Part shown: positions 1 to 64,000 of the stretch, in pieces
Layout: the number at the start of each line of letters is the position of its first letter
Position numbering within the stretch: position 1 is the stretch's first letter
NCBI GenBank assembly: GCA_027018875.1
Contig: JALUYA010000009.1
Coordinates: forward strand, 1 to 64,000
Direction: 5' to 3'
Length of the DNA stretch: 64,000 nucleotides
Source: Gammaproteobacteria bacterium
Lineage (GTDB): Bacteria; Pseudomonadota; Gammaproteobacteria; JAKDMP01
Position numbers and translations under genes: made by a program
The notes under the pieces: model-generated
Database searches by the model: none
Told to the model about the DNA's origin: nothing
The model's input: the letters and a program-made list of their open reading frames with translations, nothing else

Positions 1-247
1 CATCCCGGCTTTGGGGTACCCGTAAGCTCAGCTTGCCTATGCGGGCGTAGATCGTCCTCGGGCGATAGCCGTTGCGATACCCCTTGCGCTCAGCGCTGCG
101 CTCATAATGCCCCACCGCCAGATGCTCGCTCATCTGCGTCTCCAATACCTGGTTCACCACCGTCTCAACCAGACCCTTCAGTCCCTCATCGCTCGTTAAA
201 AGTCCTTTCACCTGATCGCTACTCAGGTTAATCTCGTACTCGGCCAT
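1..247 (-). CDS. IS256-family (Mutator type) transposase, N-terminal part
   Basis: This reading frame starts at the ATG at 247 (minus) and runs off the left edge of the window, so the ORF track omits it. The translation begins MAEYEINLSSDQVKGLL and continues with GHYERSAERKGYRNGYRPR and a KLSLRVPQSRD stretch. This is the usual N-terminal region of IS256-family transposases. The catalytic DDE residues would lie outside the window. A GGAG-like site (aaaggagtaag) precedes the ATG. Whether the gene is intact cannot be judged from this fragment. Confidence 0.85.
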   Translation of the reverse strand, partial: MAEYEINLSSDQVKGLLTSDEGLKGLVETVVNQVLETQMSEHLAVGHYERSAERKGYRNGYRPRTIYARIGKLSLRVPQSRD

Positions 248-347
248 CTGCTTACTCCTTTCGGTTTGATGTCTCTAACAACAAATCTAACGGAAAGCAG
301 GTGGCCATCCACCTCAACTGAATTTACAGCAGTATAGGGACACTACC
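248..347 (-). mobile_element. Terminal region of the IS256-family element
   Basis: About 100 bases of non-coding DNA separate the transposase start from flanking sequence. It includes agtatagggacactacctcg, which resembles the terminal inverted repeats of IS256-family elements. The exact tip is inferred, because the other end is outside the window and the inverted repeat cannot be paired. Confidence 0.45.
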
Positions 348-356
348 TCGCGTTAA

Positions 357-590
357 CGCGACAGCAGTGAAACTCGATATATTTTTGTCTTGACATTGGG
401 GTCCACTTTATTGGACTCGTTTCGAGCGGATCTGGGCCACCTACGAAAAGTTTTGCGAAACCGTTCAGATCGCGGGCCGGAAGGGTTGTCGCTTCGAGAC
501 AAGGACCGGTACTTGTGGGTGAAGTCCAACGCGCGAGATCTGCAGGAGGAGATCGAGAATTGTTTTGCAAAGACCGTCGAACCCGCCTAA
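357..590 (+). pseudogene. Small ORF abutting the IS end, probably a 5'-truncated remnant
   Basis: The frame is open from 357, just outside the IS tip, to a stop at 590. It contains no ATG; the ORF-track start at 390 is a TTG. The product (SFRADLGHLRKVLRN... ...KSNARDLQEEIENCFAKT) is charged and helical with no domain I recognise. The most economical reading is the 3' end of a gene whose start was removed by the IS256-type insertion. A spurious ORF is also possible. Confidence 0.3.
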
Positions 591-677
591 CAGAATTAAA
601 GGGGCTACCATCGGATTTTGCATGATGACGGAGGCAGAGCATCCCTGCCAAGGTAGTCCATCGGCCGAGGCGTGCCC

Positions 678-2576
<1,899 letters not shown>

Positions 2577-2607
2577 CTACCTCCATAACGGCGGCGGGAA
2601 TACGAGC

Positions 2608-2700
2608 GCATCGTGTCTCGGGCCTTCCCTCCGCCGGTGTTAACCGGTTCAGGTTCCAAGGGTTTATCTCAGCACCGTCTTCATGGAGCACCCCCGGCCG
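2608..2700 (-). promoter_or_regulatory. TPP riboswitch (THI element) in the thiC leader
   Basis: Read on the minus strand, the leader contains the conserved CTGAGATAAACCCTTGGAACCTGA block followed by a GTTAACACCGGCGGAGGGAAG stretch. A 5' arm GGGGGTGC sits at about 2689-2696. These are the pyrimidine- and pyrophosphate-binding cores of the thiamine pyrophosphate riboswitch. It lies about 40 nt ahead of the thiC ATG. I see no obvious U-run terminator between it and thiC, so control of translation initiation seems more likely. Confidence 0.95.
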
Positions 2701-2765
2701 CGGCAACTAAGATAACCTTTCTCGGCATGGCGAATCAAGCCGCTTCCGTATGCCGGGAGCTGGTG

Positions 2766-3308
2766 TCAATTGGACATTTGCTTGACTTCCAGGCCCTGGT
2801 TGCGGCACCCACGCCGAAGCGAGGCGAGAAGCAACGGCATTACCCGTCTGCCCGCGTAGGCTTGCCGGCGCCCCCCCGGGTAGATTACCGACAGGCGCTC
2901 CAGGCGAATACAAACCACGCCGGCGCCCGGAAACCCGGCAGGCACGGCATGAAAGCTATTGACCTCGTAGTTTTTATCGGGGAGAAACGGCCCATGGCCG
3001 ATCAGAACCAAGACCAGTGGCCAGCCATGGCGATTGCGTGCCGGATGGCCCCGCACGGTATAGCCGCCTAATATGAAACGCACGCTCTGGATCGGAGTCG
3101 AAGCAGTGACCACAAATTGCACATAAACCGGCGTGGCGATTTTCCCGGTAGCCACCGCGATCTGCCCGGGAACTCCCAGGGCATAGACCAGAACGGGAAT
3201 ATTGTTTTTGCGGGCCCGGGCCAGTTCCGGCCCGAACGCCTGGCGCGCCGTCGGGGCACAGCCACCGAGAAGCAGCGCGGCAACCAACAGGAGCAGCTTG
3301 CTTCGCAT
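2766..3308 (-). CDS. Putative lipoprotein of unknown function
   Basis: The 180-residue product starts MRSKLLLLVAALLLGGCAPT. The LLGGC box would be cleaved by signal peptidase II and lipidated at the cysteine, so the protein is probably envelope-anchored. The mature part has a beta-rich stretch (TPVYVQFVVTASTPIQSVRFILGGYTVRG) that could be an immunoglobulin-like or sandwich fold, ending near CIRLERLSVIYPGG. I do not recognise a family. It points away from the thiC riboswitch region and stands alone between thiC and the mer-like operon. Confidence 0.7.
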   Translation of the reverse strand: MRSKLLLLVAALLLGGCAPTARQAFGPELARARKNNIPVLVYALGVPGQIAVATGKIATPVYVQFVVTASTPIQSVRFILGGYTVRGHPARNRHGWPLVLVLIGHGPFLPDKNYEVNSFHAVPAGFPGAGVVCIRLERLSVIYPGGRRQAYAGRRVMPLLLASLRRGCRNQGLEVKQMSN

Positions 3309-3427
3309 GAGGCCCTATTCACCGGTCCCTGAAGTAACCAAGGTTATTCGACCACCGGCGCGGGGTCAACCGCAACCCGGCAAGCTACCGAATTAGAACA
3401 GCCGCGGGGAGGCCGGTTCCGCGGCTA

Positions 3428-3973
3428 TCAGGCTTCGAGTCGCTGCCGGTGGCGGCGGGACGGACGGCATGCCGCGGGGGAGGCCAGGCGCCGGGCATTC
3501 TGGACCAGAGAGAGGAGTATAAGGGCGAGCGCCACGGAAAGCAGTTCCGTTTCGTGGGTGGCGATAAACCCCTGGGTCCAGCCACCGATCCCGCCGATTG
3601 CCGGGATTAGGCCGGCCAAAAACCCGAAAATGATGGGAATCAGCGGCCCACAGCAGAGCAGCGGCGTCAGGGCGCCGATCAGAACCCCGCCACCGGCACC
3701 GGCCGTGCGCGTCTTGGCTCCGCGGCGGATCAGCGCGGTCACGCTGCCGGTGACTCCGCCCATCGAGATCCCCAGCGCCAACGCCCACAGAGCCAGTTGC
3801 CAGTTGATCAGGCGCAGGGAGACCCAGCCGACGGCCCCGTTCGTCATGGATGCAGGAAGCACGAAGGCATAGGCGAGCGTGAACAGAACGGCGGCCGCGA
3901 GGCCCACCCGGCGGGCAAACCGATCCCGCCAGGCGAGTCCCAGCCCGGTTCGCAGCGTGCGGAGAAAGTTCAT
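3428..3973 (-). CDS. Membrane protein with intramembrane Cys-Cys pair, last gene of mer-like operon
   Basis: The product has 181 residues and about four predicted membrane spans. A Cys107-Cys108 pair lies inside a hydrophobic stretch (TPLLCCGPLIPIIFGF), recalling the vicinal cysteines of the first helix of MerT. The ATG at 3973 overlaps the stop of the thioredoxin-like gene by 4 nt (ATGA), so translation is coupled. The C-terminus is a basic tail. A role as a second mercuric-ion channel, or as an electron-transfer partner of the neighbouring thioredoxin-like protein, is inferred from position and the Cys pair only. Confidence 0.75.
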   Translation of the reverse strand: MNFLRTLRTGLGLAWRDRFARRVGLAAAVLFTLAYAFVLPASMTNGAVGWVSLRLINWQLALWALALGISMGGVTGSVTALIRRGAKTRTAGAGGGVLIGALTPLLCCGPLIPIIFGFLAGLIPAIGGIGGWTQGFIATHETELLSVALALILLSLVQNARRLASPAACRPSRRHRQRLEA

Positions 3974-4557
3974 CGGAATGGGGCCCCGACAAAGCCAAGA
4001 ATGGTGCCCAGCGTTGCCGCGGGAGCCCCAGAGATGGTCTGCAAGGTCCCATCGGCCCGAATGAGAAAATAGATATCTGCATAGCCTCGCGGATTGTAGG
4101 CCTTTTCAAATGCCGGGGTGGCTTCCCCGAAGGTCCAGTTGGACTGCCGGAGCAAGGCGGGAGCGACCGAACTCACGAAGGCGCGGATGCCCGGGCCGGG
4201 GTAACCGCCATTGCCGACGTTACGCAGTACGACGACCCGGAGCCCGGCATCGTGCAGCAGGGGAGCATGCCGGGCGAGGACCCGCAGACCCGCCGCGCAG
4301 CTGCTGCACCAGGTGGACACCAGCCACAACAAAGTTTTGTGGCCGGTAAGCGTTGCGGTAGAGCGCGGGGTGCCCCCGACCAGAAATGGTGCAACCGGTG
4401 CCGGCTGGTTGGGGCTGGCCGCTTGTGCCGGCGCCGGGACCACAAAGATCCCCGCCGCGAGAACGAGCAGGGCCGCCTGAAGGGCGGAGCGCAGGCGGTG
4501 AGGGCGAGGGGTTACACCCCATGAACCGAAAAGATCACAAAGTCCAAGGTATTGCAT
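3970..4557 (-). CDS. Periplasmic thioredoxin-like (TlpA-type) protein in mer-like operon
   Basis: The ORF track begins this frame at 4941, but the real start is likely the ATG at 4557, which overlaps the stop of the MerT-like gene by one base (TGATG). The 195-residue product has a hydrophobic signal segment (about residues 25-45, ending APAQA). It is followed by a thioredoxin-like fold with LLWLVSTWCSSCAAG, placing a CxxC at residues 84-87. The motif WCSSC differs from the WCGPC of classical thioredoxins. In this context it may handle Hg(II) or keep cysteines of the transporters reduced; that is inference. Confidence 0.8.
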   Translation of the reverse strand: MQYLGLCDLFGSWGVTPRPHRLRSALQAALLVLAAGIFVVPAPAQAASPNQPAPVAPFLVGGTPRSTATLTGHKTLLWLVSTWCSSCAAGLRVLARHAPLLHDAGLRVVVLRNVGNGGYPGPGIRAFVSSVAPALLRQSNWTFGEATPAFEKAYNPRGYADIYFLIRADGTLQTISGAPAATLGTILGFVGAPFR

Positions 4558-5006
4558 CAGGAAACTCCTTTTTTGCATTGGGGTTCGATAACGTAACGGT
4601 GTTGGCGGTATTGATCGAAGAGACCCTTGGCCGAGCCGGCTATCAGGACGGCCATGCCAATGTATATCATTAGGGATCCGAGCGATTTCGTACCATGAAT
4701 GATGTGTGGCAGCATAACGCCTACCCAGGCCACGACGCCGCCGGCAAGACCGATCCAAAATGGCGGATAGCGCCGAGCGTGCCCGGCGAGGACGCGGCCC
4801 TGGATGTGCAGATTCCATACGATCCAGGCAACCGAGAGCGTCATCAGCGGCCCGAGCACATAGATGCTGAAGAGGTGGCGAATCGCCCCGAGACCAAAAG
4901 TGGCCGCGGTGGCGGCAATGATCGGTCCGGCCCCCAGGCAACAGGCGCTGACAAAAAATGAACCCAGGAAGCCGAAAGACTGGCGAGTGAAGATCCGTTG
5001 CTGCAT
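4557..5006 (-). CDS. MerT/MerC-like mercuric ion membrane transporter
   Basis: The 149-residue protein has about four hydrophobic segments. A vicinal cysteine pair lies in the first (FFVSACCLGAGPI, Cys22-Cys23), as in the MerT and MerC families that pass Hg(II) across the inner membrane to MerA. A further cysteine lies near the C-terminus (EPQCKKG). The start is preceded by GGAGG. It is longer than typical MerT (about 116 residues) and I could not confirm the second, cytoplasmic Cys pair of MerT. The symbol is therefore left blank, although mercuric transport is the best call. Confidence 0.75.
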   Translation of the reverse strand: MQQRIFTRQSFGFLGSFFVSACCLGAGPIIAATAATFGLGAIRHLFSIYVLGPLMTLSVAWIVWNLHIQGRVLAGHARRYPPFWIGLAGGVVAWVGVMLPHIIHGTKSLGSLMIYIGMAVLIAGSAKGLFDQYRQHRYVIEPQCKKGVS

Positions 5007-5141
5007 AGAAACCTCCGGGTAAGTAAAAAACTATTTAAAAAATCCCAATAAATACATCAAGTGTTGCACTATCCCCTCTTCATAACCAGGAGATGCTTTT
5101 ACATCCGAATCGATGCCATTGTGGTACATCTCTGCTGCACG

Positions 5142-5516
5142 TTATGGACAACATCCTTGCCCTTCAGAGAAAACGCCGGAAAAGTCAATTTCACCAGATA
5201 AACGTTTTATATAAAAGTCTGCATCTTTCTGAAAAACGGCCATACAATGTGGACATTTACAAAAATTCAACTTCTCCCCCTGATAGTTGATTTCCACGGT
5301 TTGATCTATTGGCTTTTCTGCTAAACAACTGGGGCACACAACGAGATTATTGGTTTCCTCAAGTAGGGCTTCAGGGTTTTTCTCGAACATGGCGGCACAT
5401 CCATCGCAACAGAACGAATATTCTTTTTCTTGGTATTTCTGTGTTACCGCACTCCCTTTGGTAATACCTAATCTCACAAGGGAACAACCACATGTAGGGC
5501 AAACCAGTGTTTTCAT
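5142..5516 (-). CDS. Cysteine-rich tandem TRASH/YHS-like metal-binding protein (MerH-like)
   Basis: The 124-residue product carries 13 cysteines. Two similar halves can be seen: CPTCGC followed by YSFCCDGCAAMFEKNPE, and CPSC followed by LNFCKCPHCMAVFQKDAD. Each resembles the treble-clef TRASH/YHS domain. The protein ends GQGCCP, echoing the vicinal cysteines at the MerA C-terminus. A TRASH-domain metallochaperone, MerH, is known beside merA in Sulfolobus, so a cytoplasmic Hg(II) carrier is a reasonable proposal. Base composition is clearly more AT-rich than neighbouring genes, which suggests a separate origin. Confidence 0.75.
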   Translation of the reverse strand: MKTLVCPTCGCSLVRLGITKGSAVTQKYQEKEYSFCCDGCAAMFEKNPEALLEETNNLVVCPSCLAEKPIDQTVEINYQGEKLNFCKCPHCMAVFQKDADFYIKRLSGEIDFSGVFSEGQGCCP

Positions 5517-5540
5517 TTTGATGTCTCCGTATTTAAGAAA

Positions 5541-7175
5541 TTAACCGGCGCAGCACGAGAGCTGCGAGACATCCCGGGTAAAGGTCTGGGCGCAAAGCTT
5601 GATGCCCTCGACCAGGGTGAGGTAGGGGAACAACTGGCCGGCCAGGTCCTCCACCGTCATGTGGTTGCGGATCGCCAAGGCCGCGCTTTGGATAATCTCA
5701 CCGGCCTCAGGCGCCAGCACCTGGGCCCCCAGCAGGCGCCCGTTTTCCTTGTTTGCCACGAGCTTGATGAAACCGCGGGTGTCGAAGTTGGCCAAGGCCC
5801 GCGGCACGTTCTCCAGCTCCAGCGTGCGGGTTTCCACGTCCAGGTGCCGCAATCGAGCCGTTTCCTCGGTGAGCCCGACACCGGCGACTCCCGGGTCGGT
5901 AAACACCACCGTGGGCATGGTACTCAAGTCCAACGTGGCCTCGCCGCCGGTCATGTTGATCGCGGCGCGGGTCCCCGCCGCCGCCGCCACATAGACGAAT
6001 TGGGGATTCGCCGTGCAATCGCCCGCCGCATAAATGTGCTCGGCACCGGTGCGAAGATGCGAATCCACGCGAATGGCTCCATTCGGCTCGGTGGCGACAC
6101 CGGCCAGTTCCAGGCCCAGGCCATCCGTATTGGCTCGGCGCCCCACCACGACCAGCAGCCGCTCGGTCCGGATCGTCTCGCCGTCGACGCGGAGTTCGAA
6201 CTTACCCCCCGCATGGCACACCGACTCGGTCCCGGCGCCGGTGAGAATCCTCAGGCCCTCCTGGCCCAGGTAGCGTTTGAGCCGCTCGCCCAGGAGCGGA
6301 TCCTCGCGGGGAAGCAGACGTGGGGCCAGTTCGATGACGGTGACTTTCACCCCGAGGCGGAAGAACGCCTGGGCGAGTTCGAGACCGACCGCCGAGCCGC
6401 CGAGTACTACGAGCGAGGTCGGTAGCTCAGTTGCTGCGAGCGCCTCGGTGGAGGTCCAGTAGGGCGTACCGGCAAGGCCCGGGATGGAGGGGATGGCGGG
6501 CACGGCACCGGTGGCGATCAGGATGCGATCCGGGCGCAGGCGGTGGCGCCCGTCCTCGGCTTCCACCTCGATCTGGCGCCTGCCGCCGAAGCGTGCTCGG
6601 CCGCGGATCAGGTGGATATGCTCGTTGGCATCGAGAATCGACTGGTACTTGGCCTGGCGCAACTCCTCCACTCGGTGCTGCTGCTGGGCCTGGAGCCGGG
6701 CCCGGTCCACGGCCAGGGCGGCGTGTCCGAGCCCGGCGAAGGGGTGATGCCCCGCATAGTGGCGCACCAGGGCGGCACGGATGAAGATCTTCGAGGGTAC
6801 GCAGCCGACATTGACACAAGTGCCTCCGAGGACACCCTGCTCGATCATGGTCACCCGGGCGCCGGCCTCGCCGGCACGAATCGCCGCGGCGAAGGCCGCC
6901 GAACCCGAGCCGATGATCGCGATTTCAAGGCCACCACTCGATGAGGATATCGAGTCGGCGGCGTTTCCGAGCGGCGCGAGCCGGTAAGGGGTATCGGCAA
7001 GGGCCCGGTCCAGGGCTTCGCCCGAGGGCGGGATCCCGCTACGCAACCGGGCACGGGCCCGTGTATAGTCCACCTCGGCATCGATACCCGCCTGTTCGCG
7101 CAAGAGCCGCTCAAGCGTATGAGCGCAGTCCGCGCAGTGCATACCGGCGACGCTCCACTCTTTCGTTGTGGTCAT
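5541..7175 (-). CDS. merA: Mercuric reductase MerA
   Basis: MerA is the flavoprotein disulfide reductase that reduces Hg(II) to volatile Hg(0) with NADPH in the cytoplasm. The start at 7175 (MTTTKEWSV) is chosen over the upstream ORF start because GGAGG lies 8 nt before it. Domain order: an N-terminal heavy-metal-associated domain with GMHCADCA, FAD-binding GSGSAAFAAA, the redox-active CVNVGCVPSK, an NADPH domain, and a dimerisation domain ending in the Hg-binding pair LSCCAG. At 544 residues it matches one-HMA MerA proteins. It is the first gene after the MerR-type promoter. Confidence 0.97.
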   Translation of the reverse strand: MTTTKEWSVAGMHCADCAHTLERLLREQAGIDAEVDYTRARARLRSGIPPSGEALDRALADTPYRLAPLGNAADSISSSSGGLEIAIIGSGSAAFAAAIRAGEAGARVTMIEQGVLGGTCVNVGCVPSKIFIRAALVRHYAGHHPFAGLGHAALAVDRARLQAQQQHRVEELRQAKYQSILDANEHIHLIRGRARFGGRRQIEVEAEDGRHRLRPDRILIATGAVPAIPSIPGLAGTPYWTSTEALAATELPTSLVVLGGSAVGLELAQAFFRLGVKVTVIELAPRLLPREDPLLGERLKRYLGQEGLRILTGAGTESVCHAGGKFELRVDGETIRTERLLVVVGRRANTDGLGLELAGVATEPNGAIRVDSHLRTGAEHIYAAGDCTANPQFVYVAAAAGTRAAINMTGGEATLDLSTMPTVVFTDPGVAGVGLTEETARLRHLDVETRTLELENVPRALANFDTRGFIKLVANKENGRLLGAQVLAPEAGEIIQSAALAIRNHMTVEDLAGQLFPYLTLVEGIKLCAQTFTRDVSQLSCCAG

Positions 7176-7204
7176 GAAATACACCTCCGGGAGGAATAGA
7201 CTTA

Positions 7205-7235
7205 CTATAAACCCGGTACCTAGGTACCGTGTCAA
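7205..7235 (-). promoter_or_regulatory. MerR-type promoter/operator of the mer-like operon
   Basis: On the minus strand there is TTGACA (7230-7235), a 19-nt spacer and TTATAG (7205-7210). The spacer holds the 16-nt perfect palindrome CGGTACCTAGGTACCG, which has the GTAC-N4-GTAC form of the mercury-responsive MerR operator. The over-long 19-nt spacer is the hallmark of promoters activated by MerR-type DNA distortion. No merR gene is seen within this window. Confidence 0.85.
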
Positions 7236-7511
7236 GTCCCCTTTTCGGCCAAGGCCACGAGGCGGGCGGGCAACCGCGGTACACCTGCTCGACTTCCTGC
7301 ACCAGGTGAAACCCCCGGGATTTTATGGTGCCCTGCGCGGCGACCGGACCGTGCCCGAGGGTCCGCTCCGCCGGGACCGTGCGGGGATCGGGTTATCCGC
7401 AGGAGACAATGTTGTAGATGGCATCCTGGGCGCCTGCCTGCCGCAGCCTGTTATCCTACCTCCACGCCTGTCATATGGCAGGGGGGTTGCCAGGGATACT
7501 ATTGGAGTACC

Positions 7512-8102
7512 GTGATGGGAGCCAAAAAGATGGGGGCGGACACCTTGCAACCGGGGCTCGATCCCCAAGCCTGGGTCAAACGACATGGCGATGCCCTGTT
7601 TCGCTACGCCCTGGTTCATTTGCACGATCGGGCGCAGGCGCAGGACTTGGTGCAGGAGACTTTTCTCGCCGCCCTCAAGGCGCGGGAGCGTTATGCCGGG
7701 CGTTCGAGCGAGCGCGGGTGGCTCCTGGGCATCCTCAAGCACAAGATTATGGATGAATATCGGCGCCGGAGACGGGAGCAGCCCCTGCCGGAAAACGATC
7801 GTGAGATCGATGCCCTGTTTCTCGATAATGGCCGCTGGCGGGAAGGTCCGTCCGCCTGGCCCGATCCGGAACGAGCGTTTGAGGATGATCGGTTTATCGC
7901 GGCCTTGCGTGAATGCCTGGCAGCATTGCCCGGCAGGCAAGCCGAGGTTTTTGCCCTGGTCGAGTTGGATGGCCTAGAGACCAAAGCGGTTTGTAAGGGT
8001 TTGAAGATCACTTCGACCAATCTGTGGGTCATGATGCATCGGGCGCGGCTGCGATTGCGTCAATGCATTGAACGCCGTGGGTTTGGGAGACTGCCATGCT
8101 GA
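7512..8102 (+). CDS. ECF-family RNA polymerase sigma factor
   Basis: The 196-residue product has region 2 (HDRAQAQDLVQETFLAALKARERY, then GWLLGILKHKIMDEYRRRRRE) and region 4 (CLAALPGRQAEVFALVELDGLETKAVCKGLKITSTNLWVMMHRARLRLRQCIE). It therefore directs RNA polymerase to a specific stress regulon. The tool start is GTG at 7512; the ATG at 7515 is equally possible. The 3' end overlaps the next gene by 7 nt, and that gene encodes a putative zinc-binding anti-sigma factor, the usual arrangement. The signal is unknown. Confidence 0.9.
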   Translation: MMGAKKMGADTLQPGLDPQAWVKRHGDALFRYALVHLHDRAQAQDLVQETFLAALKARERYAGRSSERGWLLGILKHKIMDEYRRRRREQPLPENDREIDALFLDNGRWREGPSAWPDPERAFEDDRFIAALRECLAALPGRQAEVFALVELDGLETKAVCKGLKITSTNLWVMMHRARLRLRQCIERRGFGRLPC

Positions 8103-8383
8103 GTTGCCGTGATGCAACCAGGCTGATTTCGCGCCGCCTGGATGAGCCGCTCGCCCGGCGGGAACGCTGGGCGCTGCGGCTGCACCTGCTGTTCTGCTAT
8201 TGGTGCCGGCGATTTGCGGCCCAGGTCCGGGTGCTGCATCACGGCCTGTACCCCGGGGGAAGGCTGCATCGGAAACTCATGGACCAGGGGGGGGAATCTC
8301 TCGCTCCGGAGGCGGCGCGGCACATGGAAGAACGCTTGCAACAGGCACTTACAGAGCCAACCGACGAAAACGGCCGCCACTGA
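8096..8383 (+). CDS. Putative anti-sigma factor with zinc-finger (zf-HC2/ZAS-like) motif
   Basis: The 95-residue cytoplasmic protein begins MLSCRDATRLISRRLDEPL and carries the H-x3-C-x2-C signature LHLLFCYWC typical of ZAS anti-sigma factors. There is no transmembrane segment, so it would sequester its sigma factor in the cytoplasm. It overlaps the sigma gene by 7 nt, which indicates translational coupling. Similar short proteins accompany ECF sigma factors next to DUF302 or membrane genes in proteobacteria; that comparison is from memory, not a search. Confidence 0.75.
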   Translation: MLSCRDATRLISRRLDEPLARRERWALRLHLLFCYWCRRFAAQVRVLHHGLYPGGRLHRKLMDQGGESLAPEAARHMEERLQQALTEPTDENGRH

Positions 8384-8552
8384 CACAAAGGTGGATCGGC
8401 ACGCGGCCGGATTCCGCCGAACCGACTGAATAGATCCGCAATTCCCTGTGCCGAAACCCGACACAAACCCGAATGCGACCGGCGGTTGGGCGGGGGAACA
8501 AGGCGGCACTACCCGGAGGCAGTGGCCGCCGATTTTCTCAAAAGTGCAGCGA

Positions 8553-9308
8553 CTAGAGTTTTAAGTGGGCCCCCCACAGGGTGCTTGTATGCGTTCGCGA
8601 GCGTGATGTAAGCCAACCGAGTACCGCGCCGAACACGGTATGGGCGAGATATACGGTGATGGCAAAGCCGGACCCCATCGCCAGGCCGAACAGGCCGATG
8701 TCGCCCAGCATCTTCATATCCGGACTGATCATGAAAAAGGTTGCGATAACCCAGGCGAAGGGAATGGCGAGCCACCAGCGCCGGCGGCCGAAGACCAGGG
8801 TCCAAACCAAAGTAAAGCCGATGCCGTTGACCAGGATGTGATCGCCCCAGCCGACGATGTCGCTCCAGATATTGGGGCCTTCCATAAAGCGATTGGTAAT
8901 CAGCACGCCCATCAGCATGGGCATGGAGCCGGGCATGGCGTGAAAGACATTAAAACCAATGGCGCGCACGACTTCGAGTCCGGCGGTCGCGAGCGGCCCG
9001 GCAATGGCGGCGGCAAGAATGCCGCGATACAGGCGTTGCCAGCCGTAATGCCGGGCCAGGAAGGTGATGACCAGGACCACGGCGATGGCCGGGAGCAGGG
9101 CGAACGTGGCGTAAAAATTCATGGAGCCATACCCGGCGGCAGCGCCGACGAACATCAGCGGCGAAACGCCGGCCGCCGCCAGCACGATGCCGGTGGCAAC
9201 CAGCTCGGCCGGGTTAACGATGGTGAGCGGCCCCAGCTTCAGTTCGGTACCGGCGAACCGTAAGGCCCGGTTCGGGGAATTCGTTGATGGTTGCGTCATG
9301 GTACTCAT
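8553..9308 (-). CDS. Polytopic membrane protein of unknown function
   Basis: The 251-residue product has about six or seven hydrophobic spans and no catalytic motif I recognise. It opens with a short polar N-terminus and then LGPLTIVNPAELVATGIVLAAAGVSPLMFVG. The ATG at 9308 follows GGAG. It lies about 70 nt downstream of the DUF302-type secreted protein on the same strand, so the two may be co-transcribed. They converge on the ECF sigma/anti-sigma pair. A link between them and that sigma factor is plausible but unproven. Confidence 0.65.
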   Translation of the reverse strand: MSTMTQPSTNSPNRALRFAGTELKLGPLTIVNPAELVATGIVLAAAGVSPLMFVGAAAGYGSMNFYATFALLPAIAVVLVITFLARHYGWQRLYRGILAAAIAGPLATAGLEVVRAIGFNVFHAMPGSMPMLMGVLITNRFMEGPNIWSDIVGWGDHILVNGIGFTLVWTLVFGRRRWWLAIPFAWVIATFFMISPDMKMLGDIGLFGLAMGSGFAITVYLAHTVFGAVLGWLTSRSRTHTSTLWGAHLKL

Positions 9309-9374
9309 GTCGATTCTCCGCGGGGAGGGCTAAAAAGACCGCGACCGGCACGAGGCCGGCCGCGGGTGGAGGTA

Positions 9375-9878
9375 TTACCGAGCCGCCTGCGAGACGATTA
9401 TGTTGAATTTCTTGTCCAGCATCCGGCCGGGTATGGCCAGCTTCGGGTTGATGGCACCCAGCAGTACGGAAGGCTTGAAGTAACCGATGTAGGCCTTACC
9501 ATGTTCGGCCCAGACGTAGATACGCAAGGGCAGAACGGCACCGACGGCCGGGTTCATCGAAAACAGCTTCTTTCCGCTCCGTGGGTTGCCGACCAGGAAG
9601 GAGCGCCCACCCTCCAGGCGGAGCCCGGTCATGGATAGAATGGCCGCCTGATTGATTTTGCCCATAACCATCAGCCCGTTGTCTTTGACCGCGCGAACCA
9701 GGGCGCGCACGGTGGCGTCGTAGGTCCGATTGGATGTGCTCAAGTAAAAGGAGGGGCTTGGCATGCTAGCGCCCCCGGACGGGGCACCGGCCAACGCCGG
9801 GGCCGATTGGGCGCCGAGCGCCAGCATACCGAGAAGAGCCGCTGCGGCGGTGAAAGCATGAATCCGTTTAAAGTGCAT
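9375..9878 (-). CDS. Secreted DUF302-domain protein
   Basis: The ORF track starts at 10115, but the ATG at 9878 has a strong AGGAGG seven bases upstream and gives a proper signal peptide (MHFKRIHAFTAAAALLGMLALGAQSAPALA). The mature part (SNRTYDATVRALVRAVKDNGLMVMGKINQAAI ... LPLRIYVWAEHGKAYIGYF) is a DUF302 fold, found in periplasmic proteins often associated with oxidative-stress or sulfur genes. The length of 167 residues fits. It is upstream of, and co-directional with, the membrane protein gene. Confidence 0.8.
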   Translation of the reverse strand: MHFKRIHAFTAAAALLGMLALGAQSAPALAGAPSGGASMPSPSFYLSTSNRTYDATVRALVRAVKDNGLMVMGKINQAAILSMTGLRLEGGRSFLVGNPRSGKKLFSMNPAVGAVLPLRIYVWAEHGKAYIGYFKPSVLLGAINPKLAIPGRMLDKKFNIIVSQAAR

Positions 9879-10477
9879 GGTGTTACCTCCTGAATGAATG
9901 TGTAAAGCCGCATCACAGGGTTTTTGTGCGATGCATATCCATTCGTCGCCCGGGCGGGTGCATCCCTTACACCGAAGCGGCAAGTTGATCCTGCGCGGGC
10001 AGTCGGTGCACCCTGTTTCCGGGATTTCATGGGCAAATGCTATCTTTGTGGCCCCCGCGCGCCGCTGCACCACCGCTCCCGGACTATCTCGTTCCGAGGG
10101 CCGCAGCTTCCGCAAGTTTGCATCCCCCCTCTCCCCGTTCGACCGCCCGCAGCCATTGCTTTACCCATTCGAGTCGTCGGTTTTCAACCCATCGCGCCTC
10201 GCTCAGTTTTCATCGGCCCCCAGCCCCAGCGACCTTGCTGCGCGGGTGCGATCGAGTTGGATTTACCAATATAATCAAGGTGACGTATCCCGCCGGTAGT
10301 CACCAAGAAGCACGCTCATCCACGGACAGGCTCTCTACATGCGGGCCATCTTCAGTGCCCCCATGCGCTTCCTCCAATACTCGGTTTACAGCTTCTGCGC
10401 CTTGCCCGGGTCCGGTACCAACTGGATGCGCGAACATCCGGGCAGTGCGGGGAATACGGGCATATTTCGGGCCCGAT
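9879..10477 (+). other. Gene-poor gap between the DUF302 gene and aidB-like gene
   Basis: About 600 bases hold no gene I can support. Several ORFs cross it but none has a convincing start and coding pattern. One short frame from 10029 begins MGKCYLCGPRAPLHHRSRT, resembling the start of a small zinc-ribbon protein, but its continuation is low complexity. It could be a small gene broken by a frameshift. Confidence 0.4.
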
Positions 10478-12172
10478 CTATAGCGGCACGGTCGAAGCCC
10501 GCTCGAGTATTTCCGCCACCGCCAGCCCCGCCGGCAATGACCCAAAAGCGCGGCCGCCGTCTGCTCCAATACGGCCGACGAGAAATGCCTCGGCCACGGC
10601 GGAGTTGCCCGCCCGTATCAGCAGAGCCGCCTGCAGGGCGATGGCTATTCTCTCGCTGATCCAGCGGGCACGATACTCCAGGTCGTCCCGCTTGACGAGC
10701 ACCCGCTCGAGTTCAACCAGGTAACGATCCAGCCGCGGTTCGGCCGCACGCGCCTCGGCACATTCATTCAGGTACGCCTCCACCGCACGGGGACTTTTCG
10801 CCATGGCTCGCAACACATCGAGACACTGGATGTTTCCCGCTCCCTCCCACAGGGCATTGAGCGGCGCCTGGCGATACATCCGCGCCATCAAAAAATCTTC
10901 GATATAACCGTTCCCGCCGAGGCATTCCTGGGCCTCGTTCACCTGGGCCACCGTGCGTTTGCAGACCCAATATTTGCCGGCGGGCGTTACCAGGCGCGCG
11001 AACAACCGCTCCTGCTCCGATTCCCCGGCACGTTCAAAGGCCCGCGCCAGGCGCAAGGCCAGCACCAGGGATGACTCGGATTCGAGCACCAGATCGGCCA
11101 GTACGTTGCGCATCAGCGGTTGTTCGATCAAGCGCTTGCCGAAGGCCTCGCGGTGGATGCCGTGATGCAATGCCTGAACCACGGCCTGGCGCATCAGTCC
11201 GGCCGAGGCGATGAGGCAATCGAGCCGGGTTTCGGCAACCATTTGAATGATGGTCGCCACCCCGCGGCCTTCTTCGCCGACCATAACCGCCCAGGCATCA
11301 CGAAATTCCACTTCGCTCGCGGCGTTGGACCGGTCCCCGAGCTTTTCCTTGAGCCGCTGCAGCTCCAGGCTGTTGGCCGTCCCATCCGGACGCCAGCGGG
11401 GCAGCAAAAAACATGAGAGCCCTCCCGGAGCCTGAGCCAGAGCCAGAAAGGCATCCGACATCGGCGCCGAGAGAAACCACTTGTGCCCGGTCAGGCGATA
11501 GGCCTCCCCCGGCCCCGCCGCCCCGATCGGGACCGCCCGGGTGGTGTTGGCCCGCACGTCCGATCCGCCCTGCTTTTCGGTCAGGCCCATACCGATGGTC
11601 AAACCGGTCTTCTCCACCGCCGGGCGATTCGCCGGATCGTAGGCCGTGCTGAAAATTCCCGGCTCCCACCGGGCCGCCACCGCGGGGGTTTCACGCAACG
11701 CCGGGATCACGGCGTGGGTCATGGTGATCGGGCACATCGTCCCGGCCTCGAACTGATAGTGCAGGTAAAGCAACACCGAGCGGACGATGCGCGCCCCGGG
11801 GCGATCATCAGTCCAACTCATGGCATGCAGGCCATGCGCCTTGGCGAGGGTCATCGAACGATGGTACGCGGGGTGATATTCGACCTCATTGATTCGGTGC
11901 CCGTAGGGGTCGAAGAATTTCGCCCGCGGGATATTCTCATTGGCGGCGAATCCCAGTTCATAGAGTTCTCCACCGGCAATTGCGCCATATTTTTCGAGCC
12001 GATCCTCGGCCCGGGCACCCCCTTCACGCCGAACGGCCTCGCGCAGGGCGACATCGCTGGTATAGGCGTTATAGGGGGCCAGCGGCGGTGGCTGATTGAA
12101 CACCTCGTGCGTCGCCCAACTCACCCCAGGAGCCAAACTTTGCCAAGAATCTCTGGATTTCCTCGTCATCAT
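10478..12172 (-). CDS. AidB-like acyl-CoA dehydrogenase
   Basis: The 564-residue protein matches the AidB branch of acyl-CoA dehydrogenases, FAD enzymes longer than the usual 380-400 residues. Visible landmarks are SWATHEVFNQPPPL near the N-terminus, GLTEKQGGSDVRANTT (FAD/substrate region), YRLTGHKWFLSAPMSDAFL, and the C-terminal QECLGGNGYIEDFLMARMYRQAPLNALWEGAGNIQ. In E. coli AidB belongs to the adaptive response to DNA alkylation. The start at 12172 (MMTRKS) has GGAGG at the right distance; the ORF-track start at 12250 does not. It is not in an obvious operon. Confidence 0.85.
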   Translation of the reverse strand: MMTRKSRDSWQSLAPGVSWATHEVFNQPPPLAPYNAYTSDVALREAVRREGGARAEDRLEKYGAIAGGELYELGFAANENIPRAKFFDPYGHRINEVEYHPAYHRSMTLAKAHGLHAMSWTDDRPGARIVRSVLLYLHYQFEAGTMCPITMTHAVIPALRETPAVAARWEPGIFSTAYDPANRPAVEKTGLTIGMGLTEKQGGSDVRANTTRAVPIGAAGPGEAYRLTGHKWFLSAPMSDAFLALAQAPGGLSCFLLPRWRPDGTANSLELQRLKEKLGDRSNAASEVEFRDAWAVMVGEEGRGVATIIQMVAETRLDCLIASAGLMRQAVVQALHHGIHREAFGKRLIEQPLMRNVLADLVLESESSLVLALRLARAFERAGESEQERLFARLVTPAGKYWVCKRTVAQVNEAQECLGGNGYIEDFLMARMYRQAPLNALWEGAGNIQCLDVLRAMAKSPRAVEAYLNECAEARAAEPRLDRYLVELERVLVKRDDLEYRARWISERIAIALQAALLIRAGNSAVAEAFLVGRIGADGGRAFGSLPAGLAVAEILERASTVPL

Positions 12173-12358
12173 CAACCTCCGGCCAGGCAACAGATACACT
12201 TTTTGAGGAACGGTACGTCGAACCCCACCGCGCGGACTCACCACCCACACCCCGCAGATATTTTCTGCTCATAGGTCAGGATACTCCTTCCCCTCACGTG
12301 GTTAAAACCTGGCCTCAATCAACCAACAGGTAATTCATTCCCATCACAAAGCCCGGAT

Positions 12359-12387
12359 TTGCCTATCTTGCCGGGCGAGGGTATAAT
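12359..12387 (+). promoter_or_regulatory. Likely promoter of the copper-related cluster
   Basis: TTGCCT (12359-12364), a 17-nt spacer and a perfect TATAAT (12382-12387) stand about 27 nt ahead of the first small ORF of the cluster. No obvious CopR or CueR operator is recognised around it. Confidence 0.4.
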
Positions 12388-12413
12388 TAAACTTAGTAAA
12401 AATCTTGACTTCC

Positions 12414-12731
12414 ATGCGCACACTCTGGATTGCCCTTATAGCCACGATAATCATGGCTTTTGCGACGGTGCATGCGGCTTCGGCCGCCTCGGTCTCCGCC
12501 GTACAGCCACCCGGGGCCGGCTTGGTGAGCGTATCCCATGCCCCCTCCCAAGTGCCCGGCATCGGCCATGGCGGCACGGCAAACCTCTGCCTGGATGGCT
12601 GTGGCGTTGCCGCTCCCCCGCCCGCTCACCGGCACGGGTTCCATGCCCCGGCAACCCGCCCGAGTATGCCGGTGGCGGAACTCCCCACACTCTGGATCGA
12701 CTTTCCCCCCGAACACCCTCCCCGAACCTGA
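12414..12731 (+). CDS. Small secreted Cys/His-containing protein, start of copper cluster
   Basis: The 105-residue product starts MRTLWIALIATIIMAFATVHAASA, a clear signal peptide. The mature protein is rich in Pro, Gly and His and has a close cysteine pair (NLCLDGCGVA), then HRHGFHAP, and ends DFPPEHPPRT. The layout resembles that of the small gene at 13481. A periplasmic metal-binding role is suggested by the neighbours (a cupredoxin and a CopA-CopB fusion). The family is not recognised. The ORF-track start at 12405 is a TTG; the ATG at 12414 is preferred. Confidence 0.6.
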   Translation: MRTLWIALIATIIMAFATVHAASAASVSAVQPPGAGLVSVSHAPSQVPGIGHGGTANLCLDGCGVAAPPPAHRHGFHAPATRPSMPVAELPTLWIDFPPEHPPRT

Positions 12732-12835
12732 TCCCCCCTTTGTAGCACCTCTCTGGTGCTGCCTTCCCGTTACCCCCCGAAATCCGCTACGCCGCGTGGC
12801 GTATCGCCTTTCCTTCGAGATGCCAGGAGTCGATC

Positions 12836-13456
12836 ATGCCGAAAACCATCCACCGTAGACGTTTAATACGTGCCATCCGTCCGCCTTTCCAGCAACCCTC
12901 TGCCGGGGCCACAGCGCCTGCCGTTACCCCGAAATACTCATTCTCCCCGATGTCCCTGCGCTCAATCATGGCTATCGCCGCCATCGCGGGACCACTCATG
13001 GTACTTACCCCGGCTGCGAATGCAAACGCCAGCCCCGGGCACCGCCCGTCGCGGGGAAAGGTGTCCCTGGCCTGGGGTCACCCGGCCCCCGCATCCGAAG
13101 CCGTGCGCACGATTCGCATCGACGCCAGCGATGCCATGCGCTTTACCCCGGACAAGCTGAGCATTCGGGCCGGACAGACTATCCGTTTCATCATTACCAA
13201 CACGGGAAGAATCGCGCATGAATTCGTGCTTGGCCCGGCCTCCCTGCAGCGCCGACACGAAACGGAGATGCGCGCAGACGAGAAGATGAACTCCCGCGCC
13301 GAGCCGAATGAAGTCGCACTTCCCCCGGGAGCGACCCGAACCCTGACCTGGACCTTTACCCGCGCGGGGCGGATCGAGTACGGCTGTCACCTGCCGGGCC
13401 ATTTTGCCGCCGGCATGAAGGGTTGGATCAGCGTCACCCCGGCGCAATCATCCTGA
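12836..13456 (+). CDS. Periplasmic cupredoxin (plastocyanin/azurin-like copper protein)
   Basis: The C-terminal about 110 residues form a cupredoxin: FTPDKLSIRAGQTIRFIITNTGRIAHEFVLG gives the first His ligand. EYGCHLPGHFAAGMKGWISV gives Cys, His and Met, completing a type 1 copper site. Such proteins carry electrons or bind Cu in the periplasm, consistent with the copper context. AGGAG precedes the ATG at 12836, but that start puts 38 residues before a hydrophobic segment. The ATG at 12950 (MSLRSIMAIAAIAGPLMVLTPAANA) would give a normal signal peptide, so the start is uncertain. Confidence 0.85.
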   Translation: MPKTIHRRRLIRAIRPPFQQPSAGATAPAVTPKYSFSPMSLRSIMAIAAIAGPLMVLTPAANANASPGHRPSRGKVSLAWGHPAPASEAVRTIRIDASDAMRFTPDKLSIRAGQTIRFIITNTGRIAHEFVLGPASLQRRHETEMRADEKMNSRAEPNEVALPPGATRTLTWTFTRAGRIEYGCHLPGHFAAGMKGWISVTPAQSS

Positions 13457-13480
13457 TATCGATCTTCCGAGAGCCGTAGC

Positions 13481-13813
13481 ATGCGCCGATATTTTTTCAA
13501 AAGAACGGGCATCATGCTGGCCTTGGCGGCCATGCTGTTCGGCCTCGGTGCCCTGCCGCAGGCTCATGCCTCGATGCATGGTGGGACCTTGCGGGCGCTG
13601 TCGTCCCAAGCCGCCCCGCCATGCCAAGCTGGGGAGCCTTCCGCGGTGCTTTCCAGCGCCGATTGCAACGCGGCCTGCACACCCGGCTACGGTGCCATCC
13701 TGCCCGTTCACCACACTACCCCTGGCCATGGCATAACCCAACCTCCCACCCCTACAGAAAACAAGTTCTCCCAGTGGTTGCCCCCACCGTACGAACGCCC
13801 TCCGCGCATCTGA
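13481..13813 (+). CDS. Small secreted protein of copper cluster, resembling the one at 12414
   Basis: The 110-residue product begins MRRYFFKRTGIMLALAAMLFGLGALPQAHAS, a signal peptide. The mature part contains CQAG and SADCNAACTPGYG, two His stretches (HHTTPGHG), and ends PPPYERPPRI. The order of features and the PP..PPR ending parallel the first small gene of the cluster, so the two may be diverged paralogues. It lies about 100 nt ahead of the CopA-CopB fusion. A copper-binding or copper-relay role is inferred from context only. Confidence 0.6.
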   Translation: MRRYFFKRTGIMLALAAMLFGLGALPQAHASMHGGTLRALSSQAAPPCQAGEPSAVLSSADCNAACTPGYGAILPVHHTTPGHGITQPPTPTENKFSQWLPPPYERPPRI

Positions 13814-13917
13814 ACTCGGCACACACAGGGCGTTCCGATCTCGGTATCGGCAGGCCTTACTAAAGCCGCATGGCACTTGCACCGCGGCTTCATGACCGAA
13901 AATTCAAGGAGAACTGC

Positions 13918-16314
13918 ATGTTTAAATTTCATCTTTCCCTATGGACGGCGGGAATCATCCTGCTGCTCGCGACATTCAGCGCCCCCGCGGCAGCGGGTGA
14001 ATATAACCTGGTGATCGCGCGCACGCCGATCAATATCACCGGCCGACCCACGACGGCGATTACCATCAACGGACAACTGCCCGCGCCTACGCTCCATTGG
14101 CGCGAAGGCGAGAAAGTCGTCATCCACGTGACCAATCGTCTCAAGCAATCCACCTCGCTGCACTGGCATGGCCTGCTCCTGCCCGCCGACATGGACGGCG
14201 TGCCCGGTATCAGCTTTCCGGGCATCGCCCCGGGGACGAGCTTTACCTATCGCTTCACCGTCAAGGAAAATGGTACTTACTGGTATCACAGCCACAGCGG
14301 TGGGCAGGAGCAGGAAGGTCTATACGGCGCCATAATTATCCAGCCCCGCCGGCCGGCGCCTTTCCATTACGACCGGGACTATGTCGTAGTGCTGTCGGAC
14401 TGGAGCGATACCCCCCCGGAACAGATCTTCGCCCTGCTGAAGAAAAGAAGCAATTACTACAATTTCCACCAACGCACCCTGGGCACGTTTTTTCACGACG
14501 TGGCCACCAAGGGCTTGGGCCCCACCTTGCGCAATCGCCTGTTATGGGGACGCATGCGCATGGATCCGACCGATGTCTCCGACGTCACCGGCTATACCTA
14601 CACCTATCTCATCAATGGTCAGTCCCCCAAGGCCAATTGGACGGCCCGGTTCAAGCCGGGTGAGCGGGTGCGCCTGCGCATCATCAACGCCTCGGCAATG
14701 ACTTACTTCGATGTTCGCATTCCCGGGCTGAAAATGACCCTGGTGCAGGCCGATGGCCAGAACGTCCGTCCGATCAAGATCGACCAGTTCCGTATCGCAG
14801 TGGCCGAAACCTATGATGTGATCGTCACCCCGAGGGCCGACCGGGCCTATACGCTCTTCGCCGAAGGCCTCGACCGCTCCGGTTATGCCCGGGCGACGCT
14901 GAGCCCGCGACCGGGGCTGTCCGCTCCGGTTCCACCCATGGACCCCCGCTTCATACTCACCATGCGCGACATGGGCATGGGCGGCATGAACAAGGGCGCC
15001 AAATCCAGGACCATGCAACCCGCCACGGTTCCAGGCCCGGCGCTACAACCGGGCCCCAGCGTGACCCGCATTGCCAAGGCCCCCACCAACCGTCTGAACG
15101 ACCCCGGTGACGGACTGCGTAACAACGGCCGGCGGGTGCTCACCTACGCCGACCTGGAAAGCCGCGCCCCCGTGCCCGACAACCGCCGGCCCGAACGTAC
15201 CCTGGTGCTGCATCTAACCGGCAACATGGAACGCTACATGTGGCAGTTCGACGGCAAAAAATATACCGACTCGGTGCCCATCAAGCTCCGCGTGGGTGAG
15301 CGGGTACGCTTCGTGCTGATCAACGACACCATGATGAATCACCCGATCCATCTGCACGGGATGTTCAGCCAACTGGAAAACGGTCATGGTGATCGGAATC
15401 CGCTCAAGCACACCGTCAACGTCCAGCCCGGTGAACGCCTCAGCTTCGTGGTAACCGCCGATGCACCCGGGGGCTGGGCGCTGCATTGCCACCTGCTGTA
15501 TCACTTCGAGTACGACGGCATGTTCCGCCAGGTGGTGGTCAGTCCGCTCAAGGGGAAAATAGTCGCCAATACGCCGGCAGCGACGATCTACTCCAGCGCC
15601 GCGGCCGTGGACACCGTGCCGCCCCCGCCAGGCGCCCACCTCACCGTGCACGACAATGCCCGGTTCAGCTACCTGCTGTTCGACCAGTTGGAATACCGTA
15701 AATCGGCCCGCAGCGGCGAGCCCAATGCGCTGCGTTGGGACCTGCTGGGATGGTACGGGGGCGACATCCAAAAGCTCTGGTTCAGGAGCGAAGGCGAGCG
15801 CGGTCAACCGGGTGGGCTGGAGCAAGCCGAAGTTCAGTTGCTCTATGGCCGTGCCATCGCCCCGTTCTGGGATCTACAGGCCGGTATCCGCCATGCCTTC
15901 CGGCCCGAATCCCCGCTGGAAGGCGCGCCTTCGCGTTCCTACGCCGTACTCGGCGTCCAAGGACTGGCGCCATACTGGTTCGATGTGTCGGCGGCGACAT
16001 TTCTCAGCGATCGGGGCCGTCTCAGTGCCCGCCTCAGCGCGGAATACGAACTCCTCCTGACCCAGCGCTGGGTGCTGCAACCGCGTTTTGAGACCACTTT
16101 TTCGCTGCAGGATACCCCCCGGCTCGGCCTCGGGCGCGGATTCAATTCCCTTGGCCTGGGGCTTCGGTTACGCTACGAAATCCGCCGTGAATTCGCTCCC
16201 TACCTCGGTCTTACCTGGAGTCGCTGGACCGGCGCGACCGCCGGCTATGCGCGGGCGGCGGGAACCCCGGTCAGCAGCCTGTCCTACGTCGCGGGCCTGC
16301 GCTTCTGGTTCTGA
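13918..16314 (+). CDS. Fusion of CopA-type multicopper oxidase and CopB-type outer-membrane protein
   Basis: The ATG at 13918 has AAGGAG upstream and yields 798 residues. Residues 1-27 are a signal peptide of Sec type (no twin arginine). Residues about 28-550 are a multicopper oxidase with HWHG, YHSHSG, NHPIHLHG and HCHLLYH motifs, plus a short Met-rich patch (MRDMGMGGMNKG) as in CopA/PcoA. From about residue 575 to the end the protein matches CopB/PcoB: HDNARFSYLLFDQLEYR, WYGGDIQKLWFRSEGE, FGVQGLAPYWFDV-like and LRLRYEIRREFAPYLGL. It ends in Phe as outer-membrane barrels do. CopA and CopB are normally separate proteins. Here the cuprous oxidase would be tethered to the inner face of the outer membrane. 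Confidence 0.93.
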   Translation: MFKFHLSLWTAGIILLLATFSAPAAAGEYNLVIARTPINITGRPTTAITINGQLPAPTLHWREGEKVVIHVTNRLKQSTSLHWHGLLLPADMDGVPGISFPGIAPGTSFTYRFTVKENGTYWYHSHSGGQEQEGLYGAIIIQPRRPAPFHYDRDYVVVLSDWSDTPPEQIFALLKKRSNYYNFHQRTLGTFFHDVATKGLGPTLRNRLLWGRMRMDPTDVSDVTGYTYTYLINGQSPKANWTARFKPGERVRLRIINASAMTYFDVRIPGLKMTLVQADGQNVRPIKIDQFRIAVAETYDVIVTPRADRAYTLFAEGLDRSGYARATLSPRPGLSAPVPPMDPRFILTMRDMGMGGMNKGAKSRTMQPATVPGPALQPGPSVTRIAKAPTNRLNDPGDGLRNNGRRVLTYADLESRAPVPDNRRPERTLVLHLTGNMERYMWQFDGKKYTDSVPIKLRVGERVRFVLINDTMMNHPIHLHGMFSQLENGHGDRNPLKHTVNVQPGERLSFVVTADAPGGWALHCHLLYHFEYDGMFRQVVVSPLKGKIVANTPAATIYSSAAAVDTVPPPPGAHLTVHDNARFSYLLFDQLEYRKSARSGEPNALRWDLLGWYGGDIQKLWFRSEGERGQPGGLEQAEVQLLYGRAIAPFWDLQAGIRHAFRPESPLEGAPSRSYAVLGVQGLAPYWFDVSAATFLSDRGRLSARLSAEYELLLTQRWVLQPRFETTFSLQDTPRLGLGRGFNSLGLGLRLRYEIRREFAPYLGLTWSRWTGATAGYARAAGTPVSSLSYVAGLRFWF

Positions 16315-16410
16315 GCGGCTTGCCTCAACCCGACAGAATCCGTAGCGCCCATGAAACCGATCCCCCGGCGAGTCCCGCCGGGAGGCCGGTGCATTAAAGA
16401 GCCCCGTGCG

Positions 16411-16450
16411 CCCGGGCCACCGCCCGGCATTAGCCGGGCGGTGGCCCGGG
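16411..16450. terminator. Perfect 18-bp inverted repeat between convergent genes, probable terminator
   Basis: CCCGGGCCACCGCCCGGC, a four-base loop ATTA, and the exact reverse complement form a hairpin. On the minus strand the loop contains the TAA stop of the DUF3106 gene, and the last codons of that gene (PGPPPG) form one arm. No T-run follows on either side, so intrinsic termination would be atypical. Confidence 0.6.
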
Positions 16451-16924
16451 GGGTTCTGGATGAGCGCCGCGCCGCAGCCAGCGACGCAGCATCCGTTCGC
16501 GTTCGCGGGGCGGCAGGTTCCGCCAGCGGCGTAGAATCGCCCGGCGACGCGCCGGGGGAAGCCGCTGAAAGCGCCGGTATTCCCGCAAGATTCGCCGGCG
16601 TTCCCAGGGCGGGAGACTGTGGAAAGCCTCGAAGCGGCGTCGAATCCAGACCCGTTGCGCCGGCGACAGGGTTTGCCAGCGCTCGAGTCGGCGCCGAAAC
16701 ATCGCCCGCTGCTCGGGGCTGGACTGCCTTAAATGCCACGCCAATCGTAGCAGTCGGGCCTGTCGCCGGGGAGGTAATCGGTTCCAACGGCCATGGAATG
16801 GTGCGAGCAAGCTGCGCTCCGCCGGGCTCAGGGCTTTCCATGGCACGGGCGTATCCGCCGCCCGGACAATTCCCGGGCCCAGCAGCAGCAGGGCGAGAAG
16901 ACTAGCTGCCGCGAGACGAGCCAT
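16430..16924 (-). CDS. DUF3106 protein, Arg-rich helical repeat
   Basis: The start at 16924 gives a signal peptide (MARLAAASLLALLLLGPGIVRAAD) and 164 residues. The mature part is a run of related Arg/Leu/Pro repeats (WKALSPAERSLLAPFHGRW, WQTLSPAQRVWIRRRFEAF, FQRLPPARRRAILRRWRNL) diagnostic of DUF3106. It overlaps the upstream DUF3619-like gene by 23 nt. The order sigma factor, DUF3619, DUF3106 recurs in beta- and gammaproteobacteria. The extreme Arg and Pro content suggests binding to an acidic partner, but no function is established. Confidence 0.85.
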   Translation of the reverse strand: MARLAAASLLALLLLGPGIVRAADTPVPWKALSPAERSLLAPFHGRWNRLPPRRQARLLRLAWHLRQSSPEQRAMFRRRLERWQTLSPAQRVWIRRRFEAFHSLPPWERRRILREYRRFQRLPPARRRAILRRWRNLPPRERERMLRRWLRRGAHPEPPGPPPG

Positions 16925-17309
16925 GGTGGTTTCCCACGGGGTGCCCTGCCGGTTGCTGCATTGCCAACCAGGCATAGAAGTCGAGATTTTGATACAGCGC
17001 GTAATCCTGTCCCGACAGCACCACCTGCATTCCCGTCCCATCCGCCGAGGGCGTGTGAGTATTGCCCGGCAACAGGACAAAAATCATCAGTGCCGCCGCT
17101 ATCCCGATCCCCGCCGCAAGGCTTGCGGGCCGAAACCAGGACCAGCGGCGGCTCCCTCCAAGCGCATCGAGCGCACGTGCTCGTCCCGCGGCGAGCCGGG
17201 CTTCGGCATGCGCAGCGTCCGCGGCCGCTTGTCGATAGGCCGACCGCAATGCCGCGAGCCGTTCCCGTGACTCCGAAATAGCCGGATCCTTGCGTCCGCT
17301 TTTACTCAT
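16902..17309 (-). CDS. DUF3619-like membrane protein, candidate anti-sigma factor
   Basis: The 135-residue protein has a charged, helical N-terminal cytoplasmic half (RERLAALRSAYRQAAADAAHAEARLAAGRARALDAL), one transmembrane segment (PASLAAGIGIAAALMIFVLLPG) and a periplasmic tail containing DFYAWLAMQQ. This matches the DUF3619 type that follows RpoE-like sigma genes. The layout is that of a membrane-bound anti-sigma factor, though it lacks a recognised RseA domain. It overlaps the sigma gene by 8 nt. Confidence 0.75.
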   Translation of the reverse strand: MSKSGRKDPAISESRERLAALRSAYRQAAADAAHAEARLAAGRARALDALGGSRRWSWFRPASLAAGIGIAAALMIFVLLPGNTHTPSADGTGMQVVLSGQDYALYQNLDFYAWLAMQQPAGHPVGNHHGSSRGS

Positions 17310-17916
17310 AATGCGGCTCCAACACCACTCGCAGTGCCTTCAGCGCCCGATGCAGATGGGTCTTAACGCTGCCTGCGCTGCAACCCATGAGCCGAGACGT
17401 TTGACCTACATCCAGGGATTCAAGCACACGCAGGGTAAAAACTTCGCGTTGCCGCCGTGGCAGCCTGGATACGGCTGCCGCTAGGGCCTCGAGCGAGGCT
17501 GCCGCGGCGACGGTTTTCTCGGGATTAGAAGCTCCCGGGGCCGGCACGGCGGCAAAGGGATCTTCGCAATCTCCGCCCTTTCCGCCGGCAGAAGTCAAGT
17601 TTCCGGTAAAGCGCAACCGGGTTCTCCGGCGACGTAACCCATCGCAAATCCTATTTTCAAGAATGCGCTGAAAAAGCCTGGGCCACTCCTCGCTCGGACG
17701 ATTGCCATAACTACGGGCAAGCCTAAGCATGGCGTCTTGTACCGCATCGAGGGCATCTTCGGGGTTGCGCAGACGGAAACAGGCGATTCGCAGTGCCCTG
17801 TGCTCGACCTCGCGCAGAAAATGGTCAAACTCCGTCTCGACTTTTACCGCAACCAGGCGCGGGGAGATTTCCCTTCCCCTATTCTGCTCCATAAGCATCC
17901 ACGCGGTTACCGGCAT
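17302..17916 (-). CDS. RpoE-like ECF sigma factor
   Basis: The 204-residue product has region 2 (FLREVEHRALRIACFRLRNPEDALDAVQDAMLRLARSYG, then PRLFQRILENRICDGLRRRR) and region 4 (AVSRLPRRQREVFTLRVLESLDVGQTSRLMGCSAGSVKTHLHRALKALR). It heads the sigma-DUF3619-DUF3106 operon. In-frame ATGs at 17916, 17895 and 17892 are possible starts and none has a strong ribosome site. The regulon is unknown; the convergent copper cluster is a neighbour but no direct link is seen. Confidence 0.9.
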   Translation of the reverse strand: MPVTAWMLMEQNRGREISPRLVAVKVETEFDHFLREVEHRALRIACFRLRNPEDALDAVQDAMLRLARSYGNRPSEEWPRLFQRILENRICDGLRRRRTRLRFTGNLTSAGGKGGDCEDPFAAVPAPGASNPEKTVAAAASLEALAAAVSRLPRRQREVFTLRVLESLDVGQTSRLMGCSAGSVKTHLHRALKALRVVLEPHYE

Positions 17917-18089
17917 TTCTCATTATCCAGCATCTACTCATCCCGTATAAACGTCGTATCCCGCCACGGGTTGACACCGTTCACGGGAAGCCCCGGCGGG
18001 CGGCGGGAATCATGGCACTGGACACCGCGATTCCTTCCGCGGCGAAACGAGTTCGATCAGGTCAGCGTAGCGGCCCGGGATTTCCTACA

Positions 18090-18482
18090 TCAGCCCTTGG
18101 GCGGCTTTTGCCGAGAGCCGATTTCGAACATCTTCAAAAACCGGGCGCGCAAGGATGGCTCTGTTCGAATAGCCCGCCCTACTTTCTCGTATTCGGTAAT
18201 CGGCATAATGATTTTAACCTTGTTTTTCATCACCCGTATGGCCTTGGCCTTTATTGCCTTCCTGGTTTTTATATCCTTGGCGGCGTTGATTTCAGCGCTA
18301 TATTTCCGGCGCAACGGAACTAGCGCCTTATAGGCCTTAACGAACTTTTTAAGTTGAGCCTGGCTGATCGGTGTGGCCTTGAGTACCGGCCTGGATCTGG
18401 CGGCCGGACCCACGGGGGTGGTCCCGAAAGCAAGCGGCGCCGCAAGCAAGAGAGCGGGAATAACAATTAAACATTTTCGCAT
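18090..18482 (-). CDS. Secreted DUF4168-like protein
   Basis: The ATG at 18482 has AGGAG eight bases upstream and encodes 130 residues. A signal peptide (MRKCLIVIPALLLAAPLAFG) is followed by a Lys-rich helical domain (ISQAQLKKFVKAYKALVPLRRKYSAEIN ... ITEYEKVGRAIRTEPSLRARF) typical of DUF4168. It is probably periplasmic; no function is known for the family. It stands alone, with about 170 nt to the sigma operon and 260 nt to the LOG-family gene. Confidence 0.7.
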   Translation of the reverse strand: MRKCLIVIPALLLAAPLAFGTTPVGPAARSRPVLKATPISQAQLKKFVKAYKALVPLRRKYSAEINAAKDIKTRKAIKAKAIRVMKNKVKIIMPITEYEKVGRAIRTEPSLRARFLKMFEIGSRQKPPKG

Positions 18483-18742
18483 CAAATAACTCCTGGATTG
18501 ACAAACAAACGACAAATGGCGGCCGCAAGGCTATGGAAAAACCGAGTAATAGGCATTGCCCGCAACTCGCAGCCAAACACCCCGATCGCTGCCGGGATCC
18601 CTCCACGAGGCAGACATTCCGACCCGCTAATCATGCCAGAAAGGTCCCGAACAATCCAAATCTGAGCAACGACTGTCTCTCGCCGGTACCGGTTCGACTT
18701 GCCACAGGTGCCCTCTTGGGTAAGTCCCACCTATGGGGCACC

Positions 18743-19486
18743 CTACAAATCAAGCATCACCTGGCGCTCCTCGCGCGAGGGCTCGAAGCCCCGTTCGCCA
18801 TAGTGGGAGAAGATTCGCCCGACCACCTCGTCGGCGGTTTCGACCACACCGATCAGATCGATATCCTGGGGATCAACCATCCCCTGCTCGCTCAACCGAT
18901 CCTGAAACCACTCGACCAACTTTCCCCAGAAGTCCTGATTCACCAAAATAATCGGAATATGCCGACTCTTGCCGGTCTGCACCAGGGTCAAAATTTCAAA
19001 AAACTCGTCTAGGGTTCCAAATCCACCCGGCAGAATTACATAGGCCGAAGCATATTTAACGAACATCACCTTACGCGAGAAGAAATGCCGGAACGACAGC
19101 GATAAATCCTGATACGAATTGGCCCGTTGCTCCCGCGGCAACTGGATGTTCAAGCCGATACTGGGCGATTTACCGCGGTAGGCGCCCTTGTTTACCGCCT
19201 CCATCAAGCCGGGGCCCCCGCCGGTAACTACCGAAAATCCGGCACGCGACAGCTCGTACCCGATCTCCTCTCCCAGACGATAGTAAGGGTGCTCGGGAGC
19301 AATCCTGGCCGAACCGAAGATAGACACTGAAGGGCGAATCTGGGAAAGGCGCTCGAAGCCCTCCACGAACTCGGCCATGACCTGGAAAACCTTCCACGAT
19401 TCCCGCGAGAGCAGGCTGTCATTGGGCGGGCTATTGCGATATTCCCAGGCCTGCTCCCGGAAAATTTCCTCCTTGCTCCTATCCAT
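18743..19486 (-). CDS. LOG-family Rossmann-fold protein (TIGR00730 type)
   Basis: The start at 19486 (MDRSKEEIF) follows AGGAG and gives 247 residues. The family signature is present: SIFGSARIAPEHPYY, GGGPGLMEAVNKGAYRG and PGGFGTLDEFFEILTLVQTGK. LOG-family proteins are nucleotide-processing enzymes; plant members release free cytokinins from the ribotide, while bacterial ones act as AMP/nucleotide 5'-monophosphate phosphoribohydrolases. The Arg and the GG-x-GT-x2-E motif needed for this activity are kept. It overlaps a small upstream gene by 8 nt. Confidence 0.88.
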   Translation of the reverse strand: MDRSKEEIFREQAWEYRNSPPNDSLLSRESWKVFQVMAEFVEGFERLSQIRPSVSIFGSARIAPEHPYYRLGEEIGYELSRAGFSVVTGGGPGLMEAVNKGAYRGKSPSIGLNIQLPREQRANSYQDLSLSFRHFFSRKVMFVKYASAYVILPGGFGTLDEFFEILTLVQTGKSRHIPIILVNQDFWGKLVEWFQDRLSEQGMVDPQDIDLIGVVETADEVVGRIFSHYGERGFEPSREERQVMLDL

Positions 19487-19670
19487 TGATCGACTCCTGA
19501 TCCAATAATCGGCGCAGAAAAATCTCGATTTCACATTCGGACTGGCGGTCTCCGTGCTCCCGGGCGAACTCCAGCCCCCGGCGCCGAGCCTCACGCTCCG
19601 GGGTAAAGCGCAACGGCGCCCCACCCCGCTCCGGTTCCAGTAGTACCCGCAAGTGATCAAGCGTATTCAC
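19479..19670 (-). CDS. Small hypothetical protein upstream of LOG gene
   Basis: The 63-residue product starts at a GTG at 19670 with AGGAG at good distance. The sequence (MNTLDHLRVLLEPERGG... ...ECEIEIFLRRLLDQ) is charged and helical with a single cysteine and no recognised domain. It lies 6 nt downstream of the MATE gene and overlaps the LOG gene by 8 nt, so the three form a likely operon. Support is positional plus the ribosome site. Confidence 0.55.
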   Translation of the reverse strand: MNTLDHLRVLLEPERGGAPLRFTPEREARRRGLEFAREHGDRQSECEIEIFLRRLLDQESING

Positions 19671-19676
19671 GGTCTC

Positions 19677-21062
19677 CTATGATACCGATCTCATCGCCGC
19701 ATCTTCCCGAGGTCCGCGGGAATACCATGCATACCGGGTAAACAACAATAAACCGGCCACCGTAAGCCCGGCAATCAAACCGATCCACACCCCCACCGGA
19801 CCAGTCTTCAGATCTACCCCAAGCCACCAGGCCAGGGTAAGGCCCACCCCCCAATAGGCAATCAGCGTGATCCACATCGGCACCCGGGTATCCTTGAATC
19901 CCCGCAGCGCCCCCGCGCTCGCCACCTGGAGCCCGTCCGACAATTGGAAAGCGGCCGCCAGCACAAGCAGCCGGGAAGCCAGCGCAACGACCGCCGCATC
20001 CCCGGTGAACAGGGCTGCAATGGAGTGACGCAGCCCCAGCATCAACATCGCGGCCAGTAATTCGAAGGCCAGTGCCAGGCCAATCCCGACAAATCCACTT
20101 CGCCGCGCCCGGGCTTGATCCCCGGCGCCGAGCGCCTGCCCGACTACCACCGAGATGGCCGTACTCAACCCCATCGGCACCATGAATGAAAAGGAAGCCA
20201 CGGCAAGCGCAACCTGGTGCGCCGCCACCGCCACCGTCCCCAAGGTTGCCATGAGTAACGCCACCGCACCAAACAGGCTGACCTCGGCAAACAGCATCAC
20301 GCCCATGGGTACCCCCAGGTGCAGCAACTTTACAATCGGGTCGAAACGCGGAAGATCGAAGGAAGTAAACAGCCGCAGCGGGCCATATCGTCGCCGCGCA
20401 GAAAAAATATACGCCAGCATCACGGCCAGATCCACCCACATAACCACGGCAGTGGCATATCCGCACCCGATCGCCCCCATCGCCGGCACGCCGAAACCCC
20501 CGAACATAAACAGGTAATCCAGCGGGATATTGAGCAGGAATCCCGCCAGCGCGACATAAAACATCGGTCGGGTGTGGCCGATCCCCTCGCTCGCAAACCG
20601 TAACACCAGGTAAGCCAGCATGGCTGGCAACCCCCAGGCCACAGCGATCACGTAACTCGACGATTCGCCGATCAACGCCGGCTGCACTCCAACCGCGTGA
20701 AACAAAGGGGCAAGAAAGCGGAAACCGAACATCAGCAGTGCCGCCAATGCCAGCGCCAGCCATAATCCCTGGCGCACCACCGCCCCGATCTGTCCCCGGT
20801 TCCCCGCTCCATGCAGATGCGCCGCGCTCGGGTTGATCGCCACCAACACTCCCAGGGCGAGCAGAAAAAAGGGCATGTAGATACTGCCGCCAACGGCAAT
20901 GGCAGCCAAGTCATGGGCCGAAATCCGCCCCGCCATAATCGCGTCTGTCATACTCATCCCGGCGGTCAGTAGATTGTTCGCCATCACCGGAAGCGCAAGC
21001 GCCAGGAGGCGCAAAATCAACCTCCGCGGTATGTTCGCCGTCGAATCCATCCTGGCATTCAT
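19677..21062 (-). CDS. MATE-family multidrug/Na+ antiporter (NorM-like)
   Basis: The 461-residue protein has twelve hydrophobic segments with two homologous halves, as in MATE exporters. Landmarks are LLALALPVMANNLLTAGMSMTDAIMAGRIS at the N-terminus and GLRFGVPMG-like LHLGVPMGVMLFAEVSLFGAVALLMATLG in the second half. It would export cationic drugs or metabolites across the inner membrane in exchange for Na+ or H+. The first ATG (21062) or the ATG at 21050 may be used. It is divergent from the Fur-family regulator and could be under its control. Confidence 0.92.
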   Translation of the reverse strand: MNARMDSTANIPRRLILRLLALALPVMANNLLTAGMSMTDAIMAGRISAHDLAAIAVGGSIYMPFFLLALGVLVAINPSAAHLHGAGNRGQIGAVVRQGLWLALALAALLMFGFRFLAPLFHAVGVQPALIGESSSYVIAVAWGLPAMLAYLVLRFASEGIGHTRPMFYVALAGFLLNIPLDYLFMFGGFGVPAMGAIGCGYATAVVMWVDLAVMLAYIFSARRRYGPLRLFTSFDLPRFDPIVKLLHLGVPMGVMLFAEVSLFGAVALLMATLGTVAVAAHQVALAVASFSFMVPMGLSTAISVVVGQALGAGDQARARRSGFVGIGLALAFELLAAMLMLGLRHSIAALFTGDAAVVALASRLLVLAAAFQLSDGLQVASAGALRGFKDTRVPMWITLIAYWGVGLTLAWWLGVDLKTGPVGVWIGLIAGLTVAGLLLFTRYAWYSRGPREDAAMRSVS

Positions 21063-21109
21063 TGGGGCCAGGTAGCCCTATCGTCTTTTATCATCTCATT
21101 CACAGGGGG

Positions 21110-21138
21110 TTCAATAAAATTGATTTTTAATCTATAAT
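21110..21138 (+). promoter_or_regulatory. Promoter of the Fur-family gene
   Basis: A perfect TATAAT at 21133-21138 with TTCAAT 17 nt upstream lies in an unusually AT-rich divergent intergenic region. The -10 box overlaps the upstream candidate ATG at 21137, so translation must begin at the ATG at 21167. Imperfect AT-rich symmetry (GATTTTTAATCTATAATGAATC) could be an autoregulatory Fur-type site. Confidence 0.5.
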
Positions 21139-21166
21139 GAATCTAATATGCGATAAGTGTGTTTTC

Positions 21167-21589
21167 ATGCCTGAGATAAACCTCGGATCCCATTTACGAG
21201 CCCTAGGCATAGGCCCGACCCGCCAGCGCCTGCGTATCGCCGAGATTATGCTCCGCACGGAACGCCACTTCTCGGCCGAACAGCTTATGCGGGAAGTCAA
21301 TTCGACCAAGCCTCCTATCTCCAAGGCGACTATTTACAATACCCTTCGGCTGTTCACCGACAAAGGATTATTACGCGAGGTGATCATCGATCCGCAACGC
21401 GTGTACTACGACTCACGGGTAGAGCCGCATCATCACTTCTATAACCCGGGAAGCGGCGAAATCACCGACATCCCGGCGGAACAGATCCAAGTCAGCGGGC
21501 TGCCAGTCCCTCCGGCGGATACCGATGCCGACGGAGTAGAGATTATTGTACGACTGCGCGAATCCCGCCCGGCCAAGCCGCGTTCCTGA
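21167..21589 (+). CDS. Fur-family transcriptional regulator (Irr/PerR-like)
   Basis: The product (140 residues from MPEINLGSHL) has the Fur winged helix: GIGPTRQRLRIAEIMLRTERHFSAEQLMREVN and SKATIYNTLRLFTDKGLLREV. It is followed by the HHHFYNPGSGEITDIP segment typical of the Irr/Fur dimerisation domain. The CxxC zinc motifs of canonical Fur are absent, as in Irr-like proteins. It probably controls iron, haem or peroxide genes. The start at 21167 is chosen because the upstream ATG falls inside the -10 box. It is divergent from the MATE gene. Confidence 0.88.
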   Translation: MPEINLGSHLRALGIGPTRQRLRIAEIMLRTERHFSAEQLMREVNSTKPPISKATIYNTLRLFTDKGLLREVIIDPQRVYYDSRVEPHHHFYNPGSGEITDIPAEQIQVSGLPVPPADTDADGVEIIVRLRESRPAKPRS

Positions 21590-21733
21590 CGCCGCGATAA
21601 TCCTTTCCACCGGTAATATGGATTCCTCCGGGCCGCGCCCGAAAATCCGCGCCGGAGCAGATGAGCGAGATCATCCAGATACCCCGGAATCAGGGCAAGT
21701 CCCGCCTGGATTAGGTTACAATTTCCCGCAAGC

Positions 21734-21806
21734 GCCGGAATAGCTCAGTCGGTAGAGCAGGGCATTCGTAATGCCAAGGTCGGGGGTTCGACTCCCTCTT
21801 CCGGCA
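21734..21806 (+). tRNA. tRNA-Thr (anticodon CGT)
   Basis: The 73-nt sequence folds as a full cloverleaf: acceptor GCCGGAA/TTCCGGC, D-arm GCTCAGTCGGTAGAGC, anticodon loop TTCGTAA with anticodon CGT, and T-arm GGGGGTTCGACTCCC. It is close to thrW-type tRNA-Thr(CGU) of gammaproteobacteria. The 3' CCA is not encoded. The sequence immediately downstream holds an IS3 relic. Confidence 0.97.
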
Positions 21807-21933
21807 TCATGAAAATCAAGCATGACAAAATTAAAGAAAGCGGCAGCGTACTTCGCGAAGGAACTGTCGTGAAGTACGCCTTTATACGCGAACAACGGGG
21901 TGCGCACCGGATCGGCTCGAACGCCGCTTCACG

Positions 21934-22196
21934 ATGGCGCGTCCGGACCGGGCCTGGGTGGGCGATGTCGCCTTCATCGCCACCCGCCAGGGTTGGTTAT
22001 ATTCGGCGGAACTGCTCGAGCTGTCCTCCCGGCGCGTGGTGGATTGGTCGAACTGATCGAGCAGCGCGTGTTCGCGACCCACGATCAGGCTCGTCCGGCT
22101 ATCCTCGAGTTCATCGAAGTGTTCTATGCTCGTCAGCGGGCATACCAACACTCGATTACGGGACACCTGTGCAGGTTGAAAAGCAATACCGTTTAG
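21934..22196 (+). pseudogene. IS3-family transposase relic (integrase core fragments)
   Basis: Two fragments of an IS3-family OrfB appear in different frames. From 21934, ARPDRAWVGDVAFIATRQGWLYSAELLELSSRRVVDWS matches the start of the rve integrase core, including the first catalytic Asp region, and ends at a stop. Directly after, IEQRVFATHDQARPAILEFIEVFYARQRAYQHSITGHL matches the C-terminal end of the same domain. The middle of the protein is deleted and the reading frame is shifted, so this is a dead remnant. It sits 130 nt downstream of tRNA-Thr. Confidence 0.8.
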
Positions 22197-22731
22197 CGGC
22201 TTGTCCGGAAAATGCGGGATAGATCGGCCGGGCGCTACGCGGAGAGAAACCCCGTGCAGGCGAAGAGTGTGTGCGTCGGGCGGGAAATTACCGCTGCTCC
22301 AGTGCCAAGGGGCATTGTGACCTGCACACTGATCCGGTGTCAGCCGAGAAATGGTGGTGACGACGGCGATTTGCCGGCATCGGCGACTGGTCGGGCCGGC
22401 TAAGGCAAGGCGATGCTCCGCAAGCCCCGGAGCTGTTGCGACGCAATGTCGAGAGAGGGGCCTTGCGGTTCGGAGGGGTTTGCTCGCAAGCTGGGAAAGG
22501 CAGCGGGACAGACCAAAGATCAATGATACTGAATAAGGATAGCGCTCTCCTTTTTAAGGAAACAAACCAACTTGCCATCGCCACCGATGGATTATGCCTG
22601 ATCCGCCGGGCTGCTTATGGTGCCGAGGGCCGGGTTAACCCGCGGGAACAGGAAAGCAACCCCAACACCCTGTTATCTAATCCACTTAAGCGGATACACT
22701 AAATCGTATCAACCATCCGGAAAAGACACTG
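22197..22731 (+). other. Gene-poor gap after the IS3 relic
   Basis: About 530 bases without a supportable gene. The short ORFs here have mixed composition and no ribosome sites. This may be further decayed mobile-element DNA between the tRNA-Thr/IS3 relic and the DUF1499 gene. Confidence 0.5.
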
Positions 22732-23613
22732 ATGAAAACCCGCCGAGTTATCATCGCCTGGGTTGTGGTCACATTTCTCGCCGCCGTGTTGGGAGCCTTG
22801 TTTGCGGGGTTGGCCGGCCTGTTATACAGCAAGGGCGAGCTAACCCTGAGCGCCGCCGGCGACCTGATCCACTACGGCGCCCGGATAGGTCTCGGCGCCG
22901 CGATCGCCGCCGCGATCGTCCCGGCCGCGGCTCTGCTCTGGCATCGGCGCGCCACCATAATCCTTCCCGCCCTGCTGGCTCTCGCTATCGGCGGGGCAGC
23001 CTTCGGTTGGCCCTATGCAATCCACCTTCACGCCCAGAGCGTACCCCCGATCCACGATATCAGCACCGACACGGCGCACCCGCCGCAGTTCGTGGTCCTG
23101 GCGCCGATACGCCGTGCCGCGCCCAATGGGCTCGAGTACGGCGGCGGAGGTCCCGCCATGGCTCGGGCGGAAGAGCAGGGATTGGCACGATTTTTCTCCT
23201 CACCGCCCGGACGTGCCTACCCACGATATACCCGCGTCGCGGCAATCTGCAAACGCTGGGGGCCGACCTGCCTGGCCGCGGTTCAACGGGCCTATTATCC
23301 CTCGATACGGCCGTTGATCGCCCCGGGGGTTGCGCCTGCCCGCGCTTTTTCCGCGGCGCTCGCCAGCGCCCGTTCCATGGGCTGGACGGTTCTCGCCGGT
23401 AACCAAAAAACCGGGCACATCGAGGCCACTGCAACAACGACCTGGTTCCACTTCAAGGATGATATCGCCATCGAGGTAAGCCCCGCCAAGGATGGCAGCA
23501 TCATCAATATCCGTTCCGAATCACGGCTCGGCCTGTCCGACCTCGGCAGGAATGCCGCCCACGTCAGGAGCTACCTCAAACGCCTGGCCCACAAACTGCT
23601 GCAAGAGAGTTGA
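22732..23613 (+). CDS. Membrane-anchored DUF1499 protein
   Basis: The 293-residue product has three N-terminal hydrophobic spans (MKTRRVIIAWVVVTFLAAVLGALFAG; GLGAAIAAAIVPAAALLW; IILPALLALAIGGAAFGW). A soluble domain follows with AFSAALASARSMGWTVLAGNQKTGHIEATATTTWFHFKDDIAIEV and RSESRLGLSDLGRNAAHVRSYL, the DUF1499 signature. The family function is unknown. It is 3 nt upstream of purC on the same strand, so the two are probably co-transcribed. Confidence 0.8.
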   Translation: MKTRRVIIAWVVVTFLAAVLGALFAGLAGLLYSKGELTLSAAGDLIHYGARIGLGAAIAAAIVPAAALLWHRRATIILPALLALAIGGAAFGWPYAIHLHAQSVPPIHDISTDTAHPPQFVVLAPIRRAAPNGLEYGGGGPAMARAEEQGLARFFSSPPGRAYPRYTRVAAICKRWGPTCLAAVQRAYYPSIRPLIAPGVAPARAFSAALASARSMGWTVLAGNQKTGHIEATATTTWFHFKDDIAIEVSPAKDGSIINIRSESRLGLSDLGRNAAHVRSYLKRLAHKLLQES

Positions 23614-23616
23614 TCC

Positions 23617-24507
23617 ATGATCAAACCACTTTACCGTACCGAACTCAAAAGCCTATCCCGGATTCACGGCGGGAAGGTCCGGGATATCTTTCAGATTGAC
23701 GCGGATCATTGGCTCATCGTCGCCAGCGATCGACTTTCGGCCTTCGACGTGATCCTGCCGGATCCCATTCCCGGAAAAGGCGAGGTGCTTACCGCCGTAT
23801 CCGGTTACTGGTTCCAGCAAACGCGCGGGATCGTCCCCAATCATCTCGCTGCGATCCCCCTGGAGCAGGCCATACCCGATCCCACGGATCGCGCCCGAAT
23901 CAGGGGCCGATCCATGGTGGTGCGCCGGCTCGAGGCATTGCCGCTCGAAGCCGTGGTGCGCGGGTATCTCGCCGGGTCCGGCTGGAAAGACTACCAGGAG
24001 ACGGGAGCGATCTGCGGCATCACTTTATCCCCGGGGCTGCGCCTGGCCGAGCGCCTGCCCGAACCCATCTTCACCCCGGCAACCAAGGCCGAGGCCGGCG
24101 AGCACGACGAGAACATCACTTTTGAGGACTGCGCCCGGAAAATCGGCCATAAACTTGCCGGACAAGTTCGCGATACGGCAATTTCCCTGTACCGTTTCGC
24201 CGCCGAGAAGGCCCACAAACGCGGTATTCTTATCGCCGATACCAAGTTCGAATTCGGGCTGGATTCCGCCGGCACTTTAACCCTGATCGACGAGGTGTTG
24301 ACCCCGGACTCATCGCGCCTGTGGCCCGCCGATACCTGGCGTCCGGGCGCCAGTCCACCCTCCTTCGATAAGCAGTATGTGCGTGATTGGCTGGAGGAAA
24401 GCGGTTGGAACAAGCGCCCTCCGGCACCCCATCTGCCCGCGGAAGTTATCCGCCAGACCGCCGCGCGCTACCAAGAGGCCCGGCAGCGGCTTACCGGTTC
24501 CCCTTAA
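23617..24507 (+). CDS. purC: Phosphoribosylaminoimidazole-succinocarboxamide synthase
   Basis: PurC joins aspartate to CAIR in purine biosynthesis (SAICAR synthetase). The 296-residue length and the N-terminal GGKVRDIFQIDADHWLIVASDRLSAFDVILPDPIPGKG identify the longer, yeast-like type. The SGWKDYQETGAICGI and FTPATKAEAGEHDENI blocks and DTKFEFGLDSAGTLTLIDEVLTPDSSRLWP complete the family signature. It is probably translated together with the DUF1499 gene 3 nt upstream. No other pur gene is in the window. Confidence 0.97.
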   Translation: MIKPLYRTELKSLSRIHGGKVRDIFQIDADHWLIVASDRLSAFDVILPDPIPGKGEVLTAVSGYWFQQTRGIVPNHLAAIPLEQAIPDPTDRARIRGRSMVVRRLEALPLEAVVRGYLAGSGWKDYQETGAICGITLSPGLRLAERLPEPIFTPATKAEAGEHDENITFEDCARKIGHKLAGQVRDTAISLYRFAAEKAHKRGILIADTKFEFGLDSAGTLTLIDEVLTPDSSRLWPADTWRPGASPPSFDKQYVRDWLEESGWNKRPPAPHLPAEVIRQTAARYQEARQRLTGSP

Positions 24508-24622
24508 ACAGATGCCGCGCCCGGGATGGCGAACCATGGCATGGAATCCCGCTCCCCGACACGGCCGCGCCACGCGGCGGTTAAAGTAGCACCCGAGTAC
24601 GGAAGCTTCCGGTAAGTCGCCC

Positions 24623-25903
24623 ATGTTCGGCCACCGCATCGAACAACGCCTGTTCGGCCCGCCTCCAGGGCGGGCGCAGCCTGCCCTGCGCACGGCGGCC
24701 CAGCTCGCCTGGCTCATGGCGCGCGATCTATACGAAGGGCGGCTCAATCTACAGGCGGCGAGCCTGGTTTATTCCACCATTGTCGCCATCGTGCCGTTTC
24801 TTGCCTTTGGGGTCGCCGCCCTGAAGGGGCTGGGGGTTTCGGGAGTACTGCAGCCGGCCCTGCTCCAACTGCTCGAACCACTCGGGCCCGCCGGCGCCGA
24901 ATTCGCCGGCCGGACGGTGGCTTTCGTCAACCATGTCAAGGTCGGGGTGCTCGGGACCCTGGGAGTACTCCTGCTCGTGCTCACCGCCTTATCGCTGTTG
25001 CGCAAGATCGAAATCGGGCTGAACGAAGCCTGGCAGGTAACCGACTCCCGGCCCTTGATCGGGCGCAGCCTCGAGTATCTCGGACTGCTCGTCGTCGGCC
25101 CCGTATTCCTTCTGGCAGCCTTCGGCCTGACCACGAGCCTGGTCAATCGCGACCTGGCCCATGCCCTCGGCCCGTTGGCAACGGTACTGGGTCGAGTAGT
25201 CCCATTTTTGATTACCATTATTGCCTTTACCTCCATCAACCTCATTACGCCCAACACCCGGGTACGCCTGCGCCCCGCGCTGGCGGCCGGTATCGCCGGA
25301 GGCATCGTCTGGCAGAGTGCCGGGCTCGCCTTCGCACTGCTGGCTGCAAGCTCCACCCGCCTCTCGGCCATCTATTCCAGCTTCGCCATCCTGATCCTGT
25401 TTCTGGTCTGGATTTACCTCAGCTGGCTGATTTTGCTGCTCGGCGCCCGGCTGGGGTTCTACCTGCAATACCCGGCCTGGCGGAACCCACGGAGCCGACT
25501 CTCCCCCCTGCAACCGGCACGGGCCGAAAGAACCGCCATCGATATCATGCGTCTTGCCGCGAGGCGATTTACCGGCAGTGGACGGCCACTCACCCTGAGC
25601 CACGTGGCGGGGCGGTTGGGCCTCGCCTCGCCGTGCCTGAAACCGGTGATCACTCCACTCGTAAACGCAGGCCTGCTGCATTTCATCCCCTCCCGTGGCT
25701 ATGTGCTTGCCCGCGCCCCCGAAGCCATCACCCTGGCCGAAATTCTCGATGCCGCCCGCGGGAGGGCACAGGAAGAGCCGTCCACCGATCCTCTTTCCGT
25801 AACGCTGGCACAAACCGACGCCGGGCGCCGTAAGCACCTCGGCGTAATCCGCCTTTCCGACCTGCCGGATCTACGCTCATCCGGGCAAACGGGAACATCG
25901 TAA
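24623..25903 (+). CDS. YihY/BrkB (UPF0761) family inner-membrane protein
   Basis: The 426-residue protein has six predicted membrane spans in the first 280 residues with family landmarks NLQAASLVYSTIVAIVPFLAFGVAALKGLG, VRLRPALAAGIAGGIVWQ and STRLSAIYSSFAILILFLVWIYLSWLILLLGA. A C-terminal cytoplasmic winged-helix-like region follows (ARRFTGSGRPLTLSHVAGRLGLAS...). The family was once misnamed ribonuclease BN; its true role is unknown. It is monocistronic by spacing. Confidence 0.88.
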   Translation: MFGHRIEQRLFGPPPGRAQPALRTAAQLAWLMARDLYEGRLNLQAASLVYSTIVAIVPFLAFGVAALKGLGVSGVLQPALLQLLEPLGPAGAEFAGRTVAFVNHVKVGVLGTLGVLLLVLTALSLLRKIEIGLNEAWQVTDSRPLIGRSLEYLGLLVVGPVFLLAAFGLTTSLVNRDLAHALGPLATVLGRVVPFLITIIAFTSINLITPNTRVRLRPALAAGIAGGIVWQSAGLAFALLAASSTRLSAIYSSFAILILFLVWIYLSWLILLLGARLGFYLQYPAWRNPRSRLSPLQPARAERTAIDIMRLAARRFTGSGRPLTLSHVAGRLGLASPCLKPVITPLVNAGLLHFIPSRGYVLARAPEAITLAEILDAARGRAQEEPSTDPLSVTLAQTDAGRRKHLGVIRLSDLPDLRSSGQTGTS

Positions 25904-25998
25904 ACCGGAGCGGTTACCCGGCCACGACCCGAATTCGGGGGCTTGATCGGATGTTTCCGCCCTACCGATCCACCGAGGTAAAAGTTATCCTGGTAGCC

Positions 25999-27084
25999 AT
26001 GCCGCCGATGAAAGACTCCCCGCGCAAGATCATCCATATCGACATGGACGCCTTTTATGCGGCGGTAGAACAGCTCGACCGTCCCGAACTCCGTAACCGC
26101 CCCGTCATCGTCGGCGGCGACCCCGCAAGCCGGGGTGTGGTGGCCACCGCTTCCTACGCCGCCCGTGCCTACGGAATTCATTCGGCCATGCCGGCCTCCC
26201 GGGCCCGGCGCCTTTGCCCCGAGGCGATCTTTCTGCCGCCGCGTTTTGATCGCTACCGTGAAATTTCGGCGGCGATTCATGCCATATTTCGTAATTACAG
26301 CGGCCTGATCGAGCCTCTTTCCCTGGATGAAGCCTACCTGGATGTGACCGGGTCCCGTTCGGCAACGCGCCTGGCCCGGGCGATCCGCGAGGAGATTCGC
26401 GCCAAAACCGGCCTTGTCGCCTCGGCAGGCGTTTCCTATAACAAATGCCTGGCTAAACTGGCCTCGGATCTGGATAAACCCGATGGGCTCAGCGTCATTC
26501 CCCCCGCTGCAGGCCCAGACTTTATCGCCACCCTCGCGATCGAGCGTCTGCCCGGGATCGGCCCGGCCACCCGGCGCCACCTGTACAGGCTGGGCATCAA
26601 GACCGGGGCCGATTTGCGTCGCCGTTCACTGGAAGAGCTGGTGGAGCACTTCGGGAAGGTCGGCGCCTGGTATTACCGGATTGCCCGCGGCATCGACGAT
26701 CGCCCCGTTACCCCGCATCGGGAACGCAAGTCGCTGGGTTGCGAACGGACATTCCCCGTGGATCTGTGCCGCCGCGAGGAGCTGCTGGAGGCACTGAACA
26801 CGCTCGCCGCTCGGCTCGTCGCCGCTCTCGCCGATCACGCTCTCGCCGCGCGCACGCTCACACTCAAGCTCAAATATAGTGACTTTCGACTGCTCACGCG
26901 CAGTCTCAGTACGCCCCTGCCCTTTCACACCCTGGGCGAAATCAGTGCCCGGTTACCGACTCTGCTCGAACGCAGCGGGATCGAGCCGCACGCCCCGGTG
27001 CGGCTGCTGGGGCTGAGCGCGTCGAAGTTTACCCCGCTGCGCTCGATCATCGCACTCCAGGCTTCCTTACCGCTGGTTCCTTGA
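25999..27084 (+). CDS. dinB: DNA polymerase IV (Y-family translesion polymerase)
   Basis: DinB copies past damaged bases and can extend misaligned primers. The catalytic blocks are IIHIDMDAFYAAVEQ, SLDEAYLDVT (with the paired acidic residues) and the HhH region LPGIGPATRRHLYRLGI. The little-finger domain follows (KSLGCERTFPVDLCRREELLEAL). From the ATG at 25999 the protein has 361 residues, normal for the family. The ORF track starts 16 codons earlier at 25951, and an alternative ATG is at 26008. The C-terminal beta-clamp motif is not obvious. Confidence 0.95.
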   Translation: MPPMKDSPRKIIHIDMDAFYAAVEQLDRPELRNRPVIVGGDPASRGVVATASYAARAYGIHSAMPASRARRLCPEAIFLPPRFDRYREISAAIHAIFRNYSGLIEPLSLDEAYLDVTGSRSATRLARAIREEIRAKTGLVASAGVSYNKCLAKLASDLDKPDGLSVIPPAAGPDFIATLAIERLPGIGPATRRHLYRLGIKTGADLRRRSLEELVEHFGKVGAWYYRIARGIDDRPVTPHRERKSLGCERTFPVDLCRREELLEALNTLAARLVAALADHALAARTLTLKLKYSDFRLLTRSLSTPLPFHTLGEISARLPTLLERSGIEPHAPVRLLGLSASKFTPLRSIIALQASLPLVP

Positions 27085-27186
27085 GCTACGGCACCGGGCG
27101 AGCCGAAACATCGAGTACGCTTACATCTCCCCCCTTGAGCGTTCCGATCGTTTATCCTGGATCACTTCCGGTTGAACCTTCCGTCC

Positions 27187-28224
27187 ATGTCCCCAACCGA
27201 GCTTGACCTTCACCGCCTCGCCGCTTACCTGGCCGCGGTAATCCCCGGCTTCAGCGGGCCACTTGCAGCCACGAAGTTTTCCGGGGGCCAGTCCAACCCG
27301 ACCTATCTGCTCGAAACCCCGGGGGCACGTTACGTCCTGCGGCGCAAGCCGGCCGGGCGCCTGTTGCCCTCGGCCCACGCGATCGAACGCGAATACCGGG
27401 TAATGCGGGCCTTGGCCCCAAGCGCCGTTCCGGTTCCGGCCATGCGCCACCTGTGTACAGATCCCGCCATCATCGGCTCCCCTTTTTTTATCATGAGCTA
27501 CATTGCGGGGCGGATTTTCTGGGATCCCATCCTACCCGGGCTTTCACGACAAGAGGTCAGTGCGGCCTACGATGCCATGAACCGGGTACTCGCCGATCTT
27601 CACGCGGTGGATTACGCCGGGCTGGGCCTGGCCGACTACGGCCGCCCGGGCAACTACTACGCACGCCAGTTTAGCCGCTGGTGCACGCAATACGAGGCCT
27701 CTTGCACCGAACCGATCCCTGCGATGGATGCGTTGATGGCCTGGCTGGAAACGCATCTGCCCGCCACCGCAGACCAAACGAGCCTGGTTCACGGTGACTA
27801 CCGGCTTGATAACCTGATCTTCCATCCCCGGGAACCCCGCATACTGGCCGTCATCGACTGGGAATTATCCACTCTGGGCCATCCCTTCGCCGATCTGGCC
27901 TACCAGTGCATGCAGTGGCGCATGCCGGTTGGGAACCGGCTGCAGGGACTCAAAGGCATCGACCGCGCCAAGCACGGCATTCCCACCGAAGCCGAATATA
28001 TCAGGCGGTACTGCGAATACCGGGGTATCGAGCCACCCGATCACTGGGATTTTTATCTCGCCTTCAGTTTTTTTCGTCTCGCCGCCATTCTGCAGGGTGT
28101 ACTCAAGCGGGCCCGGGACGGCAACGCCTCGAGCGCGCAGGCACTTGAGCTCGGGCGCCTGGCGTACCCGCTCGCCGAGGCCGGCCTCGCAGTAGCCGAG
28201 GGCAAAGCGGAGAGGGCCACATGA
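27187..28224 (+). CDS. Phosphotransferase-family (APH-like) protein, LvaA/ACAD-associated type
   Basis: The 345-residue protein has the kinase-like aminoglycoside-phosphotransferase fold: GGQSNPTYLLETPGARYVLRRKP (nucleotide loop and Lys), LVHGDYRLDNLIF (catalytic loop HGDxxxxN) and VIDWELSTLGHPFADLAY. This exact type pairs with acyl-CoA dehydrogenases, as fused domains in mammalian ACAD10/11 and as LvaA in bacterial levulinate catabolism, where it phosphorylates the 4-hydroxyl of 4-hydroxyacyl-CoA. The gene 28 nt downstream encodes such a dehydrogenase. The ORF-track start 27172 is TTG; ATG 27187 is preferred. Confidence 0.85.
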   Translation: MSPTELDLHRLAAYLAAVIPGFSGPLAATKFSGGQSNPTYLLETPGARYVLRRKPAGRLLPSAHAIEREYRVMRALAPSAVPVPAMRHLCTDPAIIGSPFFIMSYIAGRIFWDPILPGLSRQEVSAAYDAMNRVLADLHAVDYAGLGLADYGRPGNYYARQFSRWCTQYEASCTEPIPAMDALMAWLETHLPATADQTSLVHGDYRLDNLIFHPREPRILAVIDWELSTLGHPFADLAYQCMQWRMPVGNRLQGLKGIDRAKHGIPTEAEYIRRYCEYRGIEPPDHWDFYLAFSFFRLAAILQGVLKRARDGNASSAQALELGRLAYPLAEAGLAVAEGKAERAT

Positions 28225-28252
28225 TCTATCCGGATGCCAGGAGGATTTGAGC

Positions 28253-29506
28253 ATGGATTTCGCCTACAGCCCCAAGGTCGCAATGCTTCGGGAACGGCTC
28301 GAAGAGTTCATGAACCGCCTTATCGTGCCCCGGTTTGCCGAATGGCGGGATCGAGTCGCCGGAGGCGAATATCCGCCCGCATTTATCGAGGACCTCAAGG
28401 CTCAGGCGCGGGCGGCCGGCTTATGGAACCTGTTTCTTCCACCGCTTCGGCCCGACGAGCCTGGCACACGCCTGGATAATCTCGAATACGCGCCGCTGGC
28501 TGAAATTATGGGCCGGGTCGCCTGGGCCTCGGAGGTATTCAATTGCAGCGCGCCGGATACCGGTAACATGGAACTGTTGCACCGGTTTGGAACCGCGGCG
28601 CAACGCGAGCGTTGGCTAGTGCCGCTGCTCGAAGGACACATCCGTTCGGCCTTCGCCATGACCGAACCCGACGTGGCCTCCGCGGATGCGACTAACATTC
28701 AGACCACGATCCGACGTGAAGGCGGAGACTACGTTATCAATGGCCGCAAATGGTTCATCACCGGCGCGGCACATCCCCATTGTCGCCTGCTGATCGTGAT
28801 AGGCAAGACCGACCCCGAGGCCCCGAAGCACCGGCGCCAGAGCATGGTGCTGATACCGAGTGCCAATCCCGGGGTCGAAATTGTACGTAACCTTTCGATC
28901 ATGCACCAGTTCCACCCCGAGGGGCACTGCGAGATCGTCTTGCGCAATGTGCGGGTGCCGCAGGAAAATCTGCTCGGCGACGAAGGCGAGGGTTTTGCGA
29001 TGGCCCAAGCCCGGCTTGGCCCCGGGCGTATCCACCACTGCATGCGTTCGATTGGCCAGGCGGAACTGGCCCAGGCATTATTGCTCGATCGGGTGCGCGA
29101 ACGCCGCACCTTCGGCCGCTATCTGCACGAGCGTGGAGTTGTGCGCGAGTGGATCGCCCACAATCGCCTCGAAATCGACCAGGCCCGCTGGCTGGTGCTC
29201 GCCGCGGCCTGGCGCATCGACCGGGACGGTGTTCGCACGGCCCGCAAGGAGATCGCGATGATCAAGGCCGTGGTGCCGCGGATACTGACCCGGGTGGTCG
29301 ATCGCACCATGCAGGCCTTCGGGGCGATGGGAATCGGCCCGGACACGCCACTTCCGGAACTATGGGGCTGGGGCCGGGCGCTGCGCTTCGCCGACGGACC
29401 CGACGAGGTGCACCTGGATCAGGTCGCGCGGATCGAACTCGAATCCGCCCAGAGCCGGCGCGGCGAATCCGCGGCCTATCTCATCCCGCCCACCGCGCAG
29501 AACTAA
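28253..29506 (+). CDS. Acyl-CoA dehydrogenase paired with kinase-like protein (LvaC/ACAD11-like)
   Basis: From the ATG at 28253 (GGAGG upstream) the product has 417 residues. FAD and substrate motifs are visible: AFAMTEPDVASADATNIQTTI, YVINGRKWFITGA, SMVLIPSANPGVEIVRNLSIMHQFHPEGHCEIVLRNVRVP, and the C-terminal QAFGAMGIGPDTPLPELW. This subfamily accompanies APH-like kinases. In the levulinate pathway the dehydrogenase partner eliminates phosphate from 4-phosphoacyl-CoA to give the enoyl-CoA. Substrate range here is unknown. Confidence 0.9.
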   Translation: MDFAYSPKVAMLRERLEEFMNRLIVPRFAEWRDRVAGGEYPPAFIEDLKAQARAAGLWNLFLPPLRPDEPGTRLDNLEYAPLAEIMGRVAWASEVFNCSAPDTGNMELLHRFGTAAQRERWLVPLLEGHIRSAFAMTEPDVASADATNIQTTIRREGGDYVINGRKWFITGAAHPHCRLLIVIGKTDPEAPKHRRQSMVLIPSANPGVEIVRNLSIMHQFHPEGHCEIVLRNVRVPQENLLGDEGEGFAMAQARLGPGRIHHCMRSIGQAELAQALLLDRVRERRTFGRYLHERGVVREWIAHNRLEIDQARWLVLAAAWRIDRDGVRTARKEIAMIKAVVPRILTRVVDRTMQAFGAMGIGPDTPLPELWGWGRALRFADGPDEVHLDQVARIELESAQSRRGESAAYLIPPTAQN

Positions 29507-29524
29507 GGTCAAATGGAGCATGCC

Positions 29525-30301
29525 ATGATTCCCAATCCCACAACCCTGTTTTCGCTCAGCGGCAAAACGGCCCTGGTAACCGGAGGAGGCGGCGGCCTCG
29601 GCCTCGTCTGTGCCCATACGCTTGCCGCCGCCGGCGCCCGGGTAGCCATCGCCGGGCGCGATATACACAAGCTCGAACGCGCCGCCGCCGAGCTGGTCGA
29701 GGCAAACGCCCAGGTTTTCTCCGCGTCCATGGATGTCACCGACCGCGTTGGCGTGGAGGCGGCCCTCGAGCGCATCGAGCACGAATTTGCTCCACTGGAC
29801 ATTCTCGTCAACAATGCCGGTATCGCCGCTCCCCGGCCGGTGCTGGAAATGAGCGAGCAGGAGTGGTCCGGGGTGATCGGGACCGACCTCACCGGCGTAT
29901 GGCGGGTCGCCCAGGTGGTGGCGCGGCGCATGGTGAAGCGCCGCGCCGGGGCCATCATCAACATGGCTTCCGTGCTAGGTCTGGCCGTGCAGCCCACCCA
30001 GGCCAACTACGCAAGCGCCAAGGCGGGGGTGATCCAGCTCACACGGGCGCTGGCCCGAGAACTGTGGCGCGAGGGTGTCCGCGTCAATGCTATTGCGCCG
30101 GGATACTTCCCGACCGACATGAATCGCGGGTTTCTCGAGAGCCCGCGGGGCAACGCCTATATTGCCCGGCTGTTTCCCGGACGGACCGGGCAACCCAAAG
30201 AACTGGCCGGGGCATTGCTGCTGCTTGCCAGCGATGCGGGAAGCTACATCACCGGCGTCACCTTGCCAGTGGACGGCGGTATTCTGCTCGCCGCACCTTA
30301 A
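29525..30301 (+). CDS. Short-chain dehydrogenase/reductase (FabG-like)
   Basis: The 258-residue protein has the SDR nucleotide-binding loop TGGGGGLGLV, the NNAG motif (ILVNNAGIA) and the catalytic YASAKAG with upstream Ser (MASVLG). It would oxidise a hydroxyacyl-CoA or reduce the keto form with NAD(P)(H). The ATG at 29525 has GGAG six bases upstream; the ORF track uses the ATG at 29513. It follows the acyl-CoA dehydrogenase by 18 nt, so kinase-like, dehydrogenase and SDR genes form one operon. Confidence 0.88.
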   Translation: MIPNPTTLFSLSGKTALVTGGGGGLGLVCAHTLAAAGARVAIAGRDIHKLERAAAELVEANAQVFSASMDVTDRVGVEAALERIEHEFAPLDILVNNAGIAAPRPVLEMSEQEWSGVIGTDLTGVWRVAQVVARRMVKRRAGAIINMASVLGLAVQPTQANYASAKAGVIQLTRALARELWREGVRVNAIAPGYFPTDMNRGFLESPRGNAYIARLFPGRTGQPKELAGALLLLASDAGSYITGVTLPVDGGILLAAP

Positions 30302-30343
30302 CGGCAAAGCGCATAATCCCCCCGTTAGCCTGGAGCTTTTGCC

Positions 30344-30628
30344 ATGATGGATATCGTCGGTTATTCTGCCGGTGCCCTGACTACAATCGCCTTCCTGCCC
30401 CAGGTCATCAAGGCCTGGCGGACACGCCGAACCGCGGATCTTTCCTTGAGCATGTATCTAACCTTCAGTGTCGGCGTTGCCCTATGGTTGGTCTATGGCA
30501 TATTGCTCGTCTCGGTACCGATTATCGTGGCCAACATCTTGACCCTGTTGCTCACGGGCTCGATACTTGTGATGCAGTTTCACGGGGCTTGGCAACGCCG
30601 GCGAACCGAGCCCCGCCCACCCGCTTGA
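30344..30628 (+). CDS. SemiSWEET PQ-loop membrane transporter
   Basis: The 94-residue protein contains one triple-helix bundle: YSAGALTTIAFLPQVIKAWRTRRTADLSLSMYLTFSVGVALWLVYGILL then VPIIVANILTLLLTGSILVMQF. The PQ dipeptide in the first helix and the overall length define SemiSWEET, which dimerises to form a sugar uniporter in the inner membrane. It may be the last gene of the preceding cluster (42 nt gap), but no functional tie is clear. Confidence 0.9.
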   Translation: MMDIVGYSAGALTTIAFLPQVIKAWRTRRTADLSLSMYLTFSVGVALWLVYGILLVSVPIIVANILTLLLTGSILVMQFHGAWQRRRTEPRPPA

Positions 30629-30756
30629 AACTGCGGACGAAGCGCCCTGCAAACCGGAGAAACCTATCGATACGGAGACTGACCTTTGCGTCGGACTTGC
30701 CCCGATCATCCTGCGGATCTCTCCGGTCCGTGGCCACGCGATTGGCCCCAACCGAA

Positions 30757-31026
30757 TTAAGCGTATCCCGGTTTCAGCGATTCGACCTTATCGATATATT
30801 GTTGCATGGCCTCTTCCTTACCGGTTCCCTCGAGTTTCTTCCAGGCTTCATATTTGGCCCGGGCGACGAAATCGAAGAACCCCGGGCTCTCGCCGGGCAC
30901 ATCGCCTTCGGTCGCCTGTTTATAGAGTGCATATAGTTCCAGCAGATCATCATCCGCAGGGCGACTGGAAAATGTTTTAACCTCCGCTGCCGCCTGCTCG
31001 AATTTTTCAATGAGCGGGTTCATCAT
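30757..31026 (-). CDS. Acyl-CoA-binding protein (ACBP)
   Basis: The 89-residue product matches ACBP end to end: FEQAAAEVKTFSSRPADDDLLELYALYKQATEGDVPGESPGFFDFVARAKYEAWKKLEGTGKEEAMQQYIDKVESL. The conserved YxLYKQA.GD, K.KWEAW-like and tyrosine residues that bind the CoA head are present. It buffers long-chain acyl-CoA esters in the cytoplasm, and fits near an acyl-CoA-catabolising cluster though on the other strand. ACBP is patchily distributed in bacteria. Start is ATG 31026 or 31023, with AAGGA upstream. Confidence 0.95.
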   Translation of the reverse strand: MMNPLIEKFEQAAAEVKTFSSRPADDDLLELYALYKQATEGDVPGESPGFFDFVARAKYEAWKKLEGTGKEEAMQQYIDKVESLKPGYA

Positions 31027-31482
31027 CCGGTTCCTTTGTACGCAGAATTCAAGCTTAACAGGCTTGGCATATAAAAAACATCATCCCATGCATTTTCCGC
31101 CTCCGGAACGGACTCTATCGGTTTTTACAGGGGGCAAGATGGAGCCGCATCCCCCCTTGGGTTAGGGGACTTTTCCCGGCATCAAGAAAGATAACGGCGG
31201 ATTGCCGCAAATAGCAATCAGAATGGACTTCAGCCACGCAAGCCCGGGGGAATGCTAAGATTGGAAGGATATTGTGCGGATCGGAGGCCATGAGCACGGC
31301 ACGGAAATGGTGTCGAAGTGGGTCGGCTGCAAAACGCACTCGATTGAATCGATCCGTGTACGCCTGCTTTAATGCCTACAGGATGCGCATGGTTGCTCGC
31401 CGGCACAGGGATGATGACGGCACATAGGATCACCGGTGTACCGCAGGAGGCGTATCGCCGGCATAGAAAAGGAGATTCCAGC
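31027..31482 (+). other. Intergenic region between ACBP and S10 peptidase genes
   Basis: About 450 bases with divergent genes on either side. It must carry both promoters, but I find no clear -35/-10 pair. An AT-rich stretch at 31070-31085 (catataaaaaacatc) is the best candidate region for the ACBP promoter. No RNA gene or small ORF is evident. Confidence 0.5.
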
Positions 31483-33033
31483 ATGAAGAGACCAGTAAGT
31501 TTCGCTGCCGTGGTCCTGGCTGCGGCATTTATGCTTCCGGCTTTTGCCGCCGGTGCCAAACCCAAGACCAGCCCTAGCGCCACCCAGACCAAGCCCCAGC
31601 AGAGTGTAACTTATAGTTCGGTGACAATAGGGGGAAAACGCATTGCATACAAGGCGGTTGCGGGCACCCTGATACTAAAAAACAAGAAGCATAAACCTGC
31701 CGCGAGTATATTTTATGTGGCCTACTTCAAACGGGGAGTAAAGAATTACGCTACCCGCCCGATTACGTTTTTCTACAATGGCGGCCCCGGCTCTTCCAGC
31801 GTGTGGTTGCACATGGGAGCTTTCGGGCCGCAGCGGATCGTAACTACGCCGGCGCCGAATCATACCCCGGCCGCTCCCTACCGCCTGGTGAATAATGATT
31901 ATAGTTTGCTGAACGTGACCGATGAGGTCTTCATCGACGCCCCGGCTACCGGTTACAGCCGCATACTCCCCGATGGAAAAGCAAAGAATTTCTTTGGTAT
32001 CGACCAGGATGGGCGGGCATTTTCCAACTTTATCGTGCAATTCCTGTCACGCTACAATCGGTGGAATTCGCCGAAATACCTCTTTGGCGAAAGCTACGGT
32101 ACAACCCGCAATTCGGTTCTGTCCTGGGATCTGGAAAACAACAAAAATGTTTCTCTTAACGGGGTAATCATGCTGTCGACGATCATGAGCTTTGATACCA
32201 GTATCGATGCTCCGGGAATGAACCCCGGCATTAACCTGCCCTATGAATTAGCCCTGCCAACTTATGCCGCCACCTCCTGGTATCATCATCGCCTGCCGAA
32301 TGAGACCCAGAAAATGGCACTCAAAACCTTGTTGCGCACGGTAGAAGAATTCGCGATGAACTCCTATGCCCATGCCCTGAATGCCGGCAATACCATCTCT
32401 TCCGCCGAGAAAAACACGATGGCTGCGAAACTGCATTTATACACAGGCCTGTCGACGAGCTACCTGCTGCGCGCCGATTTGCGCGTGAGTGGGCCGGAAT
32501 ACGAGCATGAGTTGCTGAACAACAACGGCGAGACCACCGGCCGACTGGATACGCGTTTTATCGGGCCGAGCATGAACCCGCTTGCACGTGAGGCCTACTA
32601 CGACCCTCAATCCTCTTCGATCAGCCAGGCTTATGTTGCGGGGTTCAACTGGTACACCCGAAACGTACTCAAATTCGGCAAAGGCCAGTATTACCGCCCG
32701 GTGTATTACGGCCACATGCAATGGAGCTTCAAAAATAGGCCGCCGTTTTCCGGTCGGCAGGTGACGCCCAATGTGATGCTTAACCTGGCCGCGGCGATGA
32801 AGTACAACCCGGGCCTTAAGGTAATGGTCAACGGGGGATATTTCGATCTCGCCACCCCGTTTTATGCGGCCTGGTACCAGTTCGAGCAACTGCCGATTAC
32901 CAAGCGGCTCGAGAAGAATATCTCCTTTTACTGGTATGCATCGGGCCACATGGTCTATGTCCATGTGCCTGCGCTTAAAAAGCTACATGCGAATGTTACC
33001 CGCTTCATCGAGCAAACCGATCACGCACACTGA
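31483..33033 (+). CDS. Secreted serine carboxypeptidase (peptidase family S10)
   Basis: The start at 31483 follows AGGAG and gives 516 residues with a signal peptide (MKRPVSFAAVVLAAAFMLPAFAAGA). S10 landmarks are FYNGGPGSSSVWLHMGAFGP (oxyanion hole), DEVFIDAPATGYSR, the nucleophile in FGESYGTTRN, the Asp in VNGGYFDLATPFYA and the His in YASGHMVYVH. It releases C-terminal residues from peptides, usually at acid pH, in the periplasm or outside the cell. A strong terminator follows the stop. S10 enzymes are less common in bacteria than in eukaryotes. Confidence 0.93.
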   Translation: MKRPVSFAAVVLAAAFMLPAFAAGAKPKTSPSATQTKPQQSVTYSSVTIGGKRIAYKAVAGTLILKNKKHKPAASIFYVAYFKRGVKNYATRPITFFYNGGPGSSSVWLHMGAFGPQRIVTTPAPNHTPAAPYRLVNNDYSLLNVTDEVFIDAPATGYSRILPDGKAKNFFGIDQDGRAFSNFIVQFLSRYNRWNSPKYLFGESYGTTRNSVLSWDLENNKNVSLNGVIMLSTIMSFDTSIDAPGMNPGINLPYELALPTYAATSWYHHRLPNETQKMALKTLLRTVEEFAMNSYAHALNAGNTISSAEKNTMAAKLHLYTGLSTSYLLRADLRVSGPEYEHELLNNNGETTGRLDTRFIGPSMNPLAREAYYDPQSSSISQAYVAGFNWYTRNVLKFGKGQYYRPVYYGHMQWSFKNRPPFSGRQVTPNVMLNLAAAMKYNPGLKVMVNGGYFDLATPFYAAWYQFEQLPITKRLEKNISFYWYASGHMVYVHVPALKKLHANVTRFIEQTDHAH

Positions 33034-33056
33034 ATAGTGCGAGTACTCCGATAGTC

Positions 33057-33084
33057 AATAAAGGGGCCTTCGGGCCCCTTTATT
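33057..33084 (+). terminator. Intrinsic terminator, bidirectional
   Basis: AATAAAGGGGCC, a TTCG tetraloop and GGCCCCTTTATT form a perfect 12-bp stem 24 nt past the S10 peptidase stop. The A/T ends of the stem provide T-rich tails on both strands, so it can also stop transcripts of the Cys-rich protein gene coming from the right. Confidence 0.9.
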
Positions 33085-33159
33085 GCGTCGGGCAGGGGCC
33101 ATGTAACCATGTAAACGGGATGCGACCTCTCGCAGTAGCGCCTCGCGCCGGATGGGGTT

Positions 33160-33537
33160 TTAATGGGGCGGGGTTTCTCGCAAGGCCATAACCTTGCGAA
33201 CGCGGGCACGAAATGTTGCCAGGTCTGCCAGCAATTGCTCGTCCCTGGGGCGGGGAAACCAGTAGGGGCAGAAACACAGATCCCGCCAGCTCTTCGGCGC
33301 GGGTTCGTGCGACCAACTGTATCGCCAACGGCAGGCGAACCGGGCTTCGCCATTTGCGCGTAATAACACCAGGTACAAACAGGAGCGGGGATGGCTCAGG
33401 GCTTCCGGGATCGGGCATTGGCGGCAGGCGGTGAGATCGACTCGCTCCGATTCCCCCGCCGCGCACGCGGCGGCGCCATCGTCTCGAATCGGGCCGCGAT
33501 AGGGGCAGGCGGGCCAGTCTTCGGTTCCGGTGCTCAT
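33160..33537 (-). CDS. Cysteine-rich cytoplasmic protein of unknown function
   Basis: The 125-residue product has eight cysteines in spaced groups: C11, C25, CRQC (38-41), C53, and a later FACRWRY and LCFCPYWFPRP. The pattern suggests a structural zinc site or an iron-sulfur cluster. There is no signal peptide. I do not recognise a family. It is downstream of tag on the same strand (about 110 nt gap) and ends before the bidirectional terminator. Confidence 0.65.
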   Translation of the reverse strand: MSTGTEDWPACPYRGPIRDDGAAACAAGESERVDLTACRQCPIPEALSHPRSCLYLVLLRANGEARFACRWRYSWSHEPAPKSWRDLCFCPYWFPRPRDEQLLADLATFRARVRKVMALRETPPH

Positions 33538-33648
33538 GCCTGCTCATCCCCGGGGTGAGCGGGTCCGGGAGTCATGGATGCGATGGGGAATCGGGATATG
33601 GTAGTCACCATCCCGGCAATCTCCCGGGGGTGCAAGCCGCAGCCACGC

Positions 33649-34227
33649 TTAGCATTCGGCACGAAATCGCCGCCGGGCAAGCTCGATCGACGCCCGCAGG
33701 GGGCATCCCCGAAGATGATCGTTGACCACCCCGGCAGCCTGCATGGTTGCATAGGCTGTCGTCGGCCCTACGAAGTGAAATCCAAGCCGTCGCAGCGTGA
33801 CGGCCAGGGCCTCGGATTCGGGGGTTTTCGCGGGCCAGTCGGCGACCGATAGCGGCGCCGGTACGTGCGCCGGCGCAAACGACCACACTACCTCGACGAG
33901 CGAGCCACCGGTGGCGATCAATCGGGCAAGTGCTTGTGCATTGCCGATTACCGCCTCGATTTTGGCACGATTGCGTATGATTCGGGCATCCCTCATCAAC
34001 CGCTGAATTTCCCGCTCGCCATACCCGGCCACCCGTCCAGGATCGAAATCTGCGAAGGCCACCCGCAAGGCCTCGCGCTTGTAGAGTACCGTACGCCAGG
34101 AAAGTCCGGCCTGAAAGGCTTCGAGGCACAAGCGCTCGTACATGCCGCGCTCATCAGTAACCGGGCACCCCCACTCCTCGTCGTGATAGCGAAGCATCAG
34201 CGGATCACCGGAGCCGAAACAGCGCAT
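33649..34227 (-). CDS. tag: DNA-3-methyladenine glycosylase I
   Basis: Tag excises 3-methyladenine from alkylated DNA. The 192-residue protein carries the family blocks MRCFGSGDPLMLRYHDEEWGCPVTDERGMYERLCLEAFQAGLSWRTVLYKRE, DARIIRNRAKIEAVIGNA and FVGPTTAYATMQAAGVVNDHLRGC. The zinc ligands Cys3, His15 and the C-terminal His and Cys are all present. Its ATG overlaps the TAA of the upstream diguanylate cyclase gene (TAATG), so translation is coupled. Confidence 0.95.
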   Translation of the reverse strand: MRCFGSGDPLMLRYHDEEWGCPVTDERGMYERLCLEAFQAGLSWRTVLYKREALRVAFADFDPGRVAGYGEREIQRLMRDARIIRNRAKIEAVIGNAQALARLIATGGSLVEVVWSFAPAHVPAPLSVADWPAKTPESEALAVTLRRLGFHFVGPTTAYATMQAAGVVNDHLRGCPLRASIELARRRFRAEC

Positions 34228-35432
34228 TAAACGCCTGTTTCCCGGGGATTCTCCATCCCTTTCCCACCACCCGGCACGCTTTTTGGATCATCGGCCAGGA
34301 CATAACAATTTCTCCCCTTGCGCTTGGCCCGGTAGAGCGCGGCATCGGCACGGCGCAGAAGTTGATCCACCGACTCGCCCGGGCGATAACAGGCAAGACC
34401 CGCAGAAACCGCCAAGGGAATCGGACCATGTGAGGTCGGGATCGGGGAGCCGCTCACGGCCCGCAGGATGCGCTCGGCTACCCTGGCACCCCCCTGGATC
34501 CTCGTATTCCCGAGGAGCAGTAAAAATTCCTCCCCGCCCCAACGGCTGCAATCCCCACTGGGGCTGTCCACCCCCAGCCGATCAATACAACGGATTTCGG
34601 CGCTTACCCGGCAAACGAATTGCTGCAGCACCTCATCCCCCACGGCGTGCCCGTAGGTATCGTTGATCCGCTTGAAATGATCGAGGTCAAGCATTACCAC
34701 GACAAACGGGGATCGTGCTCGTTCGGCCCGATCGCGCTCCTCGTAAAGCAGCTCGTCCATGCGCCGGCGGTTGTAAAGACCGGTGAGCCCGTCATGGGTG
34801 GCCACTTCCCGGAGGCGCTTCGTCGTCTCGCGAAGCTCCCGGTTGCGCTCCGCGATCCGGACACGTAGGCTGCTCACATAGGCCGCAAAAAATGTGACCC
34901 AGGCCACCAATATGCCATACATGGCAATCCGAGCTACCGAGTCATGAACCGTAAGGCCCACCTCGTGAGAGTGCAGAAAAAAGGCCGCGGAATAGCCTCC
35001 GTAACCGAGAACGGCAATCGGCACCAGTTCCCGCAGGCCAAGCTTTAAGCTCCCGAACAAGAGCGTGATGATAAGCCCCAAGAGGAAAAAATCCTGGCTT
35101 AGCAGAGTTTGCGCAAACCACAACAGTCCCAGCAGAAACGCGATCGCAACCGAGATATGTATCCCGGTGAAACTGGGATCGCGCAGCCGCAAATTAAGCC
35201 CACTGAGAATCCAAACCACAAAACCAAGATTGACCGCCAGCACACCGAATGCTATGCCCACAAAGATGGGAGGAGCCAGCACCAGGGCCCCAGTCGAACG
35301 AAAATAGGCCGCAATGCCCAGGTACATGAGCCAACCGAAACTTGCCAGCAACAGGCGCCGCAATCGCAGCCGCTGCGCGGCGGCAATGCGCCGCGCATCC
35401 GGTTTCGTTGCCACTGCCGCTTGCAAATTCAC
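34227..35432 (-). CDS. Membrane-bound diguanylate cyclase (GGDEF domain)
   Basis: The 401-residue protein has five or six hydrophobic spans in the first 200 residues and a C-terminal GGDEF domain. That domain shows DGLTGLYNRRRMDELL, DLDHFKRINDTYGHAVGDEVL, the active-site RWGGEEFLLLL and RADAALYRAKRKGRN. It would make cyclic di-GMP in response to a membrane signal. The inhibitory RxxD I-site expected just before GGEEF is absent (SPSGDCSRWGGEEF), so product feedback may be missing. It is translationally coupled to tag. Confidence 0.93.
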   Translation of the reverse strand: MNLQAAVATKPDARRIAAAQRLRLRRLLLASFGWLMYLGIAAYFRSTGALVLAPPIFVGIAFGVLAVNLGFVVWILSGLNLRLRDPSFTGIHISVAIAFLLGLLWFAQTLLSQDFFLLGLIITLLFGSLKLGLRELVPIAVLGYGGYSAAFFLHSHEVGLTVHDSVARIAMYGILVAWVTFFAAYVSSLRVRIAERNRELRETTKRLREVATHDGLTGLYNRRRMDELLYEERDRAERARSPFVVVMLDLDHFKRINDTYGHAVGDEVLQQFVCRVSAEIRCIDRLGVDSPSGDCSRWGGEEFLLLLGNTRIQGGARVAERILRAVSGSPIPTSHGPIPLAVSAGLACYRPGESVDQLLRRADAALYRAKRKGRNCYVLADDPKSVPGGGKGMENPRETGV

Positions 35433-35663
35433 GCCTGGTCTCCAATCATTCTGGAATCAGTTTAGCCAATTCTTTGACGTTGCCGCTTTCGATCTCTCCT
35501 TTGCGCTCCGGTGCAGCCCCGCTACACGCAAAACCCCGCGGCGGGAGCCCCATTGTGATTGCTCCGCTTTTTTACTTCCCCGGTTACAGACTCTCGTTCA
35601 ATGGCTGCAGAAATAGGTAATAACGACAACCCAGATCCAAGTACACTCTGTAAAATCAGGTGG

Positions 35664-36872
35664 TTACTTCACCTGGTGCTCGCGGCCACAATTGGGGCAA
35701 ATCACGGTATTCTTGGGGAAATCCGGCGGCGCCTTGAGTGTATTGCCGCAGGGACAGGCGATGAAGCGGTACCCCCGGGCGCGCCACAAGGCATCGGTGC
35801 TTGCCCGCACCCGTTCCCCATGGCTGGCCAGGGATGGTTCGGCGTGCGCCGGCAGCGGCATCGAGTCCGGCTGCCCGGGAGCGATGATCCCCAATCCCTT
35901 GACGCCGACGGTGCGCCCGGTGACTTGGCTAAATGCCGTCGCGTAGCCCGCAAACCCAGCCTCTCCCGCCATCGAGCGCAAGATCCGGACCCGCTCGGAG
36001 ATGGGCGGGTGGGTGCTGGTCAAATCCGCCAGTCCCCGCTTGGAAGGCTTGAGCGGATTGGCAATATACAATCCCGCCGTCGCCCGATTGGCCCGCGGTA
36101 GGGGCACGCTTGAGGAGGAGATCTTCTCCAATGCCCGCGCCAGAGCTTCCGGGTTACGGGTATAAAGCGCCGAGGATGCATCGGCCAGGTATTCGCGTCT
36201 TCGCGACAAGGCAAAGTAAAGCAATTGGGCGAAGATCGGTGCCAGAATCATTAAAGCCAGCGCTACCACGAGCAAAATCATCTGCCCCTGTCCACCGCCA
36301 TCGGAGGAGGTGCGCCGGCGCCCGCCCATACCCCCCAGAAAAACTCCATACACGCCCAGGTCCGCCAGCATCACGATCGCGCCCAGCATTACGGTGGCAA
36401 GCGTCATATAGAGAATATCCCGATTGGCCACATGGCCCATCTCATGGCCGATCACCCCCTGCAGCTCATCCCGGTTGAGGCGCTCCAGCAAGCCCGCGGT
36501 GACCGCGATCTTGGCATGTTCGGGATCCCGCCCGGTTGCAAAGGCATTCGCAGCATCGGCGTCGATAATATACACTTCGGGGGCCTTAGGCAGCCCCGCG
36601 GCAATAGTCATCTCCTCGACAATATTGAACAGCACCGGGTGGTCATCGTGTTTGATTCGGCGTGCGCCGCTGGCCTGGAGAATCATCGCGTCCCCGCCAT
36701 ACCACGAACCGATCCCAATAAAAAATGCAGCCACCAGCGCCAACCCGACCCCCGTGACCGGTGAGCCGAGAAACGCCCCGCCGAGTGCATAGCCGAGCCC
36801 TACCATGAGCGCCACCATCAGGATCATCAGCACCAGCGCCCGACGCCGGTTGGCGCGAATCAATTCAAACAT
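35664..36872 (-). CDS. M48-family membrane zinc protease (HtpX-like) with C-terminal zinc ribbon
   Basis: The 402-residue protein has two N-terminal spans, the catalytic GHEMGHVANRD (HExxH) and downstream RRREYLADASSALYTRNPEAL with the third zinc ligand, then two more spans, as in HtpX. An added C-terminal segment contains CPCGNTLKAPPDFPKNTVICPNCGRE, a four-cysteine zinc ribbon not found in E. coli HtpX. It degrades misfolded membrane proteins. LemA and a TFIIB-type zinc-ribbon gene lie upstream in the same direction. Confidence 0.92.
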   Translation of the reverse strand: MFELIRANRRRALVLMILMVALMVGLGYALGGAFLGSPVTGVGLALVAAFFIGIGSWYGGDAMILQASGARRIKHDDHPVLFNIVEEMTIAAGLPKAPEVYIIDADAANAFATGRDPEHAKIAVTAGLLERLNRDELQGVIGHEMGHVANRDILYMTLATVMLGAIVMLADLGVYGVFLGGMGGRRRTSSDGGGQGQMILLVVALALMILAPIFAQLLYFALSRRREYLADASSALYTRNPEALARALEKISSSSVPLPRANRATAGLYIANPLKPSKRGLADLTSTHPPISERVRILRSMAGEAGFAGYATAFSQVTGRTVGVKGLGIIAPGQPDSMPLPAHAEPSLASHGERVRASTDALWRARGYRFIACPCGNTLKAPPDFPKNTVICPNCGREHQVK

Positions 36873-37009
36873 ATTCCGCCCCCCTCACCCTTTTTCATAA
36901 TCCGCTGCCTAGCCCGAGGCCAACGCCCCGGCCCCGGCCTTGTCGAAACCCCGGGGTTGCCCCGCCCGCCGCGGTGTTCTCCGGCAACTCCCGGTCTCAA
37001 CCTTTGACC

Positions 37010-37588
37010 TCAAGAACCGCCTCCGCCGGGGAAGCTGACCTTGGGTACTTCACGTTCCGCCGGCGCCTCGATCTCGAAAGATTCAGACGGCTTGAAGTGG
37101 AACATACCGGCCATAAAATTAGAGGGAAACATCTGGATCTTGTTGTTGTAGTTCATCACCGAATCGTTGTAGAACTGACGGGCAAAGCTGATCCGATTCT
37201 CGGTCGAGGAGATCTCTTCCTGTAGCGCCAAAAAGTTCTGATTTGCCTTCAGATCCGGATAACTCTCCGCTACCGCAAACAAGGATCGCAGTGTTTGCGT
37301 CAGCATGTTTTCCGCCTTTGCCTGCTCGGCGACGGATCCTCCTGACAGATTGATCGCCTGCTGGCGGGCGGCGGTCACGCTTTCGAGCGTCTGGCGCTCA
37401 TGGCGCATATATCCCTTGACCGTCTCCACCAGGTTAGGAATCAGATCATGGCGTCGCTTGAGCTGAACATCAATCTGTGCCCAGGCATTTTTTACCTGGT
37501 TCCGTAGTTTCACCAACGCGTTGTACATGCCGATCATCATTAGAATCAGCAGTACGACGACGCCTATACCTATCCACCCACCGATCAT
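37010..37588 (-). CDS. LemA-family protein
   Basis: The 192-residue protein has one N-terminal membrane span ([64 protein letters not shown]). The helical LemA core follows with [38 protein letters not shown]. LemA often accompanies M48 proteases. The ATG overlaps the stop of the zinc-ribbon gene by 4 nt (ATGA), and the M48 protease follows after 137 nt. Confidence 0.93.
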
Positions 37589-37998
37589 GGTTTTTTCTCC
37601 TCATTAAGCGACGGCCGGAAAATCCGCCCTAAAAACGCATGAACACGGTGCTCGGCTGTATCGCCGGGTACCAGCCCCTGCAAAAAAATACCCAGTTCGC
37701 CAGCATCGAACCATATCCCATGCTCCGAACAACGGTCGATCAAAACCATTTGATCCCCACCGATCCGGCGCTTATTCATTTTCCGCCGACAGCGGGGACA
37801 ATGCCGAAGTTTCTCGGTACCCGGACTCGCCGGTATTCCGCCCAGCGCCGCGGGATCCGGCATCGCGTGCAGCTGTTCGGCGAGCAACTCCAATTCTCCG
37901 GCATCGAACCATACGCCGCGGCAGACAGCGCACCAGTCGAGTTCGATGCCGTCGCGTTCAATGACAAGCAATACTTCGCTACAGGCGGGACATTTCAT
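37585..37998 (-). CDS. Double zinc-ribbon protein (zf-TFIIB type)
   Basis: The start at 37998 ([11 protein letters not shown]) gives 137 residues with two zf-TFIIB units: CPAC ... [19 protein letters not shown] and [12 protein letters not shown] ... [19 protein letters not shown]. The second unit has Cys-x3-Gly-type replacement (CSEHG) at its second knuckle. Such proteins are small cytoplasmic metal-binding proteins of unknown role. It is 10 nt downstream of hutU and overlaps lemA by 4 nt. Confidence 0.85.
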
Positions 37999-38008
37999 CG
38001 CGGTGAAC

Positions 38009-39670
38009 TCAATCCACCATGGGTAAATCGAGGCCGCGGGCCCGCGCCGTCTCGATCGCCCGGGGATAACCGGCATCGGCATGGCGCATCACTCCGGTTC
38101 CCGGATCGTTGACAAGCACCCGCGCCAGGGCCCGCTCGGCCCGGTCGCTGCCGTCGGCCACAATCACCACTCCCGCGTGCAACGCATACCCCATGCCGAC
38201 CCCACCACCGTGATGAAAGCTCACCCATGAGGCACCGCTGGCGGTGTTGAGCAAGGCATTCAGAATCGGCCAGTCGGCCACGGCATCGGAGCCGTCGCGC
38301 ATCGCCTCGGTCTCACGGTAAGGCGATGCAACCGAGCCCCCGTCTAGATGATCCCGCCCGATCACGATCGGGGCCTTAAGCTCCCCCTTGCGCACCATCT
38401 CGTTGAAGGCGAGCCCGAGCCGGTCGCGTTCGCGATACCCGAGCCAGCAGATACGGCAAGGCAGGCCCTGGAAATGAATCCGCTCGTGGGCCATATCAAG
38501 CCAGTTATGCAGATGCCGGTCATCGGGAAACAGGGCCTTGGCCTTGGCATCGGTGCGATAGATATCCTCGGGATCTCCCGACAGCGCCGCCCAGCGGAAG
38601 GGCCCCTTGCCTTCACAGAACAGCATGCGCATATAGAGCGGTACGAACCCCTTGAAATCAAAGGCATTTTCCACCCCGGCCTTGCGAGCCATGGCGCGGA
38701 TGTTGTTGCCATAATCGAAGGTCGGAATCCCCCGGGCATGAAACCCGAGCATTGCCCGTACGTGACGGGCAATGGAGCGCATCGCCAGGTCGGTGTATTT
38801 TTGTGGATCGGAGGCACGCAGACTTGCCGCCCGGGTAACGTCATAACCGACCGGGATGTAACCGTTCAACGGATCATGCGCCGATGTCTGGTCGGTGACC
38901 AGGTCCGGCTGCATCTCACCCGCCCCGATCTCCTCGAACATTTCGGCGGCATTGCCGAGCACCCCGACGGAGACGGCCTCTCCCCGGCCACAGGCATCAC
39001 GAATTATGTCCAGGGCTTGCGGCAAGGAGTCGGCACGCCGGTCAAGATACCCGCTCGCCAGGCGTTTTTCGATCCGCGCCGGATCCACCTCGACGGCAAG
39101 ACAGCAAAGCCCCGCAAACACGGCGGCAAGGGGTTGCGCGGCCCCCATGCCGCCCAGGCCGCCGGTGAGCAGCCAGCGCCCCCGCGCCTCGCCGCCATAG
39201 TGGCGGCGCACCGCCTCGGCAAAGGTCTCGTAGGTGCCCTGAACGATTCCCTGCGAGCCGATGTAGATCCACGATCCCGCGGTCATCTGCCCGAACATCA
39301 TCAATCCCTTGCGATCCAGTTCAAAAAAGTGTCCCCAGGTGGCCCACTTCGGCACCAGATTGGAATTGGCGATCAGCACCCGGGGGGCATCCTCGCGGGT
39401 GCGAAACACGCCGACCGGTTTGCCCGACTGGATCAACAATGTCTCGTCGTTCTCGAGTCGCTTCAGGGTGGCCACGATGGCGTCAAAGGACTCCCAGTCC
39501 CGCGCCGCGCGGCCAATACCACCGTAAACCACGAGTTCGTGGGGATTCTCACCTACCTCGGGATCGAGGTTGTTGTGCAGCATCCGCAGCGCGGCCTCCT
39601 GCACCCAACCCTTACAGGATAAATCCGGCCCCGTCGGGGCCCGCAACTCGACATCACGAAAACGTGTCAT
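38009..39670 (-). CDS. hutU: Urocanate hydratase
   Basis: HutU adds water to urocanate using tightly bound NAD+, the second step of histidine breakdown. The 553-residue length and blocks [84 protein letters not shown] and the active-site [13 protein letters not shown] are diagnostic. The ATG has AGGAG upstream. No hutH, hutI or hutG is nearby. Instead the gene heads a tight run with the zinc-ribbon, lemA and M48 protease genes. Confidence 0.97.
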
Positions 39671-40311
39671 TGTTCATCTCCTTGGATGCTATACCGAACC
39701 GTTGTGGGTTACGGGAAATAAAGCACGCCGCGGCGGTACCACTCCAATCGAATCACCACGGTACTTGCTCTGTTTGCCTCCGCACCCATCAGCCCCGGCC
39801 AATTTCGAAACGCGCCCACCGCGATGCGCGTGCCAACCTTGCAGAATCATATCGCGCGCCCGACCGGAACGCTGCTCCAGCCGCCGGGTGCGCCTTGAGC
39901 CAGCCGTCACCTTACCGATACCCGCGCCAGAAGCGCAACCCCCATCGTGCATCCAGCGGCACCTGGGCCTAAGACCTGCTCTGACCGTGCAAGGGACAGC
40001 CGATCTGATGCGCACGGCACCGAAAACAAGGAGTTCGCATTCTCCCGAAACCGTGTTTCGCGATGCGCGCGCAGTACCCCCCGATTTGCCGCGATCTATT
40101 GGAAACCGCGAAAATCTGTTATTTTTATAAAAAATGACCTGGCAGATTGCTAAATCGACAGCCTGGGGATTACAAGCGACGGAGACCACCGCGAATCGCG
40201 GATCCGTTCATTTTGCCCGAGGGCAATAGCATAATTCCCGGGCCGGATCCGGCCCCTGGGCAGCCCGGGGATCCAGGATATCGATTCCGATCGCCACGGA
40301 TACGGGACGAA
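39671..40311 (+). other. Intergenic region ahead of the Mo-oxidoreductase/desulfurase fusion
   Basis: About 640 bases with divergent genes at each end. An AT-rich block at 40112-40140 (ctgttatttttataaaaaatg) stands out and is the best candidate for the fusion gene promoter. The minus-strand ORF at 39689-40189 has no ribosome site and no recognisable content. The TTG-initiated 5' extension of the fusion ORF (40147 on) is Pro/Arg-rich and unlikely to be translated. Confidence 0.5.
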
Positions 40312-43300
40312 ATGATGGACAAAGAAGATGGTATGGAAACCCGGCGCGGCATTTGCGGCATCTGCCCGGCGGGCTGTTGGGTCAAGGTAGGCCTGCGCCA
40401 CGGTAGGCTGGAGACGATAGCCGCCGATGAGGGTCACCCGCTGGGGATGATCTGCCGCCGCGGGCAACACGCCGCGGAAATCATCTATTCCGAAAACCGC
40501 CTGCGTTATCCGCAAAGGCGCGTCGGCTCCAAGGGTGGTTTCAAGTTTAAGCGTATCAGTTGGGATGAAGCCTATGCTCATATCGTCCAGCGCCTGAACG
40601 CCATCAAGGCCGAATCCGGATCCGAGGCCCTGGCCGTGTACACCGGGCGCGGGGCCTTCGAGCTTTCCCTGTGTGACATCTTCCAACCCAAGGGCGTGGC
40701 CGTGTCCTCGGCCTCCAGCGTGCTGTTTCCCTTCGGTTCGCCCAACACCATGGGCGTAGGGGCGCTGTGTTATGTCTCCTTCGCCATGATGGCGCCGCAC
40801 CTCACCATGGGCCGCATGCTGATCAATATGTTTGCCGACATGGAGAACGCGCAGCTGCTGGTGGTCTGGGGAACCAACCCGGCTACCGATTCGCCGCCGC
40901 TGGACATGCAGCGCTTGGAACAAGCGCGAAAACGGGGCGCCGAGATCGTGGTTATCGATCCGCGGCGCACCGAGACGGTGCAGCGCTGCGCGGCCGAATG
41001 GATCCCTCTCCGGCCGGGTACCGACGGGGCGCTGGCCCTGGGGCTGATTCAAGTGATGCTGGAAGAAGAACTGTACGACGAGCACTTCGCCGAGAATTGG
41101 ACCCTGGGCTTCGACGAGTTGGCACAATATGCGCAGCACTTCCGTCCCGAAGTGGTGGAGTCGATCACCGGCGTGGCAGCGGCCACGGTTCGCCGCCTGG
41201 CCCGGCGCATCTGCACCGCTACCGGTGCGGCACCGGTGATGTATACCGGGCTGGAGTATTCCAACTCCGGCATCCAGGCCATCCGTGCGGTGTTCACCTT
41301 GTGGGCCCTGGCGGGCCAACTGGATGTGCCGGGCGGCTTAGGGCTGGCCATGCAGGGCTCCCATTTCCCCATCAATCGCTCGGGGCATCTAGCCAATCCC
41401 GATCTGTCCCGGGCCGTCGCCCGCGACCGTTTCCCCCTCTATAGCAAATACCGCGGTGAATCCCACGCCAGCGGGTTGGTGGACGCGGTGCTGCATCACC
41501 AGCCCTACGCCATCCGTGGCCTCATTGTCCACGGCGCCTCGGTACTCACCTCCTGGCCGGAGACACCGCGCTGGCGCGAAACCCTGGCCAAACTGGATTT
41601 CCTGGTGTGTATCGACCGCCAACTCACCGCCGATGCGGCCTACGCAGACATCGTGCTGCCGGCCACTACCCTATTCGAAATTAATTCCTATATGACCTAT
41701 GGCCCCATCTTCCGCCTGCGTGAACGCCTTGTCGAGCCCGTGGGAGAGGCCCGCAATGATTACCTGATCATGGCCGAGCTTGCGGCGCGGCTTGGCTATG
41801 GCGAAGCCTATCCGCAATCGGAAGAAGCCTTGCTAAGGCACGTACTGAAAGGTTCTGGTTTCAGCCTCGACCAGGTACGCCGGCGAGGTGGAACCGTCAA
41901 GATTCCCACGCCCATGATGGAATACAAGAAATGGGAGAAGGGGGGGCTGCGCCCGGACGGGACGCCCGGTTTCGACACGCCCTCGGGCAAGTTCGAAATC
42001 CACTCTACCATCCTCGCGGACTACGGCTATGAGCCTCTGCCCAAGTACACGGAACCGGTGGAAGGTCCACTGGCACGCCCGGACCTGGCGCGGGCCTTCC
42101 CGCTGGTGTTCAACTCCGGCGCTAGGCCGCAGACCGATTTCCGTTCCCAGCACCACGGCATCTCGGGGCTGGCCCGGGACAATCCCGAACCCACGGTGGA
42201 GATCAACCGCGTGGATGCCGAGGCCCGAGGCATCCATAGTGGTGACAAGGTGGAGCTGCGCACGCCCCGCGGCACGGTCCGTTTCCGCGCCCGGGTAACG
42301 GACGATATCGTTGCGGGCGCGGTGGAGGCCAACATGGGCGGCGGCGGACCCGTGGGTCCCGAGGCCTGGCGCGAAACCAACGTCAACGAACTAACGGACC
42401 TGGGAAACCACGATGAAATCTCTGGCTTTCCGGTATATAAGGCCTTGCTTTGCGAGGTGCTCAAGGTGGCGCCGGGCACCGCGGTCGGGGGCCGTCCCGA
42501 AGAGGTCCCGGAGATTTGTGGCGCACAATGGCGGCGGTCGAAGAAGGCCGAGCCCCGGCGACGTATCTACCTGGACAACAATGCCACCACAGCCCTGGAT
42601 CCGGGAGTCCGCCTCGCCATGGCACCTTATTTGGAGGCGGGGTATGGCAATCCCTCCAGCATCCACGATACCGGCAGGCAGGCGCAGGAGGGACTGGAGC
42701 AGGCCCGCCGCCGGGTGGCACGGCTGATTAACGCCAAACCGCGGCGGGTGATCTTCACCGGCGGCGGTTCGGAAGCGGATAACCTGGCCCTTAAAGGGGT
42801 GGCCTTCGCCGCCCAGGGCCGGGGGCGGCACATCATTACCACCCAGGTGGAACACCCGGCGGTGCTGGGCGCATGTCGCTTTCTCCAAGGCCGAGGTTTC
42901 CGCGTCACCTACCTGGAAGTGGACGCCACGGGCCGACTCGCCCCCGACACCTTGGAGAAGGCGTTAAGCGATGACACGCTGCTCGTCTCGGTGATGGCGG
43001 CCAACAACGAAACCGGAACGATCTTTCCCATCAGGGCATTGTGTCGCCTGGCTCATGCCCGCGGCGCCCTGTTTCACACCGATGCGGTGCAGGCCGCCGG
43101 AAAGATTCCAATCGACGTGGAAGACTGGGGCGTGGATCTGTTGACCCTATCCGGGCACAAGTTCCACGGACCCAAGGGCGTGGGCGTGCTCTATATGCGC
43201 AAGGGAGTGTTACTGGAGCCGTTGGTACATGGTGGCAAACAGGAGCGCGGTCTGCGGGCGGGAACCGAAAACGTGGCCGCCATAGTCGGCCTGGGCGCGG

Positions 43301-43716
43301 CCACGGAAAAGGCCCTGAACGATCTTGCCGACATGCACCGGGTGCAGGTTCTGCGCGATCGGATGCAAAGCGGTATCGAGGCGCTGATTCCTGATGCGCG
43401 CCTGAACGGCCATCCGCAAGCGCGTTTACCCAACACCCTCAACATGACTTTGCCGGCGCTACGCGGCGAGTCGCTGGTGGTGGCCCTGGACCAGAAGGGA
43501 ATCGCCTTGTCGTCCGGCTCGGCCTGCAAATCCGGCTCCCCCGATCCCTCCCACGCGCTCATGGCCATGGGGATGAGTGCCGAGGATGCGCACTGCGCGA
43601 TTCGGGTGTCACTCTCCCACTTAACCACGGAAGAAGAGATAGATCGAACGTTACAGGCCCTGGCCGAGGTACTGGAGGAGATGGAAACCACGGTACGATT
43701 TCTTCCCTGCAAGTAG
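40312..43716 (+). CDS. Fusion of molybdopterin oxidoreductase and NifS/IscS-type cysteine desulfurase
   Basis: Read from the ATG at 40312, the protein has 1134 residues and two complete domains. Residues about 10-740 form a DMSO-reductase-family Mo/W-bisPGD enzyme. It has a [4Fe-4S] motif C15-x2-C18-x3-C22-x25-C48, WGTNPATDSPPLDMQ, and a likely Mo ligand Cys153 (GVGALCYVSF). Residues about 752-1134 are a class I cysteine desulfurase: YLDNNATTALDP, GGGSEADNLALKG, TDAVQAAGKIP, PLP Lys950 (SGHKFHGPKG), and catalytic Cys1072 in SSGSACKSGSPDPSH. There is no signal peptide, so it is cytoplasmic. In E. coli IscS with FdhD supplies the sulfido ligand of formate dehydrogenase. A built-in sulfur donor for the Mo site is the obvious but unproven reading. 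Confidence 0.95.
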   Translation: MMDKEDGMETRRGICGICPAGCWVKVGLRHGRLETIAADEGHPLGMICRRGQHAAEIIYSENRLRYPQRRVGSKGGFKFKRISWDEAYAHIVQRLNAIKAESGSEALAVYTGRGAFELSLCDIFQPKGVAVSSASSVLFPFGSPNTMGVGALCYVSFAMMAPHLTMGRMLINMFADMENAQLLVVWGTNPATDSPPLDMQRLEQARKRGAEIVVIDPRRTETVQRCAAEWIPLRPGTDGALALGLIQVMLEEELYDEHFAENWTLGFDELAQYAQHFRPEVVESITGVAAATVRRLARRICTATGAAPVMYTGLEYSNSGIQAIRAVFTLWALAGQLDVPGGLGLAMQGSHFPINRSGHLANPDLSRAVARDRFPLYSKYRGESHASGLVDAVLHHQPYAIRGLIVHGASVLTSWPETPRWRETLAKLDFLVCIDRQLTADAAYADIVLPATTLFEINSYMTYGPIFRLRERLVEPVGEARNDYLIMAELAARLGYGEAYPQSEEALLRHVLKGSGFSLDQVRRRGGTVKIPTPMMEYKKWEKGGLRPDGTPGFDTPSGKFEIHSTILADYGYEPLPKYTEPVEGPLARPDLARAFPLVFNSGARPQTDFRSQHHGISGLARDNPEPTVEINRVDAEARGIHSGDKVELRTPRGTVRFRARVTDDIVAGAVEANMGGGGPVGPEAWRETNVNELTDLGNHDEISGFPVYKALLCEVLKVAPGTAVGGRPEEVPEICGAQWRRSKKAEPRRRIYLDNNATTALDPGVRLAMAPYLEAGYGNPSSIHDTGRQAQEGLEQARRRVARLINAKPRRVIFTGGGSEADNLALKGVAFAAQGRGRHIITTQVEHPAVLGACRFLQGRGFRVTYLEVDATGRLAPDTLEKALSDDTLLVSVMAANNETGTIFPIRALCRLAHARGALFHTDAVQAAGKIPIDVEDWGVDLLTLSGHKFHGPKGVGVLYMRKGVLLEPLVHGGKQERGLRAGTENVAAIVGLGAATEKALNDLADMHRVQVLRDRMQSGIEALIPDARLNGHPQARLPNTLNMTLPALRGESLVVALDQKGIALSSGSACKSGSPDPSHALMAMGMSAEDAHCAIRVSLSHLTTEEEIDRTLQALAEVLEEMETTVRFLPCK

Positions 43717-43790
43717 CCGCCCAGGCGGTTGGCATCGGAAAACCAAGTTTTTCCCGCCGCTGGTCCCCATAACGCAATTGAACGATGACT

Positions 43791-44636
43791 TTACTGCCTC
43801 ACGCAGGATCGCCCGGGCGCCACTTCATCCCCTGTGGCAAGGGTGGCGTCGCGCATAGACCGCAGCCAATCCTGCATTGCAGAGATGCCGAGTTCACCCG
43901 CTTCCAGTTCCCGGAGTCGGGTAACCACCGCCGAACCCGAGATGACTCCCGCCGCCCCGGCGGCAATCCCTCCGGCCACCTGCTCCGGGTTGGAAATCCC
44001 GAACCCCAGGACAGGGGGAGCCGCTCCGCGGCGGGCCAAAGCTTGGAGCCATTCGCGCACCGCCCGTCCCGCCCCCTGCTCGGCGCCGGTCACCCCGCTG
44101 CGCGTCAAGACATAGGTATATCCATCGCCCAGTCTGGCGATACGCTCCAGGGCCGCACCCGGGGCATTGGGCGGGGCGATGAATACCGGCGAAATACCGG
44201 CCCGACGGGCCGCCGCGGCGAACGGCTCCCCCTCCTCGCTCGGAACATCGGCTACCAATACCGAATCCACTCCGGCCTTGGCGGCCGCGGTATAGAAGGC
44301 ATCGACACCTCGGCGCACCACAAGATTGGCGTAAACCAGAAGCCCGATAGGCAAATCCGGGTGCCCTCGACGCAGCCCCGCGCACAGATCGAAGCCTCGG
44401 CGCACGGTAGTCCCCGCAGCCAGAGCCTCGGCGCCGGCCCGTTGTAGCGTCGGGCCGTCGGCGACGGGGTCGGAAAACGGCATGCCCAGCTCCAGCGCAT
44501 CCGCCTGTGCCGCCAACAGTTCAAGATGCCCGATACAGCTCCGCGGATCCGGAAATCCAAGTACGGTAAACGGAATGAAAGCACCACGGCCGGAACGCGA
44601 CAGCGCGGCAAAACATTCCCGGTAGCGACGAGTCAT
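43791..44636 (-). CDS. trpA: Tryptophan synthase alpha chain
   Basis: TrpA cleaves indole-3-glycerol phosphate to indole, which is channelled to TrpB. The 281-residue TIM barrel keeps [34 protein letters not shown] (catalytic Glu, Asp), [11 protein letters not shown] and [28 protein letters not shown] (phosphate site). It is the last gene of the aro-trp operon; its ATG overlaps the trpB stop by 4 nt. It is convergent with the Mo/desulfurase fusion gene, 74 nt apart. Confidence 0.97.
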
Positions 44637-45826
44637 GGCTTGACCCCTCCCAGCAAGCCTCGCACATGGGTCAAATCCTTATCTCCCCGTCCTGACAATC
44701 CGACCAGGATCACGGTTTCACGCTTTACCCGCCGTGCCTCTTCCAAGGCCCATGCCAGGGCATGGGCCGACTCCAGCGCCGGAATAATCCCCTCTTCGCG
44801 CGACAAGGCCTGAAATGCGTCCAGGGCGGCGGCATCCTTGACGGGTACATATTCGGCGCGGCCAAGCTCTGCAAGGTAGACATGTTCGGGACCAACGCCC
44901 GGATAATCCAGCCCCGCCGAGATCGAGTACGATTCCAGAATCTGCCCGTCATTATTCTGCATGACATGGGTGCAGGCCCCGTGCAGTATCCCCGGAGAAC
45001 CCGCCGAAATGGTGGCACCGTGGCGCCCCGTCTCGACCCCCTCGCCGCCCGGTTCGGCACCGACGAGACGTACGGATTCATCGTCGATAAAATCGGCAAA
45101 CAGTCCAATGGCATTCGACCCGCCGCCGACACAGGCGACCGCCACGTCGGGCAGCCGCCCTTCGCATTCCAGAATTTGGGCCCGGGCCTCCCGCCCGATG
45201 ACCCGCTGAAACTCTCTGACCAAGGTCGGAAACGGATGCGGCCCGGCGGCGGTTCCCAAAAGGTAGTGTGTGTCGGCATAACTGGATGCCCAGTCGCGCA
45301 AGGCTTCGTTGATGGCATCTTTCAGCGTGCCGCTGCCGTTTTCGACCGCCACCACTTCGGCACCGAGCAATTCCATGCGGAAAACATTCGGTTGCTGGCG
45401 CTCACAGTCACGCACCCCCATGTACACTCGCACGGGAATTTTCATGAGGGCTCCCGCCAGCGCGGTAGCCACCCCGTGCTGCCCGGCACCGGTTTCGGCA
45501 ATGATTCGGCGCTTCCCCATGCGCTTGGCCAGCAACGCCTGGGCCAGCACCTGGTTGGTCTTGTGGGCCCCGCCATGGAGCAGGTCTTCACGCTTTAGGT
45601 AGATCCGCGCCGGGGTCTGCGCGACCAAGTTGCGGCACCGGGTAAGCGGCGTCGGTCGGCCCGCATAATCCCGCAGCAGCTCGTTCAGCTCGACCTGGAA
45701 TTGGGTATCGGTACGGGCCGACTCGAAGGCGGCCTCGAGTTCCACGAGTGGAGGCACCAAAAGTTCCGGCACGTAACGCCCCCCCCAGCACCCAAAACGC
45801 CCGGGCTTGGTTTCACTTGTCTCCAT
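44633..45826 (-). CDS. trpB: Tryptophan synthase beta chain
   Basis: TrpB is the PLP enzyme that condenses indole with serine. The 397-residue product has [47 protein letters not shown] (the PLP Lys is in HKTN), [30 protein letters not shown] and [13 protein letters not shown]. It overlaps trpA by 4 nt and trpCF by 14 nt. Confidence 0.98.
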
Positions 45827-47198
45827 CGAGTCTCCTGCGGCCCGGTGCGCCGCGCAGTGTTTGCATCAGGGTGAAAAGCCTAGCCTCATCCTTGATCCCA
45901 GGACTCGCCTCGACCCCGGAATTCACATCGATCGCCCACGGCTCCAGGTGCCGGGCCACGAGCACATTCTCCCGGCCGATACCACCGGCCAACACGCACC
46001 GCGACAAATCCGTTCCCGCAAGAGCGGCACCGGCGAACACGAGACCGCTGCCGCCCAATACGCCATCCCGGCCCGTGTCGAGCAACAACCGGTCCGCTCT
46101 CCAAGCCTCGGGTTGCGGCAAGGGAGGCCGGCCCGCAACGGCCTTCCAGATTTCGCATTTCGCCGGTAGCAGTTCACGCAACCGTCCGGCGTATTTGCCA
46201 TCTTCACGACCGTGGAGCTGTACCGCCGTAAGCCGCAGCAATGCCGCCGTGGCTGCCACTTCTTCAAGCGCCTGATCGCGAAACACGCCGATCCACTCCA
46301 GGGGCGCCGCGGCGCGGATTTCGCGGGCCCTGGCGATAGCGATGCGCCGGGGAGAATCCGGGGCAAAGATCAATCCACCCATCACCGCTCCCCGACGCCA
46401 GGCCATGGCGGCATCTTCGGGCCGGGTGAGTCCACAAACCTTGACCCGGCCGAAGATCAGCCGCCGTGCCACATGCCCCGGTCGGCCACCGCGCGAGAGC
46501 CCGGTTCCTATCAGGAATCCGTCCACCAGCGGCGCCAGCCGGGCGATCTGCTCGCGGGAGGTGATACCCGATTCACTCACTACCCGGCGCTCGGCGGGAA
46601 TTTGCGGGGCCAACCGTTCGGTAACGGCCAGATCCAGCGCCAGCGTCTTCAAATTCCGATTATTTATTCCGATGATCGGCGCTTCGATCCGGATTGCCCG
46701 CTCAAGCTCCGCCTCGTCGTGGATCTCGGTCAGGGTATCCATACCCAATTTTTGCGCAACCTCATAACAGGCCCGCCAGCGGGCATCGTCGAGTACCGAG
46801 AGCATCAGCAGCACGGCATCGGCCCCGTGTGCCCGCGCCTCGAGTACCTCGTCGGGTCCCAGGATGAAATCCTTGCGGAGCACGGGAACCCGGGTCACCC
46901 CGCTTACCTGGCGCAGGTGAGAGATCTCCCCTCCGAAAAACTCGGGTTCGGTCAATACCGAAACGGCGTCGGCAATCTCCTCGTATTGTTCTGCTAATTC
47001 GGCCGGATCATAGTGCTCTATCAATACCCCCGCCGAAGGTGAGGCCGCCTTGCATTCTAGAATAAAGGTGGGCCACGGTCGCTGCAACGCATCCCGAAGT
47101 CCCGCGCCTTCCCGCGCGGCGATGGGCAAGCCCATTGTCCCGGGCGCGACCCCCGGCCGACGACGGCGCTTCGCGGCTAAGATTTGTTCAAGCACCAT
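45813..47198 (-). CDS. trpCF: Bifunctional indole-3-glycerol phosphate synthase / phosphoribosylanthranilate isomerase
   Basis: Two TIM barrels are fused as in E. coli TrpC. Residues about 1-250 are the synthase ([71 protein letters not shown]). Residues about 252-455 are the isomerase ([69 protein letters not shown]). The two activities are often separate outside the enterics and relatives. It overlaps trpD by 11 nt. Confidence 0.97.
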
Positions 47199-48198
47199 GG
47201 CTTAGTTTTCGCAGCCGTTCGAGCCGCTTTGCGGCCTCGCCGTTTGCCAAGGCCGCCAGGGCCATCTCGACCCCCTGGCGCAAGTTCTCGACCCGCTCGG
47301 CAATCCACAACAAGGCCCCGGCATTGAGTGCGATGGCTTCGCGGTAGGCCACAGAGCCCCTGCCTTCGAGCACGGCGGCCAAGGCCGCCGCATTTTCCTC
47401 CGGCGCTCCGCCGCGAAGCACGGCCAATGGGCGTGACGCAAGCCCGGCGCCCTCGGGGGTCAATTTCAGTGTTTCGATTCCTCTCCCGGTAACCCGGGCG
47501 GCCAGCGTGGGGCCATGCAGGGCGATTTCATCGAGCCCGCTGCCGTGGACCACGAGCGCCCGCTCGGTGCCCAGCGCCCGCAGCGCCTCGGCGACCGGGA
47601 CAACCAGTTCCGGCGCATAGACTCCCGCGAGCTGGCAGGGAGGGGCCGCGGGATTGACCAGGGGACCGAGGACATTGAACAAGGTTCTCGTCGCCAGGCT
47701 GCGCCGTACCGCCATGGCATGGGCGATCCCCGGGTGATAGTCCGGCGCGAACAAAAAGGCGACTCCGGCCTGATCCAGACAGCGTCTGGCCGTAACCGCG
47801 TTCGCCCGCACCTCCACTCCCAGAGCCTCGAGCACATCCGCGGACCCCGAGCGCGAAGACACAGACCGGTTCCCATGTTTGGCTACAGGCAGGCCACAAC
47901 CGGCGACTACGAAGGCCACGGCGCTCGATACATTGAGCGTTCCCAGGCCATCACCACCCGTGCCACAAGAATCCGCGAAAAAATAATCGGGACGGGGAAA
48001 GGGCTTGGCTGCGGACCGCAAGGCCCTGGCCGCGGCGGCGATTTCCTCTGCGCTCTCGCCCTTGATTTTCAGGGCTACCAGCAGAGCGGCGAGGAGAATC
48101 GGATCGACTTTCCCCTCGATTACACGAGTGAACAGAATCTCAAGATCCTGCGCGGCGAGTTCCTCGCGGCGGTAAAGACGTTCAAGCATCTCGATCAT
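47188..48198 (-). CDS. trpD: Anthranilate phosphoribosyltransferase
   Basis: TrpD transfers phosphoribosyl from PRPP to anthranilate. The 336-residue protein keeps DSCGTGGDGLGTLNVSSAVAFVVAGCGLPVAKHGNRSVSSRSGSADVLEALG and FLFAPDYHPGIAHAMAVRRSLATRTLFNVLGPLVNPA, the PRPP- and anthranilate-binding loops. It is a stand-alone enzyme not fused to TrpG. It overlaps trpG by 4 nt and trpCF by 11 nt. Confidence 0.97.
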   Translation of the reverse strand: MIEMLERLYRREELAAQDLEILFTRVIEGKVDPILLAALLVALKIKGESAEEIAAAARALRSAAKPFPRPDYFFADSCGTGGDGLGTLNVSSAVAFVVAGCGLPVAKHGNRSVSSRSGSADVLEALGVEVRANAVTARRCLDQAGVAFLFAPDYHPGIAHAMAVRRSLATRTLFNVLGPLVNPAAPPCQLAGVYAPELVVPVAEALRALGTERALVVHGSGLDEIALHGPTLAARVTGRGIETLKLTPEGAGLASRPLAVLRGGAPEENAAALAAVLEGRGSVAYREAIALNAGALLWIAERVENLRQGVEMALAALANGEAAKRLERLRKLSHGA

Positions 48199-48800
48199 GA
48201 CGATTCATTCCGCGCCCAGGCAAACACTTGCCGGATCAGGCGACTGCCATCGCGTGTCAGGATGGATTCGGGATGAAACTGGACCCCGAGCAAGCGCCGC
48301 GCAGGATCCTCGATCGCCATCGGCACCCGCACTCCCACCTCCTCGATCCAGGCGAGTTCCTCGAATCCCTCGGGGATTCTGCCGATCGCAAGCGAGTGGT
48401 ATCTACCGGCCACGAAGGGATCATCCAATCCCCGGAACACGCTCGTCCCATGATGCCGAATTGCTCCCGCCTTGCCGTGCACCAGCCGCGGCGCCCGCTC
48501 GACAATTCCACCAAAGGCGGTGGCAAGGGCCTGGTGCCCCAGGCATACGCCAAATACCGGCTTACGCCCCGCCGCGAGCTTTAGCAGTGGAACCAGTACT
48601 CCCGCATCCTCGGGCCGGCCCGGACCGGGGGAAAGCACCACCAAGTCATGCCCCGACAAGCGCCGCTCCAGGGTTGCCATGTCGGCATCGTTGCGCCAGA
48701 CCTCGACCGCAGCACCTTCGCGGCGAAATTCGTCTACCAAACTATAGCTGAAGGAGTCGAAATTATCTAAAAATAAAACTCGGAAGGATTTAACCGACAT
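48195..48800 (-). CDS. trpG: Anthranilate synthase glutamine amidotransferase component
   Basis: The start at 48800 ([25 protein letters not shown]) gives 201 residues, against 242 in the ORF track. The class I amidotransferase triad is seen in PVFGVCLGHQALATAFGG (Cys) and GVQFHPESILT (His, Glu). It supplies ammonia to TrpE. The start lies within the last codons of trpE (11 nt overlap), so the two subunits are translationally coupled for equal output. Confidence 0.96.
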   Translation of the reverse strand: MSVKSFRVLFLDNFDSFSYSLVDEFRREGAAVEVWRNDADMATLERRLSGHDLVVLSPGPGRPEDAGVLVPLLKLAAGRKPVFGVCLGHQALATAFGGIVERAPRLVHGKAGAIRHHGTSVFRGLDDPFVAGRYHSLAIGRIPEGFEELAWIEEVGVRVPMAIEDPARRLLGVQFHPESILTRDGSRLIRQVFAWARNESS

Positions 48801-50340
48801 GAGTCGTCTCCCTGTCCACACCCAATGTCTGTAATACGGCCTGCGCCTTGCGCCGGGTTTCATCGGCTTCCGCCACGGGGTTGGAATCGGCCACGATCCC
48901 CGCTCCCGCCTGAATGCGGGCACTTCCCGAACGCACCAGTGCCGAGCGGATCACGATCGCCGTATCGAGATCCCCTCCCGCCGTCAGGTACCCCACCGCA
49001 CCCCCGTAGGGACCTCGTCGGCAGGGCTCATAGCGGCGCAAAAGCTCGGCGGCACGCAATTTCGGCGCCCCGGTCAAGGTACCCATATTGAGCGTAGCCT
49101 GGTAGGCGTGCAGCGCATCCAACCCCGGCATCAGCTCGCCCGAAACCCGGGAAACCAAGTGCATGACATGCGAATAACGCTCGACCCGCATCAACTCGTC
49201 GACCCGCCGACTACCAGGAATCGCTACCCGAGCGATATCGTTGCGGGCCAGATCGACTAGCATGACATGCTCGGCAATTTCCTTCTCCGACAGCCTCAGT
49301 TCCAGTTCCAGCCGGGCATCGAGTTCCGCATCAACGCTCGGGCGCCCCTGGCGCCACCCACGCTCCCGGGTACCGGCAATCGGACGAATCTCCACCCGCC
49401 GGGCGGCGGCATCCACCTTGAGCGCGCTTTCCGGCGAGGCTCCGAAAAGTATGCCATGGCGATCTTGCAAGCAAAACATATATGGACTGGGATTCTGGAT
49501 TCTCAGCCGGGCATAGGCTCCCACGGGGTCCGCGCAAGCCGCGGTCCAGGCCCGCGCCGGTACAATTTGATAGATATCGCCTTCGTTAATGTGCTGCCTG
49601 GCCCGATCGACCAGCCGGGCATAGGCGGCATCGTCCAGTTCCAGGCAGGCGGTGACCGCCGTGGGTATCTCGCCGGGCCGGTAGGAACCGGCATCATGGC
49701 ATAACCGCTCGAGCGCGGCAAGCCGGCGACGGGCCTCCAGCGCCTCGTCCCGCAGTGCCAGCGTATAGAGCGTAGTATGGGCATGACGATGATCGATGCG
49801 GACCAGACTGCCGGCAAGATGCAGGCTGTAATCCGGGTAGCCCGTCGGGTCGCGGATTGCGCCCGGGAGCGATTCGAAGTCATCGAGCAAGTCATAGGCG
49901 AAGCAGCCGAAAACGCAAACATTGGCCGCCTCTGCCGCATCATGAATGGGTAAATCGAAAAGCAGTCGCCGCAAGGGATCGAATACGGAGCCCGCCTGTA
50001 ACCGGGTCGCGTCATTCCCCACAATGCCGCCACGGGGGTAGTCGAAAACCAGAGTTCCATCTTGCTCCTGTATCACCGGCATATCTACCGCGGCAGCGAC
50101 TTTCGCCGAGATCTTTGGATCGGCATGAGGATGTGCCACCAGCCGCACGCTTCCGTTTCGGGACTCTAGGCTGATCCAGGGATCCACGAAAATCAGGCTT
50201 TCCGCGCTTTCTCTTGCACCGGAATCGGCGGTTTCGAACAGGGCCGCCACCTCCTGCTGGGCGGCAAGTGCGGCGTAGATCGACAGCGGATCGGGGGCTC
50301 CCTCTAAGCGCCGAGACAATATACGCAACCCCCCGCTCAC
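48790..50340 (-). CDS. trpE: Anthranilate synthase component I
   Basis: TrpE converts chorismate to anthranilate with ammonia from TrpG. The 516-residue product has the chorismate-binding C-terminal domain: [106 protein letters not shown] and [24 protein letters not shown]. The N-terminal Trp feedback domain is present but diverged. It overlaps aroF by 4 nt. Confidence 0.96.
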
Positions 50341-51353
50341 GGCCTCCGTCCCGCGGCTGCAATAAAGGGCTTCAGCTCCTGCATCAGTGTGGTAAAGGTG
50401 CTCGGATCGAGCGACTGTCGCCCATCAGACAAAGCCTCGGCCGGGAAAGGATGCACCTCGATCAATAATCCATCGGCTCCGACCGCGACCGCCGCCTTGG
50501 AGAGCGGCGCCACCAGCTCCGCCACCCCGGTTCCATGGGAAGGATCCACCAGAACCGGCAGATGCGTATTGCGCTTGAGCCATGCCACCGTATTGAGATC
50601 CAACGTATTGCGAGTCGTGGTTTCATAGGTGCGAATGCCACGCTCACACAAAATGACCTTTTCATTCCCCTCGGTAAGGATGTACTCGGAGGCCAAGAGC
50701 AGTTCCTCGGCGGTGGCCGCCAAACCCCGCTTCAATAACACGGGCAGGCCACTGCGTCCCACGGCCCGCAGCAGCGCATAGTTCTGCATATTCCGCGCGC
50801 CAACCTGCAACACATCGGCACGGCCGATAAAATGCTTGAGATCGGCCGTATCAAGTACCTCGGTCACCACCGGGAGCCGCCACCGTCTTGAGACATCGGC
50901 AAGAAGTTCCAGGGCTTCCGGCCCGTGTCCCTGAAAACTATAGGGACTGGTACGCGGCTTGTAGGCCCCACCGCGAAGCGCATGCGCGCCGGCGGCCTTC
51001 ACGGCATCGGCCGCTGCCGTCAACTGAGCCTCGCTCTCCACCGCGCAAGGCCCGGCGATTACCACGAAGCGTTCGCCACCAACGCTCACCCCATGGCCCA
51101 GATCCACCACGCTATCCTCGGGATGCAGCGATCGGCTTGCCCGCTTATACGGCGCCGGGTCACGGATAACTTCCTCGACCAGTGGATGCTGTTCAAGCGC
51201 CATGGTTTCCAGCGCCAAGGCCGATCCCACCAACGCATAGGCGCGAGTGCCGTTGCCGCCAACGGTAAGTGCCGTGATTCCTCGTTCGCGCAGTTCCTCG
51301 ATCAATCGCTCACGATCCGTTTCCGGTACGTTCGCTCGCAATACCAAAAACAT
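50337..51353 (-). CDS. aroF: 3-deoxy-7-phosphoheptulonate (DAHP) synthase with N-terminal ferredoxin-like domain
   Basis: This enzyme makes DAHP from PEP and erythrose 4-phosphate, the first step towards chorismate. Residues about 1-70 form a ferredoxin/ACT-like regulatory domain ([26 protein letters not shown]). The barrel follows with [85 protein letters not shown] and [11 protein letters not shown]. This is the type I-beta form known from Thermotoga and Gram-positives. It is the first gene of the trp operon, directly after the attenuator. Confidence 0.95.
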
Positions 51354-51374
51354 GCCTCATCCTCCCGACAGCAC

Positions 51375-51403
51375 AAAAAAGGCCCGCGATTCGCGGGCCT
51401 TTC
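51375..51403 (-). terminator. Attenuator terminator of the aroF-trp operon
   Basis: On the minus strand AAAGGCCCGCG, a short AAT loop and CGCGGGCCTTT are followed by TTT before GTG, an 11-bp rho-independent hairpin. It lies between the leader peptide and aroF (22 nt before the aroF ATG). Its 5' arm can alternatively pair with the TCCGCGGG segment at the end of the leader ORF, which gives an antiterminator. Confidence 0.9.
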
Positions 51404-51439
51404 CTACAACAAGCGCCGAAACGCATCATACAGGTAGGG

Positions 51440-51499
51440 TCAACCCGCGGATATGCTCCGGGGCCAATACCAAGCTTGATTTGTGAATACCCTATTCAT
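51440..51499 (-). CDS. trpL: Trp operon leader peptide
   Basis: A 19-residue ORF, MNRVFTNQAWYWPRSISAG, too short for the ORF track, ends 37 nt before the attenuator stem. It contains Trp-Tyr-Trp codons (TGG TAT TGG). Directly after these, CCCCGGA can pair with TCCGCGGG (one bulge) as the 1:2 stem. Stalling at the Trp codons would block that stem, let TCCGCGGG pair with CCCGCG of the terminator, and allow read-through. The Tyr codon may add tyrosine sensing, fitting control of DAHP synthase. No strong ribosome site is visible. Confidence 0.85.
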   Translation of the reverse strand: MNRVFTNQAWYWPRSISAG

Positions 51500-51925
51500 G
51501 ACGCAAAAGCTTGCGCCCCTGCCCGGGCAAAGTCAACCCCCCCTTGCCCATTGTCTTCGGTCCAATTCCAGGAACCTACCGGGCTTATAAGACTGGGCGG
51601 CTGTGAGAAAGCCCTTATGGCCGGATTTCTCGTTTATTCGTGTTAAGCGGAACATTGGTCACACATTGGAGAAGACTGTTTCCGCCGCCGGAGACGCTAT
51701 GGGTGTTTTTGGCGCAGGCGCTAAGTGCGGATCGTTCGTGCCAGCGGGCGGAGAACCAATAGGGGTGACAGATTGAGGCGCGCGCAGTGTTGCTTCGATC
51801 TACGCTTTTCAGGGCGGCTCCCGTGCCGTTACAATCCCGCAGCACGCGAGTTTCTAGTGTGGCATGAAGGGTATTACGAAAAAATCTGATTTTCTCTCTC
51901 GTCTCTCGTGAAGATCCGCCGAGCA
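51500..51925 (-). other. Region upstream of the trp leader
   Basis: No gene is supportable here. A TTGACT hexamer (51531-51536, minus strand) is the best -35 for the aroF-trp operon, but no good -10 is seen at 17 nt. The minus-strand ORF 51615-51986 lacks a recognisable domain. Confidence 0.45.
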
Positions 51926-52574
51926 TCAGCGCAGGGCTCCCGCATAACGCAGGAAAAAGATTGCGAACAGCGCCACGGCGAGCCATTCCAAGAAAAAGAT
52001 CACCAGCATAGTGGCCGCCATCACGCCGAGGAACTTCACCCAGGGACGGGTTCCGCGCAGAGCGGCCCGCGCGGCGGCAGTGAGCGGGATAGAGGCGGGT
52101 TCTCCGGGTATTTCCACGACCTTTCCCGGTGACATCATCGCGGCGATTGGGATATTATCCCGAGTACCACACCGCCGGCTACGAAAAGCACGAAGATTAG
52201 GATAGCCAGCAACACCAATTGTCCCTGGAGTTTCCAAAATCGCCGGGCATTGAAGGCACGAACGAGACCGGTGTTTACACCGTCGCTGAGGACGAAGCCA
52301 AGCCCCGGGCAAAGCGCAGGGCGAAAAACGAGCATGGCAGCAATCGGCAAGGTAAATGCTTGAATGCCCGGAATCATGACTCGTAGCAACTTCGCTGTAG
52401 CCCCACGCGCGTAAAGGGAAATACCATCAGTGAGAAATACACCAGCCAGACCGCATTGCCTATGGCGTTGCGGAGGAGAATACTGATGCCCCAGGCCCAG
52501 CCCCGAGTAGTTCACAGCGCCTCAAGCGCGGGTCCGAAAATAGTGTATATTTCGGTTTCCTCGAAAGCGGCCAT
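51926..52574 (-). pseudogene. Decayed membrane-protein gene
   Basis: A GGAGG-preceded ATG at 52574 opens MAAFEETEIYTIFGPALEAL and then hits TGA. The same frame resumes with WGISILLRNAIGNAVWLVYFSLMVFPFT before another stop. Other frames then carry FWKLQGQLVLLAILIFVLFVAGGVVLGII (ORF 52135-52515). The ATGA-coupled stretch 52138-51926, MMSPGKVVEIPGEPASIPL... RPWVKFLGVMAATMLVIFFLEW, follows. Together these read like one or two small membrane proteins broken by a stop and frameshifts. The final 70-residue piece could still be expressed. Confidence 0.55.
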
Positions 52575-52942
52575 GCAGATCCTCCCGATTTTTGGGGATT
52601 CTACGGCGCACCGAACTGGGATGAAAGGGTCGGTTTCCCCCGATGATACAAATCCGGGAAACAGGGCCTAGCATGGAATTCTCTCCTTGTGCCCGGCGTT
52701 GTGGATTCACAAATTTCTGGGCCGATTCACGACGCAAAGCTTTGCGTAGCCCTCCCAACGCGGAGCGGTGTCATCAGAGGTCGAAGGAGGTTCGGGGTTG
52801 GTTATAAACTCGTGCTATCGCTTCAAAGTGGCGGTGTATCGGCGGATGATGCCTTTGCCGCTTTGCGAAGGTTTAAACCAACCCCCTACCCATTGGCATA
52901 TTTCGCCGTATACTGAATATACACACTTCATTTTCCTAGGTC
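52575..52942 (+). other. Gap between pseudogene and CBS-domain gene
   Basis: About 370 bases without a supportable gene. ORFs here have no ribosome sites. The CBS gene promoter should lie near the AT-rich stretch 52895-52935, but no convincing -35/-10 pair at normal spacing is visible. Confidence 0.45.
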
Positions 52943-53527
52943 ATGGAACGCCTTCAGATACGGCCACTCCCCCCGCAAACGAGAATTACCCACCCGGCCG
53001 CGCACTACCCTCGCATCGGCCTGGATGATCCCGCCACTACTGTAATGACCGACTTGCACCACGAACGCCCCGTCATCATTCGCCCGCAGGAAACCCTGGC
53101 TACGGCGGAAAAGCTCATGGTGAATGCCGGTGTTCGCCTGTTGTTGGTCGCAAGAGACGGTGGCGAACTTGCCGGCTTGATCACCTACCGGGATATTATC
53201 GGAGAAAAAGCCATGACCATCGCGACGGCCACGCGTACCCCACATGATGAACTCGGCGTAGGGGAAGTCATGACGCCGGCGAACGAGATCGAGGCACTGG
53301 ACCGTTGTGCCGTTGAACGCGCCCGCGTGCGCGAATTGATCACCCTCATGCGTGAACGCGGGCGCCAGCACGCATTGGTGATCGAAACCGTCGCCGCTGA
53401 CGGCTCAGCGCAGGTATGCGGTACCTTCTCCATAACCCGAATCGGGGCTCAACTGGGGCTCAAGATAGACGCCAGCGGGTCCATACAAAGTTTCGCCGAG
53501 ATAGAACGGCTAATCGCCCACAATTAG
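52943..53527 (+). CDS. CBS-domain pair protein
   Basis: The 194-residue protein has two CBS units: VMTDLHHERPVIIRPQETLATAEKLMVNAGVRLLLVARDGGELAGLITYRDIIGEK, and VGEVMTPANEIEALDRCAVERARVRELITLMRERGRQHALVIE. The tail ends IQSFAEIERLIA. CBS pairs bind adenosine nucleotides and act as energy sensors. There is no enzyme domain. Similar stand-alone proteins are common in sulfur-oxidising gammaproteobacteria. It converges with and overlaps by 4 nt the esterase gene on the other strand. Confidence 0.88.
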   Translation: MERLQIRPLPPQTRITHPAAHYPRIGLDDPATTVMTDLHHERPVIIRPQETLATAEKLMVNAGVRLLLVARDGGELAGLITYRDIIGEKAMTIATATRTPHDELGVGEVMTPANEIEALDRCAVERARVRELITLMRERGRQHALVIETVAADGSAQVCGTFSITRIGAQLGLKIDASGSIQSFAEIERLIAHN

Positions 53528-54225
53528 GCGCTCGCCCCGATGTTGCGGTCGCCGAAACACCGGGCCATCCATCGCCCCAGCGCCTGCATTTCTTCACCGA
53601 TCACCTGATGCGCCATCGGATAAGAGTGCCACTCTATGCGATAACCCGCTGCCACGAAGGCGTCCCGCGTCCGTTTACCCAGCGCATAGGGCACCACCGG
53701 GTCACTCAGACCGTGGGCACCAAACACCGGCGGCGCCCCTTCTGGAGCGGTATCCAGCCCCGCCACGGCGGCGGGATGAAATGTCGAAAGGGCCACGATA
53801 CCCGCCAACCCAGCACCATGGCGGCGAAGATACTCCAGCGCCAGCGCGCCACCCTGGGAAAACCCCACCACCATCAAACTGGAGCGGGGAATCCCGCGTT
53901 CCTGCTCGCGCTGCACCAATCCTTCCAGTCGCCGCATAGACTCCTCGACCCCCCGCTCGTCCCAGCCGGTCTCGAAATCGAGATGGGTCAGGTCGAACCA
54001 GGCGCGCATCCGCATGCCTGCGTTAATGCTTACGGGGCGAATGGGGGCATGGGGAAACAGAAACCGCACCTGCAATTCCCGGGGCAATTTAAGCTCGGGA
54101 ATAATCGGGACAAAATCGTGCCCATCGGCACCCAGTCCGTGCAGCCAGATGACGGATGCGGCGACCGCCCCCCCGGGAGTCGATTCGAGCACTCCCGGGT
54201 CAAGTTCCCGCTCAGGTTGATCCAT
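53524..54225 (-). CDS. Carboxylesterase/phospholipase (alpha/beta hydrolase, EstB-like)
   Basis: The start at 54225 (MDQPERELDPG) gives 233 residues. The family landmarks are VIWLHGLGADGHDFVPIIPEL (oxyanion loop), FLFPHAPIRPVSINAGMRMRAWFD, the nucleophile in VVGFSQGGALALEY, the Asp in GLSDPVVPY and the His in PMAHQV. It is a cytoplasmic hydrolase of short-chain esters, related to acyl-protein thioesterases. It is divergent from the DedA gene. Confidence 0.93.
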   Translation of the reverse strand: MDQPERELDPGVLESTPGGAVAASVIWLHGLGADGHDFVPIIPELKLPRELQVRFLFPHAPIRPVSINAGMRMRAWFDLTHLDFETGWDERGVEESMRRLEGLVQREQERGIPRSSLMVVGFSQGGALALEYLRRHGAGLAGIVALSTFHPAAVAGLDTAPEGAPPVFGAHGLSDPVVPYALGKRTRDAFVAAGYRIEWHSYPMAHQVIGEEMQALGRWMARCFGDRNIGASA

Positions 54226-54306
54226 GCCTACATTGTAACGGTCCGGAGCCCAGCGCGACATTCCACCATTCTGCTGCTACACTGATTCCTCCTTTGGAGG
54301 CCTGCC

Positions 54307-54939
54307 GTGAGTACGATCCTGGATTTTTTACTCCATCTCGATACCCATTTGGCAAGTTTTACCGCGGCTCATGGCCCCTGGGTATATGCCCTCCTATTCA
54401 TAGTGATATTTGCTGAAACCGGGCTGGTGGTAACCCCGTTTCTTCCGGGGGATACCCTGCTCTTTCTCGCCGGCGCACTCACCGGCTCCGGCCTGCTTTC
54501 CGGCCCGTGGACAGCCACGGTACTGGCCGTGGCCGCGGTACTGGGAAATCTTTCGAACTATGCAATCGGGCGCGCCATCGGCCCGAGAGTATTTTCCCTG
54601 GATAACCGCTGGCTTAACCGCCGACACCTGCAGCAGACCCATGCGTTCTTTGAACGCCATGGGGGGAAAACCATCATTCTCGCTCGTTTTCTACCGATCA
54701 TCCGTACCTTTGCTCCCTTCGTGGCCGGGGTCGCAGCCATGCCCACCGCCTCATTCACGATCTACACCGTGGTCGGTGCCACGGCCTGGGTCGGGTTGGT
54801 TTTTACCGGTGGCATTTTCTTCGGCAACCTGGCCTTCGTGCGCGATCACCTCACCGAGGTGATCCTCGGCATCGTGATCCTCTCGCTGATACCGGCCGGC
54901 ATAGCCGGATTTATTCATCGCCGCGGCGCACGCGCATGA
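54307..54939 (+). CDS. DedA-family membrane protein
   Basis: A GTG start gives 210 residues with the DedA signature: YALLFIVIFAETGLVVTPFLPGDTLLFLAGALTGSG, AAVLGNLSNYAIGRAIG, FFERHGGKTIILARFLPIIRTFAPFVAGVAAMP. DedA proteins move undecaprenyl phosphate or phospholipids across the inner membrane and support envelope stability. The gene overlaps the next by 4 nt and begins a co-directional run to 58701. Confidence 0.93.
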   Translation: MSTILDFLLHLDTHLASFTAAHGPWVYALLFIVIFAETGLVVTPFLPGDTLLFLAGALTGSGLLSGPWTATVLAVAAVLGNLSNYAIGRAIGPRVFSLDNRWLNRRHLQQTHAFFERHGGKTIILARFLPIIRTFAPFVAGVAAMPTASFTIYTVVGATAWVGLVFTGGIFFGNLAFVRDHLTEVILGIVILSLIPAGIAGFIHRRGARA

Positions 54940-55706
54940 GTCGCCCGAGATTCCCGGGCCAAGCGGTCCTGGTAACCGGTGCCTCGCGCGGCATCGGCGC
55001 CGCCGTCGCCCTAGCCTTCGCCCGAGAGGGTGCCCGGGTGGCCCTGCAGTATGCACACGATGGCGCAGCCGCACGGCAAGTCCACGGTGCCCTTCCCGGG
55101 GGAGGGCACCTCACGATACGAGCCGATCTTGGGCGCCGCGAGGAGGCAACCGGCTTGGTCGAGAAGGCCCGCCTCGCCCTCGGCGGGCTGAACATCCTCA
55201 TCAACAATGCGGGAATTTATCGCACTCGCCGCTTCGAGGCATACGATCCGCTCAGTTGGCGCCAAGATTGGGACGATCTACTGATGGTCAATCTGACCGC
55301 GCCTGCGGAACTCGCCTTTCATGCCGCAAGCGCGATGATCCGGGCGGGCCACGGCGGCAAGATCATCAATATCTCTTCGCGGGGTGCCTTTCGGGGAGAA
55401 CCCGAATCCCCCGCCTACGGTGCCGCCAAGGCCGGCCTAAACTCCCTGACCGGGTCCCTCGCGGTCGCCTTGGCGCCGTACCGAATCAGCGTCTGCGCCC
55501 TGGCTCCAGGATGGGTCGAAACCGATATGGCCCAACCCTATCTCAGCGGCAAACCAGGTCGCCAACGCCTCGCCGACGTTCCACTCGGCAGGGCGGCACG
55601 AACAGAGGAGATCGCCGCGGCAGTCCTGTTTCTCGCTAGCGAAGAGGCAGCCTATGCCAGCGGGACGATCCTCGACATGAACGGCGCTTCCTACCTGCGC
55701 ACATGA
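54936..55706 (+). CDS. Short-chain dehydrogenase/reductase
   Basis: The 256-residue protein has VLVTGASRGIGAAVALAFAREGARVAL (NADP-type loop), ILINNAGIY, the catalytic Ser in NISSRGAF and YGAAKAGLNSLTGSLAVALAPY, and the C-terminal FLASEEAAYASGTILDMNGASYL typical of FabG-like reductases. The substrate is unknown. It overlaps both neighbours by 4 nt, so DedA, SDR and PP-loop genes are translationally coupled. Confidence 0.9.
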   Translation: MSRPRFPGQAVLVTGASRGIGAAVALAFAREGARVALQYAHDGAAARQVHGALPGGGHLTIRADLGRREEATGLVEKARLALGGLNILINNAGIYRTRRFEAYDPLSWRQDWDDLLMVNLTAPAELAFHAASAMIRAGHGGKIINISSRGAFRGEPESPAYGAAKAGLNSLTGSLAVALAPYRISVCALAPGWVETDMAQPYLSGKPGRQRLADVPLGRAARTEEIAAAVLFLASEEAAYASGTILDMNGASYLRT

Positions 55707-56392
55707 GCATTCGCGCCATGCTGTCATGGAGCGGCGGCAAAGATAGTTTCGCCGCATTGCTGCGTCTTGAAGCCAATCCGAACATCCGGGTTGCCGCCCT
55801 GGTGACTACCCTTGCCGAATCCTATTGCCGTATCAGCATGCACGGCGTTCCCGAATCGCTGCTGGATGCACAGGCCCAAGCACTCGGACTGCCCCTGGCA
55901 AAATGCCTCTTACCCGACCCCTGTGACAATGATACCTATTGCTCGCGATTTTCCGCGACGCTCGCGCCCTGGCATGCAGCCGGTATTCACGGCATCGCTT
56001 TCGGCGACCTGTTTCTTGTCGCTATCCGTGCCTTTCGGGAAGAACAGATGCGGGAGCTTGGTCTCGAACCCATCTTTCCCCTCTGGGGAGAGCCGACGGA
56101 GCGCCTGGCCCGCGAATTCATCACCACCGGGCACCGTGCCATACTTACCATGATCGATGCCGAACAACTGGACCCCGCCTTTCTCGGCAGATCCTATGAC
56201 GACGCCCTGCTGCATGAGTTGCCGCCGACGGTGGATCCTTGCGGTGAAAATGGGGAGTTCCATAGCTTTGTCTGGGGCGGACCGCGGTTTCCCCAACCCT
56301 TGAACTTTCATCCGGGGCGCAGGGAAATTCGGGCGGGCCGCTTCCATTTTCTCGACCTGATCCCCGGTGTTGGCATATCCCAAGTCGTATAA
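55703..56392 (+). CDS. PP-loop ATPase, Dph6/MJ0570 family (diphthine-ammonia ligase-like)
   Basis: The 229-residue protein starts with MLSWSGGKDSFAALLRLE, the PP-loop that adenylates a substrate, and keeps GIAFGDLFL, PLWGEPTERL and the family-specific PCGENGEFHSFVW. In eukaryotes and archaea the relative Dph6 amidates diphthine on EF-2. Bacteria lack diphthamide, so bacterial members must modify something else. It overlaps the SDR gene by 4 nt. Confidence 0.9.
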   Translation: MSIRAMLSWSGGKDSFAALLRLEANPNIRVAALVTTLAESYCRISMHGVPESLLDAQAQALGLPLAKCLLPDPCDNDTYCSRFSATLAPWHAAGIHGIAFGDLFLVAIRAFREEQMRELGLEPIFPLWGEPTERLAREFITTGHRAILTMIDAEQLDPAFLGRSYDDALLHELPPTVDPCGENGEFHSFVWGGPRFPQPLNFHPGRREIRAGRFHFLDLIPGVGISQVV

Positions 56393-56444
56393 TCCCGCCC
56401 AGCATGAGTCAGACTGCTTCCGGCACGAATCCGAGGAAAAACAA

Positions 56445-57194
56445 ATGCGCAACTGCCTGATTCTCGGCTGCGGGCGCAGCGGCACCAGCATGCTTGCCGG
56501 CACCCTGCACCATACCGGTTATTACATGGGCGGCAAGCTGTATGGGCCGCGCAAGGCCAATCCCAGGGGGTTTTTCGAGGCACTGCCCATCAATGCCATC
56601 AACGAACGATTGTTGGCCCCCCATGCCCCATCACGCAGCCGCTACCTGTTTCTGCGCATTTGGCGCGCCAATTTCCCCTCCGAACGCTGGCTTGCGCGGC
56701 TGCCCGTGGGGACGCCCATCAGCGTACCCGGTCGAATTGCGCGACGCATCCAGAACCAGGTATCCCATCGCCCGTTTGCTTTTAAGGATCCCAGGTTTTG
56801 CTATACCCTCCCCGCCTGGCGCAAGTTTCTCCCGCCGGGCACGGTCTATCTGTGTATTTTTCGCGAGCCGGGGCGCACGGCAAGCAGTATCCTGAAAGAA
56901 GGCCGCCGACAGTATCCGGATATCCCCCTGACCGAGGCGGATGTCTTCGGTATCTGGAACGATATGTATCGTCACATACTCGATACTCACCGGCACCGGG
57001 GCAAGTGGCTTTTTGTTCATTATGACCAAGTGCTCGACGGCTCCGCGGTGGCCCCCGTCGAGGCCCTTCTAGATGCCCAAATCGATCGCGATTTTCCCGA
57101 TGCGAGCCTCAAGCGCGCCGCCTTGATTCCGGCCCCTCCTTATACCGTGGCCACCTACAGCGAACTATGCCGTCTCGCCGGGTATCGCAACTGA
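56445..57194 (+). CDS. Sulfotransferase-family protein
   Basis: The ATG at 56445 has GAGG upstream; the ORF track starts earlier at 56367. The 249-residue product has the PAPS 5'-phosphosulfate loop at the very start (CLILGCGRSGTSMLAGTLHHTGY) and a 3'-phosphate-binding segment (TVYLCIFREPGRTASSILKEG). It would transfer sulfate from PAPS to a hydroxyl or amine acceptor, perhaps a surface lipid or glycan. It overlaps the UPF0104 gene by 28 nt. Confidence 0.85.
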   Translation: MRNCLILGCGRSGTSMLAGTLHHTGYYMGGKLYGPRKANPRGFFEALPINAINERLLAPHAPSRSRYLFLRIWRANFPSERWLARLPVGTPISVPGRIARRIQNQVSHRPFAFKDPRFCYTLPAWRKFLPPGTVYLCIFREPGRTASSILKEGRRQYPDIPLTEADVFGIWNDMYRHILDTHRHRGKWLFVHYDQVLDGSAVAPVEALLDAQIDRDFPDASLKRAALIPAPPYTVATYSELCRLAGYRN

Positions 57195-58201
57195 ACCGCC
57201 GGCACTCCTCGCGCCGTTGGCGTGGGACCATCCTGGTACTACTGGCAATTGCCACCAGCATGGCGGTGCCCGTTCTGCTCGGTGGCGCCACCGTGTTCCG
57301 ACGTCTCGGCAGCGTGCCGCCCTGGGTACTCGGGGGGGCGCCGGCACTTATGCTTCTGGCCTGGCTTCTTAACGCCTTTCGCGTCAAACTGCTGGTAAGC
57401 GCCAATGGCTTCCATCTGTCACTGGGCCGCGCCTGGCTAATCTCGGCGGGAGGAGACTTCGGGGCTGCGCTCGGCCCCGGTATGGTCACCGGAATCGCCT
57501 CCTATGTTTTCCTGATCGTGCGCACGGGGATCGATTCGGCGATTGCCACCGCTCTTTTTACCCTGGAAAAACTTCTGGATCTACTGATTTTTTCCGCCAC
57601 TCTGACAGCCAGTGCCATCTTGATCGCCCTCACCGTGAGAGGAGAACATCCTTGGCGACTGGTCGCAATCGGCTTCGCCCTATGCGCCGTCTTTCTCGTG
57701 GGGATTGTGATCGGTCTGGTGTATTACCGGCGGTTGCTGCGGATCGCGGCCTGGGCCATGACCCGGATTCACATCGGCTTTCGGCGGCGGCGGCGCTTCC
57801 TGCGCTGGGGGTTCGACTTTCGCCGCGGCATGATACAGGTCTTGACCATGCCCAAACTGCGCCTTGCTCTGTTGCTGACACTGGCGGGAGGCTACTGGGC
57901 GGCACGCTTCACCATCCTGCCCCTAGTCGCGCTGGGCCTCAATGTTCCGGTTCCGTGGAGTTACCTGATCGCCGTACAGGTTCTAGCGCTTTTCGCGGGC
58001 CAGGTGTCCGTTCTTCCCGGCGGTACCCTGAGTGTTGAGGCGGTGTTTGCGCTGCTGCTACTGCCCTGGGTCGATCGCCATACCCTGGGACTCATGCTGC
58101 TGCTCTGGCGCGGAGGGGTGTTCTATTTCACGCTGACCGCCGGCGGACTGGCCTTTCTGGCCGCCACCAAACGGCAGACGCAACCCGGCCATTCGGAGTA
58201 G
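57167..58201 (+). CDS. UPF0104/YbhN-family polytopic membrane protein (flippase-like)
   Basis: The 344-residue protein has eight or so membrane spans with the family traits LNAFRVKLLVSANGFHLSLGRAWLISAGGDFGAALGPGMVTGIASYVFL, EKLLDLLIF, and LPGGTLSVEAVFALLL near the C-terminus. This fold is shared with the membrane part of lysylphosphatidylglycerol synthase (MprF) and glycan-lipid flippases. Pairing with a sulfotransferase gene (28-nt overlap) suggests a role with a sulfated lipid-linked product. Confidence 0.82.
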   Translation: MPSRRVSQLNRRHSSRRWRGTILVLLAIATSMAVPVLLGGATVFRRLGSVPPWVLGGAPALMLLAWLLNAFRVKLLVSANGFHLSLGRAWLISAGGDFGAALGPGMVTGIASYVFLIVRTGIDSAIATALFTLEKLLDLLIFSATLTASAILIALTVRGEHPWRLVAIGFALCAVFLVGIVIGLVYYRRLLRIAAWAMTRIHIGFRRRRRFLRWGFDFRRGMIQVLTMPKLRLALLLTLAGGYWAARFTILPLVALGLNVPVPWSYLIAVQVLALFAGQVSVLPGGTLSVEAVFALLLLPWVDRHTLGLMLLLWRGGVFYFTLTAGGLAFLAATKRQTQPGHSE

Positions 58202-58209
58202 AAATCCTT

Positions 58210-58701
58210 ATGAGTATCTGGTTCCAACCCCCCGACCTCAAAACCCTGAACGAATGCGGTGGCGCCACCTTGGCGCGGCATCTGGGCATCCATTACACCG
58301 CGGTCGGGGCCGATTTCCTTGCCGCAACCATGCCGGTAAATGCCAAAACCCGCCAGCCCTTCGGCATTCTGCATGGCGGCGCATCGGTCGCCCTTGCGGA
58401 GACCACTGGGAGCATCGCCGGTAACCTGTGTGTGGATCCGGAGCGCTTCTATTGTGTAGGGCTGGAAATAAACGCCAACCATATCGGTTCCGTACGTGCC
58501 GGCCTCGTCACCGCCATCGCCCGAGCGCTGCACCTGGGCCGTAGCACCCAGGTCTGGGAGATCCGCATTCGCGACGAAACCGAACGCCTGGCCTGCGTAT
58601 CGCGGCTGACCCTGGCCGTAATCGGGAAAAGTCCGGCTGAACGCAAGCGGACGGCCGGGGAGGGAGCATCGCAAGTCGCTAGGAGTTGCGGCCCGGAGTA
58701 G
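58210..58701 (+). CDS. Hotdog-fold thioesterase (PaaI/YdiI-like)
   Basis: The 163-residue protein carries the hotdog thioesterase signature: PFGILHGGASVALAETTGSIAGNL with the catalytic acidic residue in ALAE, then GLEINANHIGSVRAG and STQVWEIRIRDETERLACVSRLTLAVI. It hydrolyses acyl- or aryl-CoA thioesters such as DHNA-CoA. The last 20 residues (AERKRTAGEGASQVARSCGPE) are an unusual hydrophilic tail. Confidence 0.9.
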   Translation: MSIWFQPPDLKTLNECGGATLARHLGIHYTAVGADFLAATMPVNAKTRQPFGILHGGASVALAETTGSIAGNLCVDPERFYCVGLEINANHIGSVRAGLVTAIARALHLGRSTQVWEIRIRDETERLACVSRLTLAVIGKSPAERKRTAGEGASQVARSCGPE

Positions 58702-58783
58702 GCCCATAAAGTGTAAGCCGGATTTGCGCTTGCCGGTAGATCTAGGGACCTCTTTCAGCCCATGGCTTCGCTCCCCACGGGCT

Positions 58784-59683
58784 TTACCGTGGCATCGGCT
58801 TGGCGGCTCCGGGCCTCGGCCCGCAATCTGAATCAGGCGGCAGGGGCTCGTAACGGTAGAGCCGCTCGATTTCCCCGGGCCAGCACTTGCGATCCGGCGT
58901 TTCGAGAATCAGGGGAATGTCATCGAATCGCACATCCTGCATGATGTAGCGAAATACGGTCATGCCCAGTTTTCCCCGACCGAGGCTTTCGTGGCGGTCC
59001 ACGCGGCTTCCCAAATCGGGCTTGGCGTCATTCAGATGCATCCCGCAAAGATAATTGAACCCGACGATGGCCGCGAATTCGGCGAAGGTGGCATCGCAGG
59101 CAGAGCGGGTGCGCAGGTCGTACCCGGCGGTGAAACTGTGGCAGGTATCGAGGCAAACACCGATCCGGGAGCGATTTTCCACCCTCTGAATAATATGGGC
59201 GAGATGCTCGAAGCGATAGCCGACATTGGCACCCTGTCCGGCGGTATTTTCGATCACGGCGGTCACGCCCGGAGCCCGATCCAAAACCCGGTTAATGGAC
59301 TCGGCCACCCGATCCAGGCAAGCTTCCAGGCTGATTCCGCCGAGATGGGCGCCGGGATGAAAATTGAGCTTATCCAGTCCGAGCCGGGCGACCCGTTGCA
59401 TCTCGTCGAGGAAGGCCGCCCGGGATTTTTCCAGGCCCTCCCGATCCGGATGACCGAGATTGATTAAATAGCTGTCGTGGGGCAGGACGTGGCGCGGATC
59501 AATATCGACCGCCGCTAAATTGTTCCGAAAGGCCCGGATGCTTTCTTGTTCGAGCGGCTTGGCCTGCCACCGGCGCGGGCTCCTGGTGAACAGGGCGAAA
59601 GCCCGGGCGCCGATTGCCCGGGCGTTGAGCGGGGCATTTTCCACCCCGCCGGCGATACTGACATGGGCGCCGACATATTTCAT
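58784..59683 (-). CDS. nfo: Endonuclease IV (AP endonuclease)
   Basis: The start at 59683 ([17 protein letters not shown]) gives 299 residues. Nfo cleaves DNA at abasic sites using three zinc ions. Blocks [89 protein letters not shown] and PLILETPDR supply the metal ligands. The C-terminus has a short Pro-rich extension. It is downstream of ispA on the same strand with about 100 nt between them. Confidence 0.96.
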
Positions 59684-59785
59684 GGGTTCAGGATCCGGCC
59701 AAGGGAGACGGGTTGATCGAAAATCTCGGTAGCGGGTTCCCCAAACCAAGGCGGAGGAACCCGTAAAAAACCATGAACTTCCGGC

Positions 59786-60676
59786 TCAGTGGTCACGCAC
59801 GACGATCATTTCGGCCAGGCTGCGGAGCGGTTCGGAACGTTCTCCAAAAGGCTCCAGGGCTTCGAGCGCTTCCACGTAAACGGCGTTCAAGGCTTTACGT
59901 GCACCTTCTAGTCCCAGGATGGCCGTATAGGTGGGTTTACCACGCGCCGCATCCGCGCCCGCAACCTTGCCCAGTTGTTCTGATTTTCCGGTGGCATCGA
60001 GAATATCGTCTTGAATTTGAAAGGCGAGGCCTATGTGGTGGGCATATCGGTCCAGGGCGGCTAGAGCCGTTTCGTCTGGATCATTGGCGCTATTAGCCCC
60101 CATCAGTACACTGGCCCGGATCAGGGCGCCGGTCTTCATCATATGCATCCGCTCAAGAGCTTCGCGCCCAAGCACCTGGCCCTCGGCTTCAATGTCGACC
60201 ACTTGCCCCCCGACCATGCCGCGGGAACCGGAGGCCTGAGCCAGCAGCCATATGAGCCAAAGGCGTTTCTCGGGCGATGGGTTGGTGGAGCGGTCACTGG
60301 TCAACACCTCGAAGGCGAGTGTTTGCAGGGCATCGCCGGCGAGAATGGCGGTTGCCTCATCGAAAGCACGATGACATGTCGGTCGCCCCCGGCGCAGGGC
60401 ATCGTCGTCCATGGGCGGCAGATCGTCATGCACCAGGGAATAGGCATGAATCAACTCAACCGCCGCGGCTGACCCGTCGAGACGGTCGGGCGGGACATTC
60501 ATGGTCTCGCCGGTGGCATAGACCAGAAGCGGCCGAATCCGCTTGCCGGGGGCCAAAGCAGCGTAGCGCATGGCCGAATGCAGGCGTTGGGGGAACTCGG
60601 TTGCAGGTGCCAGTCGGCGATCCAGGGTAGCCTCGACCCGCCGGCGATAATCCGGTATGCGTGTGATAAAGCTCAA
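59786..60676 (-). CDS. ispA: Farnesyl diphosphate synthase / geranyltranstransferase
   Basis: IspA condenses IPP with DMAPP and GPP to FPP. The 296-residue protein has the first Asp-rich motif in HDDLPPMDDDALRRGRPTCH and the second in FQIQDDILDATG, plus APGKRIRPLLVYATGE and GGQVVDIEAEG. The gene is 3 nt downstream of xseB. In many gammaproteobacteria dxs follows ispA; here nfo does. Confidence 0.96.
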   Translation of the reverse strand: MSFITRIPDYRRRVEATLDRRLAPATEFPQRLHSAMRYAALAPGKRIRPLLVYATGETMNVPPDRLDGSAAAVELIHAYSLVHDDLPPMDDDALRRGRPTCHRAFDEATAILAGDALQTLAFEVLTSDRSTNPSPEKRLWLIWLLAQASGSRGMVGGQVVDIEAEGQVLGREALERMHMMKTGALIRASVLMGANSANDPDETALAALDRYAHHIGLAFQIQDDILDATGKSEQLGKVAGADAARGKPTYTAILGLEGARKALNAVYVEALEALEPFGERSEPLRSLAEMIVVRDH

Positions 60677-60679
60677 GCT

Positions 60680-60946
60680 TCAATCCTCTGGTTCAAAGGG
60701 GTGGGGGACGGCCTGTACAGAGTTCGTCAGCAGAATTTCGATCCGTTGCTCGGCGCGTTTCAGGGCGGCTTCGCAACGGCGGAGCAAAATGGTTCCCGTC
60801 TCAAACTGCTTAAGAGCGGCCTCCAGCGGTATATCCCCCTGTTCAAGGGTCCGTACGCAGTTTTCCAGTGCCGAAAGATCCGCTTCGAAACCGGTTGCGG
60901 CCTCCGAGGAAGAGGCACTATTTGATTCAGTTTTCCGGTCGGGCAT
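60680..60946 (-). CDS. xseB: Exodeoxyribonuclease VII small subunit
   Basis: XseB partners XseA in single-strand DNA degradation. The 88-residue protein shows the family core FEADLSALENCVRTLEQGDIPLEAALKQFETGTILLRRCEAALKRAEQRIEIL. An N-terminal Ser-rich extension is typical. It is followed 3 nt later by ispA, the usual pairing. About 75 nt upstream lies the left end of an IS element, which may have separated it from its native promoter. Confidence 0.93.
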   Translation of the reverse strand: MPDRKTESNSASSSEAATGFEADLSALENCVRTLEQGDIPLEAALKQFETGTILLRRCEAALKRAEQRIEILLTNSVQAVPHPFEPED

Positions 60947-61020
60947 GGGCAGATAAAAAGTTGGTGTTTATGGCGATGCACACTATACGCTGCGAGCCAT
61001 GGGAGTCAATACCTCGGGGC

Positions 61021-62292
61021 ACTGCTATCCCGTTAACGAACAAATAAGGAGGCCTGATTCAGCCGTAATTGGTACAATGAGTTTGACGATAACTTGTTGA
61101 ACCAGATAGGAGAATCAGGCCATGGCTCATTGTAATACAATCTTCTCCCAAATACTAAAACTCGTGCCGAGACATGAATTCGAGACCCTTGCAAAACGGC
61201 ACCATTCGGGGCGTTCTTTCCGCACCGCCTCGCGCTGGTCGCAGTTTGTGGCCCTGGCCATGGCCCAACTGGCCGGGCGGAACAGCTTGCGCGATATTGT
61301 TGAGAATATTTCCGCGCAGGCCCACCGCCTTTATCATCTGGGGAGTACAAAATTGTCTCGATCCAATTTATCCCGCATCAACGACGGGAAGCCATATGCG
61401 CTGTACGAAGCCTTATTTGGAAAGCTGTTGAGTCGCTGCCAGGGTGTCGTACCCGGGCATACTTTCCGCTTCAAAAGCCCGCTGTATTCGCTGGATGCCT
61501 CGACGATTGACTTATGTCTGTCGGTTTTTCCCTGGGCGGATTTCCGAACCACGAAAGGCGCTATAAAACTCCATGTTGGGCTGAACCATGCCGGGTACTT
61601 GCCCGAGTTTGTAACCGTAACAGAAGGCAAGAAACCCGATGTGACGGTGGGTCGCACGCTGGAATTCCCCAAGGGCAGCATGGTTGCGATTGATAGGGGC
61701 TACAACGACTACGGCTGGTATAAGCAACTGACAGAGAAAGGGATATCCTTTGTCACCCGACTGAAAACCAATGCAACATATCGCCCGGTAAGTCGCCGAC
61801 CCGTCTTGAAAAGCAAGGGCTTGATTTGCGATCAAACCATCGAGTTCACCGGGACTCAAACCGCAAAGAAGTGCCCCGTTCAGTTACGTCGCATCGGTTA
61901 TCGGGATGCGGAAACCGGGAAGCGTTATGTGTTTCTGACCAACCACTTCAAGCTATCGGCCAGAACCATTGCCGATATTTACCAGGCAAGATGGCAGGTC
62001 GAACTGTTTTTCAAATGGATTAAACAAAATCTGAAGATCAAATCGTTTGTGGGTACAAGCAAGAATGCGGTCATGACCCAGATCTGGATTGCCTTGTGTG
62101 TGTACTTGCTGCTGGCCTTTCTCAAGTTCCAGTCGAAGCTGCAGAAAAGCACGCAACAAATCTTACGATTATTGCATCTCAATCTGTTTGAAAAACGGGA
62201 CTTGATGGCGTTGCTTCGAGGCGAGCTGCCTGGCGATATTCAATCCAACGTCAACCAGATGGCTTTGCCGTGAAAGTTAGCGGGACAGCAGT
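61021..62292 (+). mobile_element. Intact IS4-family insertion sequence
   Basis: The ends ACTGCTATCCCGTTAACG (61021) and, read inward from 62292, ACTGCTGTCCCGCTAACT form inverted repeats differing at few positions. They flank a single full-length transposase gene. The element is about 1.27 kb. I see no target-site duplication in the immediate flanks, so an end may be off by a few bases or the copy is old or rearranged. Confidence 0.8.
61122..62273 (+). CDS. IS4-family transposase
   Basis: The 383-residue product starts with a DUF4372-type N-terminus (MAHCNTIFSQILKLVPRHEFETLAKRHHSGRSFRTASRWSQFVALAMAQLAGRNSLRDI). The DDE residues follow in YSLDASTIDLCL, VAIDRGYNDYGWY, and the YREK-like motif Y-x2-R-x3-E-x6-K in YQARWQVELFFKWIKQNLKI. 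All catalytic residues are present, so the element may be active. Its base composition is lower in GC than the surrounding genes. Confidence 0.96.
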   Translation: MAHCNTIFSQILKLVPRHEFETLAKRHHSGRSFRTASRWSQFVALAMAQLAGRNSLRDIVENISAQAHRLYHLGSTKLSRSNLSRINDGKPYALYEALFGKLLSRCQGVVPGHTFRFKSPLYSLDASTIDLCLSVFPWADFRTTKGAIKLHVGLNHAGYLPEFVTVTEGKKPDVTVGRTLEFPKGSMVAIDRGYNDYGWYKQLTEKGISFVTRLKTNATYRPVSRRPVLKSKGLICDQTIEFTGTQTAKKCPVQLRRIGYRDAETGKRYVFLTNHFKLSARTIADIYQARWQVELFFKWIKQNLKIKSFVGTSKNAVMTQIWIALCVYLLLAFLKFQSKLQKSTQQILRLLHLNLFEKRDLMALLRGELPGDIQSNVNQMALP

Positions 62293-62319
62293 AATCATGC
62301 ATAAAACAATCGAGCCCCA

Positions 62320-62400
62320 ATGAACAAGCGGCAGTTCATCGAATCGCAGGGTGCGACATCTCGCAATGCCCAGATAGCGGCGTTCCTCGGGACGAAGCCG
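62320..62400 (+). pseudogene. Short gene fragment beside the IS
   Basis: The frame from 62320 begins MNKRQFIESQGATSRNAQIAAFLG. The first 15 residues resemble the N-terminus of a family of HNH/McrA-like restriction proteins, after which the similarity stops. It then runs into the TetR gene on the other strand. Probably a truncated leftover; the identification rests on a very short stretch. Confidence 0.25.
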
Positions 62401-63027
62401 CTATTTACGGGGGCGGGCTCCATCGAGGAAGATCCGCACCGCCGACTTCACATAACGTCGGCGCTCATCCGCACCGGGAGACGGCCCGATTCCGAGCAGG
62501 CGGCGCAGCCGCAAATGCCCTATGAGCATGGTGGTAAACTGCTCGGATGCGATCCGGGGGTTATCTAATTCCAAACGCCGGGCACGAACCTGAATCCGCA
62601 GGTACTCGGCAATAATCGTTACGATCCGGTTGGGACCGAAGCTATAGAATTCGTTGGCGGTTTGCGGAGATCTGCGCCCCTCGGAATGCATCAGGCGGTG
62701 CAGTTCCATGGTTTCTTCGTTCAGCATGATATCGAGAATTTGTTGCCCGATGCGGGTCAGTACCGCCTCCGGAGAGGCCTCGAGGTCTGTCATGTCCAGC
62801 TCGAAGGTCAGGCTGAGCCGCCGGGTGCTTTCCCTCACCAGTTCGCGAAATAACTTTTCCTTGCAACCGAAGTGGTTATACACGGTCTGCTTGGATACCC
62901 CGGCCTCTTGAGCAATGCTTTCCATGCTGGCGCAGGCATAGTGTTCCCGCAGGAATACCCGGCGGGCCGCGGCCAGGATCTGTGGGCGTTTTTCGCTGGA
63001 AGGAGCAGTGTGGGCTACATCATTCAT
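62401..63027 (-). CDS. TetR/AcrR-family transcriptional regulator
   Basis: The 208-residue protein has the TetR helix-turn-helix: RPQILAAARRVFLREHYACASMESIAQEAGVSKQTVYNHFGCKEKLFRELV. The ligand-binding C-terminal half belongs to the AefR-like type (ETMELHRLMHSEGRRSPQTANEFYSFGPNRIVTIIAEYL). Its ATG overlaps the stop of the TolC-like gene by 3 nt (ATGA arrangement), so it is made from the same mRNA and probably represses that efflux operon. Confidence 0.92.
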   Translation of the reverse strand: MNDVAHTAPSSEKRPQILAAARRVFLREHYACASMESIAQEAGVSKQTVYNHFGCKEKLFRELVRESTRRLSLTFELDMTDLEASPEAVLTRIGQQILDIMLNEETMELHRLMHSEGRRSPQTANEFYSFGPNRIVTIIAEYLRIQVRARRLELDNPRIASEQFTTMLIGHLRLRRLLGIGPSPGADERRRYVKSAVRIFLDGARPRK

Positions 63028-64000
63028 GGTTTATTCGGAAGGCTGGCCTCCGCTGGAGGAAGGTTTAATGTTTGGGCGGAAAGCCGTCCACTGGCTGCGA
63101 GCAGCGCATAACCGGTGCGGATACGCTTGGCGCGGGCCCGGATCAAGGCGAGGCGGGCGTTGCGTAATTCTTGCTCGGCATTGAGAACCTCGAGCAGGGT
63201 GCGTTCCCCGTGGCGATGTGCCTGCTCAACCCCCAGGTAGGCGATCCGTGCAGCCTCGACCTGGGACCGAAAGGCCATCACGGTGGCAAGGGTTCCGGTG
63301 TAGTTTTGCCATGCCGACACCGCTCGATTGACGGCGCTGCGCCGAGCGTTTTCTATCTCCAGCCGAGCCGCCCGTGCGCGGTGCCGGGCGGCTGCGGATT
63401 GGGCCCAGTGCGCTCCGCCTTCCCAGATGGGGACGCTGAGTCGGATACCGATAACCCGATTTTCCACTATGCTGAAACCGTACTGGGGATCGCTCTCGCG
63501 GTTGACTTCGGCGTAGAGATCGAGCGCGGGGCGCAGGTTTGCGTTGACGACGTTGACCCGGTCGGCGGCGGCCTGGGCTTGGAAACGTGCGGCGACAACC
63601 GGGTAATTTTCCGTGGCCAGGGTTTCGGCTTGATGTAGATTGGTAGGCAAGCCCGGAATTCCGGTGGGCAGCTCGAGGATTCCCGGGTATTGGCCGACGA
63701 TGGCGCGGTAATCGGCACGGGCTTGTGCCAGTCCGCTGACGGCCGCGATGCGGCTGGCAATTGCCCCTTCGAGTCGGGCCTGGGCCTGGGCAACATCGGT
63801 GCGGGTTCCCTCGCCATGGCGGAGCGAGTCCCGCGCCGCCTTGAGGTGGTGCTCAAGCACGCGGATATTGTCGGTTTGAACTTTCAGGGCAGCCTTGGCC
63901 TCCACGACGCCGAGGTAAGCGCCTACGGTCCGCAAAAGGATTTTCGATTCCAGCGCCCGGGTCGAGGCATGCAGTGCCGACGCGGCGTTTTCAGCAACGG
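63024..64000 (-). CDS. TolC-family outer-membrane efflux protein, partial
   Basis: The frame stays open to the right edge of the window (ALESKILLRTVGAYLGVVEAKAAL precedes the ORF-track start, which is a TTG at 63935), so the N-terminus is missing. The helical, Ala-rich repeats match TolC: LRHGEGTRTDVAQAQARLEGAIASRIAAVSGLAQARADYRAIVGQYPG, NVVNANLRPALDLYAEVN, and GERTLLEVLNAEQELRNARLALIRARAKRIRTGYALLAASGRL. It would form the outer-membrane channel of a tripartite pump whose other parts lie beyond 64000. Confidence 0.92.
   Translation of the reverse strand, partial: VAENAASALHASTRALESKILLRTVGAYLGVVEAKAALKVQTDNIRVLEHHLKAARDSLRHGEGTRTDVAQAQARLEGAIASRIAAVSGLAQARADYRAIVGQYPGILELPTGIPGLPTNLHQAETLATENYPVVAARFQAQAAADRVNVVNANLRPALDLYAEVNRESDPQYGFSIVENRVIGIRLSVPIWEGGAHWAQSAAARHRARAARLEIENARRSAVNRAVSAWQNYTGTLATVMAFRSQVEAARIAYLGVEQAHRHGERTLLEVLNAEQELRNARLALIRARAKRIRTGYALLAASGRLSAQTLNLPPAEASLPNKP

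Follow-up and report, generated by a model that had tools for sequence, protein, structure and literature searches.

A mercury-detoxification operon of unusual composition with a mer-linked pair of thioredoxin-like and membrane proteins

Canonical mer operons of the Tn21/Tn501 type have the gene order merR-T-P-C-A-D-E. Uptake of Hg(II) in mer operons has been described through MerT, MerP, MerC, MerE and MerF, and MerA reduces Hg(II) to Hg(0), a reaction established for the MerA family. We analysed a 64,000-nucleotide stretch of a gammaproteobacterial genome (contig JALUYA010000009.1, assembly GCA_027018875.1; the whole stretch is called the window below), in which five genes follow a mer-type promoter on the minus strand: merA, a YHS/TRASH gene, a MerC-family gene, a gene for a thioredoxin-like protein (Trx) and a gene for a membrane protein with a Cys-Cys pair (CC-TM) (Table 1). 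The locus shares with the canonical operon a merA with an HMA domain, a promoter with a 19-bp spacer and palindrome, and a MerC-family transporter, but lacks merT, merP, merD, merE and an adjacent merR, and carries in addition the YHS, Trx and CC-TM genes. These features confirm a mercury-detoxification operon of unusual composition. An earlier, sequence-only reading had listed the same genes, and its coordinates were correct on re-check.

Table 1. Positions of the operon features in the window.
Feature	Position	Strand	Basis
mer-type operator/promoter of merA	7205..7235	-	aligned with known mer promoters
merA, mercuric reductase, 544 aa	7175-5541	-	TIGR02053, PRK13748
Tandem YHS/TRASH-like metal-binding protein, 124 aa, 13 Cys	5516-5142	-	PF04945
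Divergent MerC-family membrane protein, 149 aa, ACC pair in TM1	5006-4557	-	hhalign
Trx, exported thioredoxin-fold protein, 195 aa, WCSSC	4557-3970	-	ResA/TlpA relatives in PDB, 5e-10
CC-TM, 4-TM protein, Cys-Cys in TM3, C-terminal Cys	3973-3428	-	hydrophobic segments, alignment

The merA product scores 561 bits against TIGR02053 (cut-off 454) and 716 bits against PRK13748, matches other MerA proteins at 52-61%, and has in its translation an N-terminal HMA domain (GMHCADC), the redox-active GGTCVNVGC motif and a C-terminal CC. The MerA of BMS3Bbin13 (L012:5004-6432) is 87% identical to it over the core and seemingly lacks the N-terminal HMA domain, only a few leading residues being left. The merA promoter, a point absent from the sequence-only reading, consists of a -35 element TTGACA (7235-7230) and a -10 element TTATAG (7210-7205) separated by 19 bp with the central palindrome CGGTACCTAGGTACCG (7229-7214). 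The full string, TTGACA-CGGTACCTAGGTACCGGGT-TTATAG, aligns with the mer promoters of a Klebsiella plasmid, BMS3Bbin13 and genomes G041, G119, G357 and G262. No merR adjoins the operon. The best candidate for control in trans is an orphan MerR on contig C32 of the same genome (G000), which is 48% identical to a Tn21-type MerR over 124 aa and has all three Hg-binding cysteines aligned with it. Two further MerR candidates were set aside in its favour, one on C30 beside a CopA-type ATPase (CueR-like) and one on C2 beside a CDF-type transporter; a third, on C10, has no metal-binding cysteines. The promoter and the candidate MerR rule out a reading of the operon as having no regulator. Divergent from merA lie genes for an ECF sigma factor (TIGR02943) and a zf-HC2 anti-sigma factor (7512-8383); in the relatives examined, no such genes were recognised next to mer genes.

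That merA is followed by a tandem TRASH-like protein was borne out by PF04945, which matches in two stretches (2.9e-9). The gene adjoining merA has a G+C content of 41%, compared with 61% for the window, a difference that the sequence-only reading had not remarked on. Its orthologue in BMS3Bbin13 (82%) also follows merA and has a G+C content of 46% beside neighbours of 63-70%. Low G+C in both places points to an acquired insert. An unannotated homologue directly follows merB2 on the Pseudomonas K-62 plasmid pMR68 (L055:4748-5074), a plasmid with studied mercury resistance, and in G012 (L060:710-4295) a YHS gene has a merR-like gene and one for a MerA-like oxidoreductase (30% identity) nearby, in what may be a variant cluster for metal resistance. 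Relatives are thus beside merA, merB or merR at four places, the window counted, and away from mer genes at a fifth (G290); matches in G058, G186 and G194 were left uncounted, being weak (28-30%), away from mer genes and, in two cases, interrupted by stops. A role analogous to that of MerH, the stand-alone TRASH protein of archaeal Sulfolobus mer operons, had been suggested. Like MerH, the protein is a small TRASH/YHS protein beside merA, and the mer neighbours at four places make the analogy plausible though tentative, with G290 as the exception; unlike MerH, it is bacterial and tandem with 13 cysteines. The role suggested was that of a chaperone to MerA; PMC4500099 (citing Schelert 2013) has MerH proposed to aid Hg trafficking to MerR, not MerA. 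Among 272 mer operons, Boyd and Barkay (2012; PMC3466566) counted TRASH genes in five archaeal and zero bacterial ones. The occurrence of such a protein in mer loci of bacteria is relevant to the TRASH ancestry that has been proposed for MerB.

The last three genes overlap (TGATG at 4559-4555, ATGA at 3973-3970) and are therefore probably translated together. Just downstream on the same strand, a 180-aa predicted lipoprotein-like ORF without a family match (2766-3308) could be part of the operon or lie outside it. The first of the three genes had been labelled MerT-like, and this label did not hold: profile-profile comparison gave a probability of 97.8% to MerC (E 8e-13, TM region) against 6.6% to MerT. 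Its score is below the curated MerC cut-off (NF033784, 16.6 versus 140 bits), and PF03203 (MerC) has no match anywhere in the window's genome. Profile similarity makes the protein a divergent MerC relative, not a curated member. MerC-like relatives come after CC-TM in the mer operons of G197 and G056, and a plasmid search with the protein gave no match.

The sequence-only reading had described the next gene product as a periplasmic thioredoxin-like protein, and a Sec-type signal ending in APAQA together with its ResA/TlpA similarity upholds this description. WCxxC and positions with Asn, Gly and Asp are invariant among the members of the family, which also share an N-x-GYxG motif; an invariant Asp follows the cis-Pro position. 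Where ResA has its cis-Pro, nine of twelve members have Pro; it is replaced by Ala in the window Trx (Y-A-D) and by Val in the Acidithiobacillus ferrooxidans and Acidiphilium proteins, and all three of these members come from operons without merP. PMC2757866, citing Su 2007, has the cis-Pro preventing metal binding to CxxC. Trx resembles the periplasmic thiol-disulfide oxidoreductases ResA, TlpA and CcmG in fold (by sequence), export and WCxxC, but differs from them in its linkage to mer genes, the invariant Asp, the N-x-GYxG motif and the loss of cis-Pro in three members. The haloarchaeal clusters encode Trx as a fusion with DUF3105, and a CC-TM homologue comes next. One haloarchaeal Trx homologue (L057:5371-6822) additionally has finger-like Cys/His repeats at its N-terminus and, in between, a twin-arginine-like segment.

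CC-TM has four hydrophobic segments, and its loop charges predict an N-in/C-in topology. The Cys-Cys pair of this second membrane protein, pointed out before, proved invariant: CC in TM3 is present in 15/15 aligned sequences and the C-terminal Cys in 14/15, the sole exception (G210) being also without a Trx neighbour. No Pfam family covers CC-TM. Matches to ArsP_1, Bax1-I, FeoB_C and AGTRAP were below cut-off and scattered and were taken as chance, and a scan of viral contigs gave no CC-TM relative. PF02411 (MerT) has no match in the window's genome, CC-TM included, against scores of up to 194 bits in sister genomes. Similarity to the MerT profile is weak (62.6%, P=7e-5); both Cys regions nevertheless align, and in the alignment the two Cys sites of CC-TM appear to recall the two of MerT. 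Single-sequence AlphaFold models (pLDDT 57 and 42) were too poor for use in a structure search.

The association of the pair with mer genes was surveyed in 369 genomes of the class, 72 of which have MerA above cut-off. CC-TM is found in 13 genomes, and MerA in 12 of these 13 compared with 60 of the 356 others (Fisher P=1.5e-8). Ten of the 12 MerA-positive genomes have CC-TM within a few kb of merA; in G058 it lies beside merB and merD with merA on another contig, and in G151 the gene is truncated and has no mer neighbours. G234, without MerA, has the pair with only a merR remnant nearby. A second, larger sample added one more genome, G626, with CC-TM within a mer cluster. Trx directly precedes CC-TM in 10/13 genomes, in several arrangements: merA <> merR-Trx-CCTM (G041, G119), merT-merP-merA-Trx-CCTM-merC-like (G197, G056), merT-merP-merB-merA-Trx-CCTM (G111) and merR <> merC-merA-Trx-CCTM (G357). 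All five plasmid homologues of Trx (A. ferrooxidans, two Acidiphilium, two Halorussus) are in mer clusters; since at least 5,000 plasmids match MerA, the pair is rare on plasmids. Across 11 operons the distances of Trx and CC-TM correlate (r=0.66; partial on MerA 0.56), that is, the two proteins co-diverge beyond what MerA explains. Elsewhere, then, both families are mer-linked, and not mostly found apart from mer genes, the pattern that the sequence-only reading had named as counter-evidence. The occurrence of the pair in mer operons of unrelated bacteria and haloarchaea suggests that it probably belongs to mercury resistance and has been overlooked. We found no description of it in mer operons in the open-access literature, which was the scope of our search.

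MerP had been noted as absent from the operon, and this absence extends to the whole genome (2.2 Mb, 95% complete), as does that of MerT. For MerP (TIGR02052) there are only HMA/CopA-type matches below cut-off (G000:C30), and for MerT there is no match, while in the comparison set of 15 genomes the same searches detect MerP in six and MerT (above cut-off) in eight. Trx itself is ResA-like and has none of the MerP hallmarks (HMA fold, GMTCxxC, TIGR02052). A replacement of MerP by Trx, as had been proposed, fits the window's genome and also BMS3Bbin13, where the merA, YHS and MerC-like genes are 82-87% identical to those of the window, the pair is missing at that locus, and MerT and MerP are both present on another contig. 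Six genomes with the full pair, the window's included, have no MerP genome-wide, and wherever CC-TM has no Trx next to it (G058, G210, G626), the genome has MerT/MerP. However, the pair is not strictly a replacement, because G197, G111, G056 and G262 have the full pair plus MerT/MerP; these four genomes rule out strict replacement as a general rule. Trx occurs in all of the MerP-less genomes (6/6) and in 4/7 of those with MerP, a difference that is not significant. As to the genomes themselves, completeness is just 75% for G336, and a weak MerT-like match in G119 stays under the cut-off. The counts are small and replacement is therefore a lead only.

These data are consistent with a model, to which as a whole we give about an even chance, where Trx is a periplasmic Hg(II) carrier that feeds CC-TM. 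The operon would be transcribed from the mer-type promoter, most likely under the orphan MerR, and Hg(II) would enter through two membrane proteins, the MerC-family protein and CC-TM. We infer that the CxxC dithiol of Trx captures periplasmic Hg(II) and passes it to the TM3 Cys-Cys of CC-TM, from where it would move via the C-terminal cytosolic Cys to the HMA domain of MerA, to be turned into Hg(0). The YHS protein probably buffers or traffics cytosolic Hg(II). Such a scheme would resemble the path from MerP to MerT to NmerA with a different carrier fold. As in MerP-MerT, an exported CxxC protein is paired with a membrane protein that has a vicinal TM Cys pair and a cytosolic Cys; unlike MerP-MerT, the exported partner has a Trx rather than an HMA fold, and the membrane partner has four TM segments instead of three, CC in TM3 instead of TM1 and weak similarity to the MerT profile. 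Mer linkage, co-divergence, the conserved cysteines, the lack of MerT/MerP and the loss of cis-Pro in merP-less operons argue for a carrier. The four genomes that combine the pair with MerT/MerP, the cis-Pro kept in most Trx members (as expected of a redox enzyme), the weak resemblance of CC-TM to MerT and the lack of significance of the 6/6 versus 4/7 count argue against it.

The main rival, which we consider possible although unlikely, has Trx as a dedicated periplasmic reductase that keeps the vicinal cysteines of CC-TM (and of MerC or MerT where present) reduced and thereby sustains transport, with no carriage of Hg(II). Its ResA/TlpA relatives are thiol-disulfide oxidoreductases, and both the nine members with cis-Pro and the coexistence of the pair with MerT/MerP are in line with such an enzyme, but no dedicated electron donor of the DsbD/CcdA type was noticed beside the pair, and the window Trx is itself among the members that lost cis-Pro. 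Less probable still, and in our view improbable, is a CcdA-like relay in which cytosolic thiols reduce the C-terminal Cys of CC-TM and the TM3 pair feeds Trx for the repair of periplasmic thiols damaged by Hg or oxidants, without Hg transport. Known electron relays use two separated membrane cysteines and not a vicinal pair as in CC-TM, which also has no Pfam link to CcdA/DsbD; the positions of its cysteines in TM3 and at the cytosolic end, the exported Trx partner and the co-divergence of the two proteins would suit a relay. A reading of the pair as a passenger, or as a module for general metal or oxidative stress that moved together with mer genes, in either case without a role in Hg(II) handling, is very improbable: mer operons often move and collect cargo, and G234 has the pair without merA, but the pair is linked to mer genes across Gammaproteobacteria, Acidithiobacillia, Alphaproteobacteria and Halobacteria, whose mer backbones and regulators (MerR or ArsR) differ.

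Returning to the carrier model, we propose, more tentatively than the model itself, that Trx and CC-TM constitute an Hg(II) uptake system that has gone unrecognised and differs from MerP-MerT. In it a thioredoxin fold would have turned periplasmic mercury chaperone; some bacteria and haloarchaea would use the system while having no MerT/MerP, and others would have both. In the sampled class, 12/72 genomes with MerA, about one in six, carry this nameless component, which occurs in some genomes without MerT/MerP and reaches haloarchaea. The defined pair makes delivery of Hg(II) to MerA without MerP directly testable, and it may show, like Sco1, a redox fold that has become a metallochaperone.
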